Origin: Lachnospiraceae bacterium NE2001
GTDB lineage: Bacteria; Bacillota; Clostridia; Lachnospirales; Lachnospiraceae
Direction of reading: 5' to 3'
Length of the DNA stretch: 64,000 nucleotides
NCBI GenBank assembly: GCA_900110635.1
Contig: FOEK01000008.1
Coordinates: 62,001 to 126,000 of the forward strand
Position 1 is the stretch's first letter, and each line of letters begins with the position of its first letter. The notes under the pieces were generated by a model, which was given only the letters and a program-made list of their open reading frames with translations, searched no databases and was not told the origin of the DNA. Made by a program: the position numbers and the translations under genes. Of the stretch, positions 1 through 64,000 are shown in pieces.

Positions 1-3000
1 ACTTATCCCGCAATTCAATCTATGATCAATTCACTTAGCATAAAGAGTCTAATACCTTCCACAATAGGTTTTGGTTCCTTTATTTTTTCTTGTGGAGGAG
101 ATCCAATTAGTTCAGTTATAGGAACTACTATTTCTCTTATATATGACATATTTATACGAACCAATGATGGAAAAATCTATTCAACAATAAAGGCGGCAAT
201 ATATCTTGTCTATTCTGGGCCTGCAATTATTTTTTATCTCACCCATAAATATAGTGGACAAAGATATGATAAGAAAAATCCTTATTTAATAATTATAGCA
301 TTACTATATACTCTATCCTCTTATTCAATTGGATACTTTATTTTTAATAATTTCTTGTATGGATTATATACACCTTTAATTATATATGCACTTGAAAAAA
401 TGGTATACAAAAAGAAACCGCTTCCTTATATCCTGTTTCTATCATTCATAATGATACGAGGGTATTACAGTGCATTTTTACTCTGTGAGTTTGTAGGTCT
501 CTATTTCTTAATCTTAGATCATAATAATATAAAAACTTTCTTTAAAAACGCTCTTCATTTTCTACTAGCAAGTATTCTTGCAGCTGGTTTAGGAGCTTTT
601 AATCTGTTACCCTCATTTCTTTCAATGATCTATTCTCCTTATAGAGAAAACGATGCTATATCATCAAGCTCAGCAAGTAATGGAATCAATATATTTAGTT
701 CTATTTTCAAAACTATTAATCAATATCAAGTTGGCGGAAAATCGATCTATGTTTCAGCAGATAATGGTATGGTAAACATATATGCTGGTTTACTTCCTCT
801 TATTTTTATTGCTATTTATACATTAAATAATAATATAAAGCTCTCAATCAGGATACGTAAACTGTTACTGTGTTTCCTTCTTTTCTGGGCATTTGGAGAC
901 TCTATTTTTAACTTTGTCTTCCACGGCTTCCATCATCAATCAAATGTACCAAATAGATTTTCTATATTCTTTATCTTTATGATTATAAACATTTTTAGTG
1001 AATGTGTATTAGATATCAAGGATATATCCCATAAAAGAATTATCTACGCCATAACAACAGTTTTTATTGCCTTAGTTGCTGTTTGGTCAGCATATCCTGA
1101 AAAAAACTATACTAGTCTAGTATTATCAATCATCTTCTTAACAGCATATATTATTAGCTTTGCTATATCATTTATCAAAAAGCTTGATAATTCTTATCTC
1201 ACTAAGCTTATAGCTTATATATCCGTAATTGAAATAATACTAAGCTCCTTTATTGGCTTTTCGGGAACACTTGGACACTCCAATGAAATACTTGAAGACA
1301 ATGTTAAATCTATCGGAAAACTATTAGACAGTATGGATAACCCTAAAAACAATGTATTTATATCCGAAAACATTACTAGTTCTGGAGATAATTTCAATAT
1401 GGGACAGATCAATGGATTAAATACAATAACCGGATTTAGTTCTGAACTAAGCTCTGAAGTCTTTGATATTGTAAGATTCTGGGGAATATATGCTTCTTCT
1501 AATTCTGTTGCATATTTATCTGGAAATCCAATTGCAGATCTTATGCTGCATGTGAAATATCAATTTGTTAATTCTAACGATTCGGAATATAGAAACTCTT
1601 CAATTTATAAACTAATAGATGAGCATAACAATATGAAGCTATATGAGAACCAATATTATCTACCTGTAGGTTTTATGGTAAAACCTGAAATGCAGGAATG
1701 GGTAGACTCCGATATTGAATCATATTATTCATTTTTAAATTATCAAAATGGTCTGTCTCAAGCAATTTGTGGAAAAGACATATATACAGAAATCAATCCT
1801 GAGGATGATGATTCAAACACTAATATAAGTACTACACTTGATGATTCGAATATCTTAAATTCAAAGAATCTAAATGTTGAAATAAACTTAAACAAGAAAT
1901 ATCAAGGAAAAATATATATCTTCTATAACTCTAGAATGAATTATGTAGGTGAAACTATGGAAAATCAAAATAATCATTTTGATATCACCCTGCATGATTT
2001 TATGATGGAAGGTGAAGAGGTTAATATGAATCTCTTCTTAGGAATTCTAAATGAAGATGTACTAGAAGAAATGCATTCTGTATTAGCTGAGTCATCTATG
2101 TATGATATTCAAAAAGAAAGAACATACTTCACTGGTAAAATAGATGTAAAAAACAGTGGAATAATGTACTTATCTTTACCAAACTATAGTAATATGAAAA
2201 TATATGTTGATGGTAAGGAAACACCTCATTTTAAATATTTGAAATCCACTGGTATAAATATAGACGAAGGAACGCATACTATAAAAGTAGAAGGAACACT
2301 AGGAAATTATTATGTCGGAGTTATCGTGTCTTTAGTAGCTCTAATAATAATTATACTTTATTGTATCCTTATGAAAAAAATATCAAAAAAAGAAGATAAA
2401 TCTAATAATAGTTCAAGTGATGAAAAATATAAAGCTTCAAAACCAGAAAATAATGACACATTTAAAAAAGATTCTTTGATGAATAAACTAAAAATCAAAA
2501 AATTAAACATAACTTATCTATTAGCTTTTATCATACCACTTGCTATCCTTTTTTCATCGATAGTGTACTGTGGATTTAGTCCTTTCGGACCACGCGATGT
2601 ATTTACTGGAAATGATCAGAGCAGTTATCTACACTGGTATTATGAGTTGTATGATCGTGTTCATTCAGGTCTTAGTATAATTGGATTCAGTACTAACTCG
2701 GGAACTGGCTATGATTTCTCGACAGTTCTTACATACTATTTATCAGATCCAACTAACCTACTTGTGCTTTTATTCCCACGTACCGCTCTTCTTACGGTAC
2801 TTAATATCCTTTATGTAATTAAAGGAGCTTTTTCTGGACTATTTATGTGTATTTACCTAACAAATACTAATATTACTCAGCTTATAAACAAAAAATCTAC
2901 TGATAAAACTAAAGAAGAAGGCACAGGGAAAAAGAATAATAAAAAAGATATAGTTATTGGCGGAGGCGATATAGGTCCAAAACCTATTCAGAAGATGCTT

Positions 3001-4899
3001 GATAATATCAATCTACCAGTACTTTCTATGTCATTAGTTTACTCAATTTCAAATTATATGCTAGGACCAGGGTTCAATGTTGCTATGGTAGGTGCAGCAA
3101 TGATGCTCCCACTAGTTATTCTGGGACTTGAGAAATTAGTATATGAAAACAAAAAGAAGATGTATATTATAGCATATGCTCTTTCATTCCTTTTTAATTA
3201 TAAACTCTCTATAATGACTTCAATCTTTTTGATACTATATTTACTTCTACTAGATTTCGAAAGTATTAAAGGATTCCTAAAGGTTTTAATTCGTAAACTC
3301 TATTGCGACTGCATAGTGTTACTTATATCTGCTGTAATAGTTTTAAATAATATATCAAGCAGTTTCTGGAAGGAAGAACTTGTATTACCGGAAAAGCCTG
3401 AACTTCAAGCAAGCGTATTTGATGTTATAAAAATGTTAACAACCAGTATAAAACCAGCAAATATGCTGCTGACTGGAAATAATTTATATATTTATTGTGG
3501 TATTATAACTCTGCTTTTTATGGCATTCTTTATATTTAATAATAATATAAAGTTAAAGTTTAGAATCAAATACTTTGTTATATATATATTACTATTCCTT
3601 GGATTTATGATTCCAACCATTAATTCTATCTTTAACGGATTCACATACTATGATGGACTTATATCTACATATGCATATTTATTCATCTTCTTATCAATTG
3701 GTATATCTTATATAGAATATAATAATTTAAAGGATTCGAAAACTATAAGAATTATAATACCTGCATTTATTACTGTCTGTTTAATTGTAGCCAGTATATT
3801 CCTTTGTCGTTCTTATGACGAATCAAGCTACTTCATTAAATCACTAGAGTTTATATTCATTTATTCAATTGTTGCAATTATTTACAGTAATAAGAGCCTT
3901 GGAAAATGGTTATTAACACTACTAATATGTATTACTCTTATAGTAGAAATGACAAGCTCATTTGTACCAAATATGAAAAAGCTAAGCTGGCTAACATATC
4001 CATACAAAAACATTGACACATATAAAAGTGCTACTTCTATAGAATATATTAGATCAAAATATGGTGACTCATCAATTCTGTTACTAGATCCAATGCAGAA
4101 TCATTACACTCCACTAGAAGTATCACTATTGGGATATGATTACATAGTTTGGAAAGGAGAAAGCAAAAACGCTTATTCAACATTAGAACAAATAGATGAA
4201 TATGAAGGTATTCCAATCTTTAAAAACCTATATAACTATAATTGTTATTTCATAAATAATAATATTGATAAATACAAATACAAAAAATATTCGGTTTTAG
4301 AATCAACAAAAGAACTATCAGAAAACTATTTGCATATGCCAACAACACTCATTCCAATAGATTTTGAAGAAGCTGGCGGAAACTATGCTAACGGAACTAA
4401 CTATATATATATTACACCTTCAGAAGGTGGAGATTTATTCTTCAACTATTCATATGTATCATTTAATAAAGATGCTGATGGTGAAAACAATGTACAGTTC
4501 GTTCAAAGAGTAAATAAAAATCGAGTAAAGTATGAAAAAGGATTATATAAATTCTCACTAGAAAATTACTATACAACAATGAATAATCTCAAGGGATATA
4601 GAATAGATATTAATAAAACCAACACAATAACTACTGATGAATCGGGTTATATAACTATAGGATTACAAAACAGAATCGGATGGTCAATTATAGTAAATAA
4701 TAAAAAGATTAAACCACTTGATTTTATGAATGAAGGAATGCTCATCCCTGTAGAAGAAGGAAACAACACTATAACATTCAACTATACTCCTATACTCTTC
4801 TATATAGGACTTATTACATCAATTCTAACATTAGTTATTCTAATTATCTTCAGAATAATTAGAAAAAAACCGATAGAAAAAAATGAAAATCATGAATAG
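1..4899 (+). CDS. Tandem YfhO-family membrane protein (5' end outside window)
   Basis: The frame is open from base 1, and the codons before the first ATG (position 22) read like the usual YfhO N-terminal region, so the true start lies upstream. Two YfhO-like modules are fused. The first (to about residue 780) has many membrane spans and then a long extracellular beta-rich region closed by a C-terminal span. A charged, Lys/Ser/Asn-rich linker follows (about 785-825). The second module starts with the canonical N-terminal helix, the FSPFGPRD and GNDQSSYLHWYY loop and a YLSDPTNLLVLLFPR-type motif, then repeats the same layout to residue 1625. YfhO proteins are polytopic glycosyltransferase-C-like proteins linked to glycosylation of lipoteichoic acid or other surface polymers. 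The exact substrate cannot be told. A single YfhO is usually about half this length. Confidence 0.85.
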   Translation, partial: TYPAIQSMINSLSIKSLIPSTIGFGSFIFSCGGDPISSVIGTTISLIYDIFIRTNDGKIYSTIKAAIYLVYSGPAIIFYLTHKYSGQRYDKKNPYLIIIALLYTLSSYSIGYFIFNNFLYGLYTPLIIYALEKMVYKKKPLPYILFLSFIMIRGYYSAFLLCEFVGLYFLILDHNNIKTFFKNALHFLLASILAAGLGAFNLLPSFLSMIYSPYRENDAISSSSASNGINIFSSIFKTINQYQVGGKSIYVSADNGMVNIYAGLLPLIFIAIYTLNNNIKLSIRIRKLLLCFLLFWAFGDSIFNFVFHGFHHQSNVPNRFSIFFIFMIINIFSECVLDIKDISHKRIIYAITTVFIALVAVWSAYPEKNYTSLVLSIIFLTAYIISFAISFIKKLDNSYLTKLIAYISVIEIILSSFIGFSGTLGHSNEILEDNVKSIGKLLDSMDNPKNNVFISENITSSGDNFNMGQINGLNTITGFSSELSSEVFDIVRFWGIYASSNSVAYLSGNPIADLMLHVKYQFVNSNDSEYRNSSIYKLIDEHNNMKLYENQYYLPVGFMVKPEMQEWVDSDIESYYSFLNYQNGLSQAICGKDIYTEINPEDDDSNTNISTTLDDSNILNSKNLNVEINLNKKYQGKIYIFYNSRMNYVGETMENQNNHFDITLHDFMMEGEEVNMNLFLGILNEDVLEEMHSVLAESSMYDIQKERTYFTGKIDVKNSGIMYLSLPNYSNMKIYVDGKETPHFKYLKSTGINIDEGTHTIKVEGTLGNYYVGVIVSLVALIIIILYCILMKKISKKEDKSNNSSSDEKYKASKPENNDTFKKDSLMNKLKIKKLNITYLLAFIIPLAILFSSIVYCGFSPFGPRDVFTGNDQSSYLHWYYELYDRVHSGLSIIGFSTNSGTGYDFSTVLTYYLSDPTNLLVLLFPRTALLTVLNILYVIKGAFSGLFMCIYLTNTNITQLINKKSTDKTKEEGTGKKNNKKDIVIGGGDIGPKPIQKMLDNINLPVLSMSLVYSISNYMLGPGFNVAMVGAAMMLPLVILGLEKLVYENKKKMYIIAYALSFLFNYKLSIMTSIFLILYLLLLDFESIKGFLKVLIRKLYCDCIVLLISAVIVLNNISSSFWKEELVLPEKPELQASVFDVIKMLTTSIKPANMLLTGNNLYIYCGIITLLFMAFFIFNNNIKLKFRIKYFVIYILLFLGFMIPTINSIFNGFTYYDGLISTYAYLFIFLSIGISYIEYNNLKDSKTIRIIIPAFITVCLIVASIFLCRSYDESSYFIKSLEFIFIYSIVAIIYSNKSLGKWLLTLLICITLIVEMTSSFVPNMKKLSWLTYPYKNIDTYKSATSIEYIRSKYGDSSILLLDPMQNHYTPLEVSLLGYDYIVWKGESKNAYSTLEQIDEYEGIPIFKNLYNYNCYFINNNIDKYKYKKYSVLESTKELSENYLHMPTTLIPIDFEEAGGNYANGTNYIYITPSEGGDLFFNYSYVSFNKDADGENNVQFVQRVNKNRVKYEKGLYKFSLENYYTTMNNLKGYRIDINKTNTITTDESGYITIGLQNRIGWSIIVNNKKIKPLDFMNEGMLIPVEEGNNTITFNYTPILFYIGLITSILTLVILIIFRIIRKKPIEKNENHE

Positions 4900-5062
4900 A
4901 GATATTAAAAAATCATAAAACAGTAATAAATAAACAAGCATAAACAGTTATAAAAACAAGCATAAAATAGTTGAAAAAAATAAAAACATATATTAAAATA
5001 ACATAAGTTGTGTCTTCCCTAATAAAACTAGGGAATTACAAAGAATAAGGAGGATATTAGAA

Positions 5063-5620
5063 ATGATTTCAGCAGGCGATTTTAGAAATGGTGTTACCGT
5101 TGAAATAGAAGGAAGCATCTACCAGATTATCGAGTTTATGCACGTTAAACCAGGAAAGGGTGCTGCATTCGTTAGAGCAAAGCTTAAAAACATAAAAAAC
5201 GGTGGTGTTGTTGAGAGAACATTCAGACCTACAGAAAAGTTTGAGACTGCACATATTGAAAAAAGAGATATGACATACTCATACAAGGATGGAGAACTCT
5301 ACTACTTCATGGATCCAGAGAGTTACGATATGATTCCTGTAAGTGAGAAGATTATTGGTGACGATATGAAGTTTGTAAAGGAAAATGAAACCTGTAAACT
5401 TCACTCTCACAATGGTGAAGTATTCACAATTGAGCCTCCAATCAACGTTGTACTTGAAGTTACAGAATGCGAACCTGGAGTTGCTGGAAACACAGCAACA
5501 AACGCTACAAAGCCTTGTACAGTTGAAACTGGTGCTACTCTAAATGTTCCACTCTTCGTTAACCAGGGCGACTCAATTAAGATCGATACACGTACTGGTG
5601 AGTACGTATCAAGAGCATAG
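5063..5620 (+). CDS. efp: Elongation factor P
   Basis: A complete 185-residue EF-P with KOW-like N-terminal domain and two OB domains. EF-P binds between the P and E sites and relieves ribosome stalling on consecutive prolines. The tip loop PGKGAAF carries Lys32, the position that is modified in many Firmicutes (for example 5-aminopentanol in Bacillus). The C-terminal signature around [16 protein letters not shown] is intact. A strong AAGGAGG site sits about 10 bases before the ATG. The gene is monocistronic: it is preceded by about 160 AT-rich bases after the YfhO gene and followed at once by a strong terminator. Confidence 0.97.
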
Positions 5621-5649
5621 TAGCTATTATTCAACACCTAATAAATTAA

Positions 5650-5679
5650 AGCATCGGAATTTCCGATGCTTTTTCTTTT
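5650..5679 (+). terminator. Intrinsic terminator after efp
   Basis: A perfect 9-bp stem (5650-5658 with 5662-5670, three-base loop) is followed on the plus strand by a T-rich run (5671-5679). It lies 30 bases after the efp stop. Confidence 0.9.
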
Positions 5680-5680
5680 G

Positions 5681-5719
5681 CTATAAATAAGATAAACCTC
5701 TGGAAACCAGAGGTTTATC
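5681..5719 (-). terminator. Intrinsic terminator of the pilus operon
   Basis: A perfect 13-bp stem (5691-5703 with 5707-5719, AAA loop) lies just beyond the last minus-strand pilus-locus gene. Reading on the minus strand the stem is followed by TTATTTATAG, a modest T tract. With the efp terminator it forms a convergent barrier between the two transcription units. Confidence 0.8.
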
Positions 5720-5731
5720 AATATTGTTTGT

Positions 5732-8700
5732 TTAATTAAGATCAAAGAGTTCAGGCGCAAGTTCAATTCGTATATTCTTGGTCTGTTTACCACCGGAAGC
5801 TGTCTCCATATATACTACAATATATGCAGCATTACCATCTTTACCAACAAAGTATTCGGGTTGTAATGCAAGTAAAGTAACATCCTGAGCATTTTTACCA
5901 ATCTTAACATTTACACCTGTATCAGGATCTATCTTCTTTAGTAATCCTGAAGATACATTCTCAACAGTATCTTCTTTATGACTATAAATCTCTACATCAT
6001 TTCCATCAAATACATTCTTTGCATTAAATGCATCAGTTGCATCATTAGGACGATCATAGAATACTTGAAGTTTCGTTATCTGATCATCAATACAAACTGG
6101 ATAAATTGAGAATTCAGGAACAGCCTTCTTCGATGATACATAATATACATAATCATCTTTATCTGTTTCTGTACCATTTTCATTATCTTGTTCAACACAT
6201 TCAATTACTTCATTATTTGTGAGGCTATCAGGTAATTTATCTGTAGTAGAACTATGATCATGTAACGTAAGTGTAGGCTTCATTGCACCTGATCCACCAG
6301 TTGCAGTATTAAGAATAACATTAATGAAAAGCTTACGCTCATCATTATTAGCTCTATGTATACCAGTAATAATCGAATGACCAGCTCCTGTATAAGTAAC
6401 CTTACCATACTGATATAAGAAGTAATTATTGATACCATCATGTGGATCAGCAGCAAAATTAGTTGAAAGAGAACCAGCAGAACCACCTTCAATAGTATAA
6501 TAAACAACCATCTTAGGATCATTTACATTAGCAGGATATCCTGAACCAGATGTAGGACTTATCTGAAGTCTATTTGCAATCTTAAATGGATACTGAGTAA
6601 TAACTCCTTCATTTGTCTGTTCAGCTTTATCAGAAGCAGCTTGTCCTTCTACCTGAGCTATAGCTCTCCTTGTAGAATGCTTAGCATGCAAAGTCTGATT
6701 ATTTGTTTCACCCTGATAATCATAAACAACAAACTTATTCTTACCTATTGTCTCAGGTTTTGTTGACGCATCCATCTTGAAATTAACATCTCTTATCGTG
6801 TATGTTTTTCCAGTAGTTGCTGCACCTATAGGATCCGAAATATATTGTGTCTCACACTTTGTAATCTGCTGAGTATTATTATCAAATCTAATATCAACTT
6901 TTGAAGTACCTGACATTCCAAATGCATTACTTAAGATTTTGGTCATATTAGGAGTACCTACAGTACTGCCATCATAAGGACCAGAAACCTCTGCTGTTAA
7001 TGTATCATGGAACAATAACAAATTACCAGAATTATTACAATAATTTAATAATGTATAACAAGCTAACTCATTTAGATCCTTATGGCCAAAGTTTTCTGCT
7101 GCACCTAAAGCAACACAAGTCCATATATTTGAAAGGTCAAAAGTTCCAATACGATCTGGACTCTTGGCTGAATTAGATTCAAATACAGAAGAATACTCAG
7201 CATATAATAAATATTTCTGATAAAAATACTGTTCTAATGCTTTTGCATCCCTCCAAGCAACAAACCTACAAGCATAATCATCTATATATGCTAATCCCTT
7301 TGCTGAATCTTTCCATTCACTAAAATAATCATATAATTCACGTTTATCAGGAACAATTGACTTGTCCGCAATATGATTTAAATCTTTTCTTAAATATTCT
7401 TCTGTACCAGGTATTTTATCATCTGTTTTAGAATATGCAATAATATTTTCCAAATTATTTAAAATGTAATCACTACACAAATCACCGGATTTTGAAAAAG
7501 CAGAAATTAACATTTTAACATTATCAGGCGTTGGTGTTGTAGTATAAGTAATTGCGCCTGTACTGGCGTTATAATTTGAAGCACCTATTTTTATCTCTTT
7601 TTCAAGAACCAGAAGAAAATCATTTAAATCATCATCTCCAGTATCATAAACATGTGAACCATCATCATTATTCTTTATCTTAATATCATTAACATTATAC
7701 TTACCATTAATAATATTAATCATAACATTATAATATTTATAGTTCAAATCACTGGCATCTTCATAGGTCTGCTTTCTAGCCTTAATATCTTCTACAGCAG
7801 ACGCACCATTTAATGATTGATAAACGGAATTAACCTCTTTACATAGATTCTCAAATTCATCATGATACATAACATCTACTTCAACTTCATAATCGTCACT
7901 GACATCGTCAAACCAGTTAGTAGACCAATCATCAAGACCAACATAATCTGCACCACTTTCACTATGAATATCCTTCTTCTTGTAATCATCATAATATGTA
8001 TAATCATCAAAATATTTTACTATACCAAATCTATGCTGATGTATACCCAGATTAGTTGAATTAGCAGAATAACTCCAAGATGTATCTATCGTATCTGTAT
8101 CATCATATTTGTCAATCTGCTTGCCAACAACTTTAGCATTAGCATTATCTATATAGTTAGACGTAGCTTTAGCATCCTGATCAATATAAGAATCAGCAGT
8201 ACCAACAGAAACACAACCAGGACCATACTTAGAAGTACTACCAGCATTATAATTTCCATGAAGGATCTTTCTAGAGTGTTGACACTCAGTACATAAATAC
8301 AGTGTATCTTCAGAATTATCAGCTCTATTTACATGCGGCATTATCTGAAGTAAATGAACCTTTTTCTTTTCAGCATAAGCAATCTTACATAAACCAGTAA
8401 CGGAAGCCTTAATACTACTTTCTGTTGCGGTATCACCTGTACCATCAAGCTTTACAATCTCTAGTTTCCAATAAATCGGACCACAATATGTAGATTTAAT
8501 AGCTTTAGACTTAGTCAATTTATCAAACGTAATTTCAGTAATATTATCTGCTGAATACTTAAGCTCAGTCTTATTAAGATTAGCATCATCACTAATAAAA
8601 TCATCAGGATTATTAATTGGATCATTATCAGGATCGGACAAATCCTTAGTAAGCTCAAACCTACTATTTCTATTTTCATCTATATATAGATTAACTCTAT

Positions 8701-11239
8701 AATTTGTAAGGCCAGTCTCAAAAGTCCAATTAACATCATTTAATGTTATATCAGTACTCTTATCACCAACAACATATTCAACAGGTCTCTTCTTTACTAG
8801 AAGACGAGGACGTTGAGTTTTTAGAGCCTCTGATAAATCTATTACATCCTTTTTACCTGTTACACCAGTTTGATTATAATACTGATTAATATCCGTGTCA
8901 TCTTGAGCATCATAAGCATACATATCTCTACCAGCAAAAACAGTAGCATATTCTCCTACTGTCTTTCCATACTGCTGCTGGAAATTAGTAACCTTAATAG
9001 TTTTTGAAGTATCAAATCCCCATAATACATTGGTTTTAGTCTTAATACTATCTAGAAAAGCATGCATATTTGATGTTGGATCAACCTGAGTATTAGAAGA
9101 ACTAAATGAATCAGTAAGCTGTTTAGAAACGATAACAGGCATCTTCTCAGCGTAACTGTTTAATTCATCAAGTTTCTTATTACTGATATCATTTCCTGTA
9201 AGTTTTCCACTTAGATTAGTTCCAGCAAACATATTCTGCCACTGTTCCGTACCAACAGGATATGAATCACCATATCTAAAATACATTGTATACTGATTAT
9301 TGTTATACCAAGTAGCTTTAATACTGGAATTATCGCCACCAATAAATATTGCATCATAATTATCAAGAAGAGTCTTTGTAGATGTATTAAACTCTTCAGT
9401 TGACATATGAACAACATTTACCTCGTTATAAGACAATTTTAATGCATGAGCAATTTTGGCCTTTGAAAGAGTCCAATTATAATAATCACATATTTTATCA
9501 TTATCATTGGTCTTTAACGCATTAATTTTATCTGTAAGTTTCTGAACTCTAGTAGAATTAGAATCACTTACATAACCAGATAGAGGTGTATCATCTCCAA
9601 ATGAAATCTCGTCAGCAGTTGTATTATTCTTTACAGCACTATTTCGAATATAATACATACCATAATCTGAATTATTGAAAGGCTCCCTATAAAAACCTGT
9701 TGTATGGTATAACTTCTTTTTATCATTATCTGCATAAGTCGAAGCTAAAACATCAACAACAGAACCATTTCCACTGGTATCATTACCAAATATTCCAGAA
9801 TTGCCATAGGCTTTTGCAAGTTCAAGATCTATAGGATAACAAGGTTCAATCTCTAGAATAGTGTAAACAGTACTTGAATCACCACCACTATCTGAACCAT
9901 ATATTCCTCTAAATGAACCATTAAGAATAATGTCAGCTATATCTTTAACACCAAGTTTAACCTTAGTCTGAGAATATGTCTGAACCTTATTTTGTGATGT
10001 AACAAGGACATTACCATATCGTGAAACATCATCAGCAGTTGCAAGTTTATCTAGGACATAGGCATAACCAGTAGCTGGATTATCATTCTTTGAATGATAC
10101 TGATTAGCTGATGTATCATAATTAGCATATAATAAATGAACTCCGGACTGAGCTAAACCTGCAAGACAACTATATTGCTCATCCGAAAGAGATGTAGTAA
10201 TTCCCTTTTCTAGAATAATATAATCATAAGTATCTATACCAGCATCATCAGGTAAGTTTTTATAAAAATCAATTAATCCGCTTATACCTACTCTGGTATA
10301 ATTAAACTTTTTAGGTTTAGCCTCTCTTTTATAGTATCCTCTAGAAAGTAACATATCAGAAGCAACATCATCAACACTTGTCTCAGATCCAAGAACAGTG
10401 CTATTAAAACCTAACATCTCGCTTATTTTATAATCAGTACCATCATCAGTACCAATAGCAAGAACCTTTGCATTACTATTAACCCAAACAGACTTCTGAT
10501 AATCACCATGAATTGGATTAAAATGATAATCTGAACCACTATTATTCATAAGGTAGGTATCAGCATCAGTGGGCTGTCTATATGCAGTACTAATATTATA
10601 AAATTCTTTAGATATCAACTCAGCAATAGTTTTATCATCTTTTATACCACTATTATAGGTAAGAGAATAACTATCAATCATCACTGGCTTAAAATCTACT
10701 GTTGCTGCATTAACTATAGCATCCTTAACAGCTTCAGAAAAATCAAGTTTCTCACTATACATATTATTAGGATCATTAGTAATATAGATAAAATCTGCAG
10801 CAGCTATCTTTGCCACAATTTCATCATCAGTAGAATTGTCTTCCTTGACCTGAACAAAAGAATACTCAAACATTTCAGGAACCATCTTAATTTCCTGATT
10901 CTTTGCATAAGAATCAATGATAAGAGTCCTAAACTTACTTGCGGTAGTTGTATCACCCTTTACTAAATATTCAAGTTTAGAAGCAGCACCAGAAGATACC
11001 TCAAGAATATGATAATATTTATCATCTGTCTTACCATACCCACCATTATGAGAATTATCAATAATCCTATCCATCTGGTTCATAGTAGCATCTGTACTTG
11101 ACGCAAATACAACTGAATCAGCAACACGTATACCTTCATTTTCGTCTGCCAAACTAAATGTAAGGAATGTAAATGCACATGCCGAGATATAAATCAATGC
11201 AATTATTGATATAATTAACTTTTTATTAACTCTCTTCAT
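5732..11239 (-). CDS. Giant exported protein, DUF5057-like, last gene of the pilus locus
   Basis: About 1835 residues. The N-terminus has a Lys/Arg-rich start and one hydrophobic helix (residues about 8-28), a signal peptide or anchor. The rest is Asp/Asn/Thr/Tyr-rich and looks extracellular, with repeated short sheets, a CTEC pair and later Cys near the middle, and an LLLFHDTLTAE segment that recalls glutamine-amidotransferase-like folds. It resembles large clostridial DUF5057 proteins. That family call is from memory and uncertain. I chose the start at 11239 because AAAGGA lies about 10 bases upstream. A start at 11269 would overlap the preceding gene and has no ribosome site. As the distal gene of the pilin operon it may be a pilus-associated surface protein or adhesin. 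No catalytic function is assigned. Confidence 0.75.
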   Translation of the reverse strand: MKRVNKKLIISIIALIYISACAFTFLTFSLADENEGIRVADSVVFASSTDATMNQMDRIIDNSHNGGYGKTDDKYYHILEVSSGAASKLEYLVKGDTTTASKFRTLIIDSYAKNQEIKMVPEMFEYSFVQVKEDNSTDDEIVAKIAAADFIYITNDPNNMYSEKLDFSEAVKDAIVNAATVDFKPVMIDSYSLTYNSGIKDDKTIAELISKEFYNISTAYRQPTDADTYLMNNSGSDYHFNPIHGDYQKSVWVNSNAKVLAIGTDDGTDYKISEMLGFNSTVLGSETSVDDVASDMLLSRGYYKREAKPKKFNYTRVGISGLIDFYKNLPDDAGIDTYDYIILEKGITTSLSDEQYSCLAGLAQSGVHLLYANYDTSANQYHSKNDNPATGYAYVLDKLATADDVSRYGNVLVTSQNKVQTYSQTKVKLGVKDIADIILNGSFRGIYGSDSGGDSSTVYTILEIEPCYPIDLELAKAYGNSGIFGNDTSGNGSVVDVLASTYADNDKKKLYHTTGFYREPFNNSDYGMYYIRNSAVKNNTTADEISFGDDTPLSGYVSDSNSTRVQKLTDKINALKTNDNDKICDYYNWTLSKAKIAHALKLSYNEVNVVHMSTEEFNTSTKTLLDNYDAIFIGGDNSSIKATWYNNNQYTMYFRYGDSYPVGTEQWQNMFAGTNLSGKLTGNDISNKKLDELNSYAEKMPVIVSKQLTDSFSSSNTQVDPTSNMHAFLDSIKTKTNVLWGFDTSKTIKVTNFQQQYGKTVGEYATVFAGRDMYAYDAQDDTDINQYYNQTGVTGKKDVIDLSEALKTQRPRLLVKKRPVEYVVGDKSTDITLNDVNWTFETGLTNYRVNLYIDENRNSRFELTKDLSDPDNDPINNPDDFISDDANLNKTELKYSADNITEITFDKLTKSKAIKSTYCGPIYWKLEIVKLDGTGDTATESSIKASVTGLCKIAYAEKKKVHLLQIMPHVNRADNSEDTLYLCTECQHSRKILHGNYNAGSTSKYGPGCVSVGTADSYIDQDAKATSNYIDNANAKVVGKQIDKYDDTDTIDTSWSYSANSTNLGIHQHRFGIVKYFDDYTYYDDYKKKDIHSESGADYVGLDDWSTNWFDDVSDDYEVEVDVMYHDEFENLCKEVNSVYQSLNGASAVEDIKARKQTYEDASDLNYKYYNVMINIINGKYNVNDIKIKNNDDGSHVYDTGDDDLNDFLLVLEKEIKIGASNYNASTGAITYTTTPTPDNVKMLISAFSKSGDLCSDYILNNLENIIAYSKTDDKIPGTEEYLRKDLNHIADKSIVPDKRELYDYFSEWKDSAKGLAYIDDYACRFVAWRDAKALEQYFYQKYLLYAEYSSVFESNSAKSPDRIGTFDLSNIWTCVALGAAENFGHKDLNELACYTLLNYCNNSGNLLLFHDTLTAEVSGPYDGSTVGTPNMTKILSNAFGMSGTSKVDIRFDNNTQQITKCETQYISDPIGAATTGKTYTIRDVNFKMDASTKPETIGKNKFVVYDYQGETNNQTLHAKHSTRRAIAQVEGQAASDKAEQTNEGVITQYPFKIANRLQISPTSGSGYPANVNDPKMVVYYTIEGGSAGSLSTNFAADPHDGINNYFLYQYGKVTYTGAGHSIITGIHRANNDERKLFINVILNTATGGSGAMKPTLTLHDHSSTTDKLPDSLTNNEVIECVEQDNENGTETDKDDYVYYVSSKKAVPEFSIYPVCIDDQITKLQVFYDRPNDATDAFNAKNVFDGNDVEIYSHKEDTVENVSSGLLKKIDPDTGVNVKIGKNAQDVTLLALQPEYFVGKDGNAAYIVVYMETASGGKQTKNIRIELAPELFDLN

Positions 11240-11255
11240 TATTTCACTATCCTTT

Positions 11256-12254
11256 CTATTTAGCATCATGAAGCACGTAAGAATTCCTGATAACAGTCAT
11301 TCCTTTGTTCTGATAACTCATATTGTATTTAGCAAAATATACATCAAGCATTATGGAGTCATTGTCTCCATCAATCTTGGCAACAACACCTGGTATATTA
11401 GCTGATGAACCTACCACATAATTTATATCTGTAGCAAATAAATTGTCATCAGATAAGGTTGTAGTTGTATTCATATCAGTCATATAACGATACGAATTTG
11501 TTATATACATCTTATCATCCTGAAATGTTATTGTCTCTAGGCAATAATCATTATCCTTAAACTTATTAGTACCAGGATTAGCAGGATCTGGCTCCTGTGC
11601 AGAAGCTTCTAAAGCATCAGGAACATACTTTGAATCAAGAGGCACTGCATATAATAATACAATCTTTGATATATACACATTATTATAAGTAGCAACATTC
11701 ATAGCATTAACAGTTTTTAATTTATTAGAGGTATATGACGTATAAGTACCACCAGGTAAAGATGCTAAGAATCTCTTGTATTCAGCCTTCTCTTCATCAG
11801 ACATATATCTGAAGGTATTATAATAACTATTAAATGATGTATCATTATTTACTGCAGTTTTAATAGCAGCAGGACTACTGGTAAGATTAGTAAAGAAGGA
11901 ATCAAGTCCTCCATTTAACGAACTATCCTTTAATATATTAATATCAGAGGTCTTTAATAATTGAACTTTATTAATTGTATCAGATGTAGAACCAGGTTCA
12001 GTCTTTGGAAAAACTAACTCGCTAGTGCAAGTACCACCTTCAATATACACATACTTAGCCTGCATAAGATCCTCAGTTAATTTATTATATGACTCTTGTG
12101 CACTTGTGGAGATATTAATATCCTTCTTAGTTTTTCTAAAAAGAACAGAGTTCGAACTCATAATACCTATAATACCTGTAGCAATTAATGCAAGTATGGC
12201 AAAAGCTACAACAAGTTCAACAAGAGTAAATCCTTTATCATTATAAACCTTCAA
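11256..12254 (-). CDS. Prepilin-like minor pilin (PilW/PilJ-type), TTG start
   Basis: 332 residues with a class-III-type prepilin leader: a short basic leader ending in Gly, then FTLVE and a hydrophobic helix (about residues 9-30). Gly at -1 and Glu at +5 fit prepilin peptidase cleavage and assembly. The long soluble domain has no recognisable catalytic motif and is larger than most minor pilins. The predicted start is TTG, with AGGAGG about 12 bases upstream. It sits between two other prepilin genes with short gaps, so co-transcription is expected. Confidence 0.82.
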   Translation of the reverse strand: MKVYNDKGFTLVELVVAFAILALIATGIIGIMSSNSVLFRKTKKDINISTSAQESYNKLTEDLMQAKYVYIEGGTCTSELVFPKTEPGSTSDTINKVQLLKTSDINILKDSSLNGGLDSFFTNLTSSPAAIKTAVNNDTSFNSYYNTFRYMSDEEKAEYKRFLASLPGGTYTSYTSNKLKTVNAMNVATYNNVYISKIVLLYAVPLDSKYVPDALEASAQEPDPANPGTNKFKDNDYCLETITFQDDKMYITNSYRYMTDMNTTTTLSDDNLFATDINYVVGSSANIPGVVAKIDGDNDSIMLDVYFAKYNMSYQNKGMTVIRNSYVLHDAK

Positions 12255-12272
12255 AATAATATCAGCCTCCTC

Positions 12273-12845
12273 TTACTTTGACTCATGGCTACCATTTTGC
12301 CTAATAGTTACACGTGCAATCTGATTGCCGTTCTTTTTATAAAACTTAAAGGTTCCATATCCAGAAACACATCTGCCCTTTTTATCAAATCTGATAAAAA
12401 CAGCTTCATCACCCTTATCCTTAACAGCAGAACCACCACTATAATCTGCAACTAATTCCTCAGGATCAGTTCCAGCTTTAAAACTGCTACCATCAAAACT
12501 TACACTTACTCTTGAAGAAAAAGTTACAAGTGAATCCTCATCATATGTATAAGACTTAGTAGACTTATCATAAACAGCCTGACATACCTTTATTTTGTTA
12601 TTTTCATTATACATAACAAGTGCATAACACTTATTAGGATCATTATCAGGGGTCATATTCTTGCTTTTAGTAATAATGTTTGCCACTTCAGAATCAAATA
12701 CTACAGAAGCCTCTTTTGCTCTCGCAGAATTAATAACCGTAATAGATATAAGTGAAATAGTTGCAGCAATACCAATAATAGCAAGAACAATAAGCATCTC
12801 TACCAAGGAATACGCCTTATTATTCTTATGTAATAATCTCATCAT
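12273..12845 (-). CDS. Prepilin-like minor pilin (GspH/FimT-type)
   Basis: 190 residues. The leader ends in Ala instead of Gly, followed by YSLVEMLIV and a hydrophobic helix (residues about 11-32). Glu+5 is present. Prepilin peptidases tolerate Ala at -1, so processing is plausible. GspH/FimT-type minor pilins form part of the initiating complex at the pilus tip. Two adjacent ATG codons follow an AGGGGGA ribosome site. The gene is 11 bases downstream of the giant PilX/GspK-like gene. Confidence 0.8.
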   Translation of the reverse strand: MMRLLHKNNKAYSLVEMLIVLAIIGIAATISLISITVINSARAKEASVVFDSEVANIITKSKNMTPDNDPNKCYALVMYNENNKIKVCQAVYDKSTKSYTYDEDSLVTFSSRVSVSFDGSSFKAGTDPEELVADYSGGSAVKDKGDEAVFIRFDKKGRCVSGYGTFKFYKKNGNQIARVTIRQNGSHESK

Positions 12846-12856
12846 TGCTTATCCCC

Positions 12857-15800
12857 CTAATCAACATTACGCATCCAATTGTTATACCTTACTACATCAG
12901 AATAATCTATTGTATTGATATCCTTTGTACTATTATCAGCCGCCTGATATTCATAACTATCGCCTGTATACAAATCTGCATACTTCTCATAACTCTTGAA
13001 AAGACTAAGTACTCGACAAGCATAAGCAGCTTGTTTCTGAGCAACTGGATCAGAAGATTTATAATCTTTTGCTTTAACAATACAAGAGTTAATTATATTA
13101 CGACAAAGCTCAGAAGAACTGATATTTGTTGTCATATTATTATTTACAAATATTTTTCCACCTGAAATAATAATACCATTAAACTTATGTACTGACTTAT
13201 CAGAATCCGATGCATCGGTCTTAAAGTATACATCACCTTTTGCAATAATAATACCAGTTACCTCATGATTATCATTAGAATCAGCTTCAACATTTACACT
13301 TCCTTCTGAAACCCATACTTTATAATCACCAAGATCAAAATCATCAGGAGATATTTCAGTTGCAACCTTAACGGTAATATTTCCATCAGCATCCTTGGTA
13401 GAAAGATATGGATCACCTTGAGAAGCACTATAAATCTTATTAAAGTTCATAAACTTATTAAGAGGAGTAATAGATGCTTCACCAACATCTTTGTAATCTG
13501 ATTCCAATATTTTATCAATAACATCTACATCCGTATCGATCACAGAAGCATCTCCTTTATCAGAAGGATTCATATCCATCAATGACCACTTAACATAATT
13601 ATAATGCTTCTGAAAATCCTTCGAATAATCCTGAGCCTGTACTGCTGTACTAGTATCCTTAGAATCAGAACCTAAAAGAGGACTTGCTAACGTGCTATTC
13701 TTACTTAATACAACATCATAGTTAATACCAAGTTCTTCTTTTTTATTATCTTTATCTGAAGTTGTCTTAAGAATCTTTGTGCCAGATTTTGTAAGAACAC
13801 CGCTAGTATATGACTTATAACTATTACTGGAAGTATCATAATCATCATATGAATTGCTATTAAGTGAAATCTGACCAGCATCATAATACTTATAATTTAT
13901 TACATTCTGTAATTGTTTATCATAGAAATGATCTTTATCAGCATATAAATCAGTATCAGTTTTAGCTATTGCATACTTATGAGCATCCGTCTCAGGTTTT
14001 GTATCATCATAATTAACAACAACATTATAATAATCTAAATAATCAAAATAATCCTTAATAAATGATCTTGTTAATGCATCAACTTTATTTTCACCATTTT
14101 TAAAAGTAATACTTTCCTTATCGTATGTTTCATTACTCAAAACATATCCAAAATCTATATAATACATTACTTTTGGTTTATCTAAATTAGTAACTGTCTC
14201 TTCTTTATAAGTAACAGGAATTGTATAAGTAGTCTTATAAGTTCTCTTTCCAGGAGTAGTAGTATAATCACAACCAAAATACTTTTGGAAAAGATACAAT
14301 GTAAGAAGATCATTAGGAACATCACAGAAATATATAATTTGATCACATTGACTATCAGGTAATACAGGAGCTTCCTTATAGGTACGTCCTTCAGCATCTA
14401 CATAATTATAATTTGATTCGTCAGTAAGAACATATTTCTTTCTGTTTGTAGAATTCTTATCAGGACTATTATATGGAATATAAGCAATCTGATTACTCTT
14501 TATTGACAAAGACTCTCCTGTCTTGTAATCATTTGTCAATCCATCATATTCATAATCACCTGTTGTATAGAATAAAGGAATATAATTCCCCTTATCATCT
14601 AAAATATTTGAATAGTAAACATTTCTTGTATCTTTTTGCTGTTGAGACAACTCAACATAAGATCTACCAGCAATATATATAATATCCGTGTTACTAAAAT
14701 CTAGCTTTGCATGCTGACCATTAATAATAATCGAACTACTATTATAGTGACCTCTATTCTCAACAGAACCATTCATTGAATTACCAACATATTGCTGATA
14801 AATATTTAATGAACTTTCATTATTTACTACCTTTTTTGTTGTAGGAACAAATATTCTATCATCAGAAGTACTTGAATTACTATATCCGTAGTATCCTCCA
14901 GTAAGATCAAACTCTGAATAATCAGACTCTATCTGTGTATCATCTTTAACATATAGATTTGCATTAAAGGAAGCCTTAGATCCAGTAGTTACTTTCTCAC
15001 CTTTAGTATTTGTTGTACTCTTAGTTGAACCAGCAAGAACTATCTCATCTGCCCATACATTTGCTGGAGAAATTTCCTGTTTCTTATTATTGTAACCAAT
15101 AACATTTAGAACACCAGAGTTCATAACAGAAATAGAACCTGGAACAACGAAGTAATCACCAACAAAATTGACAGTTGAACCATTTACATAAAAACCAGAA
15201 TACTTACTTCTATCATTATATCCATCATAATCATATAAAGTAGCAGTATCCGTAGATTTATTTGATTCATCTACAAGATTATTAGTAACAGAATAATGAT
15301 TAAACAATGTATGAACCCTAGAAGATTCAACATACTGATAATTTGACACTTTATTTAACTTATATTCAGTTGGATCAACATCAGTACCATTTATCTTCTT
15401 TAAATCATTATACAGAGTGTTCAAATGATCATTCTGAGTTGTTGTAAGTTTAGTACTGTTTGAATAATCATTATAAACCTTATTATAAAAATCGGAAGCA
15501 GCATAAACATTACCATTAATATTTAAAATACTTCCTTCTTTCTCATTTATCTCAACACCAGAATCTGCCAACATACAATAATCAAACAAATTATCAGTAT
15601 TAACACTATCTGCATTGAAATTAACCTCAAAATCAGGTCTTGATATCTCTATATCGGTCTGAATAGTCTGCTTAAACGTACCCTTTGCTGGAGAACGACT
15701 GTAATCAGCTTCTCTTACAAGTTTAACGTTACGAATAACAACCTTAGTAACATTTCCATCTTCTATCTCTTTATGTAACCTAAGATTGGAATAATCTAAT

Positions 15801-16270
15801 TTAACAGTTGAATTAGAAATCATATGACTCAGATTTTCAACAAGAGCATCATCTTCCTGAGGGGTTGGAGAAAGATAAAAGAAATCCGTTGGTAAACTCG
15901 AACTAGGATTAAACTTCTCCATGAATAGATTCTTAAATAATGAATTAGCAAACTCATTACTTTTATTTCTATAAATACCCTCTTGAGGATCAAAATATAT
16001 TACCTGTTCTTTTGTTTCCTCATACGCTTCAAGCAAAGATGACATGGTCTGTGCACCAACACCGGCATATATTTCATCCATTGCTTGTTCAAGATAATAA
16101 AAATTACTCTTTGCGTTATAATCATATAATTTTAGTCTATATGCATAACCAACAGCAGTAAGTAAGGCACCTGCCAGGATGCCGACAAATCCAAGTGCCA
16201 CGATAACAAGAACCAAACTAGAACCGGAATTCTTTATTCTGTTCTTGAACTTAGACAAAATCTTTTTCAT
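12857..16270 (-). CDS. Giant GspK/PilX-like minor pilin
   Basis: 1137 residues, with a basic leader ending in Gly and then SSLVLVIVALGFVG as the membrane helix (about residues 16-40). Glu+5 is replaced by Leu, as is typical for GspK/PilX-class tip pilins. After an alpha-helical spine (about 40-110) comes a very long Asn/Asp/Tyr/Ser-rich region with beta-helix-like stretches (repeated VNG/INGNV-type turns). PilX and GspK are usually only about 150-330 residues, so this looks like a tip pilin carrying a large adhesin-like domain. The ATG follows directly on the stop codon of the preceding gene (TAA then ATG), showing translational coupling. Confidence 0.78.
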   Translation of the reverse strand: MKKILSKFKNRIKNSGSSLVLVIVALGFVGILAGALLTAVGYAYRLKLYDYNAKSNFYYLEQAMDEIYAGVGAQTMSSLLEAYEETKEQVIYFDPQEGIYRNKSNEFANSLFKNLFMEKFNPSSSLPTDFFYLSPTPQEDDALVENLSHMISNSTVKLDYSNLRLHKEIEDGNVTKVVIRNVKLVREADYSRSPAKGTFKQTIQTDIEISRPDFEVNFNADSVNTDNLFDYCMLADSGVEINEKEGSILNINGNVYAASDFYNKVYNDYSNSTKLTTTQNDHLNTLYNDLKKINGTDVDPTEYKLNKVSNYQYVESSRVHTLFNHYSVTNNLVDESNKSTDTATLYDYDGYNDRSKYSGFYVNGSTVNFVGDYFVVPGSISVMNSGVLNVIGYNNKKQEISPANVWADEIVLAGSTKSTTNTKGEKVTTGSKASFNANLYVKDDTQIESDYSEFDLTGGYYGYSNSSTSDDRIFVPTTKKVVNNESSLNIYQQYVGNSMNGSVENRGHYNSSSIIINGQHAKLDFSNTDIIYIAGRSYVELSQQQKDTRNVYYSNILDDKGNYIPLFYTTGDYEYDGLTNDYKTGESLSIKSNQIAYIPYNSPDKNSTNRKKYVLTDESNYNYVDAEGRTYKEAPVLPDSQCDQIIYFCDVPNDLLTLYLFQKYFGCDYTTTPGKRTYKTTYTIPVTYKEETVTNLDKPKVMYYIDFGYVLSNETYDKESITFKNGENKVDALTRSFIKDYFDYLDYYNVVVNYDDTKPETDAHKYAIAKTDTDLYADKDHFYDKQLQNVINYKYYDAGQISLNSNSYDDYDTSSNSYKSYTSGVLTKSGTKILKTTSDKDNKKEELGINYDVVLSKNSTLASPLLGSDSKDTSTAVQAQDYSKDFQKHYNYVKWSLMDMNPSDKGDASVIDTDVDVIDKILESDYKDVGEASITPLNKFMNFNKIYSASQGDPYLSTKDADGNITVKVATEISPDDFDLGDYKVWVSEGSVNVEADSNDNHEVTGIIIAKGDVYFKTDASDSDKSVHKFNGIIISGGKIFVNNNMTTNISSSELCRNIINSCIVKAKDYKSSDPVAQKQAAYACRVLSLFKSYEKYADLYTGDSYEYQAADNSTKDINTIDYSDVVRYNNWMRNVD

Positions 16271-18109
16271 TTAATCGGCCCCCTTTGCGCCTGTAAAATA
16301 TGTATATACTCCTGACTCAGATGGTCTAGTATCATTATGGAACGAAACAGTAATAGAGAATAGTCTACCATCACTTGTACTTGCCTCATCAAGAGGAGGA
16401 ACCAAAGACTTCTCTGATTTTCCTGATCCATTATAATCATCAATAGAAGTAAGATAATCATCAAGTGAATCTGTACTTCCTACTGTTAAACCAGGAAAAT
16501 CGCCATTACTAGATCCACCAGAAAGATGAAACTGCGTACCGCTGGCAAGAGCTTTATTTATAATAGTTTCTCCAGTTGCAGAATCATAAGTAGTTGCTAT
16601 ATTAGAAACAATCTGTAAAGGTTTATTACCATCATTATGATTTACATAAGATAGATATATCTTTACTGGAGAATAATCGTAAGATGTCTCTTCTTCTCCT
16701 TCGCCAGAATAACCAAAATCCTTTGTAAAATAATAATTATAGTTTGGATTATTAGCCTTTAGTTTACTAAAATCCCAATTTCCTTCATCATCTTTACCAT
16801 CAGTTTTATTAATAAATGTATCTTTATCATTACTCTGTGACCAAGTTACATTAGGTTTAACAAGATAAAGTTTCGAAGGATTCTTACAGGATGTATATTT
16901 ATCAGTATCAATAATAATATAATCATTAAAAGCATAAGAGTTGTAATCTGCGCCAGCATTAATAATAAAAGGTTCATATGCAAAAAACACATCCGGAGAT
17001 TCGCTTGTATTAAAATCCTGATCAAATAGTGTATAAGTCCTTGTATAAAGATAATTATTGCCTCCGTTATATTGTTTCAAAAATGAATGAGAAACTCTAT
17101 AAGTAGATGTAACTTTTACATTATAACTTTTTGCTTTATCATCTTCTACAGTTTTTGCTTTTACTGATATAACAATACTTCTAGAAAAAGTAGACTCATT
17201 CTCTCGTACTTCTTCAAATTTATCTTTTATCCCATCAGTAGTACTATAAGCAGACCAATTACCTTTATTCTGAAGATCAATCTTATTGGCATTAACAATA
17301 GCTGCTAAAGAACCGATAAAATCATCATAGAACTGACTGTCAAGACTAGTAGCAGACCCCTGAATAATAGCCATCTTTGTACTATCAAGATCCTGTATAT
17401 TACCAATACCAAAAGAATTAGGATTACTATAAGCATAGTTATGAGGCTCTACAACAGCAGCAATTACACGTTGCTGAGAATCATACTTGACAATACTATA
17501 CTCAGAGGTAAGTTCCCATTTATCACTATCATCTGTAATACCACTATTAAGTGTATCTACTTTTGCTTTTCCATCTGAATAACTAGGATAATACTTAATA
17601 ACACACTTATTCTCAAGTGCCTGATTATTTAAATCATCCAATATTACTTTTCTAGAATAAATATTTCCATTACCAGATACACTCTGCTGTTCTGACGTCT
17701 CATTACTCTTATCAACTGCATCTTCTCTTCCTAATCTTACAGGCTCCAAAGTATATGAGTAAGCAGAATAAACAAACTCCTTCTTAGCTGGAGATGAACC
17801 AATAATAGTGAATTCATTTCCATCTTCATCATATAACTTACAAGTCACAGAATCAGGAGCAGAAGGTGCAGCTGTAATAGTAATATTGCCAGTACCATTG
17901 CCAACAACAAGATTCTTTAAAGAAGTTGACTTAAAATATTCCATTACCATATCAGCATTGTCAATAACAACCTGTTTTTCCTTTGACTTCTGATTAGTAT
18001 CAATTGCAGTAAATGTCTGGACAACGATTGGTGATATTAACAAAGCCATAACAGCAACTGCGATTAATACATCGACTAAGCTGAAACCTCTATTATTTCG
18101 ACATGTCAT
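16271..18109 (-). CDS. PilV-like minor pilin with Asp+5
   Basis: 612 residues. The leader NNRG is followed by FSLVDVLIAVAVMALL, a prepilin helix whose usual Glu+5 is Asp. The soluble part is long, Tyr/Asp/Asn-rich and not recognised. I place the start at 18109 because AGGTGG lies six bases upstream. The ATG at 18124 has no ribosome site. It is first of four consecutive prepilin genes and is directly abutted by the giant GspK/PilX-like gene. Asp+5 keeps the negative charge needed for subunit docking. Confidence 0.8.
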   Translation of the reverse strand: MTCRNNRGFSLVDVLIAVAVMALLISPIVVQTFTAIDTNQKSKEKQVVIDNADMVMEYFKSTSLKNLVVGNGTGNITITAAPSAPDSVTCKLYDEDGNEFTIIGSSPAKKEFVYSAYSYTLEPVRLGREDAVDKSNETSEQQSVSGNGNIYSRKVILDDLNNQALENKCVIKYYPSYSDGKAKVDTLNSGITDDSDKWELTSEYSIVKYDSQQRVIAAVVEPHNYAYSNPNSFGIGNIQDLDSTKMAIIQGSATSLDSQFYDDFIGSLAAIVNANKIDLQNKGNWSAYSTTDGIKDKFEEVRENESTFSRSIVISVKAKTVEDDKAKSYNVKVTSTYRVSHSFLKQYNGGNNYLYTRTYTLFDQDFNTSESPDVFFAYEPFIINAGADYNSYAFNDYIIIDTDKYTSCKNPSKLYLVKPNVTWSQSNDKDTFINKTDGKDDEGNWDFSKLKANNPNYNYYFTKDFGYSGEGEEETSYDYSPVKIYLSYVNHNDGNKPLQIVSNIATTYDSATGETIINKALASGTQFHLSGGSSNGDFPGLTVGSTDSLDDYLTSIDDYNGSGKSEKSLVPPLDEASTSDGRLFSITVSFHNDTRPSESGVYTYFTGAKGAD

Positions 18110-18140
18110 TGGCGACCACCTCATAAAAATAATCTAATAA

Positions 18141-19256
18141 TTAATAAACCTTTACGGTACCACTCTTGCTACCCATATTGAATCTTGGATTAGATGAATC
18201 ATCACCTTCAACCTTAATATATACACCAAGATCTGTAGAATTAGTAACATTAACCTTAACACCATTAGTATCATCAGAACCAGTTCTTGATGAAGATTTT
18301 ACATAAACAGTAACATCTTTAGAAAGTACCTCTGCCTTATAACTCTTGCTACCAATAGCATAAGTTACATAGTTCTTACCATCTTCATTCGTAACACTAA
18401 TATCAAGTGTCTCAACATTTGCACTGCTAGAAGTAACATATGTATCCTCATTACTTTCATTAGAAGCAACAATAATACCAGATGATGTGTCATTGTCTGC
18501 ACTATTAAGAAGAATTACAAGACTATGATTTGCTGCAATTGCTGCACCATTATCACTATCATAAGAAACTGACTCACTAACTGAACCATTAATACTTTCA
18601 AATATATTATCTTTTCCTTCTTCAACAGATACAACTGGCTTCTCTGGAACTCTGTCTGGACCACTTATAGCATACGCATTAAGTATAATATTACCAACAC
18701 ATTCATCAAGCGGATCAGTAGCATCACCCGAATAAGCAATACTTACAGAAGAAATAGCCATTCTAAACTTATAATCAGCTATATATGCTAAATAATCCTT
18801 AAGTCCTTCATAAGAACCATTATAAGCTATCGAATAAGCATCTGTCATACAAATATATGGTTCTTCCTCATCATCAGATATTTCACTACCATCAGGTGCA
18901 CCCTGACCTAATACATAGAACGATGACTCTCTAGGCATCTGGAACGCATCATTAACGAAATCAACGCTTTCCTCAACGCCCTTCATAAACATAACAGTTG
19001 TTTCCTGGTTAAGATCAGCAGGGTAATTTGCTACAACTTCATCAAACTGTTCATTAAACTCAGCTGTTTCAGCAATATATTCATCCTTATGCTTCTCTTT
19101 TTCACAGAGATCATCATACCTTGCCTGAAGTTCTAATATTTGAGCCTCCAGACCCTTTATTGATTCTCTTTTTGGTTTTATAACAAACATAAATGTTGCA
19201 ACAAGAATCAGTATCGCACCAAGTACTAAAAGAATTTTCTTATTTGTATCACTCAT
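18141..19256 (-). CDS. PilO-like inner membrane alignment protein
   Basis: 371 residues: a short cytoplasmic tail, one membrane helix (about residues 8-26), a coiled coil (about 30-75), then an extracytoplasmic domain. Position and layout match PilO, which together with PilN links the PilM ring and motor to the pilus platform. The C-terminal half (Ser/Asp/Glu/Asn-rich, about residues 215-371) is an extension beyond the usual PilO length of roughly 200. Sequence similarity to PilO is weak, so the call rests largely on synteny directly downstream of pilM-pilN. AGGGGAGGG precedes the ATG. Confidence 0.65.
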   Translation of the reverse strand: MSDTNKKILLVLGAILILVATFMFVIKPKRESIKGLEAQILELQARYDDLCEKEKHKDEYIAETAEFNEQFDEVVANYPADLNQETTVMFMKGVEESVDFVNDAFQMPRESSFYVLGQGAPDGSEISDDEEEPYICMTDAYSIAYNGSYEGLKDYLAYIADYKFRMAISSVSIAYSGDATDPLDECVGNIILNAYAISGPDRVPEKPVVSVEEGKDNIFESINGSVSESVSYDSDNGAAIAANHSLVILLNSADNDTSSGIIVASNESNEDTYVTSSSANVETLDISVTNEDGKNYVTYAIGSKSYKAEVLSKDVTVYVKSSSRTGSDDTNGVKVNVTNSTDLGVYIKVEGDDSSNPRFNMGSKSGTVKVY

Positions 19257-19273
19257 ATTCCTTGCCCTCCCCT

Positions 19274-20866
19274 TTACTCTTCTTCAGCATCTGTAAGTGA
19301 TGCATTTGGATTAGTATAAACACAAGTACATGTAAAGGCATACTCTGTTTTACCATCTTCTGTCTTTGACAAAGCAACACTAGATACATAAACATCATCT
19401 ATACAACTAATAGTTTTAAGCTGCATTATGAAATCTGCTATATCATCATAAGTAGGAGCAACAGCAGGAATAGAAATCGATTCATTGCTTGAGCTAAAAG
19501 ACTGAACTACAACATTTGTAGGAATCTTAGCCTCTAAATTGTTAACAAACTCAAGACACTGCTCATTTAACTGATATGTTCCTAAATCCATATTCTTAAC
19601 ATCAACAGCTCTTGCCTCTGCTGCATCTCTAGCAGCAATTATTTCTTCAATATAAGCCTTTTCCTCTATCTGTCTCTCTAGAGAAGCCTTTTTAGTCTTT
19701 AAAGCATTTTCTTTACTAATAAAGTAGAATGCAGCACCTGCAGCAACAAGAGCAGAAACAATAAGTATTGCAGCAAATGGAGCAATACCACTGCCTGATT
19801 TAGACTTTCCGCCAGCGCCTCCACTAAGTGCAAAGCCCATAGGATTAAGTGCACCACCAATAGGAGCAATCAAGTATACAGGACTATAAATTCTAAGATC
19901 AATGGATGGATCAAACTTAACATTATAAAGACTATCCATAATTCTTGTAGATACATTAAGCTGTATCTTGAAGAGACCATCAATACCCCTTATAAGAGCG
20001 CCATCGCCTGTAAGGAATACATCATCAATTGGATTATCAGGATTCTTTGATGCATAGAAGTCCATAACACGACCAATGTTATTTATAAGATATCTAAAAG
20101 CACCTGTTGCTTCATTATCATCAAAATCAACAGTAATGATTCTCTCATTTTGAAGCATTGTCATTGCAGTTGTGGCATCAACACCTTTTTCCTGCATAAC
20201 AACATTTACAACAGGATTTGTTCCATAAGGAACAGTTCTCTGAAGAAGAAGCTTATCACCATTTACTACATTAAGAACTGTAGACTCTGCACCAAGCTGA
20301 ATAACCATAGTTGTAGACTGTTCTGTAGTCTGTGTCTTAATAAGCTGAAGCATTGCATTTCCAATATAATCAAGTGCAACAACCTTAAGACCAGCTGCCT
20401 GAGCAAGATCATAGTAACCTCTAACCATCATTTCTGGTGCAGCAACTGCCATAACTCTCATCTGTTTAGCACCATTTTCATCAGTAAAGTTCTCAAGAAC
20501 AGTTGTCTCGATAACATAATCCTGAATATTACCAACCGGGAAATACTCAGATGCATTAGAATTAATAAGCTGAGCAACCTTCTTCTCAGCAACAGAAGGA
20601 ATAACAACCTCTCTATTAACAATCTTAGTTGAATTCATAACGAATACAGCATTCTTGTTGGAGATTCCTGCACTTGCCAATTGTGTACGAATCTCTGTTC
20701 CAATACGATTGAGATCACGGATATTTCCATCATCGAAGCTATCCTCAGGTGTTTCAAAAATGAGTACCTTATGGATATAAGTCTGCTTCTTCTGTGAAGC
20801 TGTGATCTCTACAATAGTAATACTTTCATTAGTAATGTCTATTGATAAGACTCTATTATTTGCCAT
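19274..20866 (-). CDS. PilM-PilN fusion, type IV pilus assembly
   Basis: 530 residues in one reading frame. Residues 1 to about 345 are a PilM-type actin-like ATPase (FtsA fold) with the N-terminal SIDITNESITIVEI strand-turn and later ATP-site segments (IQLGAEST, FLTGDGALIRGI). A membrane helix follows (about 358-382), then a coiled coil (385-430) and a PilN-type domain to the end. PilM and PilN are normally separate genes, with PilM binding the cytoplasmic N-terminus of PilN. Here the two are covalently joined, with PilM at the cytoplasmic end and the PilN domain outside the membrane. A good GGGAGG site precedes the ATG. Confidence 0.85.
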   Translation of the reverse strand: MANNRVLSIDITNESITIVEITASQKKQTYIHKVLIFETPEDSFDDGNIRDLNRIGTEIRTQLASAGISNKNAVFVMNSTKIVNREVVIPSVAEKKVAQLINSNASEYFPVGNIQDYVIETTVLENFTDENGAKQMRVMAVAAPEMMVRGYYDLAQAAGLKVVALDYIGNAMLQLIKTQTTEQSTTMVIQLGAESTVLNVVNGDKLLLQRTVPYGTNPVVNVVMQEKGVDATTAMTMLQNERIITVDFDDNEATGAFRYLINNIGRVMDFYASKNPDNPIDDVFLTGDGALIRGIDGLFKIQLNVSTRIMDSLYNVKFDPSIDLRIYSPVYLIAPIGGALNPMGFALSGGAGGKSKSGSGIAPFAAILIVSALVAAGAAFYFISKENALKTKKASLERQIEEKAYIEEIIAARDAAEARAVDVKNMDLGTYQLNEQCLEFVNNLEAKIPTNVVVQSFSSSNESISIPAVAPTYDDIADFIMQLKTISCIDDVYVSSVALSKTEDGKTEYAFTCTCVYTNPNASLTDAEEE

Positions 20867-20906
20867 TCTATAGCCTCCCTCATTTTTTTCAGTAGTTTTT
20901 ATTTAA

Positions 20907-20986
20907 GGAGCGTTCCAAAGCCCTCTACAAAGATCAGCTCCATACCCCCTTTACTTATACGCTCCATAAGGGTGCATATGTAAAGG
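20907..20986 (-). other. Structured leader upstream of pilM-pilN
   Basis: Two inverted repeats lie in the 215-base gap between the major pilin and pilM-pilN: 20907-20913 with 20959-20965, and 20948-20954 with 20980-20986. Their arms interleave, so only one stem can form at a time in a simple fold. This could be an alternative-structure leader or an RNA processing region. No riboswitch class was recognised. Confidence 0.35.
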
Positions 20987-21035
20987 AAGAAATAAAAACC
21001 GCTGATCGTCTACAAGTTACAACATAACAAGATAA

Positions 21036-21060
21036 GACTTCGGAGAGCGAGTCCGAAATC
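21036..21060 (-). terminator. Hairpin after the major pilin (leaky terminator or processing stem)
   Basis: A 9-bp stem with one mismatch (21036-21044 with 21052-21060, seven-base loop) lies just past the pilin stop. It is followed on the minus strand by TTATCTTGTT, a weak T tract. A leaky terminator here would give more pilin mRNA than downstream assembly-gene mRNA. Confidence 0.5.
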
Positions 21061-21081
21061 TCATCCTATTATTATTAAATC

Positions 21082-21546
21082 TTACTTATAATCAGAATCG
21101 ATATCTGGCTGAAGCTCTTTGTCGCCACCAGTAACACCAGTTACCCAAACAACAGGCTTACCAGCTGAATTAAATCCAACTGCCCATCCAGAAGCATTAT
21201 TCTTCTTATACTTGATCTTTGGAGCCTGGCCACCACAAGATGAGTTAACTTCGCCAGAAAGAAGTGTATAATTTGTACCTGAGAAAGTACCACCAGAAGT
21301 AGCTGAAATAGCAGTAAGAGAACCAGTTGATGGGAAACCATGATTGGACTGAATCTCATCATAAATGTCCTCGTTTGCAAGAGCAGCCTGTGCTCCAGTA
21401 TTAAGTGTCTCAGCGGCAGCAACATCATCAGCTCTACGTGACTTATCAATATAACGGATAAGTGCAGGAGCGATTGCTGCAGCAAGAATAGCCATAATAG
21501 CTATAACGATAATAAGCTCAACAAGTGAAAAACCCTTATTCTTCAT
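21082..21546 (-). CDS. Major type IV pilin
   Basis: 154 residues. A short leader MKNKG is followed by FSLVELIIVIAIMAILAA, a textbook type IVa prepilin helix with Gly-1, Phe+1 and Glu+5. An alpha spine (to about residue 55) then leads into a compact C-terminal domain with a single Cys. I choose the ATG at 21546 because AAAAGGAG lies about 14 bases upstream; the longer upstream frame lacks a ribosome site. Its small size and its position between pilC and pilM mark it as the structural subunit. The minor pilins are all in the distal part of the locus. No prepilin peptidase gene is in the window. Confidence 0.92.
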   Translation of the reverse strand: MKNKGFSLVELIIVIAIMAILAAAIAPALIRYIDKSRRADDVAAAETLNTGAQAALANEDIYDEIQSNHGFPSTGSLTAISATSGGTFSGTNYTLLSGEVNSSCGGQAPKIKYKKNNASGWAVGFNSAGKPVVWVTGVTGGDKELQPDIDSDYK

Positions 21547-21630
21547 AATCTCTTTTTCTCCTTTTAATAATTTAATGTTTTTAAATAGTGTATAATATAG
21601 TCGCTCGCCCGACAATATTACTACATATAT

Positions 21631-21652
21631 ATTAAAGGACTAAACCTTTAAT
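21631..21652. other. Hairpin between pilC and pilin genes
   Basis: A perfect 8-bp inverted repeat (21631-21638 with 21645-21652, six-base loop) lies between the pilC stop and the pilin ribosome site. There is no T tract, so a 5' stabilising or processing stem for pilin mRNA is more likely than termination. Confidence 0.4.
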
Positions 21653-21658
21653 AACATT

Positions 21659-22867
21659 TTAATAACTATCAACCGCATCGTACATGTTGAGGATTGGTGA
21701 ATAAACCGCAATGACGATACCACCAACAACAACTGCAAGAACAACGATGATAAGTGGTTCCATAGCTGACGCAAGTGCATCTGTTGCCATATCAACCTCG
21801 TCTTCATAGAAGTCAGCAACCTTGGTCATCATATCCTCGATATTACCAGTCTCCTCACCGATATGCATCATCTGAGGAAGCATTACAGGGAATATATCCA
21901 TATCTTTAATAGGCTTAGAAAGAGGAACACCTCGCGAAACCTGAACTTTACAATCTTTAAGCTTATCCCTGATAATCTTATTCTTCATAACATTTGCCGT
22001 CTGTTCAACAGCTTCAATCATAGGAATACCAGATGAAAGCAGTGTTGAAAATGTTCTTGAGAATGTTGCAGCAGCAGTTTTAACATTTAAGTTACCAAAG
22101 ATAGGAAGTTTAAGAGCTGCACTTCCCGTAAAGTTCTGACCAGCATCAGTTCTAACAAACATCTTCCAAGCAATAACTACGACCACGATAATCAAAAGTA
22201 AAATATACCACTTAGCAACAATAAAATCAGATAGATTTACAAGAACCTGTGTTGCGGCAGGAAGTTTTGCATCCATTTCCTTAAACATCTCAGAGAATGT
22301 AGGAATAACTTTAACCATCATAAGTGCTACAACGCCTACTGTAACGCACAAAACAACAATAGGATACATCATCGCAGACTTAATCTTACCTTCAATATGT
22401 CCATCTTTTTCAAACTGTGTAGCCATACGCTCAAAGCAGATTTCCATCTTACCTGAAGCCTCGCCAGCAGCAACCATGTTAGAAAGCATATTAGGAAATA
22501 CATCAGAATTAAGTTTTAACGCATCAGCTAAAGTTCCACCCTTTTGAACGTGAGCAGATGCTTCTTCAATTGCAGCAACAAGTCTCTTATTTTCAACACT
22601 TGTTGCAAGCATATCAAGGGCTGCTATAACTGGAACACCAGCTCGAAGTACAGCAGCAAACTGTTTACAAAATACTGAAAGGTCTTTATTTTTAACCTTT
22701 TTCTTAAATACACCGCCAAGATCAATATCTTTACTTGTTCCAAACTCTGTGATATTAAGACCCTGGCTACGAAGTTTTGACTTCGCTGTTTCTTCACTAT
22801 TGGCTTCGATGGTACCTTTCTTTACTTTACCATTTGCATCAATAGCACGATAATCATACTTTGCCAT
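21659..22867 (-). CDS. pilC: Type IV pilus platform protein PilC (GspF family)
   Basis: 402 residues with two GspF cytoplasmic helical domains (about 70-190 and 270-390), each followed by membrane spans, and the FCKQFAAVLRAGVPV and MLPQMMHIGEETGN family motifs. PilC sits in the cytoplasmic membrane and couples PilB/PilT ATP turnover to pilin insertion or removal. I start at the ATG preceded by GGAGGA (22867) rather than six codons earlier, where the GGAGGA would itself be coding. Its own promoter lies upstream at about 22950-22978. Confidence 0.94.
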   Translation of the reverse strand: MAKYDYRAIDANGKVKKGTIEANSEETAKSKLRSQGLNITEFGTSKDIDLGGVFKKKVKNKDLSVFCKQFAAVLRAGVPVIAALDMLATSVENKRLVAAIEEASAHVQKGGTLADALKLNSDVFPNMLSNMVAAGEASGKMEICFERMATQFEKDGHIEGKIKSAMMYPIVVLCVTVGVVALMMVKVIPTFSEMFKEMDAKLPAATQVLVNLSDFIVAKWYILLLIIVVVVIAWKMFVRTDAGQNFTGSAALKLPIFGNLNVKTAAATFSRTFSTLLSSGIPMIEAVEQTANVMKNKIIRDKLKDCKVQVSRGVPLSKPIKDMDIFPVMLPQMMHIGEETGNIEDMMTKVADFYEDEVDMATDALASAMEPLIIVVLAVVVGGIVIAVYSPILNMYDAVDSY

Positions 22868-22949
22868 ATTATGTCCTCCGCCCATTTTTTCATAAAATAT
22901 CTAATATAGTTTACGATACTTTACATAAAATTGCAATCAGTTTGTAAAT

Positions 22950-22978
22950 ATTATATGAACAAACTGTTAACAAGTCAA
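22950..22978 (-). promoter_or_regulatory. Promoter of pilC-pilin with inverted repeat
   Basis: On the minus strand TTGACT (22973-22978) is separated by exactly 17 bases from a perfect TATAAT (22950-22955), about 80 bases before pilC. An 8-bp inverted repeat (22938-22945 with 22959-22966) straddles the -10 element, a likely operator site. Confidence 0.75.
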
Positions 22979-23000
22979 TTAAGTTCACATTTTTTTCATA

Positions 23001-24056
23001 CTAGTAGAGGTTCTTCTTCATACCCAACTGATCCTGTGCATACAGGAGCGCGTTATCTCTACTGATCTGACCATTTCTATACATTTCTATAAGACAATCA
23101 TCCATTGTAACCATTCCAACTCCTCTCGAAGTCTGAATCGAAGACTCAATCTGGTGTGTCTTTCCTTCTCGGATCTGAGCTCTGATAGCAGGTGTTGCAA
23201 GCATAACCTCAAAGGCTGCACAACGACCTCTGTTATCAGCTGTTGGAATAAGCTGCTGTGAGATAACACCCTCGATAACCATTGCAAGCTGGATACGTAT
23301 CTGTTGCTGCTGATGTGGAGGGAATACGTCGATGATTCGGTCTACAGTTGCCGCAGCACCAATTGTATGCAGTGTTGAGAATACCAAGTGTCCTGTCTCA
23401 GCAGCTGTGATTGCTATCTGGATTGTCTCAGGATCACGCATCTCTCCTACGAGGATTATATCTGGATCCTCACGAAGCGCAGCTCTAAGTGCATTATCGA
23501 AGGAAAGTGTATCCATACCAAGTTCTCGCTGGTTAACAATCGACTTCTTGTGGTGATGGATGTACTCGATCGGGTCCTCCAGGGTTATAATGTGGTTACT
23601 GGTATTTGTATTTGCCATATTTATAATAGAAGCAAGTGTTGTTGATTTACCAGAACCTGTTGGTCCAGTTACGAGCACAAGACCTCTCTTCTTCTTATAA
23701 AGATCTACAACCGCTGGTGGTAATCCCAACTGTTCCGGTTTTGGGATGATTGTATCGATCTTTCGATACGCAGCTGCCATATTACCTTTATCCATATATA
23801 CATTTACACGGAAACGACCTTTTTCGCCAACTGAGTAAGCAAAGTCACATTCACCTCTATCCTTGAGGATTGCCTTCTGCCTCTCATTCATGGTCATTCC
23901 GATACTTTCTGCGGCCTCACCCGCGGAAAGTGGTGGCACATCTACCTCCTGAAGCGCTCCGTTGATTCGAAACTTAGGTGGTATTCCTACTGCCAAATGT
24001 ACATCGGATGCATTCTCATCAACCGCTAGGCTAAGGAGTTCGTCCATATCTATCAT
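23001..24056 (-). CDS. pilT: Type IV pilus retraction ATPase PilT
   Basis: 351 residues, the normal PilT length. It has the N-terminal PAS-like domain starting ELLSLAVDENASDVHLAVG, Walker A GPTGSGKST (about 131-139), Asp box, Walker B DPDIILVGEMRD and His box. The C-terminal AIRAQIREGKTHQI segment corresponds to the AIRNLIRE retraction motif, which separates PilT from PilB. PilT hexamers power pilus depolymerisation, so twitching or DNA uptake is possible. GGGAGGA precedes the ATG by nine bases. It lies between pilB and pilC, with a separate promoter after it. Confidence 0.95.
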   Translation of the reverse strand: MIDMDELLSLAVDENASDVHLAVGIPPKFRINGALQEVDVPPLSAGEAAESIGMTMNERQKAILKDRGECDFAYSVGEKGRFRVNVYMDKGNMAAAYRKIDTIIPKPEQLGLPPAVVDLYKKKRGLVLVTGPTGSGKSTTLASIINMANTNTSNHIITLEDPIEYIHHHKKSIVNQRELGMDTLSFDNALRAALREDPDIILVGEMRDPETIQIAITAAETGHLVFSTLHTIGAAATVDRIIDVFPPHQQQQIRIQLAMVIEGVISQQLIPTADNRGRCAAFEVMLATPAIRAQIREGKTHQIESSIQTSRGVGMVTMDDCLIEMYRNGQISRDNALLYAQDQLGMKKNLY

Positions 24057-24100
24057 ATATCATTGTCCTCCCACATTTTATTTTAACTCGGCACTTATAA

Positions 24101-24157
24101 GATGACACCTCATCCGCCTGCTTTGCAGGCACCTTCCCCTCAAGGGGAAGGCTTTGT
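24101..24157. repeat. REP-like palindromic repeat, long copy
   Basis: Two short hairpins in series (GCCTGC/GCAGGC and CCTTCCCC/GGGGAAGG) form a CATCCGCC...CACCTTCCCCTCAAGG-type element between pilB and pilT. I recall this motif as a common dispersed palindrome in gut Firmicutes; that is memory, not a search. It may stabilise or terminate the pilB transcript. Confidence 0.7.
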
Positions 24158-24177
24158 GCCCAGAATATTTCTTTGTA

Positions 24178-24199
24178 TTCCCTCAAGGGGAAGGCTTTT
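24178..24199. repeat. REP-like palindromic repeat, short copy at the pilB stop
   Basis: A second, partial copy of the same CCCCTCAAGGGGAAGGCTTT element. Its last bases run into the pilB stop codon, so the pilB 3' end appears to have been shaped by the repeat. Confidence 0.65.
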
Positions 24200-25913
24200 A
24201 ATATGTATCACCGGTGGTGTAAACTATCTTCTTCATCTCTGCTATAGAGGTTGTTCCCGCAAGCACGTGTCTTGCCGCTGACATTTTAAGGGTTGACATA
24301 CCCTCTTCCAGCGCCTGTTTCTCGATAACGTCTGCTGTGGCTCCTCTTGCTATAACCGCCTGAAGCGCCTTTGATACAGGCATCATCTCGTACACACCGA
24401 TTCGGCCTGAGTAACCAGTGTCGTTACAGAGTGGACAACCAACTGGTTCGTAGAGTACTACATCTTCTTCTGGATCTTCAACCCCGAGTACAACCTTCTC
24501 ATCATCGTCAGCAAGTCTTGGTTCTCTACAGGATGTGCAAAGACGTCTTACAAGTCGCTGTGCTATAACTCCTACCAGGGCATCACCCGCAACGTATGGC
24601 TCGATACCCATATCGATAATACGTGTAACTGTTGATGCAGCTGAGTTTGTATGGAGTGTCGATACAACCAAGTGTCCTGTGATAGCGGCCTGAACGGCAA
24701 TCTGTGCAGTCTCGCCATCTCGAATCTCTCCTATCATTATTATGTCAGGGTCCTGACGAAGGATAGATCTAAGGGCTGCGGCAAATGTCATTTCAGCTTT
24801 TACATTTACCTGCACCTGGTTAATACCATTTATGTTTGCCTCGACAGGGTCCTCAACTGTGATAATGTTAACTTCCTCTTTATTAAGCTCAGAAAGCGAG
24901 GTGTAAAGAGTTGTTGATTTACCAGAACCTGTAGGGCCTGTAACGAGGATGATTCCGTGAGGGTTACTAAGGATTCCATCGAAGACTTCAATCTCTGATG
25001 GCGAGAATCCAAGGCCAGACTTTGGTTTTGTAAGTCCTTCCTTGGAGGTAAGTCTCATAACCGTCTTCTCACCGAACACAGTCGGGAGGATGGAAACACG
25101 GACATCGAACTCTTTTCTATCAACTATAATAGTGATACGACCATCCTGAGGTTTTCTCTTCTCAGCAATATCCATACCACCGATAATCTTGATACGGGCT
25201 GTGATGGCTGGCAGGATGTTAAGTTCATAGGTCATAACCTGCTTCAGTGCACCATCGATACGGTATCTAACGCGGACATTTGTCTCAAGTGCTTCTATAT
25301 GAATATCGGAAGCCCTCTGACGAACACCACCTTCGATTATCTGGTTAACCAAGAGAACGATAGGTGAATTGTCGATTTCATCATCAAACTCACCGCCTTC
25401 ATCGTCAGTGCCAGTACCCATCTCCAGCTTGTAGGCTTCAGCAGCCTGCATAGCCTCGGCACTACCGTAGTTTTTACCTATTACATTTTCCAGATCATCT
25501 TCAAAGGAAAGCAGTGGTTCTACCTGAAGTCCACTGGCGATGCTGATATCATCAACCGCCATAAGATCCATAGGATCTGCCATAGCAACCTGCAGGATAT
25601 TCGGATTATCCTCAGCGAAGCCGATTGGCATAGCTTTATATTTCTGTACAAGTTCCTTAGGAACTAAGTTGAGTACATTTTCTTCAATCTGTACGGTTCT
25701 GATCTCGCAATAGTCGATACCCATCTGGGTAGTAAGAACGGTGATGAGGAGCTCGCGGGAGATGAATCCCATATCCATAATGATGTTACCGAGCATTCCG
25801 CCCTCTTCCTTCTGCTTGGCGAGGGCCTCTTGGAGCTGTTCAGCGGATATAGCGCCCGCTTCAACTAAGAGATCACCGATACGAATCTTCTTTCTTGCAC
25901 CTGTTATTCGCAT
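24198..25913 (-). CDS. pilB: Type IV pilus extension ATPase PilB
   Basis: 571 residues. An N-terminal MshEN/GspE-N-type domain (about 1-150) is followed by the secretion ATPase core. That core contains Walker A GPTGSGKST (about residue 324), Asp box, Walker B DPDIIMIGEIRD and His box STLHTNSA. Near the end a tetra-Cys zinc motif (CTSC and CPLC) is intact, as in PilB/GspE and unlike PilT. It drives pilin polymerisation. AAGGAGAAGG precedes the ATG. It is the first gene of the pilus locus, behind a good promoter. Confidence 0.95.
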   Translation of the reverse strand: MRITGARKKIRIGDLLVEAGAISAEQLQEALAKQKEEGGMLGNIIMDMGFISRELLITVLTTQMGIDYCEIRTVQIEENVLNLVPKELVQKYKAMPIGFAEDNPNILQVAMADPMDLMAVDDISIASGLQVEPLLSFEDDLENVIGKNYGSAEAMQAAEAYKLEMGTGTDDEGGEFDDEIDNSPIVLLVNQIIEGGVRQRASDIHIEALETNVRVRYRIDGALKQVMTYELNILPAITARIKIIGGMDIAEKRKPQDGRITIIVDRKEFDVRVSILPTVFGEKTVMRLTSKEGLTKPKSGLGFSPSEIEVFDGILSNPHGIILVTGPTGSGKSTTLYTSLSELNKEEVNIITVEDPVEANINGINQVQVNVKAEMTFAAALRSILRQDPDIIMIGEIRDGETAQIAVQAAITGHLVVSTLHTNSAASTVTRIIDMGIEPYVAGDALVGVIAQRLVRRLCTSCREPRLADDDEKVVLGVEDPEEDVVLYEPVGCPLCNDTGYSGRIGVYEMMPVSKALQAVIARGATADVIEKQALEEGMSTLKMSAARHVLAGTTSIAEMKKIVYTTGDTY

Positions 25914-26055
25914 GTGCCTTCTCCTTATTTATTGCCAGCCGGATAATTATATGAATAGTAATGCTTCAAATCAGCCAGTTAACAATAATTCTCTTACGTA
26001 AATTTCTTCGTTATCCGAAGGGCGTAATTACCCCAACCCATTCGTTAACATAATG
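25914..26055 (-). other. 5' leader of the pilus operon
   Basis: About 140 bases separate the promoter from pilB. It holds a GTAATTAC palindrome flanked by GGG/CCC (about 26019-26034) and a short TTCG/CGAA stem. I compared it by eye with c-di-GMP riboswitch consensus features and saw no match. No other known element was recognised. Confidence 0.4.
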
Positions 26056-26083
26056 ATTATAACATAACGCTAAAAATATGCAA
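26056..26083 (-). promoter_or_regulatory. Promoter upstream of pilB
   Basis: On the minus strand TTGCAT (26078-26083), a 16-base spacer and perfect TATAAT (26056-26061), directing transcription into the pilus locus. The bases from 26084 to 26186 contain nothing recognisable. Confidence 0.65.
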
Positions 26084-26186
26084 AACACTTTTATAATTTT
26101 GGTGACTTTATATAAGATAGCGCCATTCTTTGATTAAAATAGCATAAAAATGGCATCAAAAATATACAACTTGCACAAAGAAAAAT

Positions 26187-26229
26187 ACAAAACCAACAGT
26201 TGGGGACGGTTCTCAATTGGTGGTTTTGT
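26187..26229 (-). terminator. Stem-loop with REP-like GGGGACGGTTCT loop
   Basis: 16-base arms with two mismatches (26187-26202 and 26214-26229) begin at the stop codon of the next gene. On the minus strand a TATTTTTCTTT tract follows, so it can terminate. The loop sequence GGGACGGTTCT is one I recall from REP-type palindromes in Firmicutes. Confidence 0.65.
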
Positions 26230-26684
26230 TACGATTTTTTGAAAAGGGATATAATTAGACGGATTACGTGGTAGATGATACATAGGGCTACGAATGCGAT
26301 AAGGGTGCTGCAGCCGTAGAACATATATTCGATTCCATTTAGATCTAGAATGCCGCTGGCTTGATGCTGTTCGATGAAGAAGCGGCGTTTATTTACACAA
26401 TCGAAGATTACGATCCAGGTTGGTATATATGCGAGGCAGTAACCGACGAACCAGAGAATCAAGTTCTTCCAGGAGGGGATATTCTTTCTGTAGTGTCTTA
26501 TGTATATAACAAGCATGGCGATGGGTAAAATGAAGAATACGGCTGCGCCTAGAAGGGACTCCTGGCGCAGTATATATTCGTCGATGGCGTCTGCCAGCAT
26601 TAGAGTGGCCCATGCTGCTAATGCTGATAGTATTCCATATAGAAACGATCTGGATAATCGCGTTGTATTTTTTCCCCCTGTCAT
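26229..26684 (-). CDS. Small polytopic membrane protein, unknown function
   Basis: 150 residues with four predicted membrane helices: about 12-32, 40-60, 75-95 and 120-145. There are basic segments between helices 2 and 3, and a Lys-rich tail. I do not recognise the family. I prefer the ATG at 26684, which has AGGGG nine bases upstream. An ATG eight codons earlier is possible but has no ribosome site. It stands alone between the pilus promoter and a decayed region, with a terminator directly after it. Confidence 0.6.
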   Translation of the reverse strand: MTGGKNTTRLSRSFLYGILSALAAWATLMLADAIDEYILRQESLLGAAVFFILPIAMLVIYIRHYRKNIPSWKNLILWFVGYCLAYIPTWIVIFDCVNKRRFFIEQHQASGILDLNGIEYMFYGCSTLIAFVALCIIYHVIRLIISLFKKS

Positions 26685-26766
26685 ATTATTTTCCCCTGCT
26701 ACTTTCATATCTTATTTTGCTTATAGTTTCTTATGTACTTGGTTCCTCTTCCAGAACCCACCTTCC

Positions 26767-26844
26767 TAAAGACTAAATTATTTTAATTAATTATAAAACC
26801 ACCGTATCTATAATAGCAATACCGCTTTTTTATTCATATATCTA
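26767..26844. repeat. Dispersed repeat A, copy 1 (78 bp)
   Basis: 78 bases that match 29070-29147 at the same length with only scattered substitutions. It is non-coding and lies just upstream of the small membrane gene. It directly abuts a fragment of an Abi gene (26847-26905). Confidence 0.85.
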
Positions 26845-26846
26845 TA

Positions 26847-26905
26847 TCTAAGCAACTTCAATTTTGTATGATGTTCAATATCTAAAGCCATATGCACAAT
26901 ACGAT
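26847..26905 (-). repeat. 59-bp exact fragment of the Abi-family gene
   Basis: Identical by eye over 59 bases to 30779-30837, which lies inside the Abi-family gene. There is no surrounding Abi coding sequence, so this is a recombination scar. The stretch 26906-27063 after it holds nothing recognisable. Confidence 0.85.
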
Positions 26906-27063
26906 GGTATTTATGTACCTTCAGAAATCTAAGACTATAAACAATAATCATTCTGCTTGGGAAGACATAGTTCTTCCTGAGCAGATTAAACTAATAGGTC
27001 TGTCTCCGTCACAATAGGTCTGATATATCGTGTAGGTAGGTCAGATTTTCCGTGCAAACGGAA

Positions 27064-27227
27064 CTATCCTATCGGAATATACACCATCCTTGATCTGTGG
27101 TGATATTTATACTTCTCCCACTCATCAACTGTTGGTGGTCTTGTTCCCACCAGGCTGATCTGACCAAGCAGAACATTGAAGAACTGTGGGAATTCTTCCA
27201 GGCTTGTTTTCCGGATAAAAGCTCCGG
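27064..27227 (-). pseudogene. Remnant of an undecaprenyl-phosphate sugar transferase
   Basis: On the minus strand one frame reads [19 protein letters not shown], then [18 protein letters not shown] and [10 protein letters not shown] before a stop. This is the core of the bacterial sugar transferase (WcaJ/CpsE) domain, including the SLDE-like and VGTRPP motifs. Both ends are missing, so about 54 codons remain. The intact gene of this class in the window is at 61156-61884, and the fragment is clearly from another member. It suggests a polysaccharide locus once lay here. Confidence 0.8.
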
Positions 27228-27340
27228 TTGATTGGAACTAGGGACAACCAAAAAAGGACCCACCATTTCTGGTAGATCCAAAAAATCAATCCATATTAAT
27301 ATAGTAGAAACATATTTATATCTAGTTTACATAATTTTTT

Positions 27341-27913
27341 CTAGAAAGTTAATCCTGTTAGCTTTTGTATTTTATCTTTATTCCAATAATTGTTTTCCCA
27401 ATAATAGTAAACATCTTTTCGTTTCTTAAATATTCTATAAGGTTCCTTAGTATTGTCATATATATGAACTATATCACACACGCTTATTAATTCAGGTAAT
27501 AAATCTAATGCTTTATAATACCTGCTAATTATTTTGTCCTGGGGAACCCCGTGTCCACCGGATTGTTCTCTGATTTTTACACGAATTATATTTATTTCAG
27601 GGCTTGATGTAAGTACGTAAATACATCTAATAAAATAACCTTTTTCTTTTGCCTTAATCAATAAATCAAGATTTCTTCTCGTAGATAGCACAGTTTCAAA
27701 AGTGAAATCTACATGATCATTGATAGCTTTTTCTCTAAGTTCTTCAGCCTTCACTGCAGCCTCTAGATCAGAACATAAACTAGCCTTTTTAATATCATCA
27801 GCATTAATATATACACCTGCAGTTTTGGCCATTTTAGTAATTGTGGATTTACCACTGCCATTTGGTCCTGCATATACTATAACCTCAGGAAGAAGTATTT
27901 TCTCATCAGTCAT
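27341..27913 (-). CDS. Zeta-toxin-like P-loop kinase
   Basis: 190 residues with Walker A GPNGSGKST (about 16-24), INADDI after it, FETVLSTRRNLDLL and a REQSGGHGVPQDKI arginine-rich segment. This layout is typical of the zeta-toxin/AAA_33 kinases, whose well-studied members phosphorylate UDP-N-acetylglucosamine and poison wall synthesis. Substrate here is not proven. Its start overlaps the end of a 64-codon gene by eight bases, the usual order antitoxin then toxin. Confidence 0.8.
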   Translation of the reverse strand: MTDEKILLPEVIVYAGPNGSGKSTITKMAKTAGVYINADDIKKASLCSDLEAAVKAEELREKAINDHVDFTFETVLSTRRNLDLLIKAKEKGYFIRCIYVLTSSPEINIIRVKIREQSGGHGVPQDKIISRYYKALDLLPELISVCDIVHIYDNTKEPYRIFKKRKDVYYYWENNYWNKDKIQKLTGLTF

Positions 27914-28100
27914 CTAGATACTCTCTCCTTCCATCAGGATATTCCATATAAGGTTTACCTAGTTCATCATCATAACGAGCAACTGGTAATCCTTTTATTC
28001 TTCTTATTTCATCATCAATTCTAATTGATTCCTTAAACAAAACAGTCATATCATCGTCTGATATCCCACAAGTTTTATCTAAATCATTGATTATAGTCAT
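27906..28100 (-). CDS. Small partner (putative antitoxin) of the zeta-like kinase
   Basis: 64 residues, acidic, with predicted helices (ISDDDMTVLFKESIRIDDEI) and a C-terminal YPDGRREYLDD tail. It overlaps the kinase gene by eight bases. It shows no DNA-binding motif. Small acidic proteins of this kind are found beside zeta-like kinases, so an antitoxin role is inferred from arrangement. A GAGAAAGGA site precedes the ATG. Confidence 0.65.
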   Translation of the reverse strand: MTIINDLDKTCGISDDDMTVLFKESIRIDDEIRRIKGLPVARYDDELGKPYMEYPDGRREYLDD

Positions 28101-28443
28101 ATTTATTCCTTTCTCTGAATTAATTCAAGCATTCTTCTTTCAATAGTTCTTCGAAAACAATTCTATTATCACCAGTTTGTTCAATAATAAAATCTTTTCC
28201 AAACATATGTATAATTAAAATTTTGCAAGCAAACATTATTTCCAATATCTTTTATCTGCTTTGAAATGCAATTACATTTTATATGAGATATAAAATCATA
28301 CAAATAATAGCCTTAACATATATTTAATTCATTATACATTGACTGTAATAATTGTTTTTTATTAATTATGTTGATATACTTAAACGCAACCCATTCTAGA
28401 AAAAATGAAAAGGTGACAGGCACCAATGTGCTACCCCTTATAT
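28101..28443 (-). other. Intergenic stretch with a possible 28-codon ORF and palindrome
   Basis: A minus-strand ORF at 28120-28206 (starts MFGKDFIIEQ, ends KEECLN) lies 19 bases ahead of the antitoxin gene. It could be a gene fragment or a tiny leader. An AT-rich palindrome with 9-base arms (28276-28284 and 28288-28296) follows. No other gene is visible. Confidence 0.35.
28412..28440. repeat. REP-like element (GGTGACAGGCACC)
   Basis: GGTG...CACC hairpin (28412-28424) followed by TGTGCTACCCC. The GGTGCCTGTCACC motif is one I recall from dispersed palindromes in Firmicutes. It abuts the premature end of the DUF3368 gene. Confidence 0.6.
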
Positions 28444-28773
28444 TTATAATTCCCCTGCTAATTCTAAAACTCTATTAATTAATTTATCATCCATAATTAG
28501 TAAATCAGCATTCTGTTCTTGAGATAGTATAATCACATCGATTTCACCCGAATGTAATCTTGTACTAAAAGAGTTTTTAGAATTATCTTTTTGAACATCA
28601 ACAACCTTTATCCAATCCGAATTAGTCACAATGCTCTTAGCAGGTTCACTTATTATTTCTTCTAGAACAGCTCGAGGTATATATATTTCATTGTATAGTT
28701 GATGTAGTAAATCTAATTTACCAATATCTGCTAACGCAATAAGAGGCGTGGTATTCGCAACAACCTTACGCAT
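28444..28773 (-). pseudogene. DUF3368/PIN-type toxin gene, 3' truncated
   Basis: 109 residues starting VANTTPLIALADIGKLDLL, the DUF3368 signature with the PIN-domain first Asp. SGEIDVIILSQEQNADLLIMDD carries the later acidic residues. Members of this family are usually around 150 residues and continue past LIMDD into a GLxxxGTxGVLL segment. Here the frame stops about 13 codons after it, exactly where the REP-like element begins. Most metal-binding acids remain, so residual activity cannot be excluded. It overlaps the upstream UPF0175 gene by eight bases. Confidence 0.75.
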
Positions 28774-29020
28774 TGTTTAATTCCTCCAAGAACTCTTCTT
28801 CATCATCAAACTTGAAAATCGAAACACCATTCTCGCCTAAATACTTTATAAACTGCTGTTTACTCATTCCAGCTATTTCTGCACAATAACCTAGAGAAAC
28901 GCCATTTTGAACATAATAACAAAGTGCAACGGATTTTCTAGCAAAAGCTAAAGCATCTTTCTTACTCATTTTGGTATCATATAAAACTTCATTAGGTATA
29001 TCAAACGCTATCTGACACAT
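28766..29020 (-). CDS. UPF0175-family antitoxin
   Basis: 84 residues. The UPF0175 pattern is clear: AFARKSVALCYYVQNGVSLGYCAEIAGMSKQ is the conserved helix-turn-helix-like segment. This family pairs with DUF3368 PIN proteins as a type II antitoxin and transcription repressor. I prefer the ATG at 29020 with AGGAGGG ten bases upstream. A GTG two codons earlier is only four bases from that site. Confidence 0.8.
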   Translation of the reverse strand: MCQIAFDIPNEVLYDTKMSKKDALAFARKSVALCYYVQNGVSLGYCAEIAGMSKQQFIKYLGENGVSIFKFDDEEEFLEELNNA

Positions 29021-29069
29021 AATCACACCACCCTCCTAAAAAATATTACACCTTACTATTAAATAATCC

Positions 29070-29147
29070 TAAAGACTATATTATTTAAATTCATTATAAA
29101 GCCACCGTATCTATGATAGCAATACCACTTTTTCATTCATATATCTA
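29070..29147. repeat. Dispersed repeat A, copy 2 (78 bp)
   Basis: Matches 26767-26844. It lies upstream of the UPF0175 gene and runs directly into repeat B. It is non-coding. Confidence 0.85.
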
Positions 29148-29195
29148 ACAATATAACACGAAACGAAAGCCTTGTCATTTGACGTTGTAGTTCAG
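29143..29195. repeat. Dispersed repeat B, copy 1
   Basis: The stretch containing CTAACAATATAACACGAA and AAAGCCTTGTCATTTGAC recurs at 31143-31196 with small differences, in the same orientation. The two copies flank the methyltransferase and Abi genes as imperfect direct repeats about 2 kb apart. Confidence 0.8.
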
Positions 29196-29248
29196 TATGG
29201 CAAATATTTACTGACGCACGTTAAAGCAATCAGGATGGTCCAAAAGAG

Positions 29249-30121
29249 TTACTTTGTCTTCCGACAAACCCACAGCACGTTGTAATCATAGTCCGCAGGC
29301 CCGACAACTGGTTTTATCTTGTCATCATAGTTCTCTCCGCGGATTTCCGTTACAATAAGGCCTGCACGTTCCAGCAGCTCCTTCGAGTCCCTGCCGAAAA
29401 CCCTCAGGTGATCGTGCTGCCCGAAGCGACGGATTCTGTCTGCCTTTAACAAATCCCCCGCGACTTTCGATTCATCCCCACCAGCTTTCGGTTCATCCCC
29501 CGCGGCTTTCGACTCACCACCATCTTCGTAAACGGTTTCAAACTTCGTATCAACCGGAAATGATATAATTATCACCCCATCAGGTCGAACGATCCGGCGA
29601 AGCTCTCCTAGCGCTTTCCTATAGTCGGACACGTGCTCCAGGACGTGGTTACAGATAATTACATCATAGGAATCGTCTTCAAGACCAGTGTCCTCTATAT
29701 CAATCTTCAGGTCAGCAGGATTAAATAGGTCCGCTGTCACAGCTCTTACGTCGTGCCTATCCATCCATATACGGACAGAACGTTCCTGTGCAAAGTGAAG
29801 TATTTGCATATACTTAACCGTGTCTTCACACTTATACGTATCTTTATCTTTATTCGTGTCCTTATAAGTATCTTTATCTTTATTCGTGTCCTTATAAGTA
29901 TTCGTATCTTTATTCGTAAACATATCCAAATGATCGTTCATATAGGACACCAGTATCCCGCTGCCATAAGACGTGAGAACAGAACAGAAAGCATATCGAT
30001 ATATATGCTCTGTGGAATGAACAAAAAGAAGGATGCATATCAGGGATAAGGCCTTGAATACTTCATAAAAGAAAAACAGAGCTAGCATCACTTCACGCAA
30101 TGCCGCTCTGCAAAAGATCAT
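29249..30121 (-). CDS. Class I SAM-dependent methyltransferase with internal repeat insertions, possibly degenerate
   Basis: 290 residues. From about residue 105 it matches the LHFAPE-type methyltransferases (here LHFAQERSV), then VTADLFNPADLKIDIEDT, SYDVIICNHVLEHV and LRRIVRPDGVIIISFPV: motifs II-IV of the Rossmann fold. The usual N-terminal zinc-ribbon part is replaced by a membrane-helix-like segment (about 12-34) and a Lys/Asp/Thr/Tyr low-complexity tract encoded by 30-bp DNA repeats. A second repeat tract (21-bp units) interrupts the protein at about 203-222. The weak ribosome site and the insertions suggest decay or recent repeat expansion. Substrate unknown. Confidence 0.6.
   Translation of the reverse strand: MIFCRAALREVMLALFFFYEVFKALSLICILLFVHSTEHIYRYAFCSVLTSYGSGILVSYMNDHLDMFTNKDTNTYKDTNKDKDTYKDTNKDKDTYKCEDTVKYMQILHFAQERSVRIWMDRHDVRAVTADLFNPADLKIDIEDTGLEDDSYDVIICNHVLEHVSDYRKALGELRRIVRPDGVIIISFPVDTKFETVYEDGGESKAAGDEPKAGGDESKVAGDLLKADRIRRFGQHDHLRVFGRDSKELLERAGLIVTEIRGENYDDKIKPVVGPADYDYNVLWVCRKTK
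29464..29518. repeat. 21-bp tandem repeat inside the methyltransferase gene
   Basis: Two and a half units beginning CTTTCG (29464, 29485, 29506), in frame, encode a Gly-Asp-Glu-(Ser/Pro)-Lys-Ala/Val-type heptad. Confidence 0.75.
29831..29919. repeat. 30-bp tandem repeat inside the methyltransferase gene
   Basis: Units of exactly 30 bases begin at 29831 and 29861, with a partial third at 29891. They encode a Lys-Asp-Thr/Lys-rich decamer. The in-frame period means copy number change would not break the gene. Confidence 0.85.
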
Positions 30122-30142
30122 CTTTTTCTATGTGCTATTATT

Positions 30143-31087
30143 CTACCCTTTAAGGAACCAACTGTCAACCACCATTTTCAGGAAATCCAAGGTGTTTTTT
30201 ATCTTAATATTCCCTTTATAATAATCAATATGTTTGTAGGCTCGTTCCATAACCTCTTGAACTTTTTCAGATTCCGTTGTACTTATTCCTGAACTTGTCA
30301 CCATCATTTTATGAGTATATAACAAAGTTACTATTTGTTGTATTCTAGCATTACTCATACGATTTTTTCTAAAGTTTTTATTCATCCCATTTATTTTCAT
30401 TAGTGCTTTTGTCACATCATCACTAGTTCTGTGTTTTGCTGTTTTAGAACGAAGATCATTTAATATACAATTACTATGTGCAGCAGCATTTCTAATTTCC
30501 TTACAAGTAAGCAACCTATAAAAATCATCCTTCATTTTTCTGTCAGCAAATCTATCTGCACAAAACCCATAAAATGCCACCAAACGGCCAAAAGGTATTA
30601 TTTCAATAAAAGCCCATATCGGATACTCACCATCATATTTATCAATAATATCCCCACAATAAACATTTCCCTTATTGCGATTAATCTCACTATCGTATAT
30701 ATCCTTTTGATGTTCATCCAAAGAATCAATATAATCCCGAACAACAGAATAACCATCTTCAGATTTTTCCTCTATTTTTCTAAGCAACTTCAATTTTGTA
30801 TGATGTTCAATATCTAAAGCCATATGCACAATACGATATCGAAGTAGCATATCTATCACAGAAATATCTACTAAATAACCAAAATCCAGATTAATATATT
30901 TATCAGCATTTTTCCCATCAGGATGCTTGTCATAGTTTTTTCGATAAGCTGTAAGTTTAAAATAATTGTTATTATGGCGCAAATACTCCTTTGCAAATGT
31001 CTCATCCATAATAGCAAACTTAACGCCTTTTTCTTTAAGGTATATTATTTGATCATCAATTGAAAGTATAGGTTTATCATTCATCAT
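30143..31087 (-). CDS. Abi_2 (AbiD/AbiF-like) HEPN protein
   Basis: 314 residues with the Abi_2 layout: an N-terminal helical part with a YYFKLTAYR-like motif (here NYFKLTAYRKNYD), a central IWAFIEIIPFGRLVAFY segment and the HEPN RNase motif RNAAAH. Abi_2 proteins protect against phage by RNA cleavage during abortive infection in lactococci. I infer the same role. The start is one of two adjacent ATGs (31087) with AAAGG nine bases upstream; a TTG three codons earlier is less likely. It is monocistronic and flanked by repeat B. Confidence 0.75.
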   Translation of the reverse strand: MMNDKPILSIDDQIIYLKEKGVKFAIMDETFAKEYLRHNNNYFKLTAYRKNYDKHPDGKNADKYINLDFGYLVDISVIDMLLRYRIVHMALDIEHHTKLKLLRKIEEKSEDGYSVVRDYIDSLDEHQKDIYDSEINRNKGNVYCGDIIDKYDGEYPIWAFIEIIPFGRLVAFYGFCADRFADRKMKDDFYRLLTCKEIRNAAAHSNCILNDLRSKTAKHRTSDDVTKALMKINGMNKNFRKNRMSNARIQQIVTLLYTHKMMVTSSGISTTESEKVQEVMERAYKHIDYYKGNIKIKNTLDFLKMVVDSWFLKG

Positions 31088-31142
31088 AATATACAACCTT
31101 TTTCATACTAACATAAATCCCTAAATGACATATTAACTTGTA

Positions 31143-31196
31143 TAACTAACAATATAACACGAATCAAAAGCCTTGTCATTTGACTTGTAATTCAAT
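31143..31196. repeat. Dispersed repeat B, copy 2
   Basis: Direct, imperfect copy of 29143-29195, lying between the Abi gene and rfbA. Confidence 0.8.
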
Positions 31197-31230
31197 CCAT
31201 AGATATCAAACACCATTATTTTTACCAAGA

Positions 31231-32106
31231 TTAATCTTCTGCCACTTTCTTTAGATGCTCTCCATAAGGGCTCTTTCCATATGCCTCAGCGCTCTCTAGC
31301 AGTTTATCCTTATCAATAAATCCATTAATAAAGGCTATCTCTTCCGGAGCAGATATGGTAATACCCTGGCGGCTCTGGATCATCTCCACAAACTCTGCCG
31401 CTTGTAAAAGCGATGCCATAGTTCCAGTATCTAACCAGGCAAAACCCCTACCCAAAAGCTGGACATCTAGGAGCTTGTCGGTGAGATACATTTCATTGAG
31501 AGTTGTGATCTCCAGTTCACCACGAGCCGATGGTTGAACATTATTTGCTCTCTCAGACACTTTACTAGGGTAGAAATAAAGACCCGTCACTGCATAGTTT
31601 GACTTTGGAGCACTTGGCTTCTCTTCAATACTCAGTGCATGTCCTTCGTTATCAAACTCAACCACACCAAATCTTTCCGGATCTGGTACATAGTATCCGA
31701 AAACAGTAGCTCTGCCATTTTCCTCTGCATTCTTCACTGCTTCCTTCAGCATAGTTCTAAACCCGTTGCCATAGAATATGTTATCTCCAAGAACCATTGC
31801 GCACGCATCATTTCCGATGAACTCTTCGCCAAGAATGAAAGCCTGTGCCAGGCCATCCGGGCTTGGCTGAACACAGTAAGAGAGACTTATTCCAAACTGC
31901 GAACCATCACCTAATAAAGCTTCAAACCTTGGAGTATCAACTGGTGTAGAGATTATTAAAATGCCCTTTATCCCAGCAAGCATAAGCGTTGATAAGGGAT
32001 AATAAATCATCGGCTTATCATATATGGGTAAAAGTTGTTTACTAGTTACTTTAGTTAATGGATAGAGTCTCGTCCCCGAGCCCCCTACTAAAATAATACC
32101 TTTCAT
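31231..32106 (-). CDS. rfbA: Glucose-1-phosphate thymidylyltransferase (intact copy)
   Basis: 291 residues. The pyrophosphorylase signature [20 protein letters not shown] is present with Ser where Ala is usual. It also has [37 protein letters not shown] and the C-terminal GEHLKKVAE. It makes dTDP-glucose from glucose-1-phosphate and dTTP, the first step to dTDP-rhamnose. I choose the ATG with GAGGT upstream (32106); a longer frame begins 26 codons earlier without a ribosome site. No other rhamnose gene adjoins it. It is the only uninterrupted rfbA in the window. Confidence 0.95.
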
Positions 32107-32180
32107 ATCATACCTCGTTGTGTCAAATACAAAGAAATATTTCTTTATACATATACAACCTTTTACAACGCTATAATAAA

Positions 32181-32435
32181 TCATTCAAAACAAATGTGTA
32201 TCAAACAATCCACCAATTCATTTGAAATATCTTCCCTTTTAAATAATGATAGTATCTTGGAAATTGATGATTCAACATCAAATTCATTTTTCATCATTTT
32301 ATTAATGCTTTTTATCATGCTCTTCCCACCAACAATAGAAAGCTTATTCTCCAACTCATTCCATTTTTCATTCAAATATTCTAAGGAATCTTCGACTGCT
32401 TTTTCAACTCCGTACTCATTAGATCTATTATAGTC
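32181..32435 (-). pseudogene. 5'-truncated gene fragment of unknown function
   Basis: A minus-strand frame without a convincing start runs from about 32435 to 32181 (contains NEKWNELENKLSIVGGKSMI and ends CLIHICFE). It meets the truncated ATPase head to head, so both may have lost their 5' ends at one join. Confidence 0.4.
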
Positions 32436-33776
32436 ATAAAAGCCTTTGATGATATAACCTTTTCATTAACATCCAAAAACGATAAAGCAAAGAATCTTGC
32501 AATCATATTCGGAGCAAACGGAAGTGGAAAATCTACAATTCTCGAATCATTTGCCACCCTATATGATTTATTACATACAAAAGATATCACAACCACATTA
32601 GATCTATTTAAAGAGAAGCTCTGCGATGATCATTCCATTGATACCGATGATATTACCGAATTATCAAAGTACTTATCCAGAGGATACACGTCAGTTTCTA
32701 CTATATACAAAAAAATCAAAGGAACTTCCCCCAATGATCCAACTTCCATAATTATAGAATTTGAGGAAAACGGTTTTAATGGTTCCTTTGAAATAAGACT
32801 CTTCAACAAACACATTATTTATGAAGAATTAAAATATGTTATTCATAAAAATAAGGGATGCTATTACAAAATAGATGAAAAAAATGTTGTCATAAACGAC
32901 AAAGTAATACTTGACAAGAAACTTGTTGATAAACTTACTAATCTTGTTAAGCAATCCTGGGGCGTTCACAGTTTTATCTCTATAATAAAAAACGAATTAT
33001 CTAACTATAACTCATCTTACATCAAAGAATCATTTATCGATAATTTCATAACAATACTTAATTGTTTTGACCAGTTTAGTTTTAGAATATGCAGTTCTTC
33101 AAACACCATCGAAGGCCTAAGCAAAACAAATACATATCTCCTATCACATATTGATGGAGGTAAAATGGAAAAAACAAGTTCTAACGAACTGGCAGAAACA
33201 GAAAAAACGCTTACAAAAGTACTAAAACCCTTTGTAGATGACTTGATTAAATTAAAATACGTTAAAGAAAAAGACAATTATAGTTTAATGATTATCAAAA
33301 AGATAAATAATAAAGAGACAACGATTGATTTTTCAAACGAATCCAACGGAATCAAAGAATTGGTAAGCCTTCTCCCATATGTCATTAGAGCAATGAATGG
33401 TGAAAATGTCATACTTGATGAATATGCAAATCATATTCACGATGTTATATCAATATTATTCTTAGAAACAATATTTCCATATATACACGGACAAATCATA
33501 TTATCAACGCACAACTCTATACTTTTAAATCAATTATCGGATCAGTTCATAGAGAGCTTTTATTTTGTTAAAGTTATGGATTCTTTAAGAAGTATAGACT
33601 GTATTACTGACATAGAGCCCCGAATACGTAAGGAGTATAATTATCAGAAAAAATACATTTCTGATGATATATATTTGAAATATAGAAATAATGCACGACA
33701 CGGTACCAAGGAATCATCGTTGGTTAACACTCAAAAAGAATTAATGAAACTAATCAGCACAAACACTCAAAAATAG
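32433..33776 (+). pseudogene. AAA ATPase (AAA_15/AAA_21, OLD-like), 5' truncated
   Basis: The frame is open from 32385 and codes a P-loop ATPase from about 32433: FGANGSGKSTILESF is Walker A (around 32508-32550), and NGENVILDEYANHIHDV is Walker B. QIILSTHNSILLNQL is the switch/His segment of SMC-like or overcoming-lysogenisation-defect ATPases. No ATG, GTG or TTG occurs in frame before the Met at 33165, which lies after Walker A, so the N-terminal strand and start codon are missing. The C-terminus looks complete. Proteins of this type act in abortive infection or retron-like defence. This copy is probably dead or would need a rare start codon. Confidence 0.7.
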
Positions 33777-34190
33777 CGAACCATAAATACTTTTACGCTC
33801 AACAGATAGGAAACTGCTTTGCTTTTTCTCATCCGTTGAGTGTATGTATCTAATCTTTATAAAACTATAGAGTATTTAGTATGATAATATGAAATAAATT
33901 CTTTTGGATGTTCTATCATAAGTTATCTCTCTAATTGAAACCACCTACAATAGGTGATGTATAATCTGTATCATCAAAAAAAGGGTATATATTCCAGTAA
34001 GAAAATTCCATTAGATTTATCAAGCTGGAATATATATTCTTCAACCAAAGCATCGCTTATAGCAAAGATTGTTTATTCTGAAACATTACTTCTCCCAATC
34101 TCCCCATACGAATATTTGGCATGTCATCACACTTTTCGTATAAAATCAAAGCACCCACTCCAAAGTGGATGCCTAAGAATCGTCTGTAAA
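33777..34190. other. Intergenic stretch with inverted repeats
   Basis: It holds a 9-base inverted repeat with one G-T pair near 33793-33842 and a perfect 12-base inverted repeat (33986-33997 with 34025-34036, long loop). A small CCACT/AGTGG stem lies near 34155. An 82-codon frame at 33954-34202 is not convincing. No gene was recognised. Confidence 0.4.
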
Positions 34191-34207
34191 TGTTGTGATT
34201 AGCAACA
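34191..34207. promoter_or_regulatory. Upstream operator of HTH-Ugd copy 1
   Basis: TGTTGT-N5-GCAACA, a 17-base inverted repeat, 48 bases before the -35 box. The same architecture recurs downstream of the promoter at 34321-34337. Confidence 0.65.
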
Positions 34208-34255
34208 TTGCAAAGGCACTCATAAGCAATTCAAACTATTATTCGAACAAAACTA

Positions 34256-34283
34256 TTGACTATTTTAGATTTTTTGTTATAAT
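34256..34283 (+). promoter_or_regulatory. Promoter of HTH-Ugd copy 1
   Basis: TTGACT (34256-34261), 16-base spacer, perfect TATAAT (34278-34283). It is 75 bases ahead of the start codon and lies between two operator-like repeats. Confidence 0.85.
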
Positions 34284-34320
34284 CTACATAATTTTATACC
34301 TATTCAATCAGCACAACATA

Positions 34321-34337
34321 TGTTGTGTTTTGCAACA
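34321..34337. promoter_or_regulatory. Downstream operator of HTH-Ugd copy 1
   Basis: TGTTGT-N5-GCAACA again, 20 bases before the start codon and overlapping a perfect 16-base palindrome (34312-34327, CACAACAT/ATGTTGTG). In this position a bound protein would block elongation or the ribosome site. Confidence 0.65.
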
Positions 34338-34357
34338 TTTCCCAAAGAGGTGACAAT

Positions 34358-35857
34358 ATGAAAGAACTATCTCTAAAGTTATTATCAGAAACCATAATCT
34401 CAAAAAGAAAGATCAAGAATATGACTCAGCTTGAGCTTTCAAAAGCAACTGGACTAAACAGATCCACACTTAGTAAAATCGAGTCGATGGAACATACCCC
34501 ATCTGTAAATCAGCTTCAGGCACTTTCAGAAGTACTTGAGTTTGATACAAAGGAACTGTTCGTTGATCCTAATACAACTAAAAAAACAATAAATAAACAG
34601 TATAAAATAGCTGTTGCTGGAACTGGTTATGTAGGCTTATCTCTGGCAGTACTACTTTCCCAGCACAACATTGTTACCGCTGTGGATATAATCCCAGAGA
34701 AGGTTGAGAAGCTAAAAAACTACATATCTCCTATTCAGGATGAATATATAGAGAAATTCTTAGAAGAAGCAAAAGCAGGAAAGCGCCAGCTTAACCTTAC
34801 TGCTACAACAGACGGAGCAACAGCATATAAGGACGCAGACTTCATAATTATAGCAGCACCAACAAATTATGATCCTAAGAAGAACTTCTTTGACTGTTCA
34901 GCTGTAGAATCAGTTATAGATCTTATCCTTGAGGTTACAAAAGACAGAAAGGATAAGCCAACCATTGTAATTAAGTCAACAATCCCTGTTGGCTATACCA
35001 AGTCCGTACGTGAAAAGTTCAGTGCTGACAATATAATCTTCAGCCCAGAGTTCCTGAGAGAATCAAAGGCCCTGTATGACAACCTGTACCCAAGCAGAAT
35101 AATCGTCGGATGTTATGATGGAATAAAAGACAAAGCTGAAATCTTTGCCGCCCTGCTCCAGCAAGGCGCAATCAAGAACCCTGTAGACACTCTGATTATG
35201 GGATGTACCGAAGCAGAGGCAACAAAGCTCTTTGTCAACACATATCTCGCACTTCGAGTTTCATATTTCAACGAGTTAGATACATACGCAGAGGTGAAAG
35301 AGCTTGACACAGCATCCATCATCAAGGGCGTATGTCTAGATCCACGAGTTGGCGACTATTACAACAATCCGTCATTTGGATACGGCGGCTACTGTCTGCC
35401 AAAAGATACAAAGCAGCTTCTGGCCAACTACAACGATGTTCCACAGAACATGATGACAGCCATCGTTGAAAGCAACAGGACCAGAAAAGATTTTATCGCA
35501 GATCGCGTGCTTCAAATGGCTGGATATTATAATTATAGCGATGAAAATGACTTTAACAGAAATCTAGAGAAAGAAATAGTAGTCGGCATATATAGATTAA
35601 CTATGAAATCTAACTCAGACAACTTCCGTCAATCCTCTATTCAGGGAGTTATGAAGCGAATAAAAGCAAAGGGAGCTACTATAGTTATTTATGAACCAAC
35701 TCTAAATGATGGAGAAACATTTTTCGGTAGTAAAGTTGTAAATGATTTAGACACATTTAAACAAACTTGCAATTGTATCATCGCAAATAGATATGATTCA
35801 TCTCTTGATGACGTAAAAGAAAAAGTATATACACGAGATTTATTTATGCGCGATTAA
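34358..35857 (+). CDS. HTH-UDP-glucose 6-dehydrogenase fusion, copy 1
   Basis: 499 residues. Residues about 8-62 are a Cro/C1-type helix-turn-helix ([21 protein letters not shown], then a [14 protein letters not shown] helix). After a short linker, residues about 82 to the end are a complete short-form Ugd of about 390 residues. It has NAD motif [20 protein letters not shown], the [12 protein letters not shown] loop and catalytic Cys in [10 protein letters not shown] (about residue 343). The C-terminal VYTRDLF is also present. It should oxidise UDP-glucose to UDP-glucuronate with two NAD+ and also bind DNA. I start at 34358, where GAGGTGA lies eight bases upstream. Promoter and two operator-like repeats precede it, a terminator follows, so it is monocistronic. 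Confidence 0.9.
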
Positions 35858-35911
35858 CCATCTACGCAGACTCTTAAATCAGACGCAAAAAAGTACGACA
35901 CTAAAATATAG

Positions 35912-35946
35912 AAGCTCGAGGAGTAGATCACCCCTCGAGCTTTTTG
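35912..35946 (+). terminator. Intrinsic terminator of HTH-Ugd copy 1
   Basis: A perfect 10-bp stem (35912-35921 with 35933-35942) followed by TTTTTG. It lies 55 bases after the stop codon. Confidence 0.9.
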
Positions 35947-36024
35947 TTATTTCTGCCACTTAATTATGTCATATAAAAAATGGTTTTTGAAAAAATCTTG
36001 CAAGTGTCTGATCTAATTTGCATA

Positions 36025-36113
36025 TTCCGGTCAAACTGCATGACCTTTCCGATTTGAACTGCACGGGCATTCCGGAGCGAACTGCATAGCATTCCGCCAC
36101 AACTGCACGTGCT
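36025..36113. repeat. IS21-type terminal multiple repeats
   Basis: Four direct copies of TTCCG-N4/6-AACTGCA start at 36025, 36047, 36070 and 36092 (period 22-23). IS21-family ends carry such transposase-binding repeats. Here they precede a broken istA. Confidence 0.75.
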
Positions 36114-36180
36114 CTTGATTTAGTGTTATAGTTCTTTTCGTAGTCAAACAAAACAAACTACGGAAAGGAGGCATGTAATC

Positions 36181-37317
36181 ATGCAAGACTACAACACTAT
36201 TGTTGGCGTAATTCAAATGCGCCATAATGATTGTTCATTTAGTGTCATTCAGAAGAGATATCATATCGGCTCAGGAACAGCTCAGCTGATTCTAAAATGG
36301 TTTGATGCTTCTGGACTTACATTGGACGAACTCAGGGCTATGGAGCCCCATACTGTGGAGGATTTGTTTTATCCTCCGGAAAATCTCCAGAGAAGAGATC
36401 TTCCTCTGCCTGATTTTCAGTACTATTATGACCGTATTCATTCCCCCAAAAGCAAGGTGAATATATCCTATTGCTGGATTGAATACAAACAGGAACATCC
36501 TGACGGCTATGAGCAGTCCCAGTTCTACGAGCTCTATAACAGGTTTGTAGAAGAAAACTATGGCAAAAGTGATATCAAGATGGCTGTAGAACGTGTTCCT
36601 GGTGAAAAACTATATATAGACTGGGTTGGTGACCAGCCAGAACTCTTAGTGGATCTGGATACTGGTGAAATCAAGAAAATCCTATTCGAGGTATGACGCT
36701 TTTGAAAAGTACGATAAACCGTGTATGAAACCACTGCCAGGCGGAACATTTGCGGTATGCGACTATAAAGCTGTCACTAAAGTCCCTGATAACTATCACA
36801 TAGAGTATGATGACCACTACTACTCAGTAGTGTACACCCATTGTGGTAAGCCTGCAATTCTTAAGGCTGCAGCATCAGAGATACGTATTTGTGATCAGTA
36901 CAATAGACTGATCTATAAACATAGAAGGTCTTATGCAAAGTTTCCGCTCTATGTGACGGAAGAGAACATATGAGACCTGAACACCTTTATTACAAAGAAG
37001 TTAATGCCAAGGATGGTGCTTACTATAGACGCTGGGCATCTGTGTTTGGCCCAAACATGTCCGAATACATAGATAGGCTTCTAAAAGCTCAGAAACATGA
37101 GGAACAGGCTTACAATTCATGTGTCGGTATTCTTCACTCTGTTAAAGAACTACCTCATGGTATTGTTGAGGAAGCAGCTCGTCAATGTATTCAAATGAAT
37201 TCCTGTAAATATAAAACATTCAAGCAGGTTTTAAGCCGGATTCAAACAGGAACAGTTAGTCGTGATGATAACCTTCCTGAACACGATAACATCCGGGGAA
37301 AGGGCTTCTATAAGTAA
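36181..37317 (+). pseudogene. istA: istA transposase with internal deletion
   Basis: The first 170 codons (36181-36696) are the IstA N-terminus with helix-turn-helix and the first catalytic Asp in LYIDWVGDQPELLVDL. The frame then stops. From about 36686 another frame continues with YDAFEKYDKPCMKPLPGGTF and the beta-barrel C-terminal region, then a third frame from 36970 to 37317. The segment holding the second Asp and the Glu of the DDE core is absent, so the gene is dead. AAAGGAGG precedes the original ATG. Confidence 0.85.
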
Positions 37318-37329
37318 AGGTGATCTTCT

Positions 37330-37548
37330 ATGGCATACAGACAAAAAGACTATACATACAATCCAAATCTAAATAGTGACGAGAATCTTCTGCTTGATAA
37401 ACTATTTAAGTTAAAGCTTTCACATATGGCAGAAGAATTAGAACGTCAGCTACTTAATCCTAATTCAGAACTTCTAGTCAAGTTATTCTATATTATTATT
37501 CTTTCAACCGTAAATATATGTCTATCCATTATTATAATGCATAAATAA
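37330..37548 (+). pseudogene. istB: istB helper ATPase, N-terminal stub
   Basis: The first about 50 codons match the IstB start (LLDKLFKLKLSHMAEELERQ), the helical region before the AAA core. The sequence departs after NSELL, and the Walker motifs are missing. It begins 12 bases after istA, the normal IS21 spacing. Confidence 0.75.
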
Positions 37549-37886
37549 AAAAATCTATTATTCTTTTCAAAACACTAGTACAATTCATCAGCATATATTG
37601 TATACAGGTAATTTAATGCTAATTTATCTAGGAAATATATAACATATATTTACACCACTTCCCCAAATGTATCCGGTCTTTCTGGATTAAATACTTCATT
37701 ACATGTCATCACTGTTACTAAATTTTCTGTTTCAGACAGATTAATGATATTAGCGGTATCCGATTGCGGATTGGTGGTACGCCCAGCGCGGAATATTCAT
37801 TCATAATGCTTATAGGATGGAATTCAACGGAAGGAATATGAAAAATACTACCACGTAACTCGTAAACAAGACCTATAATAGTCAGA
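37549..37886. other. Decayed stretch, no intact gene
   Basis: A minus-strand frame near 37660-37740 reads VTVMTCNEVFNPERPDTF before a stop, probably the C-terminal end of a lost gene that I cannot name. The rest is not recognised. Confidence 0.35.
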
Positions 37887-38515
37887 TTAAGTGAACACGC
37901 GGTCAGCTCGCCCGAATTTAGCAATCCGGAAAATCTTCTCTATAAGTTTAATTATATTTCCCACACTTATGGCTGCTATAATACTTCCTTCCCTGACTCC
38001 CTCAAGACGCCCAAGGAATATGAAGCATATTGCTGCTGCAATCAGTATATATATTATATCGAACAATATCTTTATGTTCTCATATTTTTTTCAGTTACCT
38101 GCGCGATAGCAAGGTTCATAGCTTCCCCGGGAAGCATTGCCACCTTTCCCTTCAGCTGTATCCATAATCCTAATGCCAGAACAAAACATCCGATTGCCAT
38201 ATACATAAGCTGCATCGGATATGAGCTCACAGTAAGATTTCTTATAATATAACAGGACAGATTTGTCAGATATCCGTAAACAAAGGTAAGCACCGTCTGC
38301 ACGAATATTTTAAGATAATTAACCTTTCCCTTAAGCACCAGAACCTGCGTTGTGATTTGAGTAATACTTAGAAGATTCAGCCATCCGCCAAACGTCAGCA
38401 AACTACTTACAAGAGAGACGGAATACGGAATCGAGGAAACCGGCGAAGTCCCAAGTCCGGCCTTCGTTGAAAACGCCACTCCCAATGATGCAATAAAAAG
38501 TCCAACTAAAAACAA
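37887..38515 (-). pseudogene. YczE/YitT-like membrane protein, frameshifted
   Basis: The frame from 38515 gives FLVGLFIASLGVAFSTKAGLGTSPV-type membrane helices and KVAMLPGEAMNLAIAQVTEK, then stops at 38072. With one extra A in the A7 run (about 38085-38091) the reading continues as KYENIKILFDIIYILIAAA, FLGRLEGVREGS and on to a stop at 37887. These are the expected remaining helices of this family. The 5' end also lacks a normal start: the codons before it run into the stop of the neighbouring glycosyltransferase. Either a real frameshift or an assembly error in the homopolymer. Confidence 0.75.
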
Positions 38516-38524
38516 TACATAGCG

Positions 38525-39484
38525 CTATATCAAACTCCTGTCATGCAACCTTTTCATAATTATCTTTTTACATTTAGAAAAAGGTCTACATATATCTGAT
38601 AGGCAAATATATGGAACATGACTTTCCCGACTCATTCTTAAGTATCTGAAACCTGATTCAATTCCATATTGTTTCATAGTTTTTAAGGATTTGAACAAAC
38701 ATGATTGGGCTACATATTTCCAATCGCTTTTTTTCAATGAATCACGTAAGAACATCCATCGATTGCAATGAACTACATGTCTGATAAAGAACTCCTTCTC
38801 CTGCTCCTCAATAGATTCTTTTAGAGCTGTTAATGAATGATTACTTCTAGTCACGCAATAAATACTCTCTTTACTTGCATCTATAGTATTTGCTGCCATT
38901 CCAATTTTAGCAGAAAACATAACATCATTAGAATATAAAGTTGTATCAAATTGAATTCCTCCATTTAATACTATTTCACGACGAATTAGTTTTGACCATG
39001 GAACTGTACTCTTACACCTTAACGTAATTTCAGATCCTTTCTGTCCGTTCAGATAATCGTTAATAAATCTACAATAACTCCTATGTCGATTAGCCATCGA
39101 CCCATCATCCAAATTTTGGCTTATAGGACAAAAATATATTATATCTGCATCACTGTTAGTATATTTTTGTATAATATCATACCAACCTTTCAGCATATAA
39201 TCGTCGGCATCAGCAAAAAGTAACCATTTGCCATGCGCATAATCAAGACCAATGTTTCTACACGCTCCAGCACTTTGAATTCCACTATCATTTTTTAGAA
39301 ATATTATACCTTTACAATTATATTTTTTTTCGACCAAATGATAATCTTCAATATATTTTGTGGAGTTATCATCTATAACTATTATTTCAACCCCTGGATT
39401 ATCGCCAATAGAATCAAGTAGTTTTTCCAATAATCTAGGCGAATTATAATGTGGGATGATAATACTTAATTCATATTCACTCAT
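38525..39484 (-). CDS. Glycosyltransferase family 2
   Basis: 319 residues with a GT-A fold: SIIIPHYNSPRLLEKLLDSI at the start, VIDDNST, QSAGACRNIGLDYAHGKWL and the LFADADDYML DxD motif (about 90-97). The C-terminal half is basic and helical. It transfers a sugar from a nucleotide donor, and specificity cannot be read. GAGAGGAT precedes the ATG. It is the only intact polysaccharide gene in this decayed strip, so it is probably a remainder of an older locus. Confidence 0.85.
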   Translation of the reverse strand: MSEYELSIIIPHYNSPRLLEKLLDSIGDNPGVEIIVIDDNSTKYIEDYHLVEKKYNCKGIIFLKNDSGIQSAGACRNIGLDYAHGKWLLFADADDYMLKGWYDIIQKYTNSDADIIYFCPISQNLDDGSMANRHRSYCRFINDYLNGQKGSEITLRCKSTVPWSKLIRREIVLNGGIQFDTTLYSNDVMFSAKIGMAANTIDASKESIYCVTRSNHSLTALKESIEEQEKEFFIRHVVHCNRWMFLRDSLKKSDWKYVAQSCLFKSLKTMKQYGIESGFRYLRMSRESHVPYICLSDICRPFSKCKKIIMKRLHDRSLI

Positions 39485-39993
39485 TCATATCCTCTCTATT
39501 ATATAACTCTATATTTATCCCTTTTGCTAATTCCAACAAAACCTCATAACACCTTTCATGTCTAGATTTATATTATGAACTTTCTGCATTTTTTATTTGC
39601 TGTATTATATTAAGCATGCAAACTCTCGACGAGTCCATTTGATTATATTATATCCAAGTAATAAAACTCTATCAATCTCTTCCTATGATATGATATTTCT
39701 ATTTATTTTTCTATTTAACGAATCCAATGTATCTTTATATACATTCCCATCAATAACACGCCAAGACTCATAATATGGTCCATTATAGTTAGCTAGTATT
39801 TCGCAAGGATCTTCAACTTCAACTCGTTGAACAATATAACCTGATTTGGCATTTTCAACAGAAAGAATCCATTTTATTTGATATGAATATGCTCCTCTGG
39901 AATCAATTTCTGATTTTATTTCTTTATATGATAATTATTCTTCTCTCACTTTCTATTTCCTCTTTTATCTATTTTCTAATTTATAAACCATAT
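39485..39993 (-). other. Decayed stretch with one unnamed fragment
   Basis: A minus-strand frame from about 39945 to 39690 contains YSYQIKWILSVENAKSGYIV and PCEILANYNGPYYESWRV before a stop. It has no start and I do not recognise it. The remainder is AT-rich without genes. Confidence 0.35.
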
Positions 39994-41524
39994 TTAATAT
40001 TCTATTTCATTATCATCTTCAAATCTAAAAATATATCCTCCACTTGTTCCTTTTTTATAACAACAATTATATATAGCACTATCAGAAACACTATAATATC
40101 GAGATGCTTCTGAAACACTTTCATAACGAGCTACTAAATCTTTTTCTAAAGAAAAACAAAGTACCGGTCTTTTTCTAGGATTCCCTTTTATTGATCTAAA
40201 TTGTTTAATATTTTGTTTTTTGGAATATTCTCTATCGTATGGAGTATATCCATATTTCACGCCTTCATCTAAGTAATGAATCACCATAGAAAAATCCATC
40301 CCAAATTCTTTTGCTATTTCTGAAGCTAATATTGGAGCATTTTTTTCATAATATTTGCATACTTTATGTAATTTTTCCATTTTTTTCCTATGTCTTTTAG
40401 TATCAATGTATTTTGTTTTATAATATAAATCTTTAACATAAGAACACCAATTATACACTTCACCCCTTTTTATGTATCTTTGAGCAGTCGATTTACCAAT
40501 ATTACAATCAATAGCTAGTTGTTCTATTGTTATTGGTTTATGACTCTCATAATACATACAAACATATTTTACATAATTTGAGATTGCAAACTGATCTGCC
40601 ACATCCCAATCAATTTTATCAAGACTACAGTAATCAGATATAGCAGCCTCTATATTAAGTTTAAGAAATTCCTTTTCAGAACATGTCGCATCTATTCTAA
40701 CAACAGATATACCTTTCCTTTGGGCCTGATTATCCTTCCATTCATCTATTAACTTTGTTTCTTCTGGAGAAATGGAGTTATTCCTTGTTTTGTTTCCATG
40801 CCCCAACCCTCCATCCATCTCAATAATTATGCCTTGCTTATCATTTTTATTTAGATATATTATAAAATCATATTGTCTGTTATCAAGCCAATCATCATTG
40901 AATTCATTATCAAATGCGAAAATCTCTTTTTCTTTTAAAAGCTGTTCACATACCGAAAACATAAATTTATTTGGATAGCTAAATCCATCACCACATACAC
41001 AGCCAATACTTCTAGTTCTATACAAGGTATCTATGTACATTTTTTTCTTTTTTTATTCGTCCACAATCAGGACAAACAAGATTAATTTTATCTTTTCTGT
41101 TGCCATGATAATACTCTTTTGCAAGTTCTTTATTAATAAAAAATGGTATCATCCATGGATCTGTAGTAGTTATATCATTGACCCCCTCAATCACTATATT
41201 CCCATGACAAATAGGACAACACCCAGAATCATTTATATTATATTCACTAAGTTCATTTATACCCGGCCTCCCACATTTATTACAAATATATTTATACGCT
41301 CTACTTTTTCCATTTTTAGATCTAACTAATTCTGTTATTGTAATATCCGTTTTTCCAGCAACTATTCTTTCCCCTACTGAATACTTATGATCAAAAGTGA
41401 TGGAGCCAGTAATCTTATCAAGAGAACATGTTCTTAAAGCAACACATGATATTGAGTCTTGTTTTCCATCTATATCAATTAATAACCTACGGCCATCATA
41501 CGGAAGTATAGTAATGCTACCATT
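39994..41524 (-). pseudogene. Vsr/EDxHD-like homing endonuclease, frameshifted and 5' truncated
   Basis: From 41524 one frame codes a zinc-ribbon region with paired Cys (ICNKCG, CCPICHGN, LVCPDCGR). It leaves frame in the A-rich tract at about 41041-41053, where removing one A joins it to the frame starting at 41040. That frame gives CVCGDGFSYPNKFMFS, YDFIIYL, IIEMDGGLGHG and RKGISVVRID: a Vsr-like nuclease core. Two HTH segments and a C-terminal NUMOD1-like region (SVSEASRYYSVSDSAIYNCC) follow. Such proteins are selfish homing nucleases. The 5' end is cut at the join with a capD fragment. The downstream 348 codons are intact and could be expressed alone. Confidence 0.65.
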
Positions 41525-41653
41525 TTTGCTGCCTCAGGGATTGTCACGAAGTATCTAATTATATCAGGATGGGTTACTGTAACTGGACCGCCGTGCGCTA
41601 TATGTTCCTTAAAGAGTGGAACAACTGAACCTGAACTGCCAAGTACATTTCCG
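41525..41653 (-). pseudogene. Fragment of CapD/PseB-type nucleotide-sugar dehydratase
   Basis: On the minus strand: [34 protein letters not shown] and [10 protein letters not shown], which is the late Rossmann region of CapD/WbpM-like 4,6-dehydratases. About 43 codons remain and both ends are joined to unrelated fragments. Confidence 0.8.
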
Positions 41654-41659
41654 GTTAGT

Positions 41660-42020
41660 GGAAGGCGTGATAAAATCTATATCGCCCAAAGTTCGTCTTG
41701 CCGGTTCAGGATAATACATTGCAGCAGCCATTCTTTTAAATATCGCAATCGGAATGCCTCTCGAACGGAACCTTTGAATCAACTCACCTTGTTCATATGC
41801 CACTTGCAAAAAATGTGCCATATTCTGATTAGATATATCTGCCCACTTTTGTCAATGCTCATTTGGAATGCTACGTTCTAATAATGCCACGACGCAATGA
41901 GATTTTGCTATCTCATATACTGTATCCCAGTTTACTTTAACAGGAATTACAAGCTCTGTAGAAAACATGAATGATTTTATTAATTCTATAAAACAAAGTT
42001 GTTCATTATTTAAGTTTAAT
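41660..42020 (-). pseudogene. Nucleotidyltransferase-like (NTP_transf_5) fragment
   Basis: Minus-strand reading ELVIPVKVNWDTVYEIAKSH, an in-frame TGA at 41852-41854, then IPIAIFKRMAAAMYYPEP and [10 protein letters not shown]. The K(G)MAxxxYYPxPxxRxxxDIDF pattern is that of NTP_transf_5 proteins often found in polysaccharide loci. The gene then breaks into the capD fragment and also lacks a start. Confidence 0.7.
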
Positions 42021-42091
42021 TAAATATCTCCTTCTTTGGATGGAATAATCGATTAAAATGTTCTATGTATCACACTAAAACGCGCCCAGTT

Positions 42092-42108
42092 TGTTATCAT
42101 TCATAACA
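42092..42108. promoter_or_regulatory. Upstream operator of HTH-Ugd copy 2
   Basis: TGTTAT-N5-ATAACA, a perfect inverted repeat, 19 bases before the -35 box. It has the same geometry as the copy 1 operators but a different third-from-centre base pair (TA in place of GC). Confidence 0.65.
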
Positions 42109-42127
42109 CGAGTTCATCGGTTATTTA

Positions 42128-42155
42128 TTGACTTATCCCTATTTAGTGGTATAAT
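42128..42155 (+). promoter_or_regulatory. Promoter of HTH-Ugd copy 2 and epimerase
   Basis: TTGACT (42128-42133), 16-base spacer, TATAAT (42150-42155): the same boxes and spacing as the copy 1 promoter. Confidence 0.85.
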
Positions 42156-42188
42156 CAAGTATACAAATTGTAAATAAACCAATCAAAA

Positions 42189-42205
42189 TGTTATAACTCG
42201 TAACA
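42189..42205. promoter_or_regulatory. Downstream operator of HTH-Ugd copy 2
   Basis: TGTTAT-N5-GTAACA, one mismatch from a perfect repeat, 22 bases before the start codon. Its distance to the -10 box and to the ATG nearly equals that in copy 1. Confidence 0.65.
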
Positions 42206-42227
42206 AAATAAAAATGGAGGATATGAT

Positions 42228-43733
42228 ATGAAATCTTTATCTACACAATTATTATCTGATACTATATCTTTCAAGAGAAAATCTCTGAACCTTACTCAAG
42301 CTAATGTTGCAAAATTAACCGGTATCAATAGAGCTATCATCAGCAGAATAGAATCTCAGGACTACACACCTTCTGTAGATCAATTACTTTCTTTATCAGA
42401 TGTACTGGATTTTGATATAAACACTCTATTTATCTCAAAAGATGTTTCTAATTCATATAATATAGATAAAATATATAACATAGCTGTCGCAGGAACAGGC
42501 TATGTAGGTCTGTCACTCGCCGTATTACTCTCTCAGCACAACAAAGTCACTGCCGTTGATATTATTCCCGAAAAAGTTGAGAAGTTAAATAATTATATAT
42601 CTCCTATCCAGGATGAATATATAGAAAAATTCCTTGATGAAGCTAAAACCGGGAAGAGGAAACTTGATCTGACCGCCACAACAGATGGCGCATCAGCGTA
42701 TAAAAATGCAGATTTCATCATAATAGCTGCGCCAACTAATTACGACCCAAAAAAGAATTTCTTCGACTGTTCTGCTGTTGAAGCAGTTATAGAACTAATA
42801 CTTGAATCGACAAAAGACAGCAAATCCAAGCCAACTATTGTTATTAAATCAACTATACCAGTAGGTTACACTGAATCTATCCGCAAAAAATACAACGCAG
42901 ATAATATAATATTCAGCCCGGAATTTCTAAGAGAATCCAAGGCATTATATGATAACCTATATCCATCAAGAATAATCGTTGGTTGTGATGATAAAACCAA
43001 AGAAAAAGCAGAACTTTTTGCAGCCCTGCTTGAGCAGGGAGCTATCAAAAATCCTATAGAAAAACTATTTATGGGATTTACTGAAGCAGAAGCAACAAAG
43101 CTCTTTGTAAATACATATTTGGCACTTAGAGTATCTTACTTCAACGAGCTTGATACATATGCTGAGGTAAAAAATCTTAATACAGCTTCCATCATCAAAG
43201 GCGTATGTTTGGACCCAAGAGTTGGTGATTATTATAATAACCCATCTTTCGGATATGGAGGATATTGCTTACCAAAAGATACTAAGCAGCTACTCGCAAA
43301 CTATAATGATGTGCCACAGAATATGATGACTGCTATAGTTGAAAGTAATAAAACAAGAAAAGACTTTATAGCAGACAGAGTCCTTGAAATAGCTGGAACT
43401 TACGGAAATAGTGACAGTTACTCCTATGAAAAAGAATCAAAACAACGCGAAACGGTTGTCGGTGTTTACAGATTGACTATGAAATCCAACAGTGATAACT
43501 TCCGCCAATCATCTATTCAAGGAGTAATGAAAAGAATCAAAGCAAAGGGTGCTACAGTGGTAATATATGAACCTACGCTTGAAGACGGTAGTACATTCTT
43601 CGGAAGTGAAGTAATAAATGATTTGAATAAATTCAAAAAGAAATGTGGTTGTATAATTGCAAATAGATATGATTCTACACTTGATGATGTAATAGAAAAA
43701 GTTTACACAAGAGACTTATTTAGAAGGGACTAA
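42228..43733 (+). CDS. HTH-UDP-glucose 6-dehydrogenase fusion, copy 2
   Basis: 501 residues, the same architecture as copy 1: Cro/C1-type helix-turn-helix (about 8-60, [21 protein letters not shown]) and complete Ugd (NAD motif GTGYVG near residue 87, catalytic Cys in [10 protein letters not shown] near 346, C-terminal VYTRDLF). The enzyme part is very close to copy 1. The HTH is clearly more diverged, including the recognition helix (NRAIISRIE against NRSTLSKIE). GGAGG precedes the ATG. The next gene, a UDP-glucuronate epimerase, starts five bases after the stop, so this copy serves UDP-GlcA to UDP-GalA conversion. Confidence 0.9.
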
Positions 43734-43738
43734 ATTCA

Positions 43739-44833
43739 ATGAAAAATAACAAGACAAAAATAGATTTAAATAATAGAACAATTCTTGTCACCGGAGGAGC
43801 TGGATTTATAGGTTCCAATTTGATACTCCGCCTGCTTAAAGAAATGACATCCGGTACAATTCTTAATATCGACAGTATGAATGGCTATTATGATACTGAT
43901 TTAAAGAAATATAGACTAAATCTAATACAAGATGCCGCAAAAAACAGCGACGTAAACTATGTATTTATTAAAGGCAATATAGCTGACAGCAATCTTCTCA
44001 GAAATACATTTACCAATTATAAGCCATCTATAGTTGTTAATCTCGCTGCCCAGGCAGGTGTAAGATACTCTATAGATCATCCTGACGCATATATAGAAAG
44101 CAATATCATAGGATTCTATGGAATACTTCAGGCTTGCAGATATAGCAAAGATAATGGACACGAAGGTGTAGAGCACCTTATATATGCATCATCTTCTTCT
44201 GTATATGGCGGCAATAAAAAAGTACCATTTAGCACAGATGATAAAACAGATAATCCTGTATCATTATACGCAGCAACAAAAAAATCAAACGAGTTACTAG
44301 CTTACAGTTATTCAAAACTATATAACATACCTTCAACTGGTCTCAGATTCTTCACTGTATATGGACCAGCCGGTCGACCAGATATGTTCTACTACTCTGC
44401 TACTGAGAAGCTCGTAAGAGGCGAAAACATAAAAATATATAACTATGGAAATTGCAAAAGAGATTTTACCTATATAGACGATATAGTTGAAGGTATTATC
44501 AGAGTCATGAAGGGAGCGCCTGAAAAGCAAACCGGCGAAGACGGTCTCCCTATAGCTCCTCAAGCTCTATATAACATAGGTGGTGGTACCCCAGAAAACC
44601 TTCTGGATTACATATCTACATTACAGGAAGAACTTGTGAGAGCAAAAGTACTTCCAGAAGATTATGACTTCGAAGCACATCGAGAATTAGTAGGTATGCA
44701 ACCTGGTGATGTTCCTGTAACATATGCAGATAGTAAACCTCTAGAAGAAGATTTTGGTTTCACACCAAGTATTAATATACAAGAAGGGTTAAGAAATTTT
44801 GCTGAGTGGTATAAAAACTATTACAAAGCTTAA
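43739..44833 (+). CDS. UDP-glucuronate 4-epimerase
   Basis: 364 residues, an extended short-chain dehydrogenase. It has NAD motif GGAGFIGSN (about 19-27), NLAAQAGVRYSI, SSSSVYGGN, catalytic YAATK and LRFFTVYGPAGRPDM. The AAQAGVRYS and YGPxGRPDM motifs are typical of UDP-glucuronate 4-epimerases (Cap1J/LspL/GAE). It converts UDP-GlcA to UDP-GalA. It is co-transcribed with the HTH-Ugd upstream (five-base gap, AAGGG ribosome site), forming a two-step pathway from UDP-glucose. Confidence 0.9.
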   Translation: MKNNKTKIDLNNRTILVTGGAGFIGSNLILRLLKEMTSGTILNIDSMNGYYDTDLKKYRLNLIQDAAKNSDVNYVFIKGNIADSNLLRNTFTNYKPSIVVNLAAQAGVRYSIDHPDAYIESNIIGFYGILQACRYSKDNGHEGVEHLIYASSSSVYGGNKKVPFSTDDKTDNPVSLYAATKKSNELLAYSYSKLYNIPSTGLRFFTVYGPAGRPDMFYYSATEKLVRGENIKIYNYGNCKRDFTYIDDIVEGIIRVMKGAPEKQTGEDGLPIAPQALYNIGGGTPENLLDYISTLQEELVRAKVLPEDYDFEAHRELVGMQPGDVPVTYADSKPLEEDFGFTPSINIQEGLRNFAEWYKNYYKA

Positions 44834-44976
44834 CGATTCTCTTATTCAACATTAAGTCGAACTCTAATATTGTATATTAGCTTATGTAAATGATACTATA
44901 AAAATGTCGTAAAAGTGGAAAATAAAAATGTAGGTTTCCGCTAAGAGTGATATCCTTTTCCGTGGAGGTAAAAACC

Positions 44977-46040
44977 ATGGAACAGACACTTATCACTCAA
45001 CTAAAAATTCTTAAATTGAGCAATGTTAAACCTAACTTTGCTGAACTGGCTCGGATATATGATCTAGATTGGCGAACCATCAAAAAGTATTATGACGGAT
45101 ACGATGGTAAACCCAAGCATCATTCTAAGCCTAGTAAACTTGATAAACACAAACAGCTTATTACTAAGAAACTCGCCATTAAAGGTTCCAATGTCAGAGT
45201 TGTTTATGAATTCATAATAGATGAGGTGGATCCGGATATTGGAACCTACTCAAACTTTCAAAAGTACATCAAATCCAGAGGACTAAAACCCAAGAAAAAT
45301 TCAAAAGGTCACCCTAGATTTGAAACAGAGCCAGGCATTCAGGCTCAAGTTGACTGGAAAGAAGACATTTCCATTGCCAACTGTTACGGAGAAATCTTCA
45401 CCTTTCAGGTGTTTGATTATAAACTGGGCTATTCTAGATACCCCATCTTTACTTACAAACTTTATAAGACAAGACAGGATGTATTCGGCTGCTTAATCAC
45501 TTCTTTTAAAGCAACCGGTGGAGTACCTAGAGAAATCCTTTTTGACAACATGGCGTCCGTAGTGGATCTAAAAGGTAATCATCGACATGTAAATGAAAAG
45601 ATGAGAACCTTTGCCAAAGACTTTAACTTCAAAATCAAACTTTGCAAACCTCGTCATGCCTATACAAAAGGTAAGGTTGAAGCTCTTAATAAGTTCCTAT
45701 CGTGGATTTATCCATATCAGGGTGAGTTCGAAACTGAGGAACAGCTTATAGCAATCCTTGAAAAAATCAACCAGAAGGTATGCAAACGTATATGTGATGA
45801 AACTGGAGTTCAACCTCTTCTTTTGTTCCAAAAAGAAAAGGAATACCTACAGTCATTGCCAAGTAACGAAGTTATCGAATCTTATCTTCCCCACGATCGC
45901 CAAACCACGGTTAGAAAGGATTCAATGGTTACCTTTAATAAGTGTAAGTATTCCGTACCACCAGCCTACATTGGTAAGCCTGTAAGATTACAGGTCAAAT
46001 CCGATAAGCTGTGTATCTATTATAGCACGGATTTAATAGC
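44977..46040 (+). pseudogene. istA: istA transposase (second IS21-type element), 3' truncated
   Basis: About 355 codons of an IstA-type transposase. An N-terminal HTH is followed by the complete DDE core (VDWKED, ILFDNM, GKVEALNKF) and the start of the C-terminal barrel (KYSVPPAYIGKPVRLQV). Similarity ends at about 46040. The frame stays open by chance for another 1.1 kb antisense to wecB, so the apparent 746-codon protein is an artefact. GGAGGT precedes the ATG at 44977. No istB follows. It is different from the 36-kb istA. Confidence 0.85.
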
Positions 46041-46059
46041 TGGAAACATTTTTCTTTCA

Positions 46060-47178
46060 TTACGGCTCCCAGGGAGTGTATTCCTTCCCTTCAAGGATGT
46101 CTGCTATACGTTCGCAAGCGTGACCATCGCCGTAGGGGTTCACAGCGTGTGCCATCTTGTTATATTCGTTCTTATCCTCAAGCAGCAGCTTAAAAGTCCT
46201 ATAGATTGTTTCCTCGTCGGTTCCCACCAACTTCAACGTTCCTGCCTCCACACCTTCTGGACGCTCGGTTGTGTCACGCATGACCAATACCGGTACACCG
46301 TAAGAAGGGCACTCCTCCTGGATTCCGCCGGAATCAGTCAGGCAGAGGAAGCTGCGGGCTTCAAAGTTATGACAATCGAATACCTCAATCGGCTCGATAA
46401 TGTGGATACGATCGCAGTCACCCAGCTCTTCATCTGCAGCCTGTCTTACCACAGGGTTCATATGAATCGGATATACGGCCTTACAATCCGGATGTTCATC
46501 AAGCACACGACAAATTGCTCGGAACATGTGATGCATCGGCTCTCCGAGGTTTTCCCTGCGGTGGGCAGTGATAAAGATCAGCTTGTCTTCACCAACCCAA
46601 TCCAGTTCTGGATGGGTATAGTCCTCCTTCACCGTATGCTGCATAGCATCAATGACGGTGTTACCTGTTACATAGATGCTGTCTGGATTGCGACCTTCAT
46701 GGAGGAGATTATTTCGGCTCAAAGGTGTCGGTGCGAAGTTATATCGGCTGACAATGGACACAGCTTCGCGATTAAACTCCTCCGGATAAGGAGAATAGAT
46801 ATTATAGGTCCTGAGTCCCGCTTCTACATGACCGACCGGAATCTGGAGATAGAAGCACGCCAGAGCTGTAACAAAAGTTGTCGACGTGTCGCCGTGAACG
46901 AGAACCACATCCGGTTTCTCCTTCTCCAACACTTCCCTGATACCATTCAGGATATTCGTTGTAATGTCGAACAGCGTCTGACGGTCCTTCATAATATTGA
47001 GGTCGTAGTCTGGTGTGACGTCGAAGGTCTTGAGGACCTGATCCAGCATCTGCCTATGCTGGGCTGTGACGCAGACAACGACCTCAAGGCCTTCTCTCTT
47101 CTTCATCTCCACAACCAGAGGACACATTTTGATTGCCTCTGGTCTTGTCCCGAATACGGTCATTACTTTTTTCTTCAT
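46060..47178 (-). CDS. wecB: UDP-N-acetylglucosamine 2-epimerase (non-hydrolysing)
   Basis: 372 residues. It has VFGTRPEAIKMCPLV at the start, VHGDTSTTFV, HVEAGLRT, FITAHRRENLG and DSGGIQEECPSYGVPVLVMRD: the full WecB/MnaA set. It interconverts UDP-GlcNAc and UDP-ManNAc, used for wall linkage units and ManNAc-containing polysaccharide. It is the last gene of the polysaccharide locus, and its stop codon lies 20 bases from the IS21 remnant. I choose the start at 47178 with AGGAG-type sequence upstream; the longer frame begins 25 codons earlier without support. Confidence 0.95.
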   Translation of the reverse strand: MKKKVMTVFGTRPEAIKMCPLVVEMKKREGLEVVVCVTAQHRQMLDQVLKTFDVTPDYDLNIMKDRQTLFDITTNILNGIREVLEKEKPDVVLVHGDTSTTFVTALACFYLQIPVGHVEAGLRTYNIYSPYPEEFNREAVSIVSRYNFAPTPLSRNNLLHEGRNPDSIYVTGNTVIDAMQHTVKEDYTHPELDWVGEDKLIFITAHRRENLGEPMHHMFRAICRVLDEHPDCKAVYPIHMNPVVRQAADEELGDCDRIHIIEPIEVFDCHNFEARSFLCLTDSGGIQEECPSYGVPVLVMRDTTERPEGVEAGTLKLVGTDEETIYRTFKLLLEDKNEYNKMAHAVNPYGDGHACERIADILEGKEYTPWEP

Positions 47179-47194
47179 AAGTCCTAACTCTCCT

Positions 47195-47215
47195 AGCCCA
47201 GCCCACCGCTGGGCT
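47195..47215. other. GC-rich hairpin upstream of wecB
   Basis: A perfect 8-bp GC-rich stem (47195-47202 with 47208-47215), just before the wecB ribosome site in a 165-base gap after rfbC. There is no T tract. It may be a processing or attenuation stem. Confidence 0.45.
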
Positions 47216-47343
47216 GTTAGCATGTTATCCGTTTCTTGATGGACACAATACAACCATCGTAGTTCTAATGTCGTTGACGATCAGCCACCTCGATTAGTGG
47301 CCTTCGGCTTATGGAAGCACTGATTATTTCTTCTCTTCTTCCT

Positions 47344-47910
47344 TCACAGCCACTTTTCCGCCCACTCGAAGCTCTGATTCTTAAAGCTGATATGCTTGCC
47401 ATCTTTCTCGCTGGTCTTATACTCGATATCCAGCTTTGCCCAATCAACAGCAATAGTAGGATCATCCCAGGGAATACCACCCTCACCGCTCGGATCATAC
47501 ACATCGGTGCATTTATAGGTGAAGGTTGCTGAATCAGAAAGGACGAGGAAACCGTGAGCAAAGCCCGCAGGAATATAGAACATATTCTTCTTCTCAGAGT
47601 CTAGCTCCACACCAACCCATTTTCCGAAAGACTCTGATCCAGGTCTCACATCAACAGCTACATCGTAGACTCTTCCACTCGTTACCCTGACCAACTTGCC
47701 CTGCGTGTGGGTCTTCTGAAAATGTAGTCCACGAAGAACGCCCTTGCTGCTGCAAGATTCGTTATCCTGAACGTACTCTGTCGGAATGCCATGAGACGCA
47801 AAATCTGGAGCCTTAAAAGTCTCCGCGAAATATCCTCTGGAGTCACCAAACACCTGCGGTGTGATAACGAATACCCCTTTGATTGCCTGCTCTTCAAACT
47901 TAAATGCCAT
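47344..47910 (-). CDS. rfbC: dTDP-4-dehydrorhamnose 3,5-epimerase
   Basis: 188 residues, the usual RmlC cupin. It has VFGDSRGYFAETF, NESCSSKGVLRGLHFQ with the catalytic His, DVAVDVRPGSESFGKWVGV, and IPAGFAHGFLVLSDSATFTY with the second active-site residues. It epimerises C3 and C5 of dTDP-4-keto-6-deoxyglucose. Its ATG overlaps the rfbD stop by one base (TAATG), so translation is coupled. Confidence 0.95.
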   Translation of the reverse strand: MAFKFEEQAIKGVFVITPQVFGDSRGYFAETFKAPDFASHGIPTEYVQDNESCSSKGVLRGLHFQKTHTQGKLVRVTSGRVYDVAVDVRPGSESFGKWVGVELDSEKKNMFYIPAGFAHGFLVLSDSATFTYKCTDVYDPSGEGGIPWDDPTIAVDWAKLDIEYKTSEKDGKHISFKNQSFEWAEKWL

Positions 47911-48833
47911 TACAGTTGTGCCTCCGCAATGTATCTTCTTACTGCATCTTTCCAATCTGGAAGAGATTTGAAACCTGCTTCCACCAGCTTTGACTTGTCC
48001 AATCTGGAATTCTCAGGCCTTGCCGCTTTGCTCAGCCCATACTCTGCTGTGGTTACCCTGTTCACCTTCACACTCATGCCGGCAACACGATAGGCTTCCT
48101 CCGCCGGATCAGCCCAGGAGATATATCCGCCCTCATTGGTTGCATGATAATAGCCGTACTTCTCCGTCTCGATCATGTCCACAAGAAGCCGGGCAAGGTC
48201 ATAGGTGTATGTCGGTATGCCAATCTGGTCATTTACCACACGGACTGTATCATGGGGCTTTCCCACGTTGACCATGGTCTTGATGAAGTTCTTACCGTTA
48301 AGACCAAATACCCATGCGATGCGGACGATAAAGAACTTGTCCAGCGTTCCGCTTACAGCCAACTCGCCTTCTAGCTTGGTCTGTCCATAATAGTTTAGAG
48401 GAGCGTAGTTCTTATCATCCGGTTGCCACGGGTGCTCGCCCTTTCCATCAAACACATAGTCGGTGGAAAGATAGAGCAATTTAGCTCCAACAGCCTTTGC
48501 CGCCTCTGCGATATACCTTGTGCCATCCACATTGATAGCATGAACCTTCGCCTTATTCTCATCATCCTCTGCGGCATCCACAGCAGTCCATGCAGCACAA
48601 TGAATCATGGCATCTGGCTTTACCCCTTCTATTGTGGTAGTCACAGCTTCCTTGTTTGTTATATCAAGTTGGGCGTAATCCATTCCCGCTATTGGCGTGG
48701 ACTCATTCGCTCCGGAATAAGGCGCTGCAACATGAATAACATCAGACCCTACAGTCTCATAGCCCCTTTTTACCAATTCATTTACGCAGTCATGTCCGAG
48801 TTTCCCTGCAACCCCTGTCACAAAAACTCTCAT
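47910..48833 (-). CDS. rfbD: dTDP-4-dehydrorhamnose reductase
   Basis: 307 residues. It has VTGVAGKLGHD as NAD(P) motif, HCAAWTAVDAAEDD, YLSTDYVFDGKGEHPWQPDD, catalytic YYGQTKLEGE and the RIAWVFGLNG motif. It is the last step to dTDP-L-rhamnose. I choose the ATG at 48833 with AGGAG upstream; a longer frame starting 22 codons earlier lacks the family N-terminus. About 200 bases separate it from rfbB, with nothing recognised between. Confidence 0.95.
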   Translation of the reverse strand: MRVFVTGVAGKLGHDCVNELVKRGYETVGSDVIHVAAPYSGANESTPIAGMDYAQLDITNKEAVTTTIEGVKPDAMIHCAAWTAVDAAEDDENKAKVHAINVDGTRYIAEAAKAVGAKLLYLSTDYVFDGKGEHPWQPDDKNYAPLNYYGQTKLEGELAVSGTLDKFFIVRIAWVFGLNGKNFIKTMVNVGKPHDTVRVVNDQIGIPTYTYDLARLLVDMIETEKYGYYHATNEGGYISWADPAEEAYRVAGMSVKVNRVTTAEYGLSKAARPENSRLDKSKLVEAGFKSLPDWKDAVRRYIAEAQL

Positions 48834-49031
48834 ATCTTTGTTATCACTCCTAATAGCCTGATGGCCACGCTTCAGGACTTCGATAAAAGCATCATGCACA
48901 AGCCGATCTGTTACACCTTTACAATTATCCCAATCTTGTTACCTTGCTGAATAACGGTGCCTTATACTTCTGCTTTATAAAGGCAGTTTTGGGGCCTCTG
49001 ATGGATGATTTACTGCCGATTCTTGTACATC

Positions 49032-50073
49032 TCAATAACTCTGATACGCTCCCGATGTAACTCTGTTCATCCATTCCTCATTTTCGAGATACCAATCAAT
49101 CGTCTTTACTATACCAATCTCGAAGGGAGTCTCTGGATACCAACCGAGATCTTTCTTAATCTTAGTTGGATCGATTCCATAGCGACGGTCATGCCCAAGT
49201 CTATCTTCCACATGCTTGATAAGTGCTTCACTGATGCCCTCGTCCTTCAGCAGGTCATGGAGCTGCTGAATGATAGTTTTCACGATGAAGATGTTTGGAC
49301 GTTCATTGTGACCACCAACATTGTAGACTTCACCAATCTTGCCGCCGTTAGCGACCATATCGATAGCTTTGCAGTGGTCCTCCACATACAGCCAGTCGCG
49401 AACTTGCATTCCATCACCGTAAACCGGAAGCAGCTTATGATGCTTCACATTATTGATCATCAACGGAATCAGCTTTTCCGGGAATTGGTATGGACCGTAG
49501 TTGTTGCTACACCGAGTGATGTTGATAGGCATGCCATATGTATCATGAAACGCTTTCACAAAATGATCAGCGGATGCCTTGGAAGATGAATACGGACTGT
49601 GGGGATTAATAGGTGTTGTCTCCATGAAGAAGCCTTCAGCGCCTAACGCGCCGTACACTTCATCTGTGCTCACCTGCAAGTACTTCTTTCCCTCTTTCCA
49701 GGTTTTCTTCTCAGCATCATACCATGCCTCTTTTGCTCGCTGAAGGAGATTAACGGTTCCCATCACATTAGTCTGCACAAATATTTCAGGGTTGGCAATA
49801 GAGCGGTCAACGTGGCTCTCAGCAGCAAAGTTAATCACATAGTCAAAATCATACTGAGCGAAAAGGCCTGAAACCAATTCTTTGTCGCAGATGTCACCCT
49901 GAACAAACACATGACGTGAATCGCCTTCTACACCTTTCAGGTTCTCTAGATTCCCCGCATAAGTCAACTTATCAAGGTTGACTAGCAGAAGATCCTGGTA
50001 CTTTTTTCAGCATATAATAAACATAGTTGGAGCCGATAAAACCAGCGCACCCTGTGATGAGATATTTCTTCAT
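49032..50073 (-). pseudogene. rfbB: dTDP-glucose 4,6-dehydratase with one-base frameshift
   Basis: Codons from the ATG at 50073 encode KKYLITGCAGFIGSNYVYY and then enter an A6 run (plus-strand T run at 50002-50007), after which the frame fails. The family frame resumes if one A is removed: KYQDLLLVNLDKLTYAGNLE. From 49967 on the protein is intact (STDEVYG, YSSSKASADHFV, RCSNNYGPYQFPEKL). The downstream 311 codons lack the NAD-binding glycine motif, so a product starting there would be inactive. It is a single-base defect, an assembly error, or a slippage-dependent gene. Confidence 0.88.
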
Positions 50074-50074
50074 A

Positions 50075-50962
50075 TCAGTATCTTACCTTTCCCTCCGCAA
50101 CAGCTTTCAGGTGTTCTCCATATGGTGACTTACCATATCGTGGTGCACTTTCCATCAACTTTTCTTTATTAATGAAACCATTTATATATGCTATCTCTTC
50201 CGGAGCACTGATTACGATGCCCTGTCTCGACTGAATGGTCTCTACAAAGTTTGCGGCCTGGAGCAGGGAGTTCATCGTACCGGTATCAAGCCATGCGAAG
50301 CCTCGACCAAGAAGTTAGACATCGAGAAGGTCATCTTTCAGATACATTTCATTGAGCGTAGTGATTTCAAGTTCACCACGGGCTGAAGGCTTCACCTGAT
50401 TTGCTCGTTTGCTTACATCTCCTGGATAGAAGTAAAGGCCAGTCACAGCGTAGTTTGATTTTGGTTCTTTCGGTTTCTCCTCAATACTTGTGGCCTTTCC
50501 GTTTTCATCAAAAGCAACTACACCGAATCGCTCTGGATCCGTCACGTAGTATCCGAAGACCGTAGCTCTACCATTTGCTTCTGCATCATTCACAGCAGAC
50601 TTGAGGAGACTGCGGAATCCATTGCCATAGAAAATATTATCTCCCAATACCATTGCGCCTGGCTCACCAGCAAGGAATTCCTCTCCGAGGATAAACGCTT
50701 GATCAAGACCATCAGGAGAAGGTTGAACCTTATAGCTCAGGTTTACACCAAACTGTGCGCCATCACCTAACAAGCTCTCAAACCTCGGCGTATCCGTAAG
50801 TGTGGAAATTATGAGTATGTCTTTTATTCCTGCAAGCATCAATGTGCTCAATGGATAATAAATCATCGGCTTATCGTAAACAGGCAGGAGCTGTTTACTT
50901 GTAACCATAGTTAGTGGATAAAGGCGAGTTCCTGCTCCGCCTGCTAAGATAATGCCTTTCAT
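50075..50962 (-). pseudogene. rfbA: Second rfbA, interrupted by one stop codon
   Basis: 295 codons that align throughout with the intact rfbA at 31231-32106, from [20 protein letters not shown] to GEHLKAVAEG. At 50315-50317 the codon for the Gln in [15 protein letters not shown] is TAA; the frame is the same before and after. The stop falls near residue 216, ahead of the C-terminal substrate and tetramer region. GGAGGG precedes the ATG. It sits in the expected rfbA-B-D-C position of the polysaccharide operon. Confidence 0.9.
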
Positions 50963-50976
50963 ATTCCCTCCAAGCC

Positions 50977-52422
50977 TTAATGATTTTTCATTTTATCAAT
51001 AAGAATGATCGCAAATTCATTCTTTACAGAAATCAAAGTTACTGCGTACACACATACTGAAGTCAAGATACATGTGCAAACATATATTAAATTACTATTG
51101 ATATATTTCTTAAACAATAAAACAATGACACATATTTCAATACATCCTATAACTGCATGTAAAAAATTACTTCTCAATTCCTTCCAATCAATAGTTTTTC
51201 TAATTTCTTCGTCCCGCAAAAAGCAATACAAAAATGTAACAAGTTCTGCTATTACGGTAGTAATGGCAGCACCAACTTCTTTGAAAGTGGGGATAAGAAC
51301 AACATTTAAAGAAATATTAATAGCAGCAGCTAAAATAGTTGCAATCAGCGAATTCTTTTCAAGTCCTTTTGTTACATTGTATACAGTAGATACAATTCCT
51401 CCATATATAGCAAAAATGATTCCTATAGCAAGTATTCTAAGACTATTTCCCGCCTCTGCGTACTCTTCTCCAAATAGCAAAAGAATCATATTCGGCGCAA
51501 GCATGCATAACCCCATCATGGCAGGGAAAACAGCAAGTGTCATAAATGACGACAACTTTGAAAACAGGTTCTTAAATCCTTCCTTATCATTATTTCCGGT
51601 TTTTGAAGCAAGCCGCGGAATAGTAACTGTGTACATTGCAGCAATCATACTTTTTACAATAGTATAAACTTTAACCGATACACTGTATAAACCAACATTG
51701 AAATCCCCAATCAAGAAGCCAATCATTGTGACATCAGAATTTACATACAGTGACACAGCTAATTTATTTGCAAAAAAAACTAAAATTGGTTTTATATGTG
51801 ATTTAGTATTATTGGTGACACAAAACTTTAGTTTACATCGTTTTCTGCAATGAAACCAGTTAAGTATACTTACTAGGCCAGTTGTACCTACTGTGATGCA
51901 TGCATATACGTAATAATCAGTTCTTTCATGGATAAAAACGAATATTGCCAAAATGCTTATAATGTGTACAACGATCGTTCTTATTGTAATGTACAAATAA
52001 TCTTCAAAAACAGTGTTAACCCATTCAATACCTATAGTGTCAAACAGAACCAAAGCACCCTCAATAAGGAAAAGTGTTTTATAATCAGAAATAGATGGGA
52101 AGAAAAATATCATTAGTATCATGACCAAATATGACAGCATGGTCATGATTACAGCAATAGAGAAGCATTCGCTTATTAATTGAGTTACCTTTTGATTATC
52201 ATCTCTTACCCTGGCTCCTTCCCTTATACCATATGTACTAATACCCAGACCAGAAATCAAAATAAAATACGAAATTATAGAGTAAACATAATTCACTTTC
52301 CCAAGATTTTCAGCCCCAAGTACCCTTGACACATATGGATACGTAATTAAGGGAACGATTAATGCCACTATTGAACGCAAAACGTTCAAAAAAGCATTAA
52401 TTCCAACTGACCGTTTTCTCAT
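50977..52422 (-). CDS. wzx: Polysaccharide repeat-unit flippase Wzx
   Basis: About 481 residues with 14 predicted membrane helices in the MOP-superfamily (PST) pattern. It starts [20 protein letters not shown] with [20 protein letters not shown], the classic Wzx/RfbX opening. It moves undecaprenyl-linked repeat units across the membrane. I favour the ATG at 52422, which has AAAGG seven bases upstream, over one five codons earlier with a ribosome site too close. It is 14 bases before rfbA copy 2. Confidence 0.9.
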
Positions 52423-53173
52423 TGCTTGACCTTTCATCTCTCCCGTATATGTGAATCCTCGATTCTAGAAGTGCTATTACAACGTTCTCAAAATGGATTG
52501 TCCATTCAACGTCAATTATTTCAACACTTTGCAGCGATTATCTGGTCCGGCTAATTATCGTACGCCAGATTTAATTTCCAGTAAGCACATGAAAGTTTTA
52601 CCATGGGTGATACCCGCACGACGTTCGTATTTGCAAGCGGGCGAACCAATCTTGCTACCGTTTTCAGTATAGTCAGCGGAATCCATGCTAAAGTAATTAC
52701 AGGAAGGACATCGATTGAAAACGCACAATCCGAAACGGAGTCAGCCGCAGATGAAGAATGGGATATTACTCTCATGGTAACTGTGTGAGAATTACAATAG
52801 CGAATTGAGGCCTGAAACGGATATAGAGTGGTTTCTCTTCTCGATATTTTCCATCAATGCGCTGATGCTAGCGCTGGACTTGATTGTGTTCATCATTCTC
52901 CGAATAATTTGTCGGAAATCACCAAGACACAATTAGCCGGATAAACGGGAACTTTGAAGACCTCTGTTACACACGGTCACTAGCAGTTTTTATGATATCC
53001 ATATACACACCAATATGACGCGGCGGGCAACGAAGCTTTTTGAGTGTAGCTTTTGGGATGCTCGGAAAGCAAGATTCTGATAAAATCTATGATTTTTCCT
53101 CCAAAGTGTCTGCACCGTAATGAGCTTCACGGATTTAATTTGCAATCTTCCTCAAGCCCCTTTAAAGTCCCTC
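52423..53173. other. 735-base gap without a recognisable gene
   Basis: This gap inside the polysaccharide operon has short frames on both strands (up to about 75 codons) but no family I recognise and no good ribosome site. Local base composition is more GC-rich than the flanking genes, so it is probably decayed foreign sequence. Whether transcription passes through is unclear. Confidence 0.4.
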
Positions 53174-54076
53174 TTACCCGAATATACTCACTTCAAAAAG
53201 ATGAATACACTTAACTATTCTTGCGAGTACCATGCGCACCTTTCCCCATTTATACTCATTTTCAAGAACATGAAGTCTGCTATTCCACATAATATTCAAT
53301 CGCTTTACTTTTCCTTTTATTTCCTTGCTAATAGTGGTAGAATGAGCATGAATAAAAGTTTGATCAAGTAGCATTGCGGATCTATATCCCTTCTTCTTCG
53401 CTCTAATCCCCAATGAAGTTTCTTCACAATACAAGAATATTCCTTCATCATACATACCGATGTTAGAAAAAAGCTCTGCGTTTACCATTAGAAAAGATCC
53501 AGCAATACAATCACAATTCAAATACTTACTATCATCTGTGTCTTCAACATTCTTGTAATCAAGTTTGAATACTTTGCCTAAAACCGGAAGCGAAAAGAAC
53601 AAATAATTGACTGCTCTCGGAGCATCCCATGCACAATACTTATTCTTTTCTCCAGTTATATTTATCATCACAGGTGCAACTGCAAAATAAGAAGCAGACT
53701 CATTCTGAACCAGAAAACGTGCACACTCAACTCCTGTGTTTTCTTCAAATTTAACATCTGGATTTGAAATCGCTATATATTTGCTATGATATTTCTCAAC
53801 CAGTTCGCGTATCCCAAAATTATTTCCATATCCGTATCCACCATTCTTTCCACTGGAGACAACATCAACTTTGGGAGATTTTAGTTCCTTGAGTTGCTCA
53901 AATGAATTATCGGTAGACTTGTTATCAACAATCATAATATGGTCGATACTATCATATTCAAGTATTGCATTAACATATCTCAAAGTCTCAGATGCATTAT
54001 TGTAATTTAAGACTATCAGACTGTAGGAAACTTTCTCTATATTCGTATTATGAGTTATGGCATTTATACTACTCAT
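53174..54076 (-). CDS. Glycosyltransferase family 2, rhamnosyltransferase-like
   Basis: 300 residues. It has YSLIVLNYNNASETLRYVNA, MIVDNKSTDNSFEQL, GKNGGYGYGNNFGIREL and ISNPDVKFEENT, where the NPD replaces the usual DxD. CIAGSFLMVNAELFSNIGMYDEG with FLYCEET follows. This NxGxGxxNNxG and NPD pattern is that of WbbL-type rhamnosyltransferases. Donor dTDP-rhamnose would fit the rfb genes nearby. Its ATG overlaps the previous stop by four bases. Confidence 0.85.
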   Translation of the reverse strand: MSSINAITHNTNIEKVSYSLIVLNYNNASETLRYVNAILEYDSIDHIMIVDNKSTDNSFEQLKELKSPKVDVVSSGKNGGYGYGNNFGIRELVEKYHSKYIAISNPDVKFEENTGVECARFLVQNESASYFAVAPVMINITGEKNKYCAWDAPRAVNYLFFSLPVLGKVFKLDYKNVEDTDDSKYLNCDCIAGSFLMVNAELFSNIGMYDEGIFLYCEETSLGIRAKKKGYRSAMLLDQTFIHAHSTTISKEIKGKVKRLNIMWNSRLHVLENEYKWGKVRMVLARIVKCIHLFEVSIFG

Positions 54077-55275
54077 AGAATTTTACCCTTTACTTTTGCA
54101 AGAAACATATAAATCCAAGATGGTATATGTCTCCTTATAATTCCTTTGAAAATTTCCAGTTTATTCTGATTAACAAATTCATTATCTATTGCCTCATATC
54201 CTCTATCAATCCATAATTTCAAAATGTGATCTCTTACTTGAGGGCGTTTACAAGGTTCAACTAAGCAGCTGTTATGAGCTGCGACATCATTAAAATGACT
54301 ATTTGCCATCTTCAGGTTCTTTTTTATCATTTCCATGAACATATCGCCTTTTTCTGTGTTAATCAAAATACCAGAAACGCTATCATTTTTGTCAAACTGT
54401 TCTTTTAGAGATGCGTCCCAATGCCAAAAATCACATAAAGTGATATCAGAGGCACGTTCTTGTCTTGCATATTGGCACGAATAGCAACTTTCCCGATATA
54501 CATTTCCCATCATATAGTTATAGTTATAAGAGTCTTCTGTCCAATTACGTATACTGTTTTTTTTCATTCTTATGGTTTGAAATGAAAAAAACCAGTTCAT
54601 ATTATTGCTCGCATTTTTCTTAGCACGGAATTGAAATGCTTTTACTTTTCCTATCTTTTTACCCAAATACCCTATATAGTCATCAAATAAATCTTGCGAA
54701 GGTACACCATGGCAGACAACATCTACTGTTAACAGTTTTCTCTGGTCTAAAGGGCCAACGTAATTTTTTACAGCAGACACTTGACAAGGCGTTCCAGAAA
54801 ACAAAACAGATTTGCCTGCTCTCAAGTCCTTAGAAATTGACTCATAAGTAGCACCCATAAAGCTTTGCACATATTTCGATTTTTGTAATCTTGGAAGATC
54901 TTTTATATTATCTATTCTCGCACATTGCACTTGAAAATCGCTCGTCATCTCTGTTCCATAGACTACGCCATCTCTATCTAATATCAGAGATGCAATACTA
55001 TAAAAAATGCCACCAGACGAACTATTTACCAGCACTTCCTTATTGCAGTTTACAGCTGCAAATACTTTTTGTGGAGAGTTTAGTTTATTTACTAGAGAAG
55101 GACAAACCGTTCTGCACTTCCCACATAAAATACATTTTTTTAAATCAATCTCAGGAATAAGAAAGTATTCTCTATCCTTTGAATACTTTAAAGCTGCAGT
55201 CGGACAAGTGTTGATGCACACGCCACAGCCGCAGCATAATTTGCCTTCAATAATATCTATAATATTATTGCCCAT
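54073..55275 (-). CDS. F420H2-dehydrogenase beta-like ferredoxin protein
   Basis: 400 residues. Two 4Fe-4S ferredoxin motifs at the N-terminus (CCGCGVCINTCP about 14-25 and CILCGKCRTVCP about 48-59) are followed by the FrhB N- and C-terminal domains (SSSGGIFYSIASLIL, LFSGTPCQVSAVKNYV, VDVVCHGVPSQ, SCYSCQYA). Members in polysaccharide loci sit beside pyruvyl transferases, as here, where it overlaps the next gene by 11 bases. The reaction in these loci is not established. A redox step on a sugar or lipid-linked intermediate is possible. Confidence 0.85.
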   Translation of the reverse strand: MGNNIIDIIEGKLCCGCGVCINTCPTAALKYSKDREYFLIPEIDLKKCILCGKCRTVCPSLVNKLNSPQKVFAAVNCNKEVLVNSSSGGIFYSIASLILDRDGVVYGTEMTSDFQVQCARIDNIKDLPRLQKSKYVQSFMGATYESISKDLRAGKSVLFSGTPCQVSAVKNYVGPLDQRKLLTVDVVCHGVPSQDLFDDYIGYLGKKIGKVKAFQFRAKKNASNNMNWFFSFQTIRMKKNSIRNWTEDSYNYNYMMGNVYRESCYSCQYARQERASDITLCDFWHWDASLKEQFDKNDSVSGILINTEKGDMFMEMIKKNLKMANSHFNDVAAHNSCLVEPCKRPQVRDHILKLWIDRGYEAIDNEFVNQNKLEIFKGIIRRHIPSWIYMFLAKVKGKIL

Positions 55276-56368
55276 TTAATAGTTCCTCAAGGTATCTCAT
55301 TGATAATCTCTTTTGATCTTCCAGTAATTCATATGCAGAAACATAATCGATATCAGTATGTGTCAAATTAGAAATCACTTCCTCATTATACGAGGTCACT
55401 AACCTATCCGATAATCTAAGCAGGTCCAATACGTCTGTTATACGTGAATTGAAGCGATCTCTACCAACAGTTATAAATTGCTTTTTAAAGATGATAGAAA
55501 AAGATGTTGCGTGAAATGAATTTGTAATCACAAAGCATGCATTGTTTATCAAATTCAAAAAATCATCCGGTGATGCGTATAGATTCTGTTTTATATCTCT
55601 ATCTTTGAGTTTTCTAAATCCTATATAACAGACTTCAGCATCTAATTCTTTTGCAACATACTTAGCATATCGTACAACTTCCTCTTCTTTACCGCCCAAA
55701 GCATATACCGCAACATATCTTTCAAGTGTACTCTTAGAGAGGAACCTTTTCCATGTTGCATTATCGAGTAGAAACACGGGATCAATACTTTTTTCTGAAT
55801 ATATTCCTTGCTGTTTTAACAAACAAACCCCTACTTTTTCTCTTACAGAAACAGCTCTAAAAAGCTTCAGGTATTTGTCGATGAGTATTCTAGTTTGCTC
55901 ATCGATTTCATCAGTGCCAAAGCTCGCCGCATATGAAGCTTTTACTGTGTTAGAATCGCAAAAATCCAAGAAATAATGTTGCTGATCATCCTTGTTATAT
56001 TCTGAGTTCCATACCTGATCGCTTCCAACAATCACACAGCTGTATGCATCTGAGACTTGATTTAACTGCTCATAATTTGTTGCTTTTCGTGAGAGTTTTA
56101 TGTTTTCTCTAACGAATCGAGCAAACAAATGGTATTGTTTACAATTCTTTGGAAATCGAAGTATTGATGCAACTATCATAATCATAGGATTTTTGCCGTG
56201 CGCTGCCTTGTACCTTTCAATCAAGCTAAAACGTGACGGAATATAATTAATAGTTTCTACATCAAATCCAAGTCCACTAATATAACTGTTCAAAGCAAAT
56301 GCTTGAAGAACGCTGCCATAGTTTCTTCCAAAGTGAATGGTTAATATTCCAATTTTATGATTTCTCAT
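55265..56368 (-). CDS. Polysaccharide pyruvyl transferase family protein
   Basis: 367 residues. It begins KIGILTIHFGRNYGSVLQAFAL and contains VIVGSDQVWNSEYN, ASYAASFGTDEID, SVREKVGVCLL, DPVFLLDNATW and ITNSFHATSFSIIFKK. All are hallmarks of PS_pyruv_trans, a GT-B-like fold. It would add ketal-linked pyruvate from PEP to a sugar. Family members paired with FrhB-like proteins may have other functions. It ends overlapping the FrhB-like gene. Confidence 0.88.
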   Translation of the reverse strand: MRNHKIGILTIHFGRNYGSVLQAFALNSYISGLGFDVETINYIPSRFSLIERYKAAHGKNPMIMIVASILRFPKNCKQYHLFARFVRENIKLSRKATNYEQLNQVSDAYSCVIVGSDQVWNSEYNKDDQQHYFLDFCDSNTVKASYAASFGTDEIDEQTRILIDKYLKLFRAVSVREKVGVCLLKQQGIYSEKSIDPVFLLDNATWKRFLSKSTLERYVAVYALGGKEEEVVRYAKYVAKELDAEVCYIGFRKLKDRDIKQNLYASPDDFLNLINNACFVITNSFHATSFSIIFKKQFITVGRDRFNSRITDVLDLLRLSDRLVTSYNEEVISNLTHTDIDYVSAYELLEDQKRLSMRYLEELLNGQ

Positions 56369-56464
56369 AATGTAATCATCCTATATAATTGCCTTTATAG
56401 TTTGCGAAGTCCCTGTGGTTTATACCATTTATACAAAAACAACTTGTTCGAATAGAATCCGGCA

Positions 56465-57763
56465 TTAATGATTATATATGTCTTCTTCCTCTGCCATATC
56501 TTGCTCGCTTAGCAAAAATGCTATAATCAAATAGTAAGAGCCCAAATCCATTACGGCGCCTGCAAGCATAAGAACTAACAACAAAACTACCATGTACCGT
56601 TTATAGTCTTTTGATTGCATTATTGGAATTATTCCTCCTAAGAACAGAATTAGCCCAACAATTCCAAGACTGCACAATACACCCGTAAAGCTGTTCATAT
56701 AGCTTGTGAGATTTATAGAATTGGACATTTTCATTCCCATTCCTGATATATCAAAATAATCAGCCAAATGGCCAAATCCACATCCTATTATTCTAAGGAA
56801 TGGATTCATATACCCAAAATATTCCCATCCTCTGGTCAGCCTCATAGATGAAGATGTACTTTCTCCTAAATCTAATAATTGTGTCATCTTTCTACTCAAA
56901 GAGAACTGAACAGCACTCTGATTAAGAACTATCAGTAAAGCTAATATTAGTATTAAAATGAATGCAATAATACTCCGTCTTTGCCCTTTACTAAGATTAT
57001 GCCTTCCGAATAAAACAAACAATAACCATGTGAATAACACGCAAACTAAGCAAATTGTAGATGTAGTAAGTATAGAAGCCAGCGAGATTGTCAACGCCTT
57101 ATATAAATTATTTCTATTTAGCTTACAATCAAATAACAATATTATTAGTGCTGGTGAGGAATAGTACGCAAAATACGAAGGTTCTATAAATAAGCTTGAA
57201 GGTCTAAAAATATATCCCCCCATAACGGAGCGTATGTTGCGTTGAACTAATAAACTTGAATTCATCCCGCTTCCATAATTCAAAGTTAACCCATCAGGAA
57301 TCAAGTATATCTGCCTGCCAAATAAATAGTACATTACTAATTGAAAATACAAAAGTACGCAAAGAACCAGAACAATCCTTACAAACCATGTTTTTGCATA
57401 CTTGATATCAAACAGTTCTTTTGCGCCTTCAAAAATCCCAACATATATAACTATAATTCTTGCAGCGCTTAATACCGCTGTCAATAATGATTCTCCGTAA
57501 ATAATTGTTGAGATAAAAGCGCTAAGTGTCATATATATATAAAACAAAACAAGGCCTGACACCCTTAGCCTAAAATGACTGCGTAATAGTACCATTATCA
57601 TTGCCACAACACCAAAAAACTCCAGAAAACTATATCCCAGAATTTGTACTTGGTTGATTATTGGCAATAATATGAGTAGTAATGTAAATACTCTACTTTT
57701 TGCTGATGATCGGCTAGTTAATGGCCCGTTAGTCATATTTGCATAATTTAAGCTATTCATCAA
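56465..57763 (-). CDS. wzy: Polysaccharide polymerase Wzy (O-antigen ligase/polymerase family)
   Basis: 432 residues with about 11-12 membrane helices and one larger loop (about 205-330). It includes SSSMRLTRGWEYFGYM and IIGCGFGHLADYF, which resembles the Wzy_C R-x-x-x-W and G-x-G-x-G pattern. It polymerises repeat units at the outer face. The helix count and position between glycosyltransferases support the call, and sequence conservation is low as usual. The gap before the next gene is only six bases. After it come 96 bases without features. Confidence 0.8.
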   Translation of the reverse strand: MMNSLNYANMTNGPLTSRSSAKSRVFTLLLILLPIINQVQILGYSFLEFFGVVAMIMVLLRSHFRLRVSGLVLFYIYMTLSAFISTIIYGESLLTAVLSAARIIVIYVGIFEGAKELFDIKYAKTWFVRIVLVLCVLLYFQLVMYYLFGRQIYLIPDGLTLNYGSGMNSSLLVQRNIRSVMGGYIFRPSSLFIEPSYFAYYSSPALIILLFDCKLNRNNLYKALTISLASILTTSTICLVCVLFTWLLFVLFGRHNLSKGQRRSIIAFILILILALLIVLNQSAVQFSLSRKMTQLLDLGESTSSSMRLTRGWEYFGYMNPFLRIIGCGFGHLADYFDISGMGMKMSNSINLTSYMNSFTGVLCSLGIVGLILFLGGIIPIMQSKDYKRYMVVLLLVLMLAGAVMDLGSYYLIIAFLLSEQDMAEEEDIYNH

Positions 57764-57768
57764 CTCAC

Positions 57769-58917
57769 CTAAATCGATTCATTTAAAATTTTTTCAACTA
57801 CTGTTTTTACATCATAATTTTTATAAAAGTGGATAGTATTTCTCTTCATCATTGTATATTTAGATTCAACCTGATTAATCGTATCAATTACATCCTCTTC
57901 ATTAATTGAAGGCATACATAATCCTATTCCATTTTTTTCAAACTCATTTTGCAAACCTGGATTGTCATTTCCTATCATCGGGACTCCAAATTTCGCGTAT
58001 TCCCATATTTTGTTTGGTGCACAATATACTGGATTCAATTCAGAGTAAGATGACCTTCCACCTGGAACATACATCAGCAATCCTATATGGGCAAGACTCG
58101 TAACTGCTAAGTGGTAAGGCGGTTCAACAAATGGAACATACATATAGTTCAAAGGTGTCTCATTGTTGAATACTGGATTAGTATCAGACATTAAAACAGA
58201 AAAGTATTCATTTCCATAGTCTCCCAACACTTTTACTATTTTGTCTACTGGGCGTTGTTTGTTGACAACACCTTGGTAAAGAACGATTTTCCTTCCCTTT
58301 GCTTTATTAATTATCTCATTTTGTATACTAAGAATATGTTCCGGTAAATCTCCAAGCGTTTCATCTGGTAAATACGGCTTGTTTTTTAAAATATATGGTA
58401 ATGTATCAAGCTTCCACCAGGTTTTTGTTATGTGTGCCCTATTATATTCACATACTATAACAGCCTTGGCTCCTTTACCCATTTTATGCTCATCTAATCT
58501 TAATAATTTTGAATGCGGAACAAGATCAAAACTTTCAACAAGCTCTAGTTGATACAGAATATATTCCCTAGTTAGCAGCCTCATTCCCAAGTGCTTAACA
58601 GATATTTCGGATACGGCAACTATCACGTCATTCTTATATTGATCTGTTGAAAGAATATTCCATAGTCGACTATGGATTTTTTCCATGCGTAGCATTTTTA
58701 ATGGTAGCGCAATATTGCTTTCATATTCGCCTATAACATCCACAAAGTTTACTTTTTTAAAGTTATATCCTTTGTAACTGTTCATATCACTATTATTGCC
58801 TGCGGCAAACACCGTTATGTGATAACCCAAGTCAGTTGCAGCTTGTATGAATGATAATACAGGAGGATATTTAACTAAATATCCTACTAATACTATACTT
58901 AATCCTTTTTTATTCAT
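57769..58917 (-). CDS. Glycosyltransferase family 4-like
   Basis: 382 residues, GT-B fold: N-terminal VLVGYLVKYPPVLSFI Rossmann half, a C-terminal half with KIVLYQGVVNKQRPVDKI, NKIWEYAKFGVPMIGNDNPG and EKNGIGLCM. The APNKIWEYAKFGVP segment is the donor-binding motif. I prefer the ATG at 58917, with AGGTG five bases upstream, over the GTG just before it. Specificity unknown. It belongs to the polysaccharide operon. Confidence 0.82.
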   Translation of the reverse strand: MNKKGLSIVLVGYLVKYPPVLSFIQAATDLGYHITVFAAGNNSDMNSYKGYNFKKVNFVDVIGEYESNIALPLKMLRMEKIHSRLWNILSTDQYKNDVIVAVSEISVKHLGMRLLTREYILYQLELVESFDLVPHSKLLRLDEHKMGKGAKAVIVCEYNRAHITKTWWKLDTLPYILKNKPYLPDETLGDLPEHILSIQNEIINKAKGRKIVLYQGVVNKQRPVDKIVKVLGDYGNEYFSVLMSDTNPVFNNETPLNYMYVPFVEPPYHLAVTSLAHIGLLMYVPGGRSSYSELNPVYCAPNKIWEYAKFGVPMIGNDNPGLQNEFEKNGIGLCMPSINEEDVIDTINQVESKYTMMKRNTIHFYKNYDVKTVVEKILNESI

Positions 58918-59000
58918 CACATCACCTACTGTATTACAATTTGTATTTGTTATTTATGTGCATAGAAGATAAACCAACTATTTCATATTCAAATTATTAT

Positions 59001-59885
59001 CTATTTTTTAAAGTTAGAGTATCTCAATTTGCAATCCAGCCAACCTAATGGGAAACATAGTATCGTCAAAAAAACATTTGGTGATCTGAGTACTCCAATT
59101 TTGTTTCCCGATAAAATACATCCGGTATCATATGTAATACATGCTTTCAACTTAAATGCAAAATTCGGTGCAATTTCAATTTGTTGTCGTTTAAATTCGG
59201 TATACCCTTTAGGGTTCTTTTTAACCAACCTTTTTTGATTCTTAGTAATGCCATCTGCTTGATACTCACATACCATCGTCGGCTCGTGGAATATTAAGAA
59301 TTTATATTTTTGATCAATCTGATCTTGTGTATAGCTGAGGGGAACATATTTTTCACCTTCAAACAAAGGATATTTATACTGATTCACAATTGCAGTCTTA
59401 TACACTTGGACATACTCAGGTTCGACTTTATATTTATATCTCAGATTAAACTGAGTCTCGAATACTATCTCAGTCGGGACATCACACCCCATCATAGGCG
59501 AACGGTCTGGATTAGAACGCACTGAGAATAAACCACAGATTTCAGGTTTATCCTTAATCTCATCATAAAGTCTTTCATATGTCTCTATTGCTTTGGGAAA
59601 AAAATAATCATCTGAATCCAAGCATACCCAAAGTTCTGTCTCGGTAACATCAAGGCTCATATTAATCGCCGATACTTTTCCACCGTTGGGCTTTTTAATA
59701 TATGAAATCTCGATTACTCCTTCATTGATGAAACTTGTCACCAATTCTTCTGTATTGTCTGTAGACCCATCATCTATAATCTGCCAAATAAAATTGTTAG
59801 ATGTTTGTGCAATAAGGCTTTCATAACACTTACGAAGAGTCTTTTTACGATTATATGTTGGAGTGAAGACGGTAATTAGCTTCAT
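59001..59885 (-). CDS. Glycosyltransferase family 2
   Basis: 294 residues. It has ITVFTPTYNRKKTLRKCYES, QIIDDGSTDNTEELV, KKPNGGKVSAINMSL and ELWVCLDSDDYFFPKAIETY with the DSDD metal site (about 92-95). The C-terminal half has the ESVYTKEQ-like segment seen in related capsular transferases. It adds one sugar of the repeat unit. It starts three bases after the acyltransferase stop. Confidence 0.87.
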   Translation of the reverse strand: MKLITVFTPTYNRKKTLRKCYESLIAQTSNNFIWQIIDDGSTDNTEELVTSFINEGVIEISYIKKPNGGKVSAINMSLDVTETELWVCLDSDDYFFPKAIETYERLYDEIKDKPEICGLFSVRSNPDRSPMMGCDVPTEIVFETQFNLRYKYKVEPEYVQVYKTAIVNQYKYPLFEGEKYVPLSYTQDQIDQKYKFLIFHEPTMVCEYQADGITKNQKRLVKKNPKGYTEFKRQQIEIAPNFAFKLKACITYDTGCILSGNKIGVLRSPNVFLTILCFPLGWLDCKLRYSNFKK

Positions 59886-59888
59886 GGC

Positions 59889-60344
59889 TTATAACTCCTT
59901 TATTTTCTTTGCTGGGACACCGCCATAAATACAGTTTTCTTCTATGAGACTTTTATTGACTACTGCTCCTGCCGCAATTATGGTATTAGGCGCTATTGTC
60001 ACTCCTGCACAAATAGTTACATTTGCGCCAATCCATACATTATCTCCAATCACAATGGGCTGATCAACGTGATTGTCTTCGTCCTTAACTCTACCAACCC
60101 ATTTCGATGTATCCAAACCAGTTGAAACAATGGTTACTCCGTGAGAAATAACGTCATAATTTCCGATAGTTACATTGCCAACAGCGTTGATAAAGACATT
60201 GTCATTGATATGTACTTTATCCCCAAGAGTAAGGCGGTTCATAAAATAGACTCTAGGAACCTCGTAAAGAACGGCTGATCTAAATCGAGGAAAAAGCACT
60301 TTGAACAGAGTTGTTTTAACCTTACGATATATTCTTCCAAGCAT
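59889..60344 (-). CDS. Hexapeptide-repeat acyltransferase (CysE/LacA-type)
   Basis: 151 residues. It has a left-handed beta-helix pattern (VHINDNVFINAVGNVTIGNY, HGVTIVSTG, IVIGDNVWIGANVTICAGV, IAPNTIIAAGAVVNKSL) and closes with GGVPAKKIKEL, typical of sugar O-acetyltransferases such as WcaF or MaaL. It probably acetylates a sugar of the polysaccharide with acetyl-CoA. It lies four bases after the preceding glycosyltransferase stop. Confidence 0.88.
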   Translation of the reverse strand: MLGRIYRKVKTTLFKVLFPRFRSAVLYEVPRVYFMNRLTLGDKVHINDNVFINAVGNVTIGNYDVISHGVTIVSTGLDTSKWVGRVKDEDNHVDQPIVIGDNVWIGANVTICAGVTIAPNTIIAAGAVVNKSLIEENCIYGGVPAKKIKEL

Positions 60345-60348
60345 ATGA

Positions 60349-61155
60349 TCATTTCCTCAAAAACTTTTTATAAACCCAGTTCTGCATCTTTGCCGGAAGA
60401 ACAATCATCCCAGTCTGTGCAACAGCAACCATAATGTAATCCGAGAAAGAGCTATACCCCATCTTCCAGAACTTTTTGATAGTGGCTATGTAACTCTTAG
60501 TGTTCTCCCAAGACTTTCTCCGAGCCGCAAGCTCATCAGAGCTTCGGAACCAAAGCAGTGCTTCATCAATGTTTTCTGCCTTATACCCCTTAAACAGCAT
60601 TCTGCCGAATAGATCCACATCCTGATTCCGCTTAAGATTGCTGTACCCACCCTCGGCCAGAACAGCAGATTTCCGATACATTACAGCCGGGTGATTAAAG
60701 GCAGAGCGCTTCTTCGCATACTCATATATAGCCCCTGAAGTTGTGGGTACTCTTCGCTGGCTTATCACATTGTTCGGATCCCCCACAAATTCATCAATGT
60801 GGCTGCCAACAATCGCAAGCTCTGGTTTCTCTTCAAACCGCCTAAGCTGTTTCTCACAACGGTCAGGCTTGCTGATATCATCCGTGTCCATACGAGCCAC
60901 CAGCTCGTTCCTACATGCTTTCAAGCCTCCATTAAGGGCTAGTCCAAGACCTAAGTTTTTCTTATTAGTGACAATGTGGATGTGCGGCTTATACTCCTCT
61001 ACAACTGCATACAACTCGTCTGTAAGAGGTCCATCCTCTACAAGTACAATTTCGTCCGGCCTTACTGTCTGATTTATCATTGAATCCAGAGCAAGACGAA
61101 GATACTCCGGATGCTCTTTTTTATAGAGAGACATCAAAACACTATATTTTTCCAC
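60349..61155 (-). CDS. Glycosyltransferase family 2, GTG start
   Basis: 268 residues. It has YSVLMSLYKKEHPEYLRLAL, VLVEDGPLTDELY, KNLGLGLALNGGLKACRNEL and ARMDTDDISKPDRCEKQL with the DTDD site (about 93-96). FNHPAVMYRKSAVLAEGGYS follows. This is the AmsE/EpsE-like amylovoran group. The start is a GTG one base after the TAA of the sugar transferase gene upstream, so they are coupled. It probably adds the second sugar after the initiating transferase. Confidence 0.87.
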   Translation of the reverse strand: MEKYSVLMSLYKKEHPEYLRLALDSMINQTVRPDEIVLVEDGPLTDELYAVVEEYKPHIHIVTNKKNLGLGLALNGGLKACRNELVARMDTDDISKPDRCEKQLRRFEEKPELAIVGSHIDEFVGDPNNVISQRRVPTTSGAIYEYAKKRSAFNHPAVMYRKSAVLAEGGYSNLKRNQDVDLFGRMLFKGYKAENIDEALLWFRSSDELAARRKSWENTKSYIATIKKFWKMGYSSFSDYIMVAVAQTGMIVLPAKMQNWVYKKFLRK

Positions 61156-61884
61156 TTATCTCTTCCTCTCGTGCTCTTCAATCAGATTTCTGGCGTGCGC
61201 CTGTAAAGCATCATACTGTGGTTTACTGACTTTCCCAGTCTTCAGCAGCGCATCCCCATAATCAAGTGCTGTGGCGTTCTCTCCGTCTGTAATACCAGAC
61301 CTCTTAAAAACCACAGCAACAGTCTCAAATAGGATCTTCACATCGCCAAGAAAGCTAACCTTCTCAATGTACTTCAGATCCCAGTTCAACTTTTCTTCCC
61401 AAGTAACCGCGTTCCGACCCTTCACCTGCGCCAGACCAGTTAAGCCTGGCTTTGCTGTATGCCTCATTCGCTGCTCATCAGACATAAAAACCATATCTCT
61501 TACAAGCTGAGGCCTAGGTCCGATTACGCTCATGTCGCCCTTTAGGATGCAGAAGACCTCAGGCAGTTCATCCAGAGAAGTGCTTCTCAATAAAGCACCG
61601 AACTTCGGCAGTCTCTGATCATCAGGAAGTAGATCTCCGTTTTTATCCCTCTTATCCGTCATCGAGCGGAACTTATACATATCGAATATAGTTTCTTTAC
61701 CGTTTTTTATGATCCCAGGTCTCGGCTGCTTAAACAGCACAGGACTGCCCATCTTCACTCTTACAATCACCGCAATGATTGCGTAAAACCAGCAGAAAAC
61801 AATTATGAAAAGAAGGGAACATAGAATATCTAAAAGGCGTTTTATGTATTTTTCATAAAAGCCGAGCTCTCTCTTAAACCGCAT
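61156..61884 (-). CDS. Initiating undecaprenyl-phosphate sugar transferase
   Basis: 242 residues. One N-terminal membrane helix-break region (about 13-40) is followed by the small monotopic phosphoglycosyl transferase core. It contains GSPVLFKQPRPG, KFRSMTDKRD, STSLDELPEVFCILKGDMS (the Asp-Glu catalytic dyad), VIGPRPQLVRDM and KPGLTGLAQVKGRN. It places the first sugar phosphate on undecaprenyl phosphate. The C-terminal tail (about 200-242) is longer than in the minimal PglC. Its start overlaps the VanZ-like gene by 11 bases. Confidence 0.92.
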   Translation of the reverse strand: MRFKRELGFYEKYIKRLLDILCSLLFIIVFCWFYAIIAVIVRVKMGSPVLFKQPRPGIIKNGKETIFDMYKFRSMTDKRDKNGDLLPDDQRLPKFGALLRSTSLDELPEVFCILKGDMSVIGPRPQLVRDMVFMSDEQRMRHTAKPGLTGLAQVKGRNAVTWEEKLNWDLKYIEKVSFLGDVKILFETVAVVFKRSGITDGENATALDYGDALLKTGKVSKPQYDALQAHARNLIEEHERKR

Positions 61885-62299
61885 TAACCTTCCCCTTTAT
61901 CATTTTCCACAATCCAAACCCAATGACTGCCCCTAGAACATTGCAGATCACATCATCTATTTCACACCAGCCGAGATTAAAGCAGTACTGAACAATTTCA
62001 ATTGTGGCAGAAAACAAAACAGCTGTGATCATCAGCCATCTCCACCGTTTTCCTGGAAATTGTGCGCCAAATGGTATGAACACAAGAATGTTATTTATGT
62101 TCTGAATGCTCTCGGTTCTCCCGAAGCTTTCACCCGCAATCCACGCGCGATACGCCCAGAACAGTTCCAACTTAATGATGCGTTCTCCTACTCTCGCCTG
62201 CCGTGATAAAATGGTCAGCCAGAGAAGAAACCCACAATAAACAAAAAACAGTATCCATCCCCGCCGTTTCTTCACATTGCAGTTCCCGTCTTTCTTCAA
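61874..62299 (-). CDS. VanZ-family membrane protein
   Basis: 141 residues with four membrane helices. NILVFIPFGAQFP and ATIEIVQYCFNLGWCEIDDVICNVLGAVIGF form the VanZ signature. VanZ-like proteins occur in many Firmicute surface polysaccharide loci; a role in lipid-carrier or teicoplanin-type tolerance is known only for a few. The start is a TTG directly after the preceding stop. A GTG eight codons later is an alternative. Confidence 0.82.
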   Translation of the reverse strand: MKKDGNCNVKKRRGWILFFVYCGFLLWLTILSRQARVGERIIKLELFWAYRAWIAGESFGRTESIQNINNILVFIPFGAQFPGKRWRWLMITAVLFSATIEIVQYCFNLGWCEIDDVICNVLGAVIGFGLWKMIKGKVNAV

Positions 62300-62539
62300 T
62301 TATCTTGGCTTATGATTCCTGTACATTTCCTTCATGTACACATCGGGATGCTGCATAGGGTGCTTTTTCCCGGGTGGAGTATTATCTTCTTCGAGCTGCC
62401 ATCTTTCATTGATTTTCATCCAGTCGTTAGGATAGAGCCTTTTGAAGGCAGCAATGAAGATTTCCTCATCTGCATCAAAGCCAACCTTCTTGAAAACAAT
62501 TGCGACCTTTTCCTTCTTTCGGCTTATAAAGCAGCCCAT
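62300..62539 (-). CDS. 79-residue protein of unknown function
   Basis: A basic start (GCFISRKKEKVAIVFKKVGF), a helix-rich centre with FIAAFKRLYPNDWMKINERW, and a tail with PGKKHPMQHPDVYMKEMYRN. No membrane helix and no family I can name. It is likely real: a GAGGTG ribosome site lies five bases before the ATG, and the stop codon is immediately followed by the VanZ start. It is placed at the head of the biosynthetic block, between the aminotransferase and VanZ. Confidence 0.65.
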   Translation of the reverse strand: MGCFISRKKEKVAIVFKKVGFDADEEIFIAAFKRLYPNDWMKINERWQLEEDNTPPGKKHPMQHPDVYMKEMYRNHKPR

Positions 62540-62546
62540 TTGAACA

Positions 62547-62711
62547 CCTCAGTCATATGGAGCATATGCGTATCTACGCCCTCAGTCATATGGAGCAGAT
62601 ACATATCTAACTGCCTCATACATATCCAGCAGATGCGAATCCCCATCCCTGATTGATGTTCAGCAGATGTTTAATCGTCCTATCTACGCTCTCAGTCATG
62701 CCCGGTCGATG
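62547..62711. repeat. Imperfect tandem repeats between aminotransferase and the 79-residue gene
   Basis: Units beginning CCTCAGTCATATGGAGCA start near 62547 and 62580, with a diverged third near 62614 and a partial CTCAGTCATG unit near 62690. Period is about 33-34 bases. They fill the short gap and are non-coding in a sensible frame. Confidence 0.6.
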
Positions 62712-62720
62712 TTCCCATTT

Positions 62721-64000
62721 TTACAGGAAGCACCTGTGAATGATCTCAATAATCCGATTCTGCTGTTCTTCCGTCATCTTGTTATCGCTCGGCAAGCATA
62801 GCCCGCGACGGAAAATATCAGCTCCTACGTCGATTCCAGAGCCCTTTATGTAAGCATTTGTGCGTCCTCTGCCGTTGCCTTCGACTGTGACGAAAGGATT
62901 CGTCCGGTATATCGGCTGCATATGCATCGGCTTCCATATCGGTCTGCCCTCTGCATTGAATGCCGCGATTGCGTTGATGATTTCTCCAGGACAGGATTTT
63001 CCTGGTTCAGAAATCCACAGTTCATCTTTTTCGCCACGAGCACTCTGGCACATAGCATCTTCATCAATGATGAGGCAGCTTAGCCAGAAGTTTGGCTCAG
63101 TGTTCCTCTCATCCCACGGGTTCATTTTAACTGGAAGGTCTACAAGGCCCTCTTTGTACCTTACATAAATTTCTCTTTTCTGGGCTATGTGCTCTTCGAG
63201 ATATGGCATTTGACCTCTAAGAATTCCTGCGATGATGTTACTCATACGGTAGTTATAGCCCAGTTCTTCGTGCTGGTACCAGGGAGCATCCTCACGACTT
63301 TGAGTGCTCCACTTTCGAACTTTGTTCGCATCTTCTATAGAATCAGTCAAGAGAAATCCTCCCGAACTACCAGTGATTATCTTATTTCCATTTCCAGATA
63401 TGACGCTTACATCTCCGAAGCAACCAGTCTGTGTGCCTTTATATAGCGAGCCAAATGACTCTGCAGCATCTTCAACAATAAGTGCTCCGTGAGCTTCAGC
63501 TATAGCTTTTATCTTATCTATCTTTGCAGGCGTACCATATAGATGCGCTACAACTACCAGTTTGACATCAGGATACAACTCAAATGCTTTCTCCAAAGCC
63601 TCTGAATCCATATTCCAGGTATCGTATTCAGTATCAATAAAAATAGGGATGCCACCTTCATAGCAGACAGGATTGACTGTCGCATCGAAGGTCATATCGC
63701 TTACAAATACACGCTTTCCTTCAAGACTTCCATGACCTACTGAAGGTTGACCATACAGTTTCTCGCCGCAAAGTTTCATTACCAGATGAAGTGCGGCTGT
63801 TCCCGAAGAAAGTGCAACAGCATACTTCCTTCCAATTTTCTCAGCAACTAGCTTTTCGACTTCGTTTATATTTGCTCCTACCGTGGAGACCCAATTTGTC
63901 TGGATAGCTTCATCTACCCACTTCTGCTCATCTCCGTGCATTGTAGGGCTACTAAGCCACACCTTATTCTTAAAGGGTTCAATACCTTTAAATCTTGGAT
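62721..64000 (-). CDS. DegT/DnrJ/EryC1 aminotransferase (5' end outside window)
   Basis: At least 425 codons; the frame stays open to the window edge, and FKNKVWLSSPTMHGDE is the usual N-terminal stretch of PglE-like sugar aminotransferases, so the start is just beyond 64000. PLP-dependent fold: ALSSGTAALHLVMKL, VEDAAESFGSLYKGTQTG, and the PLP lysine in GNGNKIITGSSGG, with NYRMSNIIAGILRGQM. It transfers an amino group from glutamate to a 4-keto-6-deoxy nucleotide sugar. The exact sugar is not readable. It opens the visible part of the polysaccharide operon. Confidence 0.9.
   Translation of the reverse strand, partial: PRFKGIEPFKNKVWLSSPTMHGDEQKWVDEAIQTNWVSTVGANINEVEKLVAEKIGRKYAVALSSGTAALHLVMKLCGEKLYGQPSVGHGSLEGKRVFVSDMTFDATVNPVCYEGGIPIFIDTEYDTWNMDSEALEKAFELYPDVKLVVVAHLYGTPAKIDKIKAIAEAHGALIVEDAAESFGSLYKGTQTGCFGDVSVISGNGNKIITGSSGGFLLTDSIEDANKVRKWSTQSREDAPWYQHEELGYNYRMSNIIAGILRGQMPYLEEHIAQKREIYVRYKEGLVDLPVKMNPWDERNTEPNFWLSCLIIDEDAMCQSARGEKDELWISEPGKSCPGEIINAIAAFNAEGRPIWKPMHMQPIYRTNPFVTVEGNGRGRTNAYIKGSGIDVGADIFRRGLCLPSDNKMTEEQQNRIIEIIHRCFL

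Follow-up and report, generated by a model that had tools for sequence, protein, structure and literature searches.

Two genes of the window, the 64,000-nucleotide stretch of Lachnospiraceae bacterium NE2001 DNA that was analysed, encode a UDP-glucose dehydrogenase (Ugd) preceded by a helix-turn-helix (HTH) domain in the same protein. Comparison with other fused and unfused ugd genes indicates that this HTH-Ugd is probably bifunctional, an enzyme and an autoregulator that most likely represses its own promoter (a reading to which we give a probability of about 0.8). The fusion, the intact enzyme motifs, a palindromic operator tied to the fusion and the position of this operator relative to a promoter, recognized by its consensus only, are what the sequence analysis shows. 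From them, autoregulation appears well supported and a repressor function probable.

In the single frame of gene 1, an HTH of the lambda-repressor type is joined by a variable linker to a complete Ugd of the S. pyogenes type, whose motifs are intact. In Pfam, HTH_3 matched residues 15–66 (E = 6e-11, 42.6 bits for a cut-off of 23), and the N, central and C domains of UDPG_MGDP_dh matched residues 83–254, 285–374 and 410–487, each above its cut-off. TIGR03026 (NCBIfam) also scored above its cut-off, while the best NCBIfam score was that of the Ugd model PRK15057 (NF011631), with 525 bits for gene 1 and 524 for gene 2, yet below its cut-off of 757; this cut-off was presumably chosen with close enterobacterial forms in mind, TIGR03026 being the broader model. 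Ranked by E-value, the best PDB matches are the Ugds of Klebsiella (3phl/3pid) and of S. pyogenes (1dli), which align from residue 82 or 83 to residue 499, and Ugds of this type (1dli, 3phl) share the full enzyme part, motifs and fold with HTH-Ugd. They differ by the absence of the HTH, the best aligned stretch beginning at residue 76 or later of the gene 1 protein in 30/30 of the matched PDB sequences.

The AlphaFold2 model of the gene 1 protein (mean pLDDT 80, pTM 0.66) placed HTH helices at residues 6–19, 24–31, 35–42, 50–60 and 64–67, with ten-residue pLDDT means of 83–96, followed by a low-confidence linker (residues 71–80, mean pLDDT 61). The best fold match of the modelled enzyme part was 1dli, with pLDDT below 50 in some stretches, including 233–242 and 332–348, and low confidence in the stretch of the Cys346 motif as well. 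An HTH_3 score above the gathering threshold and a predicted five-helix fold both assign the gene 1 HTH to the Cro/C1 (XRE) type. The uninterrupted frame with a strong ribosome site, in which the original prediction had seen a Cro/C1-type HTH preceding a full-length Ugd, was therefore borne out by the ORF, Pfam and the model. A terminator-like hairpin and a T run follow gene 1, which therefore probably forms a unit by itself. No RNA elements reached the gathering threshold in 33700–44900.

Table. Positions in the window of the two fused genes and of the features predicted around them.
Feature	Position	Strand	Description
Distal operator of gene 1, TGTTGTGATTAGCAACA	34191..34207	.	palindrome, from sequence comparison
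Predicted sigma-A-type promoter of gene 1, between the operators	34256..34283	+	TTGACT, 16 bp, TATAAT
Proximal operator of gene 1, TGTTGTGTTTTGCAACA	34321..34337	.	palindrome, from sequence comparison
Ribosome-binding site AAAGAGGTG	34344..34352	+	read upstream of gene 1
Fused gene 1, HTH-Ugd, 499 aa	34358..35857	+	ATG at 34358, stop codon ending at 35857; Pfam, PDB matches, AlphaFold2 model
HTH domain of gene 1	34373..34558	+	model helices within residues 6–67; recognition helix 35–42; Ser36
UDP-glucose dehydrogenase domains of gene 1	34604..35854	+	residues 83–499
Terminator-like hairpin and T run	35910..35944	+	predicted -19.5 kcal/mol
Distal operator of gene 2, TGTTATCATTCATAACA	42092..42108	.	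palindrome, from sequence comparison
Predicted promoter of gene 2, between the operators	42128..42155	+	TTGACT, 16 bp, TATAAT
Proximal operator of gene 2, TGTTATAACTCGTAACA	42189..42205	.	palindrome, from sequence comparison
Fused gene 2, HTH-Ugd, 501 aa, Ala36	42228..43733	+	
NAD-dependent epimerase/dehydratase-family gene, immediately 3' of gene 2	43739..44833	+	

The second fused copy, with a palindrome pair of its own, did not figure in the text of the original prediction. Its product is identical to that of gene 1 at 38/70 HTH residues and 355/418 enzyme residues. It is separated by 5 nt from the epimerase/dehydratase-family gene, whose product is probably a UDP-glucuronate epimerase, the substrate being deduced. 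Of the 72 fused loci checked, 23 have a gene of this family immediately 3' of the fused one and in the same orientation; 69 of the 72 include at least 600 nt of downstream DNA. Two unfused ugd genes are found on the same contig, outside the window.

The fusion is widespread. Genes were classed as fused or unfused with an HTH profile (HTH found in 26/26 fused controls), which gave 89 distinct fused genes with profile E ≤ 1.8e-17. The carriers with names are Bacillota, described as gut and rumen bacteria, and include Ruminococcus albus 8, Eubacterium ramulus ATCC 29099, Ligilactobacillus salivarius DSM 20555, Streptococcus alactolyticus and Enterococcus; the contig search covered the best 80 of 423 relatives. 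In the first enzyme tree, every fused entry whose origin is named was likewise from Bacillota. In drawn genome samples, counted from match lists, fused matches were obtained in 10/61 genomes of the genus (one split at the linker), at least 36/397 of the family (one with an internal stop), 5/391 of the class, 5/297 of another order of the class, 13/325 of the order of an Enterococcus genome (G1219; two with a far-diverged head) and 1/398 of the phylum, this one being the own genome. Plasmids of Butyrivibrio fibrisolvens D1, Enterococcus hirae and E. faecalis also carry the fusion, annotated as nucleotide sugar dehydrogenase. The database search that had been proposed for the HTH_3 plus UDPG_MGDP_dh architecture thus finds it to be recurrent, in the family, in other Bacillota and on three plasmids. 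Phage relatives, among the best 10 of 31 records, start at residue 79–83 and so are without the HTH.

On the enzyme tree the fusion was clustered, with 6 changes vs 28.6 for shuffled labels (L039, a fused gene, being scored as unfused), and a larger enzyme tree gave 12 changes. Relatives without the HTH occur inside fused groups, e.g. S. suis L102 and L087. The change counts would fit few gains with repeated losses, but do not by themselves separate gain from loss. A second Ugd-coding stretch starts at most 1600 nt 3' of the fused one in L165 (24 nt), L163 and L044 (both partial), where fused and unfused enzyme may share one promoter.

Both parts of the protein are conserved. The enzyme motifs checked (GxGYVG, KSTxPxG, EFLRE and a KxFx-type motif) were present in 45/45 proteins, allowing for single-position variants, and six motif patterns were found in 89/89 fused genes, four of them being informative because the other two (Rossmann and GYGGYC) had been used to select the 89. 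By domains and motifs, the fused proteins are thus likely to be UDP-glucose 6-dehydrogenases. In the HTH, R17, Q24, E42 and Q52 were invariant in 28/28 aligned sequences and T31, G32, I33 and R35 were conserved at 90% or more; the turn and recognition-helix residues are conserved across Bacillota families. The most variable part is the linker, and 83 to 130 residues of the protein (median 86) precede the Rossmann motif.

Upstream of the fused genes lies a 17-bp palindrome, TGTYRY-N5-RYRACA, often in two copies flanking a predicted promoter. The two palindromes that had been named as binding sites for gene 1 are present and perfect in their outer five bases at either end; at this location the pattern far exceeds chance. 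The starting pattern GTTRY-N5-RYAAC, read from the upstream DNA of genes 1 and 2, occurred exactly in the 260 bp upstream of 24/45 distinct fused genes (32 sites; both window copies are among the 45) and of 0/40 unfused genes, for a mean of 0.14 and a maximum of 2 in shuffled sequences. Among spacers of 0–15, only 5 was enriched (24/45 genes vs 0 or 1 for the 15 others). A symmetric 21-bp matrix with the core TGTYRYTWWWARYRACA was then built from 46 training fused genes, drawn from plus-strand matches of the loci. Held-out scoring with relatives removed recovered sites in 44/46 training genes (29 with at least two), for 0.6 in shuffles. The threshold of 10 bits was chosen after the first matrix scoring, thresholds of 8–11 giving 44 or 45/46 fused and 0/39 unfused genes.

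With this matrix, at least one site was found in 44/45 training genes kept, 32/44 other fused genes and 0/109 unfused genes (Fisher 2e-23), and at least two sites in 18 of the 44 fused genes outside training. Over the first 75 residues, each of these 44 stays below 90% identity to every training gene; counting four near-identical pairs once gives 30/40, and setting aside the three plasmid genes, which have two sites each, gives 29/41. The final count omits L070 (fused, one site in an earlier scoring), L091 and L204, whose Rossmann motif is off pattern, as well as loci without a full-length Ugd frame, and L187, the same gene as L062, is counted once. The same profile detected no HTH in the 700 nt that precede the ugd genes of an earlier unfused set. 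On the tree, six independent pairs on starred branches differed in fusion, and the operator followed the fusion in 5.5 of them on average and never went the opposite way (median p 0.03, range 0.03–0.125). Taken together, these comparisons suggest that the palindrome is the cognate operator of the fused XRE-type domain.

No site above threshold was found in 12 of the 44 fused genes outside training. The recognition helix is altered in five of them (L168, L193, L230, L231 and L245) and unaltered in the other seven, three of which score 9.1–9.6, just below the threshold. L230 and L231, from the order of G1219, encode a Ugd with a clearly different head (ISRSS helix) and are without the operator; this head may be far diverged or separately acquired. 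L245 combines an altered helix, DMNRGMICRLE, with another palindrome, TGTGATAATTTATCACA, located some 106 bp upstream, possibly a switched operator code.

The arrangement of the sites points to repression. Among two-site genes with a scorable promoter (n = 41, from a 70-gene fused set, with promoters ranked by a consensus score of our own), the best promoter lay between the two sites in 36, vs 21 expected if evenly placed. The centre of the site nearest the gene was at a median of 36 bp before the start codon (66 genes), and in most of the 41 genes, as well as in both window genes, this site follows the predicted -10 box. This is a repressor layout, because the gene-proximal site lies downstream of the -10 box. 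DNA looping was considered and rejected, the site spacing being without 10.5-bp phasing (R 0.11); the best scanned period, 11.2 (R 0.42), was unconvincing.

Of the helix positions compared, residue 36, which is second in the modelled recognition helix, accounts for the most operator variation. Among 75 genes with sites, A at half-site base 5 reached a fraction of 0.91 in the 25 Ala36 genes and G at this base a fraction of 0.51 in the 33 Ser36 genes, while C at half-site base 4 reached 0.65 in the 7 Gly36 genes. The commoner purine at base 5 was A in 23/24 Ala36 genes; in Ser36 genes it was G in 16 and A in 11. The window copies agree, gene 1 having Ser36 with TGTTG and gene 2 Ala36 with TGTTA. 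When the tree is considered, the Ala/Ser36 difference provides 3 starred independent pairs (1.8 in the same direction, 0.1 opposite, median p 0.5) and Gly36 with C at base 4 also 3 pairs (median p 0.5), so that the link is only suggestive, with too few independent contrasts to reach significance. The notion that the enzyme could be its own regulator thus finds strong comparative support in a palindrome that stands before fused but not unfused ugd genes and usually flanks the predicted promoter, whereas its variation with residue 36 is unproven on the tree.

A broad regulon is not supported. In the 3.72-Mb own genome, the strict 17-bp pattern has 10 sites vs 6 for a control pattern; four are the pairs before the two fused genes and the remaining six fall within mechanically called ORFs. 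A looser 15-bp pattern gave 83 vs 65. Nine other genomes, G004 and G1223 counting as one since their site lists are identical, positions included, totalled 52 strict sites vs 40 for the control, a small excess: sites were fewer than control in G004, G748 and G577 and 2–6 more in G029 and G1218–G1222, where part of the excess consists of sites before the fused gene itself. In the flanks of the fused loci, 11 strong matches lay outside the 260 bp before the gene, vs 1 in one shuffle. Those in L016, L045 and L075 are near the same promoter and those in L031, L038 and L074 just inside the gene; three in L030, one in L043 and one at 32886 in the window are further off. On sequence grounds, the most economical view is of a protein acting chiefly on its own gene, or on a two-gene unit with the epimerase; a small regulon with a few further targets in some species is possible.

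UDP-glucuronate feeds the capsules and exopolysaccharides of many bacteria. In the explanation we prefer, HTH-Ugd would be a working UDP-glucose dehydrogenase and at the same time a dedicated regulator, most likely a repressor, of its own promoter. Dimers would bind TGTYRY-N5-RYRACA at two places, 5' of the promoter and in the interval separating it from the start codon. As Ugd protein accumulates, it would thereby shut off its own synthesis and set the level of UDP-glucuronate, and of its epimer where the epimerase gene follows. The joint difference between Ser36/TGTTG and Ala36/TGTTA would keep the loops of the two paralogues apart. DNA binding, action as a dimer and catalysis are what we infer for this protein, and the choice of repression over activation is drawn from the position of the sites. 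The fused protein might instead activate its promoter, or act both ways from the distal and proximal sites, the distal ones being 5' of the predicted promoter, a possible position for an activator; given the proximal sites 3' of the -10 box, we consider this unlikely. It appears quite improbable that another HTH protein of the cell binds the operators, with the fused HTH otherwise employed, e.g. in enzyme placement or dimerising. The own genome does contain three weak matches to other HTH stretches of the fused-HTH class, but the site accompanies the fusion from family to family and in the tree, is absent before all unfused ugd genes scored and tracks the fused recognition helix. Conservation of the turn and recognition helix, together with the operators kept, makes it very hard to believe that an accidental fusion left the HTH behind as a functionless relic, as the few relatives without it inside fused groups might suggest.

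An autoregulatory enzyme of this kind could respond to its own ligands. Control of DNA binding by UDP-glucose, UDP-glucuronate or NAD state, as put forward in the original prediction, is plausible, and these, including NADH, are candidate signals. In the most elaborate form, a one-protein metabolic thermostat, occupancy by UDP-glucose/NAD+ or by product would set the affinity for the own operator, with paralogues using separate residue-36 operator codes; we hold this to be a real possibility, at somewhat less than even odds. The supply of uronic-acid precursor would then be tuned by the very enzyme making it, in independent paralogue loops. A narrower form of the preferred explanation, about which we are a little more doubtful, is that the HTH simply counts Ugd protein and that ligand leaves DNA affinity unchanged. 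The variable linker would free the HTH from active-site movements and negative autoregulation requires no ligand, but the fusion of the HTH to the enzyme, rather than a separate repressor, suggests as a general argument that the enzyme state matters.

HTH-Ugd is thus a candidate trigger enzyme, for which comparative evidence strongly favours a role in DNA binding and expression. Other enzymes of this type differ in their DNA-binding fold, a ribbon-helix-helix in PutA and a winged helix in BirA, while NadR combines an HTH with enzyme domains and represses NAD genes, its enzyme and pathway differing from those of HTH-Ugd. As proposed for HTH-Ugd, a metabolic enzyme doubles as a transcriptional repressor in PutA and BirA, which act on operons of their own pathways (PMC6978683), although enzymes and pathways differ. 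Closer in architecture is BzdR, in which an XRE-type HTH is joined by a linker to a shikimate-kinase-like domain whose kinase activity is lost, and which binds its operator and represses, controlling benzoate degradation genes; Q1, an artificial fusion of an HTH with E. coli shikimate kinase, was built as a missing link for BzdR (PMC3602430). HTH-Ugd differs from BzdR by its retained enzyme motifs and an apparent target that is its own gene, and from Q1 by being natural. It would represent a natural and widespread case of an XRE-type HTH on a motif-intact enzyme, a step that the BzdR work built artificially. As an enzyme switching its own gene it would further offer control in compact form, and on three plasmids it is annotated only as nucleotide sugar dehydrogenase. 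The statement that no Ugd of this type is described held for the open-access literature searched by titles and abstract openings, but the architecture is common in the family of the window.

The surroundings of the two genes show several further features. Transposase-like pieces lie 3' of both fused copies (36181–37317 and 44947–47187). The first appears IS21-like by eye, and its ORF 36181–36696, the sole one tested, is without a Pfam match. The second is a 746-aa ORF with Mu-transpos_C_2 and integrase-core matches, and looks like a broken insertion element because it overlaps the opposite-strand ORF 46060–47253. Upstream of gene 1, 32460–33776 (+) resembles an interrupted ATPase-like gene by eye (33165–33776 is without a Pfam match); the lone operator-like site at 32886 (18.7 bits) is inside it. 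An Abi_2 (Abi-like) protein, encoded at 30143–31096 (-) and possibly involved in phage defence, adjoins polysaccharide genes, and 29249–30121 (-) encodes a methyltransferase-family protein with an N-terminal run of KDTNKDKDTY-like repeats.
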